Source: an uncultured Bacteroides sp. (GTDB lineage Bacteria > Bacillota > Clostridia > Lachnospirales > Lachnospiraceae). From it: 35,562 nt of DNA. The DNA lies in assembly GCA_945865495.1 (NCBI GenBank), contig CAMBEF010000004.1, forward strand, positions 1 through 35,562. The letters run 5' to 3'. Of this stretch, positions 1 to 35,562 are shown piece after piece; the stretch's first letter is position 1, and each line of letters begins with the position of its first letter. Position numbers and translations under genes: made by a program. The notes under the pieces were generated by a model that had not been told where the DNA came from, ran no database searches, and saw only the letters and a program-made list of their open reading frames with translations.

Positions 1-1
1 A

Positions 2-907
2 TTGATTATGACACCATGTTTTGTCAGGGGATTTGGAATGGCAAAAGGCTTATGGTATGGTATATTCCATTCGGTATCAGCTTTCTGCAATGCGGGGTTT
101 GACCTTATGGGAGTGCGGGAACAGTTCTCGTCGATAACGTATTATGTGGATAATCCGATAGTTAATATAACAGTGATACTGCTGATAATCGTCGGAGGTA
201 TAGGCTTTATTACGTGGGAAGATATAAAGAATAACAGACTGCATTTTGCATCATACAGGATGCAGAGCAAGGTCATACTTGTGGCAACGGCGTTATTGAT
301 TTTTATTCCGTCAGTATATTTCTTCTTTTGCGAATTCACGGACGGCTCAGTATGGCATCGTGTAATCAGTTCTGTTTTTCAGTCTGTGACGACAAGAACT
401 GCAGGATTTAATACAGTAGATCTTACATCACTTAGTGATGATGGAGTGGCAGTGATGATTATACTCATGCTGACAGGGGGAGCACCGGGATCTACGGCTG
501 GAGGCATGAAGATAACAACGCTTGCTGTTCTTGCAGGCACTATGATTTCCGTATTTGCAAGAAGAGAACACACACATTTCTTTGCCAGAAGGATTGATTC
601 TGATATAATAAGAAATGCGGTGGCGGTATTTATGATGTACATAATATTATTTCTGCTTGGGGGACTTATAATAAGCAGAGTTGAAGCAATACCGCTTCTG
701 ACGTGCCTGTTTGAGACTGCGTCAGCGGTTGGAACGGTAGGACTTACGCTTGGCATCACGCCGGGGCTTGGGATGCTTTCAAGAACGATACTTGTGCTGC
801 TTATGTATATCGGACGCGTCGGAGGGCTTACGCTTATCTTTGCAGCGGTTTCACCGAGAAAAGGAAATACGGCGAGACTTCCACAGGAAAAAATGACAGT
901 AGGTTAA
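2..907 (+). CDS. ktrB: Potassium uptake protein, TrkH/KtrB family (5' truncated by window edge)
   Basis: Translation has TrkH/KtrB filter-type segments (TRTAGFNTVD, GGAPGSTAGGMKITT, ASAVGTVGLTLG); followed by a TrkA/KtrA gene; no true N-terminus visible. Confidence 0.9.
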   Translation: MIMTPCFVRGFGMAKGLWYGIFHSVSAFCNAGFDLMGVREQFSSITYYVDNPIVNITVILLIIVGGIGFITWEDIKNNRLHFASYRMQSKVILVATALLIFIPSVYFFFCEFTDGSVWHRVISSVFQSVTTRTAGFNTVDLTSLSDDGVAVMIILMLTGGAPGSTAGGMKITTLAVLAGTMISVFARREHTHFFARRIDSDIIRNAVAVFMMYIILFLLGGLIISRVEAIPLLTCLFETASAVGTVGLTLGITPGLGMLSRTILVLLMYIGRVGGLTLIFAAVSPRKGNTARLPQEKMTVG

Positions 908-918
908 GGAGGCAGAAT

Positions 919-1566
919 ATGAAATCGGTATTATTGATAGGATTGGGAAGATTTGGAAGACACATTGCAAAAAAGCTTAATGAGATGGATCATCAGGTGA
1001 TGGCAGTAGACAGTGACGAGGAGAGGGTGAATGACGTAATCTCATATGTTACTAATGCACAGATTGGCGACAGCACAAATGAGCAGTTTTTATCATCACT
1101 CGGAATACGTAATTTTGATGCATGCATAGTAGCAATCGGAGATGATTTCCAGAATTCGCTGGAGACAGCATCACTTCTTAAAGAACTTGGGGCAAAAAAG
1201 GTAATTGCAAGGGCAGCAACGGATGTGCAGGAAAAGTTTCTGCTTCGTAATGGGGCAGATGAGGTTGTATATCCCGAGAAGCAGCTTGCATCATGGACTG
1301 CAATAAGGTGTACGTCTGATATGATACTTGATTATACGGAGCTTGATGACGGATATTCTATATTTGAAATAGAAACACCTGAGAGCTGGATAAATAAGAC
1401 TATAGTTGAAATTAATATCCGCAGGAAATACAATATAAATGTTCTTGCAATACGTGGAAACGGAAAACTTAATATGAATATTAATCCGGATACGCGTTTT
1501 ATGGAAGGAAATTCAGTGCTTATACTGGGACAGCAGAAAGATGTTCAGAAATGTTTAAAAATATAA
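919..1566 (+). CDS. ktrA: Potassium uptake regulatory subunit TrkA/KtrA (RCK_N + RCK_C)
   Basis: MKSVLLIGLGRFGRHIAKKLNEMDHQVMAVDSDEERV Rossmann start, C-terminal RCK-like region; adjacent to ktrB; aaggaggc RBS. Confidence 0.92.
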   Translation: MKSVLLIGLGRFGRHIAKKLNEMDHQVMAVDSDEERVNDVISYVTNAQIGDSTNEQFLSSLGIRNFDACIVAIGDDFQNSLETASLLKELGAKKVIARAATDVQEKFLLRNGADEVVYPEKQLASWTAIRCTSDMILDYTELDDGYSIFEIETPESWINKTIVEINIRRKYNINVLAIRGNGKLNMNINPDTRFMEGNSVLILGQQKDVQKCLKI

Positions 1567-3056
1567 TAAAAAGCATAGCAATACTTGCCGGGGCAACAGC
1601 TCTGGGAATGGTATTTTACAGAATCGGATTTTCAAGTGCCAATATAATCATGGTATACATACTGGGTGTGCTTATCACTTCTATAGCAACATCACACAGA
1701 GTTTACAGCCTTATATCTTCAATAGCCAGTGTATTTGTATTTAACTATCTTTTTACAGCACCGAGGTTCTCGCTGTCGGCATATGAGACAGGTTATCCGG
1801 TAACGTTTGTTGTAATGTTTATTACGGCATATGTCTCCGGAACATTCTCATTAAGGTACAAAGAGCAGGCCAGACAATCTGAGAAGCTTGCAGATACTAC
1901 ACGTATACTGTTTGATACTGATAAGCTGCTTACGGCTGCAAAGGGCAGGGATGCAATAATAAAAGCGGCTGCCGGGCAGATAAGCAGGCTGCTTGAAAGG
2001 AACATAGTAATTTATCTTAATGTTGACGGAAAGCTTTCAGAACCATACATGCTTAATGTATCGGACAGCAGCTGTGCCGGTAATGCCGGAGTGATGGACG
2101 AGAAAAATGTGGCCGAGTGGGTTCTTGCTAATAACCATTATGCCGGAGCTTCGACAGACAGATTTGCAGATTCTGTGTATGTATATTATGCGGTGAGGGT
2201 TAATGACAGAGTATATGGAGTTATAGGCATAGAGGCAAAGGACAAAATACTCGACAGTTCTTCACAGAGCATATTGTTATCAATCCTTGGTGAGTGCGCA
2301 CTTGCACTTGAAAATGAGAAAAACCAGAGAGATAAGGAAGAAGCGGCAATCCTTGCAGAGAGCGAGCAGCTCAGGGCAAACCTGCTCAGATCGATATCAC
2401 ATGACCTGAGGACGCCGCTGACAACTATAGCCGGCAATGCCAGCAGCCTTTTAAGTAACGGAAAAAGCTTTGATGAACAGACAAGATATCAGATATATCA
2501 GGATATTTATAATGATTCCGTGTGGCTTAATAATCTCGTTGAGAATCTGCTTTATGCAACAAGGATAGAAGAAGGAAGAATGGTACTTAATACATCAACG
2601 GAGCTTCTCGCAGATGTTATTGATGACGCAGTAAGACATGTGAAGCAGCATTCCGGTGAGCACAGTATTTTTGTTGAGAGCGATGATGAGTACATACTTG
2701 TGACAGCCGATGCAAGACTTATTGTTCAGGTAATAATTAATATAGTTGATAATGCGGTAAGGTATACACCGCCGGCTTCTCATATAACGATACGTTCCTG
2801 CAGGGAGAATAATATGGCTGTGGTGTACATTGAGGACAATGGCAATGGTATATCTGATGAAGATAAAGAGCATGTTTTTGACAAGTTTTACAGTGGAACC
2901 AACAGGATTGCAGACAATCGCAGAAGTATAGGATTGGGATTGTATTTGTGCAAAGCGATTATTGAGGCACATGGAGGAACAATAACGGTAAGGGATAATA
3001 ATCCTGCCGGTGCGGTGTTTGTATTTACATTGCCACTTGCTGACAATGCGTTTTAA
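1551..3056 (+). CDS. KdpD-like sensor histidine kinase (DUF4118 membrane domain, HisKA, HATPase), lacking the KdpD N-terminal cytoplasmic domains
   Basis: SISHDLRTPLTTIAGNASSLL H-box, DNAVRYTP N-box, GLGLYLCKAIIEAHGG G-box; N-terminal hydrophobic DUF4118-like segment; overlaps ktrA stop by 16 nt. Confidence 0.88.
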   Translation: MFKNIIKSIAILAGATALGMVFYRIGFSSANIIMVYILGVLITSIATSHRVYSLISSIASVFVFNYLFTAPRFSLSAYETGYPVTFVVMFITAYVSGTFSLRYKEQARQSEKLADTTRILFDTDKLLTAAKGRDAIIKAAAGQISRLLERNIVIYLNVDGKLSEPYMLNVSDSSCAGNAGVMDEKNVAEWVLANNHYAGASTDRFADSVYVYYAVRVNDRVYGVIGIEAKDKILDSSSQSILLSILGECALALENEKNQRDKEEAAILAESEQLRANLLRSISHDLRTPLTTIAGNASSLLSNGKSFDEQTRYQIYQDIYNDSVWLNNLVENLLYATRIEEGRMVLNTSTELLADVIDDAVRHVKQHSGEHSIFVESDDEYILVTADARLIVQVIINIVDNAVRYTPPASHITIRSCRENNMAVVYIEDNGNGISDEDKEHVFDKFYSGTNRIADNRRSIGLGLYLCKAIIEAHGGTITVRDNNPAGAVFVFTLPLADNAF

Positions 3057-3098
3057 AAGGCTGTTATTACATTTTAGAGGAATTCGGAGGAAACAATT

Positions 3099-3797
3099 AT
3101 GAGCAGAGCCAACATAATGGTTGCAGAGGATGACGGACCTGTAAGAAATCTTATAACCGTGACGCTTAAAGCGCATGATTACGGCTATGTAACAGCCACT
3201 ACCGGGGAAGGTGCAATAAATACTGCCGCATCTGTCAATCCTGATATTATTCTTCTTGATCTGGGGCTTCCCGATATAGATGGTGTTGAAGTTATAGAGC
3301 GTATAAGAACCTGGTCTAACGTGCCGATTATAGTTGTAAGTGCAAGAAGTGAGGATAGTGACAAGATAGACGCGCTTGATGCGGGCGCAGATGATTATCT
3401 GACAAAGCCGTTTTCTGTTGAGGAACTGCTTGCCAGACTGCGGGTTATCGAAAGAAGGCTGGCACTTATGCAGAGCAGTTCGCTTACAGGAGCTGTATAT
3501 GAGAATGGCGGGCTTGTGATTAATTATGCACAGCAGTGCGCATATCTTAACGATACAGAGCTGCATCTTACACCAATAGAGTATAAATTATTATGTCTTC
3601 TCGCACATAATACGGGAAAAGTCCTGACCCATAAATATATACTTCAGAACGTCTGGGGGAGCAATCTTGAGAGCGACATGGGCTCTCTGCGGGTATTTAT
3701 GGCAATGCTCCGTAAAAAACTGAATTCGGGTCAGAACTCTCCTCAATATATACAGACACATGTGGGTATAGGTTACAGAATGCAGAAGGTTGACTAA
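3099..3797 (+). CDS. KdpE-like OmpR-family response regulator
   Basis: Receiver domain (DIILLDLGLPDIDGVEV, KPFSVEELLAR) plus C-terminal winged helix (VLTHKYILQNVWG, YIQTHVGIGYRM); RBS ggagg upstream. Confidence 0.92.
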   Translation: MSRANIMVAEDDGPVRNLITVTLKAHDYGYVTATTGEGAINTAASVNPDIILLDLGLPDIDGVEVIERIRTWSNVPIIVVSARSEDSDKIDALDAGADDYLTKPFSVEELLARLRVIERRLALMQSSSLTGAVYENGGLVINYAQQCAYLNDTELHLTPIEYKLLCLLAHNTGKVLTHKYILQNVWGSNLESDMGSLRVFMAMLRKKLNSGQNSPQYIQTHVGIGYRMQKVD

Positions 3798-3840
3798 AGC
3801 TGCATGTCTGTAAGCCTGTAAGCCGTATCGTACTATACCA

Positions 3841-5163
3841 TCACCCGATTCCGCCAAGCAGTATTCCAAGTATAAGAACGAGTATGCATACCGGGCAGTA
3901 GATATATCTGCATACCGGAAAGAATGCCTTTGTAAATATCCGGCTGCGTCCTGTATTTATCTGAGATTCTACATATTTCTTACCGCATACCCAGAAGAAC
4001 ATGATTCCGGCAAGTCCTGCACCGAGAGGACAGATGTAGATTGAGAGAACGTCCATCCAGTCAGAAACTATGCCCTGAATACATATTGATACGATAAGTG
4101 CTATTACTGCTATGACACCACAGGAGGCCTTGCGTCCGAGGTGGAGCTTTTCCTGAATTGTCGCAATCGGTGCTTCGTATAAATTGATTAACGAAGAAAG
4201 TCCGGCTGAGAATACGGCAACAAAGAAAATTACTGCTATTATATAGCCGCCCGGCATTGACTTGAACAATGCAGGAAGATATATGAACATAAGTCCGGGA
4301 CCGCCCTGATTAAGCTGCGCTCCGGTCGTAGCCATTGCAGGAATTATGACAAGTGCCGCAAGGAGTGCTGCAAGTGTGTCAAACAATGCAACTCTTCCGG
4401 CAGCGGCAGGGATATCTTCATTGTCGGGAAGATATGAGCCGTATATAAGTGTGCCGTTACCCGCAACAGACAGTGAGAAGAACGCCTGACCAAGTGCAAA
4501 TATCCACGTTGACGGGTCAGCCAGAGCCTTAGGGTCAACACGGAATATGTATCTGTAGCCGTCTATAGCGCCCGGCTGGAATGCAACATATATGCCAAGA
4601 ATTGCAAAAAGTATAAAGAATATCGGCATCATTACTTTGTTGGCTTTCTCGATGCCACGCCCAATTCCAAACATAAGAATAATGATTCCGATTACAAGAG
4701 CGGCAATCTGCCATGCATTGTTGCCAAATGCACTCGCCATTGAACCAAAACGTGCAGCGAATTCTCCGGCATCTGAAGGAGCGAGAGTGGCACCTGTGAA
4801 TGCACCGACCATATATCTGAGAATCCACCCCATGACGACAGTATATCCGATTGCCATGGCAAGAGCACCCGCTACAGGTATGTAGCCGAGCAGTTCACCA
4901 AGCTTCTTTCTGCCTTTTGTGCCGCATGCATATCCAAATGCGTCAACAGGACCCGACCTCGTGGCACGTCCGAAGCTCATCTCGCCGATTACGCCGGTGA
5001 AGCCTATAAGTGCAACAAATATAAAATACGGAATCAGATATGAGCCGCCGCCGTACATGGATACCCTTGTCGGAAACATCCATATATTGCCCATTCCGAC
5101 TGCTGAGCCGATACATGCGAGGATAAAGCCCCACCTGTTATTAAAAGAATCACGCTTGTTCAT
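3841..5163 (-). CDS. Sodium-dependent transporter, neurotransmitter:sodium symporter (SNF) family
   Basis: MNKRDSFNNRWGFILACIGSAVGMGNIWMFPTRVSMYGGGSYLIPYF is the classic SNF N-terminus; multiple TM segments. Start set at 5163 (MNKRDSF) rather than ORF start 5199. Confidence 0.92.
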   Translation of the reverse strand: MNKRDSFNNRWGFILACIGSAVGMGNIWMFPTRVSMYGGGSYLIPYFIFVALIGFTGVIGEMSFGRATRSGPVDAFGYACGTKGRKKLGELLGYIPVAGALAMAIGYTVVMGWILRYMVGAFTGATLAPSDAGEFAARFGSMASAFGNNAWQIAALVIGIIILMFGIGRGIEKANKVMMPIFFILFAILGIYVAFQPGAIDGYRYIFRVDPKALADPSTWIFALGQAFFSLSVAGNGTLIYGSYLPDNEDIPAAAGRVALFDTLAALLAALVIIPAMATTGAQLNQGGPGLMFIYLPALFKSMPGGYIIAVIFFVAVFSAGLSSLINLYEAPIATIQEKLHLGRKASCGVIAVIALIVSICIQGIVSDWMDVLSIYICPLGAGLAGIMFFWVCGKKYVESQINTGRSRIFTKAFFPVCRYIYCPVCILVLILGILLGGIG

Positions 5164-5224
5164 TGTAAAATCCCCCGATATCCTGCCGGAGCATTGCATG
5201 ACAGCTCCGGAACATAATATATTT

Positions 5225-5231
5225 AATATAC
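5225..5231. repeat. Left copy of putative 7-bp target-site duplication AATATAC
   Basis: Identical to 5427-5433 immediately outside the other end of the element. Confidence 0.7.
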
Positions 5232-5426
5232 GATGCCAGGGGCAAAAGGTCTAAACCCACATGAGCTCGCTCATAGGTGGGTGAAAGACCTTGGGACCCG
5301 CCCCCGATATGAGCATAAAAGTGGGATGATAATCCCATGATATGCGAATATTGGGGAGGATTGTGGGAGTGCGGAGCACGGAACAATCCATAGGCATCAA
5401 AGTCGGGGGCTTTTGCCCCCAACATC
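5232..5426. mobile_element. MITE-like, highly structured 195-bp insertion element
   Basis: Terminal inverted repeats GATGCCAGGGGCAAAAG (5232-5248) / CTTTTGCCCCCAACATC (5410-5426; reverse complement GATGTTGGGGGCAAAAG, 14/17 identical); flanked by identical 7-mer AATATAC at 5225-5231 and 5427-5433; three internal hairpins. Confidence 0.75.
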
Positions 5427-5433
5427 AATATAC
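5427..5433. repeat. Right copy of putative 7-bp target-site duplication AATATAC
   Basis: Identical to 5225-5231. Confidence 0.7.
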
Positions 5434-5530
5434 ATGAATATTATTCTTATGTAAACGATTTAATATTGATGATATTGTAAATGTATGGCATAATTACAAA
5501 AACAATCACAAACAGCAGGAGGACATTATA

Positions 5531-5824
5531 ATGTCAGAGATTCACAGCATAGATGCAGAAGATGATCAGTTTGCATACCGTTACGACACACAGCTTTTGA
5601 TTGACCGCCGTGACGAAGATCTTGATGAGGATGCAATAGCTGACTACATAACAGAGCATTTTGAAGGGAACAGCCTTATAGCAGCAGGAGACGAGGACCT
5701 TGTCAAGATTCATTTTCATACCAACGAACCTTGGAAGATTCTTGAATACTGCAATTCTGTAGGAGAGATATATGATATCGTTGTTGAGGATATGATTCGT
5801 CAGTCAGCAGGAATGCAGGGCTGA
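5531..5824 (+). CDS. Stand-alone DAK/FakA-like domain protein (resembles an internal segment of YloV/FakA proteins)
   Basis: 97 aa; pattern ADYITEHFEGNSLIAAGDEDLVKIHFHTNEPWKILEYCNSVGEIYDIVVEDMIRQ resembles the FakA/YloV segment (YCTEF...GDSLVVVGD..VKVHVHT..PG..LE.A...G.L..I.IENM..Q). RBS aggagg at 5517. Confidence 0.7.
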   Translation: MSEIHSIDAEDDQFAYRYDTQLLIDRRDEDLDEDAIADYITEHFEGNSLIAAGDEDLVKIHFHTNEPWKILEYCNSVGEIYDIVVEDMIRQSAGMQG

Positions 5825-5878
5825 AAAAAGATAAATGTATATACATATCCGCTAAAATATGTTAAAATTATGACAATG

Positions 5879-5909
5879 CATCTGCCGGAAGTGAAAGCTG
5901 CGGCAGATG
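5879..5909 (+). promoter_or_regulatory. Hairpin in 5' region of the MCP gene / 3' of the DAK-domain gene
   Basis: CATCTGCCG (5879-5887) / CGGCAGATG (5901-5909) perfect 9-bp stem; only a weak T-run follows. Confidence 0.5.
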
Positions 5910-5971
5910 TTCTGCTATATTTATAGTATTTATATGCGCAATGTGGCTTATACAGAAAGGACAAAAGAATT

Positions 5972-8086
5972 ATGCAGGATTATGATGAGTCGTTTTTCAG
6001 GGCGAAAGCCAACAGAAGAGCCGGGACAACATGGCTCATACTTATGGTGATAATATCGGTATATTATGGAGTCAAGGCAGGAGCGGGCAGACTGAATGGT
6101 GCATATTTTACAGCATTTATGATATTCGGATGGGCTGCATTTGCTGCGAGCTTTGTATTTCTTAAGCTTAAGGGCATGGACAGCAAAAGTTATAAATGGG
6201 TACTTGGAATGGGATATCTGCTTTTTTATGCTGTTGTTGCATGGACGTCTCTTGATCAGACATCGTATGTATTTATACTTCCGCTGATTTCAATTCTTAT
6301 CCTTTATAAAGATCCTAAGTTTATAAAGTCCATGATGTGGATGACACTGTTTGTACTTATTTCAAGCAACATGTATAAGGGAATTGCTAAGGGAATGATG
6401 GACTTCGTGTCAAGCGAGGAGTGCGCATTACAATTTGCCATGGTGCTCTGCTGTTATGCATGTACTAACATGGCGATAAAGCATCTTGTTGAATCGGATG
6501 GTGCCCTGACTTCATCAATAAAGAGCAATCTTGCACGGGTGGTACAGACTGTTGAACAGGTTAAAGATGCAAGTAATACAATAGTGGATGGAGTAACCGT
6601 TGTAAGAGAGCTCGCTGATGAGAATAAGGCAGGTGCGGATGATGTCGTAAGAGACATGGCAATACTGTCCGATAATAACAGGGTTCTTAATGACAGGACG
6701 CTTTCATCAGTTGAGATGACTAAGGTTATTGATACACAGGTAGGCAATGTTGCAGAGCTTATGGATAAGGTAGTAGAGCTTATCGGTGCTTCAATAGAAC
6801 ATGCCAATGTAAGTGCCGGCGAGCTTACTGAAGTTGTTGATATTACTAATAAGATGTCAGAACTTTCAACGCAGATAGAGAATATACTTGGCGATTTTAA
6901 GAAAGAATTCCAGAATGTTAAGGAAGAAACGAGCACTATCGAGGGAATTACTTCACAGACCAATCTGCTTGCACTGAATGCATCTATAGAAGCTGCAAGG
7001 GCAGGAGAAGCCGGCAAGGGATTCGCGGTTGTTGCTGATGAGATACGTAACTTAAGCAGCGGAACGCAGGCATCGTCTAACAGCATTATGGAAGCACTTT
7101 CCAATCTTGAATTAACATCTGAGAAGATGATGGAAGCAATAGAAGAGACTGTTAAGCTTATTCAGATCAATATTGAGAAGGTGTCCAATGTAAACAGAAG
7201 TGTTACAGACATCACCAATGATGCGACAAGCCTTGGTGACAACATAAAGGTTGTAGACAGCGCTGTTAAAGAGGTTGAGTCATCTAACCGTACATTGACG
7301 GATAACATGAATCAGGTAGGAACGGTCATGGAGACAATGACCAAGAGTATCGGAGAAGCAGAACTTACAACTAAGACTATGCTCAGCAAATACGAAGCTA
7401 GTGCCAGCAGCGCAATGGAGATTGAGAGCGTGGTAGGAAAACTTATGGGTGAGCTTGGTGTCGGTGGTTTTATGGGAATCCAGGATATCGAGAGTGGAAT
7501 GAAGGTAGTCCTTGCATGTGTGAATGGTGGCAAAAAAGCTGAGAGTGAAGGCGAAGTAGTCAACAGAACGGATTCGAGCATATATGTAGTATTTGGAGAC
7601 GGCGGAAGGGCTGTCCTGGATAATGGTGGAAGACAGCCGGTATGTCAGCTTCAGATAGTTGTAGATAATGCCATGTACAGCTGGGATAATATTACACTTC
7701 ATCCAGCAAAACCAAATGAGAGCGGACAGTTCAGGATTGATATCAGCAATAATCCGAAGGTGTTCAACAGAAGAAGATATCCACGTCTTCCGCTTGCTGA
7801 CAGCTGTACGGTAAGAATTGCAGGCGTTGATGCCGTATACAACGGACATATGGTTAATATAAGTGCCAATGGATTTGCATTTTCGGTAAAAGATGCAGCA
7901 TTTGCTGACAATAAAGGAAGTAAAGTCACTGTAGAAGTTCCGGGGGTTGGCGTTATTGGCAATAAGCCGCTTGAAGGTGTCATTATCAGAAGTTCTGACA
8001 ATGACGGTGAGTATATTGTAGGCTGCAGAATGCCTGAGGACAGTGAAGTGATCAAGGCATATGTAGAGAAAAAATTGTCGAAATAA
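5972..8086 (+). CDS. Methyl-accepting chemotaxis protein with C-terminal YcgR/PilZ (c-di-GMP binding) module
   Basis: N-terminal TM segments; MCP hairpin signature [36 protein letters not shown]-terminus [19 protein letters not shown]...[15 protein letters not shown] matches PilZ RRxxxR and (D/N)xSxxG motifs. Confidence 0.9.
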
Positions 8087-8109
8087 TCAATTATATGTGA
8101 TAATGTAGT

Positions 8110-8141
8110 GAGCAGATGGTAATTAACATCTGCTCATTTTT
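8110..8141 (+). terminator. Rho-independent terminator between the MCP gene and the cbi operon
   Basis: GAGCAGATG gtaattaa CATCTGCTC ATTTTT; perfect 9-bp stem followed by T-run. Confidence 0.75.
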
Positions 8142-8163
8142 ACAGGCAGAAACGGAGATTGAT

Positions 8164-8943
8164 ATGGTTTATTTTGTTGGGGCAGGAAGTGGTGCTGCCG
8201 ATCTGATTACTGTACGCGGAATGCGGCTTTTGAAGGAAGCGGACGTAATAATATATGCGGGCTCGCTTGTGAATCCGGAACTTCTTGAGTATGCGGACGG
8301 CAATTGCAGAATATATGACAGTGCGAAGATGACACTGGATGAAGTGATAGAAGTTATTGAGTGTGCAGAACATGAGGGACTTATGACAGTACGTCTGCAC
8401 ACGGGGGAACCGAGCATATATGGTGCGGTGCGTGAGCAGATGGATATTCTGGATGAAAAATGTATAAGATACGAAAGCTGTCCCGGAGTAAGTGCGTGCT
8501 TTGGTGCGGCATCATCGCTCAATATGGAGTATACACTGCCCGGAGTGTCACAGTCTCTTATCATAACGAGAATGGCGGGAAGAACCGGAGGTGTACCGGA
8601 GACGGAGAGTATCGAGAGCTTTGCGGCACATAAGGCATCGATGGCAATATATCTTAGCACGGGAATGCTGGATGAACTGTCAGAGAGACTTATAGCAGGA
8701 GGATATACGTCTGATACGCCCGCGGCTCTTGTGTATAAGGCAACGTGGAAAGACGAACAGGCATATGTATGCACGCTTGGAAGTCTCGCCGATACGGCAA
8801 GGAAAAACAATATAACGAAGACAGCACTTGTTATTGTCGGTGAAGCTGTTACACACCGTAATTACATGAAGTCAAGGCTCTATGCACCTGATTTTGAGAC
8901 AGAGTTCAGAAAAGTAAAAATGCATCAGGAGACAGAAGAATGA
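8164..8943 (+). CDS. cbiF: Cobalt-precorrin-4 methyltransferase (CbiF/CobM)
   Basis: MVYFVGAGSGAADLITVRGMRLLKEADVIIYAGSLVNPELL; start set at 8164 with cggag upstream; ORF start 8116 lies inside the terminator hairpin. Confidence 0.93.
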   Translation: MVYFVGAGSGAADLITVRGMRLLKEADVIIYAGSLVNPELLEYADGNCRIYDSAKMTLDEVIEVIECAEHEGLMTVRLHTGEPSIYGAVREQMDILDEKCIRYESCPGVSACFGAASSLNMEYTLPGVSQSLIITRMAGRTGGVPETESIESFAAHKASMAIYLSTGMLDELSERLIAGGYTSDTPAALVYKATWKDEQAYVCTLGSLADTARKNNITKTALVIVGEAVTHRNYMKSRLYAPDFETEFRKVKMHQETEE

Positions 8944-10082
8944 TAGCTTATGTCACATGGTTTACAGAGCAGGGAAGGCAGATTGCAGATAAAATTGCAG
9001 GAATGCCATTACACATAATATATGGACAGTGCGGTGAAAGCTATGGTGGACGTATTGTTACAGGTGGACTTACAATAAGGCTGAGAAATGGACGAACAAT
9101 GCATGAGTGGCTTTCAGAGGCATTTGCAAAGGGACTTCCTGTAATAATCATAGGAGCAGCAGGTATTGCGGTGCGTGCAATAGCGCCATTTGTTACAAGC
9201 AAGATTGAGGACAGCCCTGTCATAGTAATAGATGATGCGGGAAGATATGTGATTCCTGTGCTTGCCGGACATCTTGGCGGTGCCAATGAACTGGCTTCAC
9301 ATATTGCGGCACGGCTCACAGACACAGACTGCAAATCACAGCCTGTAATTACTACATCGACAGACGTTAATAATGCATTTGCGATAGACGTATTTGCAAG
9401 ACGTAATGGTCTGAGAGTATGCAATGCGGATGGAATACGAAAGGTATCGGGAAGGGCAGTCGGCGGCAGTACGATAGTAATGGCAATTGACAGACAGAGC
9501 GGTGGATGCATGGAAGAGTGCGATATCGAAGATAGTGAAAAAGATGGCGCAGTTGCCGCGGACATGCTCAGAATTACTGATTTGGATGAAATGAGCCCTG
9601 ATGGTCATGTGGATGTCCTGATTACCAATGATGCAGATGAGGAAAAAGTCAGCCTGTATAAGCAGAAAGCTGATCTGATACTTGCACCTAAGACAGATGT
9701 GCTTGGAATCGGATGTAAGAAGAACAAAGAATATGAGGGCATACAGCGCAGAATTGAAGAGGCCTGTGCTGCGGGATTTGTCAGAGAGGATAACATCTGC
9801 GCGCTGGCTTCTATAGATGTAAAATCTGATGAAGCCGGGCTGCTTGAGACTGCACAGATAATGCGGGTGCCTTTTGTTGTATTTACAGCGGAAGAACTTA
9901 GAAAAGTGCCGGGAGATTACACTCCGTCGCAATTCGTTGAGAATACCACAGGGGTTGATAATGTGTGTGAGCGTGCCGCAGTTGCCGCATCAGGAGGCGG
10001 AAGGCTGGCAGTAAGAAAGCAGGCGGGCGATGGAATTACGCTGGCGGTGGCAAAAAGAAGAAGCATTAAGCTGAGGTTCTGA
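8940..10082 (+). CDS. cbiG: Cobalt-precorrin-5A hydrolase (CbiG)
   Basis: GAAGIAVRAIAPFVTSKIEDSPVIVIDDAGRYVIPVLAGHLGGANELA is the CbiG core; C-terminal LGIGCKKNKEYE...; overlaps the upstream stop. Confidence 0.93.
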   Translation: MIAYVTWFTEQGRQIADKIAGMPLHIIYGQCGESYGGRIVTGGLTIRLRNGRTMHEWLSEAFAKGLPVIIIGAAGIAVRAIAPFVTSKIEDSPVIVIDDAGRYVIPVLAGHLGGANELASHIAARLTDTDCKSQPVITTSTDVNNAFAIDVFARRNGLRVCNADGIRKVSGRAVGGSTIVMAIDRQSGGCMEECDIEDSEKDGAVAADMLRITDLDEMSPDGHVDVLITNDADEEKVSLYKQKADLILAPKTDVLGIGCKKNKEYEGIQRRIEEACAAGFVREDNICALASIDVKSDEAGLLETAQIMRVPFVVFTAEELRKVPGDYTPSQFVENTTGVDNVCERAAVAASGGGRLAVRKQAGDGITLAVAKRRSIKLRF

Positions 10083-10087
10083 GATTT

Positions 10088-10882
10088 GTGCTTACGGGAA
10101 TGGAGAATAGTGTGAAAAATATATATGTTGTCGGGATGGGACCCGGAGAAGAATCAATGATGACACAGCAGGCGATAGACGCGCTTGAGGCAAGTGATGT
10201 TATTATAGGATATACTGTATATCTTAATCTGCTGGGAGAGCGCTTTGCGGATAAGGAAATGCTTTCAACACCTATGAAAAAGGAGCGCGAGCGCTGCATT
10301 ATGTGTTTTGAAAAGGCCCGCGAAGGGAAAAAGGTTGCAATGATATGCAGCGGTGATGCAGGGATATACGGAATGGCATCACTTATGCTTGAGCTTGGGA
10401 AAAATTATCCTGACTGCGATATAACGGTAATTCCCGGAATTACGGCTGCAAGCAGTGGTGCGGCCCTGCTTGGAGCACCGATTAACCACGATTTCTGTGT
10501 GATAAGCTTAAGTGACCTGCTCACCCCGTGGGAGCTTATAGAGAGGCGGCTTGCGGTTGCGGCAGAGGGAGATTTCGCAATAGTGCTGTATAATCCGTCA
10601 AGCCGCAAACGTGCGGATTATCTTGAACGCGCCTGCTCAATCCTGATGGCGCATGGAGTGACGGCTGACAGGGCGTGCGGATATGTGGAGAATATAGGAC
10701 GGGAAAACACAAAAGCCGTGACACTTACGCTCGGAGAGCTTATGAATACATCTGTGAATATGTTTACAACTGTATTTATCGGAAACTCACAGTCAGAGAT
10801 AATTGACGGCAGGCTGGTAACAAAAAGAGGCTATGACATAGAAGGCATACATAATAATATCAGTAACGATAAGCGGCAGTAA
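10088..10882 (+). CDS. cbiH: Precorrin-3B / cobalt-precorrin-3 C17-methyltransferase (CbiH/CobJ)
   Basis: IYVVGMGPGEESMMTQQAIDALEASDVIIGYTVYLNLL; ICSGDAGIYGMASLMLEL; NHDFCVISLSDLLTPWELIERRL. Exact start uncertain. Confidence 0.93.
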   Translation: MLTGMENSVKNIYVVGMGPGEESMMTQQAIDALEASDVIIGYTVYLNLLGERFADKEMLSTPMKKERERCIMCFEKAREGKKVAMICSGDAGIYGMASLMLELGKNYPDCDITVIPGITAASSGAALLGAPINHDFCVISLSDLLTPWELIERRLAVAAEGDFAIVLYNPSSRKRADYLERACSILMAHGVTADRACGYVENIGRENTKAVTLTLGELMNTSVNMFTTVFIGNSQSEIIDGRLVTKRGYDIEGIHNNISNDKRQ

Positions 10883-10887
10883 GGGGA

Positions 10888-13047
10888 TTGATAATGTCTA
10901 AGGTTTTGATATATTCAGGTACAACGGAAGGACGCATGCTTGCACAGCAGTTGGCACATGCAGGCATAGAATGTGATGTACATGTGGCAACTGAGTACGG
11001 ACAGATAGTAATGCCGCAGCTTGATAAGGTCAATGTGCATGTTGGAAGACTTGATGCCAATGAGATGTATGAGGCGGCACGCAATGGTTATGCGGCAGTT
11101 GTTGATGCTACGCATCCATTTGCAACGGAGGTCTCGGCGAATATACGCAAAAGCCTTGAAACGCTGGATGTTCCGTATATAAGGCTTTCAAGAAAAATGG
11201 ATGTCATTACGGATATGACGCAGGGGAATGAAAGCGGTAATGCAGGCAATAGTAACATCAATAGTAACGTCAATAGTATAAGCGGTAACAGTCATGTAAG
11301 ATATTTTGAGGATTATGAAAGCTGTGCCGCTGCGCTTGAGACAACAGATGGCAATATCCTTCTGACAACGGGAAGCAAGGAGCTTGGAATATTCTGCAAT
11401 GACGGAAAGCTTTGTGAAAGGCTCTATGTGCGTGTGCTTCCGGGACAGGACAATATTGCACTCTGCGAGGCGGCAGGAATACGGGGAAAGCAGATAATCG
11501 CAATGCAGGGACCGTTTTCCGTGGAGATGAATACCGCGCTGATTAATCAGTTTTCAATAAAGTATCTTGTTACAAAGGCAAGCGGCGAACACAGCGGTTT
11601 TGCAGAGAAGCTTGAGGCGGCACGTAATACGGGCATTGAAGCATTTATTATAGGAATGCAGGCAGAGGATAACGGCTTATCATATGCTGAGGTGCTTAAG
11701 CGCATCCTCGAAATCTGTAATGTAAAATCAGAACCGGACATAGCAGTAAATGTGTCGTTCATAGGAATTGGCATGAGTGGAAGAACACTCACAAAAGAAG
11801 CGGAAGAGGCGCTTAGTGCTGCCGGGCTGGTATTCGGTGCCGGCCGCATGCTTGACAGTGCATCAGAGTATATCGGAAGAGGTGCAGCATGTTATCCGTA
11901 TTATATGGCAAAGGACATCATTCCGGTGATAAAAAGATATGAAAATGATACGTCAGACAGAAGCCTTAACGTGGCGGTACTGTTTTCAGGTGATACAGGC
12001 TTTTACAGCGGGGCTGCAAAGCTTAAGGAAGCATTGGAAGCGGACGGTTACACACGGGTGAAGATATATCCGGGCATCTCATCGGTTTCATATCTGGCAG
12101 CAGCAACGGGGAATTTATGGCAGAACGCAAAGCTTCTGAGCATACACGGGATGAGTGATAAACGAAGAGCAGAGGCACTTGTAAAGGATGCTGTGCGATA
12201 CAATGAAAGGACATTTGTGCTTGTGTCGGGAAGTGATGATGTACAGAGAATCAGTACGTGGGTAAATGATATTAAAGCCGGATGTGCAAAAAATCCTGTG
12301 ACAGATTCCATCCGCATAATTGCCGGATATAATCTGGGATATGATGATGAGAAGATAACGGAGCTTGCAAAAAGCGTGGATATTGCAGGTCGTAACGCAG
12401 GGCAGAACGGATTGTATACATTGCTGATACTTAATGACATACCGGAGAGAAAAAGGCTTGCACCGGGATTGCGCGATGAGGAATTCATGCGTGAGGTAAA
12501 AGTGCCTATGACCAAAAAAGAGGTCAGAGTGGCGGCGGTAAGCAGCCTTGAGCTGACAAGCGGTGCGGTTGTATATGACATCGGAAGCGGAACAGGCTCA
12601 ATAGCAATTGAATGTGCGATGCTCTCTCCTGATATAAAGGTATATGCATTTGAATGTAATGAACAGGCACAGAAGCTTCTGCGGGAGAATATAGAGCGGT
12701 TCGGAGCTGCCAATGTATATCCTGTTGACGGTATGGCACCTGAAGTACTTGATACAGAAGGTCTTGAGCCGCCTACAAATGTATTTATCGGGGGAAGCAG
12801 GGGACAGCTTGAGACTATTGTAGAGAAGGTGTGGGAGCTGAACCCTGAAGCCGTGGTAGTGATAAGTGCAGTGACGCTTGAGACGCTTGCGCGTATTACG
12901 GGACTTGCCGCGAAGAGTACTGATGACGGGTACAATGTAAGGTGCGAGATAGTACAGATGCAGGTTAATCAGGTAAGACAGGCTGGAAGCTATCATATGA
13001 TGCAGGGAACCAATCCGGTATTCCTGTGTGTACTGAAAAGAGCATAA
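10888..13047 (+). CDS. Trifunctional fusion: precorrin-6A reductase (CbiJ/CobK) + CbiE + CbiT
   Basis: N-terminus KVLIYSGTTEGRMLAQQLAHAGIECDVHVATEYG (CobK/CbiJ); middle VSFIGIGMSGRTLTKEAEEALSAAGLVFGAGRML (CbiE); C-terminus MTKKEVRVAAVSSLELTSGAVVYDIGSGTGSIAIECAM (CbiT). Confidence 0.9.
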   Translation: MIMSKVLIYSGTTEGRMLAQQLAHAGIECDVHVATEYGQIVMPQLDKVNVHVGRLDANEMYEAARNGYAAVVDATHPFATEVSANIRKSLETLDVPYIRLSRKMDVITDMTQGNESGNAGNSNINSNVNSISGNSHVRYFEDYESCAAALETTDGNILLTTGSKELGIFCNDGKLCERLYVRVLPGQDNIALCEAAGIRGKQIIAMQGPFSVEMNTALINQFSIKYLVTKASGEHSGFAEKLEAARNTGIEAFIIGMQAEDNGLSYAEVLKRILEICNVKSEPDIAVNVSFIGIGMSGRTLTKEAEEALSAAGLVFGAGRMLDSASEYIGRGAACYPYYMAKDIIPVIKRYENDTSDRSLNVAVLFSGDTGFYSGAAKLKEALEADGYTRVKIYPGISSVSYLAAATGNLWQNAKLLSIHGMSDKRRAEALVKDAVRYNERTFVLVSGSDDVQRISTWVNDIKAGCAKNPVTDSIRIIAGYNLGYDDEKITELAKSVDIAGRNAGQNGLYTLLILNDIPERKRLAPGLRDEEFMREVKVPMTKKEVRVAAVSSLELTSGAVVYDIGSGTGSIAIECAMLSPDIKVYAFECNEQAQKLLRENIERFGAANVYPVDGMAPEVLDTEGLEPPTNVFIGGSRGQLETIVEKVWELNPEAVVVISAVTLETLARITGLAAKSTDDGYNVRCEIVQMQVNQVRQAGSYHMMQGTNPVFLCVLKRA
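11248..11283 (+). repeat. Short tandem 12-bp repeat encoding a Ser/Asn-rich insert in the CbiJ part
   Basis: AATAGTAACATC / AATAGTAACGTC / AATAGTATAAGC in tandem, in frame; encodes NSNINSNVNSIS. Confidence 0.7.
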
Positions 13048-13066
13048 GAGAGGAAAACATAAAGAC

Positions 13067-14575
13067 ATGCGGCAGGGAATTGTTATAGTAAGCTTTGGAA
13101 CTACATATCCGGGAACGAGGCATAAGAATATCGAGGCGATAACACGTCAGGTAAGAACGGTATATCCTGAGGCTGTTATTGCGGAGGCCGTTTCAAGTGA
13201 AACTGTCAGAAGAGCAATGAAGCAGAGAGAGTGTATTGACGCACTTGGCACAGAGGAAGCGCTTGAGTATATGAAAGCTCAGGGCGTTACACATGTGGCT
13301 GTGCTTCCGACACATGTACTTGACGGTATAGAGAACAACCGCATGAAGGAGAATATCGTAAAATACGAATCTGATTTTGAGTCGGTTAAGGTAGCGGATG
13401 CACTTCTTGCACGCGATGAAGATTATGTTAATATTGCAAAGGCTGTTTGGGAGTCTCTGAAGGATGAGGTTGGAGACAAGACACTTGTATTTATGGGACA
13501 CGGCACCGAGCATGCGGCGGATGCGGATTATGAGCGCATGGAGAAGGTGCTCCGTGAATATTCACACCATAATATATACATAGCAACTGTGGAAGGAAGT
13601 GTCACTATTGAAAATGTAATTACGCACATGAATGCGGATAATGCAGATAAATGTGTTGTCCTGACGCCATTCATGCTGGTTGCCGGTGACCATGCCAACA
13701 ACGATATGGCAGGAGAAGAGGATTCATTTGCAAGTAAGCTTGCGGATGCAGGCTATGATGCGGAGTGCATTATAAGGGGAATGGGAGAATATCCGGCAGT
13801 GCGCGAGGTATATATGGAGCATCTGCGCAGGGTAACGGAGAAGCTGTTTGCTGACGGTGGCGGCGAAACAAAGAGAAACGGAACTCTGTATGGCATAGGT
13901 GTTGGACCGGGTAATCCGCAGCTTATGACACTTGAAGCGCTTAATATCATGAAAATGTGTGATATCATCATACTTCCTGCGGTCTCGGCAGATGAATGCC
14001 ATGCATACCGCATAGTTGAACAGGTATATGAAGATATTAAAAATAAGCCGCTTGTGTGTATGCCTTTTCCGATGATAAAGGACGAAAAAAAGCTTGAGCA
14101 TGCACACATGCGCATTTATGAGACCATAAAGGATTGTCTTGAACACGGAAAAAATGTCGGAATGCTCACCATAGGAGACCCCGGAATCTATTCAACATAT
14201 ATGTACATGCACAGACGTGCGGCTGCCGATGGCCATAATGTGCGCATTATAAGCGGAGTCCCGTCATTCTGTGCCGTTGCGGCAAGACTTGGAATGGCGC
14301 TCGGAGAGAAGAAGCAGGAGATTCATATTATCCCTGCATCATATGATGTAAAAGAGCCATTGCAGTACGGAGGAACCTGCGTATATATGAAGTCGGGCAG
14401 AAGGCTTAAGGAGCTTACGGATGCACTTGCAGAGCAGAAGGCAGGCGGAAGAGCATTTGAGGTGTATGCCGTGTCTGACTGCGGCATGCCGACAGAGAAG
14501 GTGTACAGAGGGCTGGAAGAAGTGATGTGCGCTGAAGGCTATCTTACAACGGTAATCGTAAAATATGCGGATTGA
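13067..14575 (+). CDS. Fusion of anaerobic sirohydrochlorin cobaltochelatase (CbiK) and cobalt-precorrin-2 C20-methyltransferase (CbiL/CobI)
   Basis: N-terminus IVIVSFGTTYPGTRHKNIEAI...VFMGHGTEHAADADY...FMLVAGDHANNDMAG (CbiK); C-terminus GTLYGIGVGPGNPQLMTLEALNIMKMCDIIILPAV (CbiL). Confidence 0.92.
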   Translation: MRQGIVIVSFGTTYPGTRHKNIEAITRQVRTVYPEAVIAEAVSSETVRRAMKQRECIDALGTEEALEYMKAQGVTHVAVLPTHVLDGIENNRMKENIVKYESDFESVKVADALLARDEDYVNIAKAVWESLKDEVGDKTLVFMGHGTEHAADADYERMEKVLREYSHHNIYIATVEGSVTIENVITHMNADNADKCVVLTPFMLVAGDHANNDMAGEEDSFASKLADAGYDAECIIRGMGEYPAVREVYMEHLRRVTEKLFADGGGETKRNGTLYGIGVGPGNPQLMTLEALNIMKMCDIIILPAVSADECHAYRIVEQVYEDIKNKPLVCMPFPMIKDEKKLEHAHMRIYETIKDCLEHGKNVGMLTIGDPGIYSTYMYMHRRAAADGHNVRIISGVPSFCAVAARLGMALGEKKQEIHIIPASYDVKEPLQYGGTCVYMKSGRRLKELTDALAEQKAGGRAFEVYAVSDCGMPTEKVYRGLEEVMCAEGYLTTVIVKYAD

Positions 14576-14834
14576 TGAAGCAACAGCGTCACTTGATGTT
14601 GATAATGAAACCGAGATTCAGGAAGCAATTTCACATCTGGTAGAGGGCAAGACAGTCCTTGTGATTGCACACAGGATGAGAACTGTTGAAAATGCAGATA
14701 AGATTATTGTACTTGATGGCGGCGTAGTGGCGGAGGGCGGTAATCATGACGAGCTTATGAAGAAGAACGGCATCTATGCAATGCTTGTGAAGCTTCAGAC
14801 AGCCTCGGCAAATTGGAAGCTGAAGAGCAATTAA
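14565..14834 (+). pseudogene. C-terminal remnant of an ABC transporter ATPase/permease
   Basis: Begins inside the Walker B region (IDEATASLDVDNETEIQEAI...VLVIAHRMRTVENADKIIVLDGG); no Walker A, signature motif or TM domain; starts exactly at the end of the cbiKL gene. Confidence 0.85.
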
Positions 14835-14883
14835 CAAATTCCCGTTTGTAGAACTGATCAGCATATTCCTGTAAATTAAAACG

Positions 14884-14934
14884 AACCATTATTTTGATTG
14901 TTTTTTTACGTTAAAAACAATTAAAATAATGGTT
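14884..14934. promoter_or_regulatory. 51-bp near-perfect palindrome upstream of the HTH gene (candidate operator and/or terminator)
   Basis: AACCATTATTTTGATTGTTTTT - TTACGTT - AAAAACAATTAAAATAATGGTT; 21/22 arm pairing, 7-nt loop. Confidence 0.7.
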
Positions 14935-15006
14935 TTTGTTACAAATATTATATTATATGATTTAATAAAGAAAAAGTCGGAAATCATAAAACTGGAAGGT
15001 GAGTTT

Positions 15007-15555
15007 ATGAAAGAAAGATTATTTGTAACACCGGAATACACAACTGCAAAGGAAATTAAACAGATTCGGAAGGAATTGCATTTGACGCAGAAAGAATTTG
15101 CAGAATTTATCAATTGTTCCAAGCCGACCGTAGAACGTTGGGAGAGAAGCAAAGAAGTGATTCGTGGGCCAATTGTTCCATTTCTAAAAATGCTGCAAAA
15201 ATATCCGGAATATGAGCAGGAAGTGAAGGTGCCGGAAAAAGTATGGCCGCTCAGAATATGGTATATGTATGAGCAGGATGTATGCACTTTGATTGATGTG
15301 AACGAGCTGGAACGAAAAGTGAAAATAAGGAATTATACAGACAAGGTTATGTTCCGTGCTTTCGGTACTGTAGAAGATCCGGATTATAATGATTATCAGG
15401 AGTTTTTGAAATCAAGATGTTTCCCGGAAAGTCGAGATAAGATGAAATTGATATTGAAGGATCTGGGACTGGCATTTTATGATCCGATTATGATTATAGA
15501 GAAGACTGAGGGACGAATGGCAGAAGATGATTTTTGGATTCGCATAGAGAGGTAG
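15007..15555 (+). CDS. HTH (XRE-like) transcriptional regulator / antitoxin partner of a HipA-like kinase
   Basis: EIKQIRKELHLTQKEFAEFINCSKPTVERWERSKEVIRGPIVPFLKML is an HTH; C-terminal domain abuts a HipA-like ORF; ATG 15007 with ggaaggtgag RBS. Confidence 0.8.
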   Translation: MKERLFVTPEYTTAKEIKQIRKELHLTQKEFAEFINCSKPTVERWERSKEVIRGPIVPFLKMLQKYPEYEQEVKVPEKVWPLRIWYMYEQDVCTLIDVNELERKVKIRNYTDKVMFRAFGTVEDPDYNDYQEFLKSRCFPESRDKMKLILKDLGLAFYDPIMIIEKTEGRMAEDDFWIRIER

Positions 15556-15559
15556 ATGC

Positions 15560-16208
15560 ATGATAGAATTATTTGAGCAGAATATCCGGACAAATGACCG
15601 GCAGTCTTCAAAAGGGAACCAACTAAAATGGGAGAATAAAGGAATATGGTATAAAGCAGATTATTACGCTGGAGCGGTTGTTCAAGAGTTTTTTCGGAGA
15701 AAGTTTATACAAGATTTTGTATAGAATACCGGAGCATGAAGAACGCTTAAATTTTTTAGTGCAGCAGGTAGAACGTATGACAGGACTTCAGAAATTTGGT
15801 ATTTATATGAACAAGTTGCTGACGATTGATGCGTTATTTCTGAATGAAGATCGTCATACACACAATATTGCGGTTCTGATGAATGGGAAAGGCAACTATG
15901 CGTATTGTCCGATTTTTGATAATGGGGCGGGATTACTGGCGGATACAACCATGGATTATCCATTGTCGGGAGACGTTCATATGCTTATGGATAATGTTCG
16001 GGCGAAAACGATATGTGACGAATTTGATGAGCAACTGGATATTTCGGAAGCCTTATATAAAACAAACTTAAAATTCAACTTTACAAAAAAAGATGTAACA
16101 GAACTGCTTAAAAATGCAGGGGTATATCCGGAAGAAATCAGAAACAGGGTAGAAACGATTATATTTGCACAGATGCGAAAATATTCTTACTTATTTTCGT
16201 CAGTGTAA
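15560..16208 (+). pseudogene. HipA-like kinase with an internal out-of-frame deletion
   Basis: Frame A from 15560: MIELFEQNIRTNDRQSSKGNQLKWENKGIWYKADY then junk and stop (YAGAVVQEFFRRKFIQDFV*). The other frame resumes as ITLERLFKSFFGESLYKILYRIPEHEERL...FLNEDRHTHNIAVL...CPIFDNGAGLLAD (HipA catalytic DRHxxN and DN motifs). Confidence 0.8.
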
Positions 16209-16360
16209 AGAATAAAATTTGATGAAGTTGAATAAGCTGCGGTTTCCGGCTGCATACTCGCCCATGCAAACATCTATGACCACCTGTCGGTTCCCCATTC
16301 TGATGTTATTTTCTGTATATCATTAGTTTGTTAAAACAGAAGTTGACTGATAAATAGTTA

Positions 16361-17197
16361 TTAGTCTAAATCGTAACAAAAGACCGCTTTGTCGAAATTT
16401 CGATTCTTTAAATCCTCATCTGAAATGCTCCAAAATATATTCCACAGACAGCCTACATTGTAATCGTATTGAAACAGCAGCTGTGTTTTTTCGTCTACAT
16501 TCGGAATATTGCCACCCGTAGGATAACCAAATAATTTGTTTCCGTCATACGAAAGGTATTCGATATCATAATCCGGAGCGACTTCTGCAAGACGGTCAAA
16601 TTGGTTACTGTCAAGCACATATCCAAGGGACTGATAATCTGTAGTGAGTTCAAACTCGACAGCCTTTTCCTCAAATGCTTCTGTAAAATATTTTGAATAA
16701 TATGGAACAGGCGGCACAGTTCTCTTTAAATTCGATATGTCACCGTTGTACCATATTACCTTGTGATAAGCCACATTTTCGGGATCGTCAGCAACGCTTT
16801 CAATCCATTTGTTGGTTTGGTGAATTGAGTCGATTTCTCCGCTCCAGAAAAAATATAAAATACCCGTGTGCGGAAGCCTGTTTTCAATATCCAAGTCGGC
16901 AATGTCCGCAAGATTGATTTGAGCAACAAGCTGCATTGCTGATTTTTCGTACCGCTCAGTGGCATCTCCACGCTTGCAGTAATAGCCCGACATTGTGGGA
17001 TATGGAATTTCGGGTGGAAGGTCGGGAAATCCACCGATTTTACTTGTGCCTTTTGCAATTATATTTCCCACATTCTTCACACACATTTTAATAGTTTTTT
17101 TCCGGTAGTCTTTAATACTTTCTGCAATATCAGTGTGTCCTTCTTTAATAAGGAATTCCATCAAATCCATTTCATGCATTTTCATCTTATACCTCAT
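16361..17197 (-). CDS. DUF1963 / YwqG-family protein
   Basis: SKIGGFPDLPPEIPYP...MQLVAQINLADIADLDIENRLPHTGILYFFWS resembles YwqG/DUF1963. Confidence 0.8.
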   Translation of the reverse strand: MRYKMKMHEMDLMEFLIKEGHTDIAESIKDYRKKTIKMCVKNVGNIIAKGTSKIGGFPDLPPEIPYPTMSGYYCKRGDATERYEKSAMQLVAQINLADIADLDIENRLPHTGILYFFWSGEIDSIHQTNKWIESVADDPENVAYHKVIWYNGDISNLKRTVPPVPYYSKYFTEAFEEKAVEFELTTDYQSLGYVLDSNQFDRLAEVAPDYDIEYLSYDGNKLFGYPTGGNIPNVDEKTQLLFQYDYNVGCLWNIFWSISDEDLKNRNFDKAVFCYDLD

Positions 17198-17260
17198 AAT
17201 TCCAATTTATAAATCTAACATATCCCAATTTTTCGTATAACCGGACAGTCTGCATATCAG
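17187..17260 (-). pseudogene. C-terminal scrap of a GNAT-type acetyltransferase
   Basis: Minus-strand reading VLFIKADMQTVRLYEKLGYVRFINWNYEV* contains the typical GNAT tail (A..LYEKLGF); its 5' part is overwritten by the end of the nitrilase gene and its stop overlaps the ywqG-like start. Confidence 0.5.
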
Positions 17261-17263
17261 CCT

Positions 17264-18061
17264 TTATAAATAAAACTCCGTTCTCCTGAGCTGCGTATAA
17301 GGCTTTGCATTTCTTATTTTTGAAGCTTCCTGCATATCTATATCCACATATAAAATCTGTTCCGTGTCATCTGCCTTTGCAAGAACATCTCCATTTGCAT
17401 CAACAACAATGGATTCTCCCGAAAAGCACATATTCCCTTCTGTACCGACACGGTTGCACATTGCCAGTATAACGCTGTTCTGAAATGCCTGTACACGGAG
17501 TACCCATTCAAACATCTGCGATGGTTCTGCTTTTGTATTGACGGTCGGTATCAGAATCAGATCCGCTCCCTGCAATGTTTCTGTCCGTATGCTCTCAGGA
17601 TAATGTCTGTCAAAGCACACAACAATGCCAATCTTTCCTAATTCCGTATCAAAGACACGGAAGCCATCATCGGACGGCGTATAATAATCCTGCTCGTAGA
17701 ATTGTTCCGCCTGTGCTACATGCACCATTTTCTGTACGCCTTTTACTTCGCCGTTTTTATCAATGAAAATGCCTGCATCATACATCCTGTCGTTTTCAAG
17801 AAGATACAGATTAGGCACTGCTGAAATTGTATTCTTCCTGCATATGTCACAGAAATTTTTAACAGGCTCTCCCTCGATTGTTACCGCATATTTACGCACA
17901 TCCTGACCCGGATACTGCGGGAAAAATTCAGTCAGATGCACCTCCGGGAACAGCACAAGGTCTGCGCCGTGCGCCGCTGCCACTTCAACTGCCCGCAGGC
18001 TTTTATTTAGATTTAACTCTACACTGCCGTAATTCGGCATCTGAACCAATGCTAACCGCAT
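17264..18061 (-). CDS. Carbon-nitrogen hydrolase (nitrilase/omega-amidase superfamily)
   Basis: GADLVLFPEVHLTEF (Glu region), Lys region VHVAQAEQFYEQDYYTP, KIGIVVCFDRHYPESIRTETLQGADLILIPT (Cys region). Confidence 0.9.
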   Translation of the reverse strand: MRLALVQMPNYGSVELNLNKSLRAVEVAAAHGADLVLFPEVHLTEFFPQYPGQDVRKYAVTIEGEPVKNFCDICRKNTISAVPNLYLLENDRMYDAGIFIDKNGEVKGVQKMVHVAQAEQFYEQDYYTPSDDGFRVFDTELGKIGIVVCFDRHYPESIRTETLQGADLILIPTVNTKAEPSQMFEWVLRVQAFQNSVILAMCNRVGTEGNMCFSGESIVVDANGDVLAKADDTEQILYVDIDMQEASKIRNAKPYTQLRRTEFYL

Positions 18062-18225
18062 AATGTGCTCATTAGAATCCCTTTGTTTGAAATCATCATA
18101 TCATGTGATTTTGAAAAGGTAAATAAGGATGACCCGAATGTGTTCAAAAAGTATGGCTATACAAAGTATGTCCATACTTAGAATAACAGGCGTTTGTGCC
18201 TGTGAAACAGGGGAGAGTTTCTACT

Positions 18226-18264
18226 CGGTTTCAAAAAATGAAAAAAAATACGATTTTGAAACCG
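18226..18264. promoter_or_regulatory. Inverted-repeat unit 1 upstream of the DUF4143 ATPase
   Basis: CGGTTTCAAAA (18226-18236) / TTTTGAAACCG (18254-18264); core TTTCAAAA-N17-TTTTGAAA. Confidence 0.65.
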
Positions 18265-18314
18265 GTAGCTTGCATATACTATTTGCAGCCTATATAATAA
18301 ATATTGTAGGACAG

Positions 18315-18347
18315 TTTCAAAAAATAAAAAAAATTAAACTTTTGAAA
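18315..18347. promoter_or_regulatory. Inverted-repeat unit 2 upstream of the DUF4143 ATPase
   Basis: TTTCAAAA (18315-18322) / TTTTGAAA (18340-18347), again with a 17-nt spacer; similar spacer sequence to unit 1. Confidence 0.65.
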
Positions 18348-18359
18348 GTGGGTGGATAT

Positions 18360-19559
18360 ATGAGAACCATTACAAGAGAAAAGTATCTTAATAGATTTAT
18401 TGAGTTGAACGGTACGCCTGACATTAAGATTATTACGGGTATCCGTCGTTCCGGCAAGTCAAAGCTGATGCAGGCATATATTGAATATCTGAAAAATCAT
18501 TTTGAAAATATCAATATCATATTTATTGATTTTATGGACTTGGCTTATGAAGATATTAAGGAATATCATGCACTGCATAATTATGTGGAGGAACACTATC
18601 AGGCAGGAAAAACTAATTATCTTTTTGTAGATGAAGTTCAGATGTGTCCAAAATTTGAGCTGGCAATCAACAGTCTATACTCAAAAGGTAAATACGACAT
18701 CTATGTGACGGGCTCCAACGCGTTCCTGCTAAGTGCAGATTTAGCAACTCTTTTTACCGGACGTTACATTGAAATTCATGTATTTCCGTTTAGCTTCAGG
18801 GAATATTGTAAGTATCATGAAGATATTCAGGACAAGGATAAATTGTTTGATGAGTATTCCATCAAAGGAGGGCTGGCTGGCTCTTATGCTTACAGAACAG
18901 AGAAGGACCGGACAAATTATATTAAAGAAGTTTATGAAACCATCGTAACAAGAGATCTGGTACAGAAATATGCCTTGCCGGACACATTGGTTTTGCAAAG
19001 ACTAAGCGAGTTCTTGATGGATAATATCAGCAATCTGACTTCACCCAATAAAGTAAGCCGGTTGCTGACGGCGAATGATACACCGACTAATCATGTAACG
19101 ATTGGCAGGTATATTAAATATCTGTGTAATGCGTTTGTATTTTATGATATTAAGCGCTATGACATTCGTGGGAAAAAATATCTTGAAAATTCTGAAAAAT
19201 TTTATCTTTGTGACAGCGGTATCCGCTATGCGATTCTTGGAAGCAGAAATATGGATTATGGCAGAGTTTATGAAAATATCGTATGTATTGAGCTGCTTCG
19301 CCGTGGTTATGACGTCTATGTAGGAAAGCTGTATCAGAAAGAAATCGACTTTGTTGCACAGAGAGGCAGTGAGAAAATTTATATTCAGGTTAGCGATAAC
19401 ATATCCGGACAGGAGACTTTTAACAGAGAAGTATCTCCACTTATTCAGATACGTGATGCTTACCCGAAATTGATTATTGCCAGAACGAAACATACAAAAT
19501 ATATTTATGATGGAATTGAGATTTATGATATAGCAGATTGGTTGTTGAAGGAAGAATAA
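18360..19559 (+). CDS. AAA ATPase with C-terminal DUF4143
   Basis: IKIITGIRRSGKSKLMQAYIEYLK (Walker A), NYLFVDEVQ (Walker B), ...CDSGIRYAILGSRNMDYGRVYENIVCIELLRRGYDVYVGKLYQKEIDFVA; ATG at 18360 preferred over ORF start 18129. Confidence 0.88.
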   Translation: MRTITREKYLNRFIELNGTPDIKIITGIRRSGKSKLMQAYIEYLKNHFENINIIFIDFMDLAYEDIKEYHALHNYVEEHYQAGKTNYLFVDEVQMCPKFELAINSLYSKGKYDIYVTGSNAFLLSADLATLFTGRYIEIHVFPFSFREYCKYHEDIQDKDKLFDEYSIKGGLAGSYAYRTEKDRTNYIKEVYETIVTRDLVQKYALPDTLVLQRLSEFLMDNISNLTSPNKVSRLLTANDTPTNHVTIGRYIKYLCNAFVFYDIKRYDIRGKKYLENSEKFYLCDSGIRYAILGSRNMDYGRVYENIVCIELLRRGYDVYVGKLYQKEIDFVAQRGSEKIYIQVSDNISGQETFNREVSPLIQIRDAYPKLIIARTKHTKYIYDGIEIYDIADWLLKEE

Positions 19560-19608
19560 GCAAATACATCAATTCTTCTGAATATGTCAGAAACATAGAA
19601 CAATAATC

Positions 19609-19638
19609 GAATAATCCTGCATGTTTTTCCACATACTA
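19609..19638 (+). promoter_or_regulatory. Candidate sigma-G promoter of spoVT
   Basis: GAATA (19609-19613) - 18 nt - CATACTA (19632-19638), fits the forespore sigma-G pattern GHATR-N18-CATWHTA; 34 nt downstream to ATG at 19679 region. Confidence 0.55.
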
Positions 19639-19678
19639 ACTCCAAAGCTGATATATAGAAGAAAATTGGAGGAAGATT

Positions 19679-20236
19679 ATGAAAGCAACAGGAATTGTAC
19701 GTCGTATAGATGACCTGGGAAGAATAGTCATACCTAAGGAGATCAGAAGAACCTTAAGGTTCCGGGAAGCTGACCCGGTTGAAATATTCACGGGAACAGA
19801 CGGAGAGATTATTCTTAAGAAATATTCACCGGTGGGAGAGCTTGGAAGTTTTGCAAGACAGTACGCAGACGCGCTTGCGCAGACATCAGGACATATAGTA
19901 TGTATAACTGACAGGGACAGAGTTATTGCAGTGTCGGGAGGTGACCGTAAGAATCTCCTTGGAAAAGAAGTGAGCAGAGGACTTCAGAATGTAATCGAAG
20001 ACAGGATGAATCTCTGTGCACAGCGCTCCGACAGGGAATATGTGGACATAACGGCAGGGCAGACGGACAATCAGGAAGATTATGCATGGCAGGCAGTCAG
20101 CCCGATTCTTTGTGAGGGCGATGCCATAGGTGCAGTCATAATCACAAGCAGGGATGCAGGAAGCAGATGTACAGAGACAGAGAGCAAACTGGCACATTCC
20201 GCGGCGGCATTTCTTGGCAAACAGATGGAATCGTAG
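19679..20236 (+). CDS. spoVT: Stage V sporulation protein T (AbrB-type N-terminus + GAF-like C-terminus)
   Basis: MKATGIVRRIDDLGRIVIPKEIRRTLRFREADPVEIFTGTDGEIILKKYSPVGELG; ggagg RBS. Confidence 0.95.
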   Translation: MKATGIVRRIDDLGRIVIPKEIRRTLRFREADPVEIFTGTDGEIILKKYSPVGELGSFARQYADALAQTSGHIVCITDRDRVIAVSGGDRKNLLGKEVSRGLQNVIEDRMNLCAQRSDREYVDITAGQTDNQEDYAWQAVSPILCEGDAIGAVIITSRDAGSRCTETESKLAHSAAAFLGKQMES

Positions 20237-20273
20237 TACAATATAATAATACTACCGGAAATGAGGATAAGCT

Positions 20274-20771
20274 ATGAATGAACAGTATATAAAAGAGCAC
20301 TATGGCTTTGAAGATGTAAGAAATGTCGTAGCTAAGTTAAGGGACAGGGACGGCTGTCCGTGGGACCGCGAGCAGACACATGAGAGCATAACAGGATGCC
20401 TGCGTGATGAGAGTGAAGAAGTAATTGAAGCAATAGAGAACAGGGATTATCTTAATCTCCGGGAGGAACTTGGAGATCTCCTGCTTCAGGTGCTTCTGCA
20501 TGCAAGAATAGCTGAAGAAAATGGTGAATTTACACTTGAAGATGTGATAGACGAGCTGGGACATAAGCTTGTCAGACGCCATCCGCATGTATTTGGCGAT
20601 GAAGAGCAGCTTAACGATGCCAAAGCGGGACATGCAAGGTGGAATGATGTTAAGAAGCAGGAGAAGCTTGACCGCATAAATGAGTATGAGCAGTGGATAG
20701 CTGAAGGGAAGCTTGAACCGCAGGTGCTTGACAGATACAAGAAGATGCTTGCGGACAAAGGCCTGTTATAA
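20274..20771 (+). CDS. mazG: MazG-family nucleoside triphosphate pyrophosphohydrolase
   Basis: VVAKLRDRDGCPWDREQTHESITGCLRDESEEVIEAIENRDYLNLREELGDLLLQVLLHARIAEE. Confidence 0.95.
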   Translation: MNEQYIKEHYGFEDVRNVVAKLRDRDGCPWDREQTHESITGCLRDESEEVIEAIENRDYLNLREELGDLLLQVLLHARIAEENGEFTLEDVIDELGHKLVRRHPHVFGDEEQLNDAKAGHARWNDVKKQEKLDRINEYEQWIAEGKLEPQVLDRYKKMLADKGLL

Positions 20772-20854
20772 ATTCTATACCGCCGGCACTTATATAATAT
20801 GTCGGAAAAAGCGTAAAATGCGCGGTTAAGTATTGATAAAAATGTCAAATCTTC

Positions 20855-20882
20855 TTGACAAAAGGGGCTTAGATAGTATAAT
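20855..20882 (+). promoter_or_regulatory. Consensus sigma-A promoter of the HU gene
   Basis: TTGACA (20855-20860) - 16 nt - TATAAT (20877-20882), both hexamers perfect; about 65 nt upstream of the hup ATG. Confidence 0.75.
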
Positions 20883-20946
20883 TAAGCTAGTTGGGCGTGT
20901 ATCAACAAATAATAACTATAATCCGAATGAGGAGGAGTTCACTAAG

Positions 20947-21222
20947 ATGAATAAGACAGAGTTAGTTGCAGCAATGTCAGAGAAGTCAGAATTGACAAAG
21001 AAGGACAGTGAGAAGGCATTAAAGGCATTCATGGATGTCGTTGCAGAAGAACTTAAGAAGGGCGAGAAGATCCAGCTTGTAGGCTTCGGTACATTCGAGG
21101 TTGCTCAGAGAGCAGCAAGAACAGGTAAGAACCCACAGACAGGTAAGGCTATTAAGATTCCTGCTACAAAGGCTCCTAAGTTCAAGGCTGGTAAGGCACT
21201 TAAGGATACTGTTAATAAGTAA
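20947..21222 (+). CDS. hup: HU-family DNA-binding protein
   Basis: MNKTELVAAMSEKSELTKKDSEKALKAFMDVVAEELKKGEKIQLVGFGTFEVAQRAARTGKNPQTGKAIKIPATKAPKFKAGKALKDTVNK; start 20947 after gaggag RBS. Confidence 0.96.
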   Translation: MNKTELVAAMSEKSELTKKDSEKALKAFMDVVAEELKKGEKIQLVGFGTFEVAQRAARTGKNPQTGKAIKIPATKAPKFKAGKALKDTVNK

Positions 21223-21254
21223 TTCATCAGAATTAGTTATAGTTTATGAAAGAT

Positions 21255-21284
21255 GCGCCGGGACACCTGTTCCGGCGCCTTTTA
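21255..21284 (+). terminator. Rho-independent terminator after hup
   Basis: GCGCCGG gacacctgtt CCGGCGC followed by CTTTTAT. Confidence 0.75.
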
Positions 21285-21323
21285 TGTTATTACAATTATC
21301 GAATGGACAGGAACGGAGTAAGT

Positions 21324-21563
21324 ATGAGACTTGACAAATATTTAAAAGTATCACGGCTTATCAAACGCCGGACGGTTGCTAATGATGCATGTGATGCAGG
21401 ACGTGTTATTGTCAATGACAAGGTCGTAAAAGCGTCGTATGATGTTAAAGAAGGCGATGTGATAGAGATTCAGTTTGGCAATAAGTCAGTAAAGGTTCGT
21501 GTTACGGATATAAGAGATACGACTAAAAAAGAAGAAGCCAAGGATATGTTTGAATATATCTGA
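21324..21563 (+). CDS. S4-domain RNA-binding protein (YabO/RqcP type)
   Basis: MRLDKYLKVSRLIKRRTVANDACDAGRVIVNDKVVKASYDVKEGDVIEIQFG; start 21324 after aacggag RBS; syntenic position matches yabO. Confidence 0.92.
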   Translation: MRLDKYLKVSRLIKRRTVANDACDAGRVIVNDKVVKASYDVKEGDVIEIQFGNKSVKVRVTDIRDTTKKEEAKDMFEYI

Positions 21564-21627
21564 TAATTATTCATAATCCCGGAAGGACAGGTATATATTT
21601 ATAGTAAGATGTCAGTCTGGAGGGATT

Positions 21628-21918
21628 ATGATGGATGAGAAGCCAAAGCTTGCAAGAAAGCATTCGCTTGATATGGAGAACAGGGAGAAGGCAAGGATAA
21701 CCGGCGTTAATGACGTTATTTCATTTGACCTTGAGAATGTTCTCCTTGAGACGGATTACGGCATGATGACAATACATGGTGATGATCTTCATGTAAGGCG
21801 TCTGTCGGTGGAAAAAGGCGAAGTGGATGTTGACGGGCGCATAGATGCAATTCAGTATTCGGATGTAAAAAGCTATGCCAAAAAGGGAAGCTCTGTGATG
21901 TCGAGGCTGTTCGGGTGA
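21628..21918 (+). CDS. yabP: Sporulation protein YabP
   Basis: RKHSLDMENREKARITGVNDVISFDLENVLLETDYGMMTIHGDDLHVRRLSVEKGEVDVDGRIDAIQYSD; synteny. Confidence 0.93.
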   Translation: MMDEKPKLARKHSLDMENREKARITGVNDVISFDLENVLLETDYGMMTIHGDDLHVRRLSVEKGEVDVDGRIDAIQYSDVKSYAKKGSSVMSRLFG

Positions 21919-22367
21919 GTACGCTGATAACGTGGGAGTGGGGCTATCTGCTTACTTCCATGATGTGGGGGATGGTGCTTGCGGGATGCTATGACATTAT
22001 AAGGGTGTTCAGAAGGGTTGTTGTCCACAGGGGCGTCCGGTGGATTTTTGCAGAAGATATGGTATACTGGATGTGCAGCGGATTCGTGATATTCCATGTC
22101 ACATTTCTTATAAATGACGGAACTATAAGAAGTTTTTCGATAGCAGGATTTGCAATAGGAGCTGCGATATACAGGGTGGCAACACATAACTGGCTTGTTG
22201 ACATGCTTGCAGCATGTATTAATTTTTTACTGATTCCATTGAAAATGTTAATAAGATATTTTAAAATGTTATTCAGTTGGATTTTTAAAGTGAAGGTGAC
22301 ATTGGATGAGAAAGTTCGAGACAAAACAGGGAAGACAGGCGAGACTGAAAAGACAGAGACGCTCTAA
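21915..22367 (+). CDS. yabQ: Spore cortex biosynthesis protein YabQ
   Basis: Hydrophobic protein, WMCSGFVIFHVTFLINDGTIRSFSIAGFAIGAAIY; overlaps the yabP stop; synteny yabP-yabQ-divIC. Confidence 0.88.
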   Translation: MSTLITWEWGYLLTSMMWGMVLAGCYDIIRVFRRVVVHRGVRWIFAEDMVYWMCSGFVIFHVTFLINDGTIRSFSIAGFAIGAAIYRVATHNWLVDMLAACINFLLIPLKMLIRYFKMLFSWIFKVKVTLDEKVRDKTGKTGETEKTETL

Positions 22368-22644
22368 CATACTGGCTATGGCAGCAGCAATCGTGGTCGT
22401 GCTGGTGCTGAGTATTGTTGTGTTTACAGGCAAGAGATCGCTTGATGCCAAAGGAAGAGAGTATGATTCGCGGCGTGAAGAACTGTCACAGCAGATTGTC
22501 GAAGAGGAATCCAGAAGCCAGTCACTTGAGGAATACAAAAAATATGTCAAAACCAAGAAGTTTGTTGAAGAGATTGCCAAGAATAAGTTTGGACTGTTAT
22601 ATCCTGATGAGATAATCTTCAGGTCTGAAGGTTCGGGCAGATAA
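22306..22644 (+). CDS. divIC: Septum formation initiator DivIC/FtsB
   Basis: One TM, coiled coil, then YKKYVKTKKFVEEIAKNKFGLLYPDEIIFR; synteny. Confidence 0.9.
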   Translation: MRKFETKQGRQARLKRQRRSNILAMAAAIVVVLVLSIVVFTGKRSLDAKGREYDSRREELSQQIVEEESRSQSLEEYKKYVKTKKFVEEIAKNKFGLLYPDEIIFRSEGSGR

Positions 22645-22661
22645 TTGAAGCGCATTACAGG

Positions 22662-22686
22662 ACGCAGCCGCATGGCTGCGTTTTTT
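22662..22686 (+). terminator. Rho-independent terminator after divIC
   Basis: ACGCAGCC gcat GGCTGCGT TTTTT. Confidence 0.75.
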
Positions 22687-22751
22687 GTCGACCAAATGTA
22701 AAGGCAGCATAAGTCATTTTGACAAAACATGCAGTCGCTTAACTGTATAAT
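22683..22751 (+). promoter_or_regulatory. Candidate Spo0A-activated sigma-A promoter of spoIIE
   Basis: TTGACA (22719-22724) - exactly 21 nt - TATAAT (22746-22751); reverse-strand 0A-like box TTTTGTCAAAA overlaps the -35 (22717-22727); second 0A-like box TTTTGTCGACC at 22683-22693. Confidence 0.65.
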
Positions 22752-22824
22752 GTCATGAAGAAAACGGCGGAATACATACGCCGGTAAGACTATAAGCGAC
22801 TATAAGCAGACTGGAGTTTGACAG

Positions 22825-23919
22825 ATGGAGACATATGACATTAAGATTGCATACTCAAAGGGAAAGCTGGAAGAATCAGCAAGAACATTCAGAAGGTTAA
22901 GTGAATCATGTGCCGATTGCGAGATAGCCAATGAACTTTCGGTGATGGCGGAAGTGATTGAACACTGCCTCGATGCCGGAGAAGAGCTTAAGGAGCCGGC
23001 TCCGCAGGTAAGGGGGAGCATAGAAAAAAGGCTTGCAAGAAGAGGAATCCGTGTGAAGAATATGTGTGTTCTGGCAACCAATGACAGGCCGATAGAGATG
23101 ATAATGCAGGCAAGAACCGCAAGAAAAGGCAATATAAGTGCTAAAGAGATATGCAAATGTCTGGAGAATATTCTTGGAATTGATTTTGAACCTTCAGAGG
23201 TCAACAGACGGCTTGTCAATGAGACATATCATGATTATATATTTGTACAGAGTCCGAGGTATCAGACGATAGTCGGCAAATGTTTTGTTACTTCTGATAT
23301 TGATGGCGTATCAGGGGATAACTATTCGGTTGAATATCTTAGCAGTGGAAAACTTGCGGTTACGATTGCGGACGGAATGGGCAGCGGAGCAAGGGCAAGG
23401 AGTGAAAGCGGCGTTGTTATAGAACTGCTTGAGCAGAGCCTTGATGCGGGCTTTGATGCAAGGGCTGCAATAGAACTTATAAATGCTGCAATATCGGCAG
23501 GGAGGCGCGAATGCCATCCGGTGACTGTTGATAACTGTCTTATAGACAGATATTCGGGAATCGCGGAGTTTATAAAGCTTGGTGCAGCATCAACATTTAT
23601 AAGAAGAGACGGATGGGTTGAGATAATCCGTTCCACAACATTGCCTATCGGAGTGCTTGAAAGGATGGACTATGACGGAACGTCCAAAAAACTGTATGAC
23701 GGAGACTATATAATAATGGTGAGTGACGGGGTAATAGAGGCACTTGACGGAGATGACAAGGAAGAACAGATGGTAAGGATTATACAGAATATAGACGTGC
23801 GCGTGCCGGATGTGATTGCAAGTGACATAATAGAGGCGGCAACACAGGGAAAGACCGGGATAACGGATGATATGAGTGTGATAGTCACAGGGATATTTGA
23901 CACACAAATTAATCTGTAA
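22825..23919 (+). CDS. spoIIE: SpoIIE-like PP2C phosphatase without the N-terminal membrane domain
   Basis: VTSDIDGVSGDNYSVEYLSSGKLAVTIADGMGSGARARSESGVVIELLEQSLDAGFD, LPIGVLERMDYDGTSKKLYDGDYIIMVSDGVIEA, GITDDMSVIVTGIF; 364 aa, no TM segments; synteny divIC-spoIIE-tilS. Confidence 0.88.
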   Translation: METYDIKIAYSKGKLEESARTFRRLSESCADCEIANELSVMAEVIEHCLDAGEELKEPAPQVRGSIEKRLARRGIRVKNMCVLATNDRPIEMIMQARTARKGNISAKEICKCLENILGIDFEPSEVNRRLVNETYHDYIFVQSPRYQTIVGKCFVTSDIDGVSGDNYSVEYLSSGKLAVTIADGMGSGARARSESGVVIELLEQSLDAGFDARAAIELINAAISAGRRECHPVTVDNCLIDRYSGIAEFIKLGAASTFIRRDGWVEIIRSTTLPIGVLERMDYDGTSKKLYDGDYIIMVSDGVIEALDGDDKEEQMVRIIQNIDVRVPDVIASDIIEAATQGKTGITDDMSVIVTGIFDTQINL

Positions 23920-23979
23920 TAATATGTTGCAGTAATATGTTTCAGTAAGTGTTAAGATGCAGCAATTAGGCACAGCAGA

Positions 23980-25536
23980 ATGGGGATTGACGTGGATTTT
24001 ACGGATAAAGTTTGCAGATACATAAAAGATAATAAGATGATTGGCGCAGGAGATTGTGTGGTCGTGGGACTGTCAGGCGGGGCTGATTCGGTGAGCCTGC
24101 TTATGGTGCTTGACAGCCTAAAGGAGCGGATGGCGTTTGAACTTAGGGCACTTCATGTTAATCATGGCATACGCGGTGAAGAGGCAATGCATGATGAGCT
24201 TTTTACGAAGGAACTCTGTGACAGGCTGGGAATCAGGCTTAAGACGGTTCACATAGATGTCCCGGCGCTTGTAAAAGAGACACATATGTCATCTGAGGAA
24301 GCGGGAAGGCATGCGCGTCAGGACGAATTTGCAAGGCTGTGTACCGAGATTGAAAAAGAGCAGACAGCAGGACAGCCGGTAGGACGGACAGGCAGACGTG
24401 TGGTAGTTGCGCTTGCACACCACATGGATGACCAGGCAGAGACGGTGCTTCATAATCTTGTGCGCGGAAGTGCGCTTAAGGGCCTTGCGGGAATGTCACC
24501 TGTGAATATTATGTATGGCAGCTGTGATGGCGTAAGAACAGGTTATACAATAATAAGACCGCTGCTTTGTGTGAGGCGTGCGGCAATAGAAGAGTGGCTT
24601 CACGAACATAATCAGGAATATTGCACGGACAGTACCAATCTTGGCAATGATTATACCAGAAACCGCCTGCGCAATACGATTATTCCAATGCTTAATGATA
24701 TGGTGAACGCCAATGCGGTCAGCAATATAGCGTCTGCGGCTGCATTTGCGAAAGAAGCACAGGATTATATAAACAGGCAGGCAGAAGCGGCGTTTGCCCT
24801 CTGCGCAGATGTGCGCGAGCGTGAGACTGTAATAGATGCAGTCAGGCTTTCACAATATGACAGGATTATAAGAAAATATGTAGTGCATATGGCTATAGCC
24901 GCAACAGCCAAGGCAGCCAAGGATATATGCGCGGTTCATGTCGAAAGTGTTGAAGCACTTATTGAGGCCGGAACCGGAAGCAGTGTGGATATTCCGTATG
25001 GACTTAAGGCAAGGCGCAGGTATTCCGAAATAGTCATTCAAAAAGCTGATATGAAGTGCAATAGGCAAAGCGGCGATGCGGATGAACATGATGGATGCTG
25101 GTACTCAAAAAGCGGATGGTATACGGCTGACCATATTAATTTGCAAAAAAATGCACATTCATTCCAACAAAATGACTATACGAAATTAATTGATTATGAT
25201 AAAATTAAATTTAATCTGCAATTAAGAACAAGACAGGAAGATGACTTTATCTGCGTGTATAGTGATGGACGGAGCAAGAAGCTCGGCAGGTTCATGATTG
25301 AGCAGAAGATACCTGCCGAATACAGAGACAGGGTCCTTGTTGTTGCAGATGGCAATGAGATCGTATGGATAGTCGGATTCAGAATGAGTGAGCGGTATAA
25401 GGCTCTGGATACGACAGTAAATACAGCAACGATAAGTGTTGAGAATGGATCAGGAGGAGACAATGGAGAAGATATCAGAATTAATCAGCCAGAAGGCAGT
25501 GGAGACAAGAATAGCAGAGATAGCAGAGCAGATTAA
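23980..25536 (+). CDS. tilS: tRNA(Ile)-lysidine synthase
   Basis: CVVVGLSGGADSVSLLMVLDSLKE (SGGxDS), LRALHVNHGIRGEEAMHDE, LAHHMDDQAETVLHNLVRGSALKGLAGM. Confidence 0.95.
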   Translation: MGIDVDFTDKVCRYIKDNKMIGAGDCVVVGLSGGADSVSLLMVLDSLKERMAFELRALHVNHGIRGEEAMHDELFTKELCDRLGIRLKTVHIDVPALVKETHMSSEEAGRHARQDEFARLCTEIEKEQTAGQPVGRTGRRVVVALAHHMDDQAETVLHNLVRGSALKGLAGMSPVNIMYGSCDGVRTGYTIIRPLLCVRRAAIEEWLHEHNQEYCTDSTNLGNDYTRNRLRNTIIPMLNDMVNANAVSNIASAAAFAKEAQDYINRQAEAAFALCADVRERETVIDAVRLSQYDRIIRKYVVHMAIAATAKAAKDICAVHVESVEALIEAGTGSSVDIPYGLKARRRYSEIVIQKADMKCNRQSGDADEHDGCWYSKSGWYTADHINLQKNAHSFQQNDYTKLIDYDKIKFNLQLRTRQEDDFICVYSDGRSKKLGRFMIEQKIPAEYRDRVLVVADGNEIVWIVGFRMSERYKALDTTVNTATISVENGSGGDNGEDIRINQPEGSGDKNSRDSRAD

Positions 25537-25987
25537 TAAGGAATACGAAGGCCGTGACGTACACCTTATCTGTATACTTAAAGGCAGCCTTTTCTTCACA
25601 TGTGAGCTTGCCAAGAGACTTACGGTTCCGGTAACTATAGATTTTATTCAGGTCTCAAGCTATGGCTCAGGTACTGTATCAAGCGGCAATATTAAGATTA
25701 AAAAAGAGCTTGATGAGAGCATTGAAGGAAGAGATGTAATAGTAATTGAGGATATAATTGATTCGGGTAATACACTGTCTAAGCTCGTACCTTATCTTCA
25801 GGCAATGAAGCCGGCATCACTTAAGATCTGTACACTGCTTGATAAGCCGGACAGACGTGAGGCAGATGTAAAGGTTGATTATAACGGATTTGAGATACCT
25901 GATAAGTTCGTAATAGGATATGGTCTTGACTATGACCAGAGATATAGAAATCTTCCATATATAGGCGTAATAGAGTTCGTTGATTAA
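25463..25987 (+). CDS. hpt: Hypoxanthine phosphoribosyltransferase
   Basis: MEKISELISQKAVETRIAEIAEQINKEYEGRDVHLICILKGSLFFTCELAKRL...VIVIEDIIDSGNTLSKL (PRPP loop); start 25463 after caggagga RBS. Confidence 0.95.
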   Translation: MEKISELISQKAVETRIAEIAEQINKEYEGRDVHLICILKGSLFFTCELAKRLTVPVTIDFIQVSSYGSGTVSSGNIKIKKELDESIEGRDVIVIEDIIDSGNTLSKLVPYLQAMKPASLKICTLLDKPDRREADVKVDYNGFEIPDKFVIGYGLDYDQRYRNLPYIGVIEFVD

Positions 25988-26027
25988 GATATGCCGTATA
26001 TAGGAATGTCAGATAGAGGAGAATCAG

Positions 26028-27848
26028 ATGAACAATAACAGATTTAATGGCATGTGGCTGTATCTTGTGATACTGCTTATAGCAGCATGCGCGGTATTCT
26101 CATTACACGGGACAAGGTCGGATGAGCGTACACAGTATTCATATCAGCAGCTGACGGAGGATATTGCGGATAATAATATCAGCAATATAGTTATTCAGCA
26201 GAATGAGCAGGTCCCTACGGGAAAGCTTACGGTAACCCTTAAGTCATCATCAGACGGTGCTGACAGGGTTATGTATGTGTCAGATGTCAACGCAATACAG
26301 GAGTTACTTAATTCTAATGATATTAATTATCAGATGAGGGACGTTAAGGTTGAGAACTCATGGCTTTCAATTCTTCTTCCATGTGCAATGTCACTGATTG
26401 TAGTGATATTCCTGTTCTTTATGATGACAAGACAGGCATCCGGCGGAAGTAATGCCAAGATGATGAATTTTGGAAAAAGCCGTGCCAAGATGATTATTAA
26501 TCCGGATAAGCTTGTTAAGTTCAGTGATGTTGCGGGACTTGATGAGGAGAAGGAAGAACTGGAAGAGATAGTAGATTTCCTTAAGGATCCGCAGAAGTAT
26601 ACTAATCTTGGAGCAAGAATACCTAAGGGCGTAATACTTACGGGTGCTCCCGGTACAGGTAAGACAATGCTTGCCAAGGCAGTAGCGGGAGAGGCGGGAG
26701 TTCCGTTCTTCAGTATATCCGGTTCTGATTTTGTTGAGATGTTTGTCGGTGTAGGCGCATCAAGAGTCAGGGATCTCTTTGAAGATGCCAAGCATAACGC
26801 TCCGTGTATAGTATTTATCGATGAGATAGATGCAGTCGCAAGAAGGCGTGGAACCGGAATGGGCGGCGGACACGATGAGAGAGAGCAGACACTCAACCAG
26901 ATGCTTGTTGAGATGGACGGATTCGGTGTTAATGAAGGCATTATCGTAATGGCAGCAACTAACCGTGTTGATATCCTTGATCCCGCAATCCTGCGTCCGG
27001 GACGCTTTGACCGTAAGATTGTTGTGGGAAGACCTGATGTTAAGGGCAGACTTGAGATACTTAAGGTTCATGCACGTAAGAAGCCGCTGGGAGATGATGT
27101 TGATCTTGACAGCCTTTCGAGAACAACAGCAGGCTTTACCGGAGCAGATCTGGAGAATCTTCTTAACGAGGCTGCAATATATGCGGCTAAGAACGGCCGC
27201 AGATATATAAGCAATTCGGATGTTAATTATGCATTTGTCAAGGTTGGTATCGGCGTTGAGAAGAAGAGTAGAATAATATCGGAAAAAGAGAAGAAGATTA
27301 CGGCTTACCATGAGGCCGGTCATGCAATCCTGTTCCATGTTCTGCCGGATGTCGGCCCGGTTCATACAATATCAATCATTCCTACGGGGCTTGGGGCAGC
27401 AGGATACACAATGCCGCTTCCTGAAAAAGATGAGATGTTCAATACTAAGGGCAAGATGATTCAGAATATAATCGTAAGCCTTGGCGGACGTGTAGCTGAG
27501 GAGCTTGTGTTTGATGACATCACAACCGGCGCTTCACAGGATATTAAGCAGGCAACACAGACCGCACGTTCAATGGTAACCAAGTATGGATTCTCCAAGG
27601 AGCTTGGACTTATCAATTATGATGATGACAGTGATGAGGTATTCATCGGAAGAGACCTTGCACATGCAAGACCTTACAGTGAGGCGGTAGCAGGCAAGAT
27701 TGATGATGAGATCAAGGAGATAATAGACGACTGCTATAAGCAGGCATCGGATATAATTGCAAAGCACCGCGATGTTCTTGACAGATGTGCGGAGCTTCTG
27801 ATAGAAAAAGAAAAAGTTACAAGAGAAGAATTTGAGGCGCTGTTTTAA
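26028..27848 (+). CDS. ftsH: ATP-dependent zinc metalloprotease FtsH
   Basis: [56 protein letters not shown] zinc motif, two N-terminal TM segments. Confidence 0.97.
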
Positions 27849-28053
27849 TATAAAAATGTATTGGCAGGCATTGTAACAGGTCATATGTATTTGAGTGTAT
27901 ACAACAAATTCGACATTTTGCACAAAAAAATATGTCAAATTTTGTTACATTTGTGACCACTTACAGTAGACGCGATGCTATAATAAATATTGTAAAAACC
28001 CCCCAATACATTATTTATATATTACACCCCATAATAAGTGAAATACCTTCTCC

Positions 28054-28084
28054 AAAAAGGACAGCCTGCAACGCTGTCCTTTTT
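28054..28084 (+). terminator. Rho-independent terminator downstream of ftsH
   Basis: AAAAAGGACAGC ctgcaac GCTGTCCTTTTT. Confidence 0.8.
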
Positions 28085-28188
28085 GCATGTCTTTTTTTAC
28101 AAGTTACTTTTTCCTTGAATTATCCCCCGTTTCGTTATAAAATTAATCTGTATATGTTGTAGTTTTGGAAGGAGAGCGGTCCCGATCT

Positions 28189-30303
28189 ATGCGAATTACT
28201 AAGAATTTTGATGGCATGACGGTTTGTGAGAAGAGGCTTAATTATCTCATGAATGTTAAGCCTGTACTTAATATACATGCCATATTCAGTGATGCAGGTC
28301 CGGAATACAGAATTCCACCAGAGCCTGATAAGGATGAGAATGTGAAGCTTAGGCTTAGAACAGCAAGATACAACATCGACGAAGCCTGCGTTGTGGTTAA
28401 CAATAACAGAATTGCCATGCACAGGGCATTTTCTAATGAGCTGTTTGACTTCTATGAGGCAGAGATTAATGTCGGAAGTGAGAAGCTTTATTATTACTAT
28501 GAAGTACGCGTTGGAAAGGTTGTATGTTATTATAACCAGATTGGCGTTATGAGAGATCTTAACCCATTCTACAATTTTCAGATAATGCCGGGCTTTAAGA
28601 CCCCACAGTGGGCCAAGGGAGCTGTCATGTATCAGATTTTTGTTGATCGTTTTTGTAATGGGGATAAGACCAATGATGTGCTTACTAATGAATATGCATA
28701 TATCGGTCAGCATGTTGAACGTGTAGAGGAATGGGATTCAAGACCTAATGAGATGGATGTGCGCCGCTTCTATGGCGGTGATCTTCAGGGTGTTATGGAT
28801 AAGCTTGATTATCTTCAGAATCTCGGTGTTGACGTAATATATTTTAATCCATTATTTGTATCACCGTCTAATCACAAGTATGATATTCAGGACTATGATT
28901 ATATAGACCCACATATCGGTAAGATTACAGATGATGGCGGAAGTCTGCTTGGCGAGGGGGATAATGACAATACAAAGGCTTCAAGATATATAAAGAGAGT
29001 TACGGGAAAGAACAATCTCGAAGCAAGCAATGAGTTCTTTGCGCAGCTTGTGAGTGAAGCGCACAGAAGGAACATGAAGGTCATTATTGACGGAGTTTTC
29101 AATCATTGCGGTTCGTTCAACAAATGGCTTGACAGAGAACATATATATTATGCATCAGATGAGAATTATGAGAAGGGGGCATATGTAGACCACAACAGCC
29201 CTTACCATGATTTCTTCAAATTCTACGGAGATACATGGCCTGATAATAATTCATATGACAGCTGGTGGGGCAATGATACGCTTCCGAAGCTTAATTATCA
29301 GGGTTCACCAAAACTTGAAGAATATATACTGAGAATAGCAGCTAAGTGGGTATCGGCACCGTATAATGTCGACGGCTGGAGACTTGATGTGGCGGCAGAC
29401 CTTGGATATGGTACGGAGTATAACCATGAGTTCTGGCGCAAGTTCCGTAATGTCGTGAAGAAAGCTAACCCGGATGCGCTTATTCTTGCTGAGAATTATG
29501 GAGATTCGTATGACTGGCTGCAGGGTGACCAGTGGGATACCATAATGAATTACGATGCATTTATGGAACCTGTTACATGGTTCCTTACAGGAATGCAGAA
29601 GCACAGCGATGAATTCAGGCAGGATATGCTTGGTAATGTAGATAATTTCTTTGGTGTAATGAATCACAATATGGCAAGAATGGGAGGACAGGCAGTTGGC
29701 ATTGCCATGAATGAACTGTCTAACCACGACCATTCAAGATTTCTTACAAGAACAAACAGGACTGTCGGAAGGCTTGCATCAAAAGGTTCAGATGCTGCAT
29801 CCCAGGGCATCAATAAAGCCGTATTTATGGAGGGAGTAGTTATCCAGATGACATGGCCGGGCGCGCCGACGATATATTATGGTGACGAAGCCGGTGTGTG
29901 TGGATGGACTGATCCTGATAACAGAAGGACATATCCGTGGGGACATGAAGATAAGGAACTTATAGCATTTCACAAGGATATAATAGCTGTACACAAATCA
30001 AGTCCTGCGCTTATGCACGGGTCATATAAGATGCTTGTGGCAGAACATAATCTTATATGCTACGGAAGATTCTGTGGAGATGATGCGGTTATCGTTGTCA
30101 TTAACAACAGTGATGATGAGAGACGCGTGAATATACCGGCATGGCAGACTGGACTTACTTCACAGGATGATGTGGAGCAGGTGCTTGTGACGTACGATGG
30201 CGGATATAGCACGGAACGTCTTGGATACAGTGTACCGGGGGGATATCTGGATCTGGGATTAAGAAGAAAATCTGCGGTAATACTAAGAAAGATACATTAT
30301 TAG
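28189..30303 (+). CDS. Glycoside hydrolase family 13 (neopullulanase / alpha-glucosidase type), intracellular
   Basis: GAVMYQIFVDRFCNGDKTND, VDVIYFNPLFVSPSNHKYD, VDGWRLDVAADL, LILAENYGD, NELSNHDHSRFL; start 28189 behind ggaaggag RBS; no signal peptide. Confidence 0.93.
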   Translation: MRITKNFDGMTVCEKRLNYLMNVKPVLNIHAIFSDAGPEYRIPPEPDKDENVKLRLRTARYNIDEACVVVNNNRIAMHRAFSNELFDFYEAEINVGSEKLYYYYEVRVGKVVCYYNQIGVMRDLNPFYNFQIMPGFKTPQWAKGAVMYQIFVDRFCNGDKTNDVLTNEYAYIGQHVERVEEWDSRPNEMDVRRFYGGDLQGVMDKLDYLQNLGVDVIYFNPLFVSPSNHKYDIQDYDYIDPHIGKITDDGGSLLGEGDNDNTKASRYIKRVTGKNNLEASNEFFAQLVSEAHRRNMKVIIDGVFNHCGSFNKWLDREHIYYASDENYEKGAYVDHNSPYHDFFKFYGDTWPDNNSYDSWWGNDTLPKLNYQGSPKLEEYILRIAAKWVSAPYNVDGWRLDVAADLGYGTEYNHEFWRKFRNVVKKANPDALILAENYGDSYDWLQGDQWDTIMNYDAFMEPVTWFLTGMQKHSDEFRQDMLGNVDNFFGVMNHNMARMGGQAVGIAMNELSNHDHSRFLTRTNRTVGRLASKGSDAASQGINKAVFMEGVVIQMTWPGAPTIYYGDEAGVCGWTDPDNRRTYPWGHEDKELIAFHKDIIAVHKSSPALMHGSYKMLVAEHNLICYGRFCGDDAVIVVINNSDDERRVNIPAWQTGLTSQDDVEQVLVTYDGGYSTERLGYSVPGGYLDLGLRRKSAVILRKIHY

Positions 30304-30315
30304 ATTGGAGAATAT

Positions 30316-31581
30316 ATGGATAAGAGAGATAACGAATTAAATAATATACAGAATTCACAGGAAGGTCAGGAGAGCAGGCCTAAGGCTGATGGAATGAGTG
30401 AGCCGAGAAGACTTGCTAAGTCAGTTCCACCTTCATCGGGTACACCGAGACGTCCGCGCCAGCAGGGACAGCAGGCAAAGCAGGGAACAGGAAGTACATC
30501 TTCAGGTGCAGCGAGACGTCCACGCCCACAGGGACAGCAGAGTGGAGAGAGAAGTACTGCCGGACAGGGAAGAAGCCCGCAGAGGCAGTCAAGACCGGGC
30601 CAGAGCAGGCCGGACGTAAGACAGGAACAGAACAGACCGAGAAGAATGCCTAATCCTGATGCACAGGCAAAGAAAGCCGAAGGACGCAGATATATACCTC
30701 TTGATGAGGCGGATGACAGCCGTTTTACCGACATTAAGCTGAATAAGAAGATGCGTACATGGAACAAATATAAGAACTATATATTCGGCGGTATTGCGAT
30801 TATAGTTCTTGTGGTAATAGTGGCATTCAGTGTCCGTTCATGTGCCAATGATAAGAAGCAGGAGGAAGAGTCACTCTATTCAAAGCCTTCAATGGGACCG
30901 CTTCAGGTAACGCAGGGGGCTGATACCCAGACCCAGACACAGGCATCAACAGAAGTGCAGACAACAACACAGGCAGCTACACAGGCAGCGGGAGGAGTTG
31001 TATCCACTACTAAGACAGCTGCGGCTGAGGACTTTACAAGTGAAGCATCTTACAGCAAGAGTGTATTTATCGGTGATACGATTGTATCGGGAATGGAATA
31101 CTATAAGTATCTGGGCTCAGATAAGATAATAGCTGATACTAACCTTACTGCATCAAAAGCAGCGGATAAGGTGAGCCAGCTTGCATCATCTAATCCTGAG
31201 AAGGTATATATCATGCTTGGACTTAATGACCTTAACTACAACTCCAAGACGGTAGATTCGATTGCACAGGATTTTGCAAGCCTTATTACACAGATTAAGC
31301 AGACTGTTCCGGCAGCAAAGATATATCTTGTTTCTGTAACGCCTATAACAAAGGCATGTGAGAGCAAAAGCAACATCTACATTACAATGAGTAATGTAGA
31401 GGCACTTAATACAAAGTTAAAAGAGATTGCAGCAACATCAGGGGCAACATTTACAGATATTAATTCTGCATTCCAGGATTCTTCAGGATATCTTAATTCA
31501 GCAGTTACAGGCAATGGATATAACCTTAAGAATGAGTATTACGGATTCCTTCTGAATACGCTTGCAGAGATGACTAAGTAA
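30316..31581 (+). CDS. Membrane-anchored SGNH/GDSL-like protein with a basic disordered cytoplasmic N-terminus
   Basis: RRPRQQGQQ...ARRPRPQGQQ low-complexity region, one TM (YIFGGIAIIVLVVIVAFSV), Thr/Gln-rich linker, C-terminal SGNH fold pattern (SVFIGDTIVSG; YIMLGLNDL). Confidence 0.8.
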   Translation: MDKRDNELNNIQNSQEGQESRPKADGMSEPRRLAKSVPPSSGTPRRPRQQGQQAKQGTGSTSSGAARRPRPQGQQSGERSTAGQGRSPQRQSRPGQSRPDVRQEQNRPRRMPNPDAQAKKAEGRRYIPLDEADDSRFTDIKLNKKMRTWNKYKNYIFGGIAIIVLVVIVAFSVRSCANDKKQEEESLYSKPSMGPLQVTQGADTQTQTQASTEVQTTTQAATQAAGGVVSTTKTAAAEDFTSEASYSKSVFIGDTIVSGMEYYKYLGSDKIIADTNLTASKAADKVSQLASSNPEKVYIMLGLNDLNYNSKTVDSIAQDFASLITQIKQTVPAAKIYLVSVTPITKACESKSNIYITMSNVEALNTKLKEIAATSGATFTDINSAFQDSSGYLNSAVTGNGYNLKNEYYGFLLNTLAEMTK

Positions 31582-31597
31582 GAGCGGAGCGCAAAGG

Positions 31598-32341
31598 ATG
31601 AATTTTCATGTATTAACATTGTTTCCACAGATGATACTTGACGGGATGAATACAAGTATTATGGGAAGGGCAATCAGCAAAGGAAAGCTTTCAGTTGATG
31701 CTGTGAATATCAGGGATTTTTCAACTAATAAGCATATGAAGGTTGATGACTACACATATGGAGGCGGGGCAGGAATGCTTATGCAGGCTGCTCCGGTATG
31801 TGCGGCATATCGTTCAGTTGAAGAACGCATAGGAAGTAAGCCGAGGGTTGTGTATCTTACACCGCAGGGCCGGGTGTTTAACCAGCAGATGGCATGGGAA
31901 CTTGCCCAGGAGGACGAACTTGTATTTCTGTGCGGACATTATGAAGGTATTGACGAGAGAGCACTTGAGATGATAGTTACGGATTATGTATCTATAGGTG
32001 ACTATGTTCTCACAGGCGGTGAGCTTCCGGCGATGGTTGTTATGGATGCCGTGGCGAGACTTGTGCCGGGCGTGCTTAATAACGATGAGTCAGCTCAGTT
32101 TGAAAGCTTCCACGACAATCTGCTTGAGTATCCGCAATATACACGACCTGAGGAATTCGAGGGCAGGAAAGTTCCGCCGGTTCTTCTGTGCGGTGACCAT
32201 GCTAAGGTTGAAGCATGGAGACTTGAACAGTCAATTGAGAGAACTAAAAAGTTCAGACCGGATCTGTACGAAAAGTACAGGCAGGAGCATCCGGAAGACA
32301 CAGGAGTTAAGAAAAAGAGACGTAAAAACAGCCAGTCATAA
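31598..32341 (+). CDS. trmD: tRNA (guanine-N1)-methyltransferase
   Basis: MNFHVLTLFPQMILDGMNTSIMGRAISKGKLSVDAVNIRDFS, DDYTYGGGAGMLMQ, GHYEGIDERALEMIVTDYVSIGDYVLTGGELPAM. Confidence 0.97.
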   Translation: MNFHVLTLFPQMILDGMNTSIMGRAISKGKLSVDAVNIRDFSTNKHMKVDDYTYGGGAGMLMQAAPVCAAYRSVEERIGSKPRVVYLTPQGRVFNQQMAWELAQEDELVFLCGHYEGIDERALEMIVTDYVSIGDYVLTGGELPAMVVMDAVARLVPGVLNNDESAQFESFHDNLLEYPQYTRPEEFEGRKVPPVLLCGDHAKVEAWRLEQSIERTKKFRPDLYEKYRQEHPEDTGVKKKRRKNSQS

Positions 32342-32367
32342 GCTGATGCACAGGAATGGAGAATGGT

Positions 32368-33756
32368 ATGATTATATCAGGGGATTACATGACCGGTAAG
32401 GTCACTATTGATAAAGATTTTGTGATACGTCAGGGCGAAGGAGAATATTACAGAATATTTGTAGATGAGAATATCACCAGCCTCAGGCAGAAGATGCACG
32501 CTGATGATATTGCCCGTTTGGAAGCTGCAATGGCACAGATGGGAAAGCTTGATGTTAATGCAATTGCTGTAAGGATGACAATGCGGGGAGAGGAGTACCA
32601 CTGGATACTTATGATACTCTCATATTCCGTGCTTGAAGAGAAGGGCAGCAGGCTTATTGATGTATCGCTTCAGGATATAGTGCCGGTATGGTCTGACGGA
32701 GGCAAAGAAAAGACACATATATCTGCTGATGAAGATCCGGGAACAGGACTTCTCAATAAGCGCGCGGTTACTGAGTATGCAAAAGACCTTATTGACCTTG
32801 GAAGATCCGGATGTAATGTTACCATTGCCATAATTGATATAGATGATTTCAAGACAATTAATGATACATATGGACACAGCTTTGGGGACGAAGTGCTGAT
32901 AAAAGTCGCAGAGATTATCCAGACTGCGATCGGAGATAAGGGCGTTGCCGGTAGAATCGGTGGTGACGAGATGTTTATAGTCCTCAAGGACATGAAGTCG
33001 CGTGATGAGATACGCCTGATTCTCAAAGAGATAAGAACTAATATAGAATGGGCGTACAAGAACGGAGAATATTCTGACCTTGTAACAACATGCTCGATAG
33101 GCTGTGCAACATATCCTGCGGATGCGGATAACTTTGCGGATCTGTTCAATGTTGCGGATAAGCTCCTGTACCTTGCAAAAGAGAAAGGCAAGAACAGATA
33201 TATAATTTATGAGGAAGAAGTCCACGGACAGTATGTAAGAGGCACGGGAGAAGCGCAGGAGCGCGTAAAAGACGTCCTCAAGTATAATAAGCTTGGAATG
33301 GTACTTGAGATAATGGATGGCTTTGCGTTCGGTGACCAATTCACATTAAAGGATATATGTGAGAAGATTGGGCCGTGCTTTGAACTTGAGAACATAAGCG
33401 TATATACGGGACCTGACTGGAAACGTCAGGCTATGTGGGGAATATTCAAGGACGAAGAGCTTCAGATACCTTATATAGATAATCCTGAATATCTTGAATG
33501 TTTTGACAGGTATAATATATTTGCAATAAACAGTCTGCAGAGCATTAAGCCAAGATGCAGGCAACTGTATGATACGCTTGCATCACAGAAGATAAGTGCT
33601 TCCGTGCATTATCTTATAGGCACGGCTGACAAGCCTGTGGGCCTTATAACATTTAATAAGAGCAAGCTGGCTAAAAAATGGGCTAACTGGGATATAGACT
33701 GGTTGTGTATATTAGCCCATATGATTAAAAGGAGAATATTCGGTAAGGAATATTAG
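32368..33756 (+). CDS. GGDEF-domain protein (putative diguanylate cyclase, GGDEM variant) with N-terminal sensory and C-terminal GAF-like regions
   Basis: TGLLNKRAVTEYAKDLI...IDIDDFKTINDTYGHSFGDEVLIKVAEII...AGRIGGDEMFIVL; C-terminal 170 aa not part of GGDEF. Start 32356 or 32368 uncertain. Confidence 0.85.
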   Translation: MIISGDYMTGKVTIDKDFVIRQGEGEYYRIFVDENITSLRQKMHADDIARLEAAMAQMGKLDVNAIAVRMTMRGEEYHWILMILSYSVLEEKGSRLIDVSLQDIVPVWSDGGKEKTHISADEDPGTGLLNKRAVTEYAKDLIDLGRSGCNVTIAIIDIDDFKTINDTYGHSFGDEVLIKVAEIIQTAIGDKGVAGRIGGDEMFIVLKDMKSRDEIRLILKEIRTNIEWAYKNGEYSDLVTTCSIGCATYPADADNFADLFNVADKLLYLAKEKGKNRYIIYEEEVHGQYVRGTGEAQERVKDVLKYNKLGMVLEIMDGFAFGDQFTLKDICEKIGPCFELENISVYTGPDWKRQAMWGIFKDEELQIPYIDNPEYLECFDRYNIFAINSLQSIKPRCRQLYDTLASQKISASVHYLIGTADKPVGLITFNKSKLAKKWANWDIDWLCILAHMIKRRIFGKEY

Positions 33757-33773
33757 ACAGGAAATACAAAGGT

Positions 33774-34486
33774 ATGATAGATACATATGTTGCCATAGAC
33801 CTGGAGACAACCGGAACCAATCCGGCTGAGGACAGGATAATTGAGGTAGGAGCGGCAAGAGTAGAGTGCGGTCGGGTTGTAAGTACATTTTCAACATTTG
33901 TTAATCCGCAGATATCAATAAGTCCGAGAATAACAGCGCTTACGGGGATTACGGATGAAGATGTTGCAGATGCACCGGTAATTACCGACATAATAGCTGA
34001 TATAATTGCATATACAAGTGATGTTCCGATTCTTGGACATAATGTGATATTTGATTACAGCTTCATTAAAAAAGCAGCAGTTAACAGCAGGCTTGAATAG
34101 CAAAAGAGGGAATTGACACACTTAAGATTGCACGAAGGATTCTTCCGGATGTTCCGCATAAGAATCTTCCGGCACTGTGTGAGCATTTTAAGATAGACCC
34201 GGGCAAGAGCCACAGGGCGCTTGATGACGCGATAAGTGCGTCGAAACTGTATTATGCACTGTATGCTGTTAATCCGGAAGATGAGATGTTCAATAAGGCG
34301 ATGATCCTTAACTATAGCGTTAAGAAGGATTCTCCCATAACGCCGGCACAGAAAAAATACCTTATGGCACTTGCGCAATACCATAACGTGGCGGTAACGG
34401 TTCCAATAGATGGTATGACGAAGAGTCAGGCTTCACGCATGATTGACGGTATTATCGGACAGTATGGCAAGATTCCGGTACGCTAA
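33774..34486 (+). pseudogene. DnaQ-like 3'-5' exonuclease interrupted by a frameshift
   Basis: Frame 1: YVAIDLETTGTNPAEDRIIEVGAARVE...VPILGHNVIFDYSFIKKAAVNSRLE* (stop TAG 34098-34100); -1 frame continues AKEGIDTLKIARRILPDVPHKNLPALCEHFKIDPGKSHRALDDAISASKLYYALYAVNPEDEMFNKAMIL... to 34486. Confidence 0.85.
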
Positions 34487-34494
34487 GTACACGG

Positions 34495-35091
34495 TCATGC
34501 ATTCAGCTCATCCATTTTTTTGAGAATATATTTTTTCATCGGGGTGTTCAGCATATGAACGCGGTTACGGAGATTGTTGAATTTGTCTGAATCTCCGTTT
34601 TTTATATAGCAGGATGCCAGCAGAATGTAGTTGCTGCTTGTGTCAGTACCGCATTCGATTCCGAATTCAAGGACACGGACTGCTTCGTCAATATGGTCTT
34701 CGTTAATGAGCTGCTCACCCCACTTTACTATGGTGGCGGTAAGTGACGCATAATTATTATCATACTCAGAGAGAGCGGGCAGATTGGCAGCACCGTAAGC
34801 AAGCTTAAGGTCTGTGTTGGTTATCCCCTGAAGATTTACTATCCTGCATGATGCGAGATGTCTGATTGTTTCCTGGCAGGAAGCAATTTCTTTTGAAGGA
34901 TTTGTAAAAAAAGGTAGGGAATCAAGCGGGATTGTGATATAATCAAGAGAATCAAGGCTCTGCCGTCTTGTGGAGTTGGCTTTGGATTCACGCTCAAGAT
35001 AAGCTGATTCGGATAATCTGTCACGGCGGTAAGTGTATTTTGCAAAAGCCGTGAATGCAAGTGAAAGAATCAGAACAATAATAAATATCAT
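34495..35091 (-). CDS. Hypothetical membrane-anchored protein with TPR-like C-terminus
   Basis: MIFIIVLILSLAFTAFAKYTY anchor; C-terminus WGEQLINEDHIDEAVRVLEFGIECGTDTSSNYILLASCYIKNGD resembles TPR helices; start 35091 preferred over 35253. Confidence 0.7.
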   Translation of the reverse strand: MIFIIVLILSLAFTAFAKYTYRRDRLSESAYLERESKANSTRRQSLDSLDYITIPLDSLPFFTNPSKEIASCQETIRHLASCRIVNLQGITNTDLKLAYGAANLPALSEYDNNYASLTATIVKWGEQLINEDHIDEAVRVLEFGIECGTDTSSNYILLASCYIKNGDSDKFNNLRNRVHMLNTPMKKYILKKMDELNA

Positions 35092-35116
35092 CGAAAACCT
35101 CCCGAAAGGAATAATT

Positions 35117-35230
35117 ATGATTAATTTTACAAGCAAAAAGAATAAAAAAATCCTTGTTGTAGTAATATCTATAATGATAATAGCGATGGTAGCACCGCTT
35201 GTGTTAAGTTCGGTACTTGGAATATTGTAA
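35117..35230 (+). CDS. Small (37 aa) single-pass membrane protein
   Basis: MINFTSKKNKKILVVVISIMIIAMVAPLVLSSVLGIL; gaaagga RBS; divergent from the neighbouring gene. Confidence 0.55.
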   Translation: MINFTSKKNKKILVVVISIMIIAMVAPLVLSSVLGIL

Positions 35231-35313
35231 TACCTGCACTGTGTGGCTGTCAATTACAATGCTTATGCACAAACTTGAGATGCGCATAAAGTAGCGCAGG
35301 AATGGAGATTATT

Positions 35314-35562
35314 ATGCTCTCGGATACAGTTTTCAGAAGAAGCGTTCTTAAAAATATAACTGAATACAGATCAGGCAGTCAGGGCATATTATCGGCAGTC
35401 AGCAATGGAAGATATGCAGTTATTGATGCATGTAATGCTCTTGCGTGCTGCAAAGGGGTGGCGGAAGGCATTAATGCGGCGGTTACAATCCCTGACAGCT
35501 ATGATGAGAAGTTACTCAAAAAGCTCATTGCGGATATAGATGCGCAGTGCAGAATATGCGGG
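35314..35562 (+). CDS. Hypothetical protein, 3' end outside window
   Basis: Open reading frame MLSDTVFRRSVLKNITEYRSGSQGILSAVSNGRYAVIDACNALACCKGVAEGINAAVTIPDSYDEKLLKKLIADIDAQCRICG...; aggaatggag RBS; no stop before window end. Confidence 0.6.
   Translation, partial: MLSDTVFRRSVLKNITEYRSGSQGILSAVSNGRYAVIDACNALACCKGVAEGINAAVTIPDSYDEKLLKKLIADIDAQCRICG

Follow-up and report, generated by a model that had tools for sequence, protein, structure and literature searches.

A Clostridiales-1 RNA forms the body of a MITE-like element in Lachnospiraceae, with an IS1182-like transposase as its plausible mover

The window analyzed here, a stretch of 35,562 nucleotides (35.6 kb) from a draft Lachnospiraceae genome (2.38 Mb, 88% complete), contains a 195-bp element between two divergent genes (Table 1). 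A sequence-only reading had described this place as the gap between an SNF transporter gene and a DAK-domain gene. The first of these names stands, as the left neighbor matches the symporter domain PF00209; the second does not, as the right neighbor, a 97-aa protein, matches the FakA-like middle domain PF21645 and has no DAK-domain match. A promoter-like site facing the SNF gene has its -10 hexamer within the right-hand AATATAC repeat, which would put the element in or beside a putative SNF promoter. No promoter-like site was found on the plus strand just upstream of position 5231, where the RNA described below starts. Judged by its position, an influence of the element on the expression of its neighbors is plausible.

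Table 1. Features of the element and its surroundings (window coordinates)
Feature	Position	Strand	Basis
SNF-type sodium:neurotransmitter symporter (PF00209), left neighbor	3841..5199	-	Domain match
Left target-site duplication copy, AATATAC	5225..5231	.	Direct sequence check
Clostridiales-1 RNA (RF01699), model positions 1-166, 140.5 bits	5231..5399	+	Rfam covariance model; covariation
Whole nonautonomous MITE-like element, 195 bp	5232..5426	+	Comparison of copies
Closing helix P1, 5' side, GATGCC	5232..5237	+	Pairs with 5393-5398
Left terminal inverted repeat, GATGCCAGGGGCAAAAG	5232..5248	+	Kept in other-genus copies
Closing helix P1, 3' side, GGCATC	5393..5398	+	Rfam alignment, folding
3' hairpin, arms 5402-5410 and 5415-5423, loop TTTT	5402..5423	+	RNA-to-right-tip segment
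Right terminal inverted repeat	5410..5426	-	Direct sequence check
Right target-site duplication copy, AATATAC	5427..5433	.	Direct sequence check
Promoter-like site toward the SNF gene, TTTACA-17-TATATT	5427..5455	-	Consensus match only
FakA-like middle-domain protein (PF21645), 97 aa, right neighbor	5531..5824	+	Domain match

The layout of the element is exactly the one first read from the sequence: imperfect 17-bp terminal inverted repeats, complementary at 14 of 17 positions, with a perfect 7-bp direct repeat immediately on either side. When we scanned for 17-bp inverted repeats with at most three mismatches, spaced 60 to 500 bp apart and bracketed by a 7-bp direct repeat, this was the sole instance in the window, and the architecture was absent from 30 first-order Markov versions of it. 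The longest open reading frames touching the interval (4919-5254 on the plus strand and 5150-5428 on the minus strand) both enter from the flanks, and 195 bp is too short to leave room for a transposase gene, in agreement with the earlier claim that there is none inside.

A cmscan of the window returned a single match over the curated cutoff, the Clostridiales-1 RNA (RF01699), which scored far above the 48 bits required. The element consists of this RNA and about 27 nt beyond the model, comprising a 3' hairpin and the right tip. The 5' side of the closing helix P1 overlaps the left terminal inverted repeat, and the 3' hairpin overlaps the right one. The strand carrying the RNA has a folding energy of -102.8 kcal/mol (z = -9.3 versus shuffles). 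Clostridiales-1 was listed in 2010 as a probable RNA that is non-cis-regulatory (Weinberg et al. 2010, PMC2864571), and we found no mention of its mobility in the text of that paper. The open-access literature that we searched yielded no connection between RF01699 and transposition, which is not proof of absence.

Related copies are dispersed in Lachnospiraceae. The RNA was present in 83 of 150 sampled genomes and then in 215 of 397, with up to dozens of copies per genome in relatives; copy numbers from the two samples are lower bounds, with at most 17 candidates per genome scored in the first and at most 7 in the second. The genome of the window itself holds another complete copy, 95% identical and flanked by an ATATTAT duplication of its own, along with a copy truncated at a contig end and several fragments. 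Copies in a sister species of the same genus have the duplications ATATTAT and ATTGTAT, and an internally deleted copy there has ATATAAT. We then considered 67 two-ended copies from several genera, picked solely by their two ends. Exact duplications of 7 or 8 bp flanked 44 of them; in 2,000 partner shuffles the mean was 1.2, and no shuffle exceeded 5. The target consensus is the AT-rich ATNNNAT, and the duplication is 7 bp, sometimes 8 bp. Within the copy set, the duplications seen most often are ATATAAT and ATTATAT. Together with the overlap between the duplicated target and a -10-like hexamer in the window, this suggests that insertions may favor promoter -10 regions.

An empty site was found for a copy in another genome (G040), where the element lies between two ATTATAT repeats and the uninterrupted site in two sister species has a single ATTATAT. 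In the same genome, two adjoining copies (C34, positions 23570-25913) apparently have one common target copy between them. Shortened forms of 69 to 135 bp keep both tips and have individual duplications; we observed four of 69 bp, one of 74 bp, one of 128 bp, and three of 135 bp, the last length recurring across genera. At the site orthologous to that of the window, a genus mate (G001) retains the 3' part of the element alone. We considered this site as an empty one and rejected it, as its junction is CGGAACA, a sequence common to window positions 5208-5214 and 5379-5385. The simplest reading of this junction is that the insertion is older than the species split and that a deletion between these short repeats subsequently removed the 5' part in G001. 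The element is multicopy rather than single copy at a conserved locus, the window copy being shared only with a sister species, where it is partly deleted, and the other copies end at matching positions. Dispersed copies with their own duplications, the empty site, and an insertion sequence that shares the ends (see below) all support the nonautonomous, MITE-like insertion that the sequence-only reading had proposed.

To examine the RNA fold, we aligned 33 copies, almost every one from a different genus, with a consensus structure of 33 base pairs. Across these copies 97% of the cells were paired, compared with 28 to 44% in controls with slid partners, and double changes occurred in 26 of the 33 base pairs, compared with 13.7 in shuffles. 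Two features of this comparison favor the fold, namely that the consensus structure came from this alignment itself and that a structure-aware model had picked out the copies, but the margin is wide. The named (plus) strand was more stable than its complement in all 33 copies, and G-U pairs outnumbered A-C combinations by 20 to 6. Several unpaired motifs (ATGAG, CGAAT, and GGGAG/CGGA) are conserved across genera as well. These compensatory changes argue that the RNA fold is under selection across genera.

The copies occur in two contexts. MITE copies lie nearly always between genes, and those in tandem gene pairs favor neither orientation, with 12 in sense and 10 in antisense. In other genera, where most RF01699 matches lack MITE ends, 29 matches between tandem genes were in the sense orientation and one was antisense, in a set in which some loci are apparently orthologous between species and hence not all independent, a few matches (G199 and G772) have MITE-like left ends, and the gene calls are simple open reading frames. 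Many of the non-MITE matches begin within a few bases of the upstream stop codon or overlap it. In this set (L264-L272 and L274-L313), the 3' end often lies near the next start codon, and the sequence of P1 varies among copies with the pairing kept. At two loci (L275 and L281), part of the RNA's 3' domain is repeated in tandem immediately 3' of a copy. We tentatively consider that Clostridiales-1 may be a functional RNA that exists in two ways, one as the body of an IS1182-mobilized MITE in either orientation and one as an immobile intercistronic RNA. In the second form, whose closing helix often takes in the stop codon of the gene before it and which ends a short way ahead of the next gene, a ribosome terminating there would open the helix, and the RNA could serve to couple, insulate, or process neighboring operon genes. 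Less likely than not, the element is selfish, its compact fold being kept because it spares host transcripts from damage, and the RNA has no specific function. The unbiased orientation and intergenic placement of the MITE copies agree with such a role, whereas the conserved unpaired motifs exceed what mere stability would need.

Alternatively, the fold could be selected as single-stranded or cruciform DNA for transposition, rather than as RNA. As such a role would have it, P1 and the 3' hairpin both share positions with the terminal repeats, and covariation links P1 to the tip. However, the fold is strand specific and is kept in copies without MITE ends, and derivatives of 69, 74, 128, and 135 bp, with much of the RNA missing, still bear different duplications. 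The body thus seems dispensable for movement, although deletion after insertion may also explain these short forms. On balance we regard selection on a DNA fold as unlikely, and selection on the RNA remains our preferred reading of the covariation.

In search of the mover, we looked for DDE_Tnp_1 transposases in eight carrier genomes and then scanned for duplications around inverted repeats. In one of them (G111), a 1,848-bp element with the tips GATGTTGGGGTCAAATAG and GATGTTGGGGTCAATTAA and the duplication ATCAATAT encodes a 535-aa transposase with the domains PF13751, PF05598, and PF01609. Its best NCBIfam match is IS1182 (NF033551), at 120.8 bits against a cutoff of 270 bits, and we label it IS1182-like only for this reason. 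Relatives of 1,860, 1,863, and 1,945 bp have matching ends and the duplications ATATAAT, ATGACAT, and ATATCAT. The window tip GATGTTGGGGGCAAAAGCCCC (21 nt, 5406-5426, read inward on the minus strand) matches, at every position, the tip of a decayed IS1182-like relative (L232). An autonomous insertion sequence with GATGNNGGGGNCAAAAG ends, for which the sequence-only reading had suggested a search, was thus found in other genera, with duplications of 7 or 8 bp. Three further insertion sequences (L210, L216, and L235) have the right ends but nonidentical flanks. Four related transposase copies (L221, L225, L226, and L227) have a different tip, GATTAGGGTGTCAAAAGG, which suggests a second end type within the same IS1182-like group. 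By Rfam, no Clostridiales-1 RNA lies inside the insertion sequences.

The proposed mover resembles the IS1182 family in its combination of domains and in its best NCBIfam match and differs from it in its subthreshold score and its duplications of 7 to 8 bp. IS1272, which is placed in the IS1182 family, reportedly replaces stem-loops and leaves no duplication behind (PMC5678879), unlike the elements here. Other candidates were set aside. Inverted pairs of the 18-bp tip at large spacing in eight genomes gave no autonomous element, and a 1,178-bp inverted pair in G040 proved to be separate copies. The candidate tips GATTAAAGGG.. and GATTCAAGGG.. were rejected because they lie beside apparently ordinary host metabolic genes, which we take, from reading the sequence, to be those for an aspartokinase, an aminotransferase, and a glycerol-kinase-like protein; the GATTCAAGGG.. 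tip belongs to a diverged 212-bp element. The element had no match in a plasmid collection, nor any in IMG/VR with the pattern that we used; the "phage" matches that we inspected are unannotated fecal scaffolds and carry little weight.

The distribution of the transposase bears on its role. Neither the window's own genome (an 88% complete draft) nor either of its two genus mates had a match to it, which means that the mover is lacking or was not sampled in them. Of the 150 genomes in the first sample, five had a transposase match (E < 1e-30), and all of these belonged to the 29 genomes with 11 or more RNA matches (P = 2e-4, with kinship ignored and the 11-match threshold picked after the counts were known). 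In the sample of 397 genomes, for which the threshold was looser, co-occurrence was weak: the RNA was present in 17 of 25 transposase-positive genomes, compared with 215 of 397 overall (P = 0.11, kinship ignored). Both the lack of a match in the window's genome and this weak co-occurrence would suit a mover from a different transposase family, with the likeness of the IS1182-like ends due to chance. We consider this very improbable, given that the tips are identical over 21 nt and that the IS1182-like elements match the element in duplication length and target preference. Still less credible is an ordinary Clostridiales-1 noncoding RNA gene at fixed loci, with the repeats and duplication arising by chance or as part of the RNA: despite the strong, full-length Rfam match and the copies without MITE ends in other genera, some at matching positions in related species, the empty site and the statistics of the duplications already contradict it, as do the multiple copies with differing flanks and insertion-specific duplications and the ends identical to those of an insertion sequence.

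We are left with high confidence in a MITE-like element that has RF01699 as its body, is probably moved in trans by an IS1182-like transposase, and has a selected fold. As the comparison of copies shows, the element and its relatives insert at AT-rich ATNNNAT sites, duplicating 7 or sometimes 8 bp. An IS1182-like DDE transposase, whose own insertion sequence has the same GATGYYGGGGKCAAAAG end repeats, would recognize the ends and move the element in trans. The covariation shows that selection has kept the single-stranded fold of the named strand across genera during the spread of the element. Within a transcript, the element would fold compactly, and the folded RNA would either function as a small RNA or help the host to tolerate insertions.

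Like bacterial MITEs, the window element is short and multicopy, has inverted repeats and duplications, lacks a transposase, and has ends that match an insertion sequence. It differs from them in that its body is a structured RNA kept by compensatory changes across genera; RUP, BOX, and Correia elements would be suitable for a further comparison. To the MITE reading, our analysis adds that the element is the carrier of a Clostridiales-1 RNA with a conserved fold and that it has a plausible transposase. The window agrees with RF01699 in its whole-model match, fold, and conserved loops. Whereas the family was published as a probable RNA only, most full-length copies examined in Lachnospiraceae have transposon ends and duplications. 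Because evidence for mobility and for selection on the RNA fold come together, RF01699 in Lachnospiraceae is largely a nonautonomous DNA transposon with a selected structured RNA.

The orphan Rfam family Clostridiales-1 thereby gains a concrete biology: in Lachnospiraceae, it has largely spread as a transposon passenger, and the ends, target site, and likely transposase of the element are now open to testing. If the RNA does exist in both ways, its intercistronic form could act on neighboring operon genes as outlined above. The copy number and scattered contexts of some other orphan structured RNAs may likewise reflect transposition, which calls for caution in interpreting them. A MITE body kept by compensatory mutation across genera also raises the question of how the RNA benefits the element or its host.
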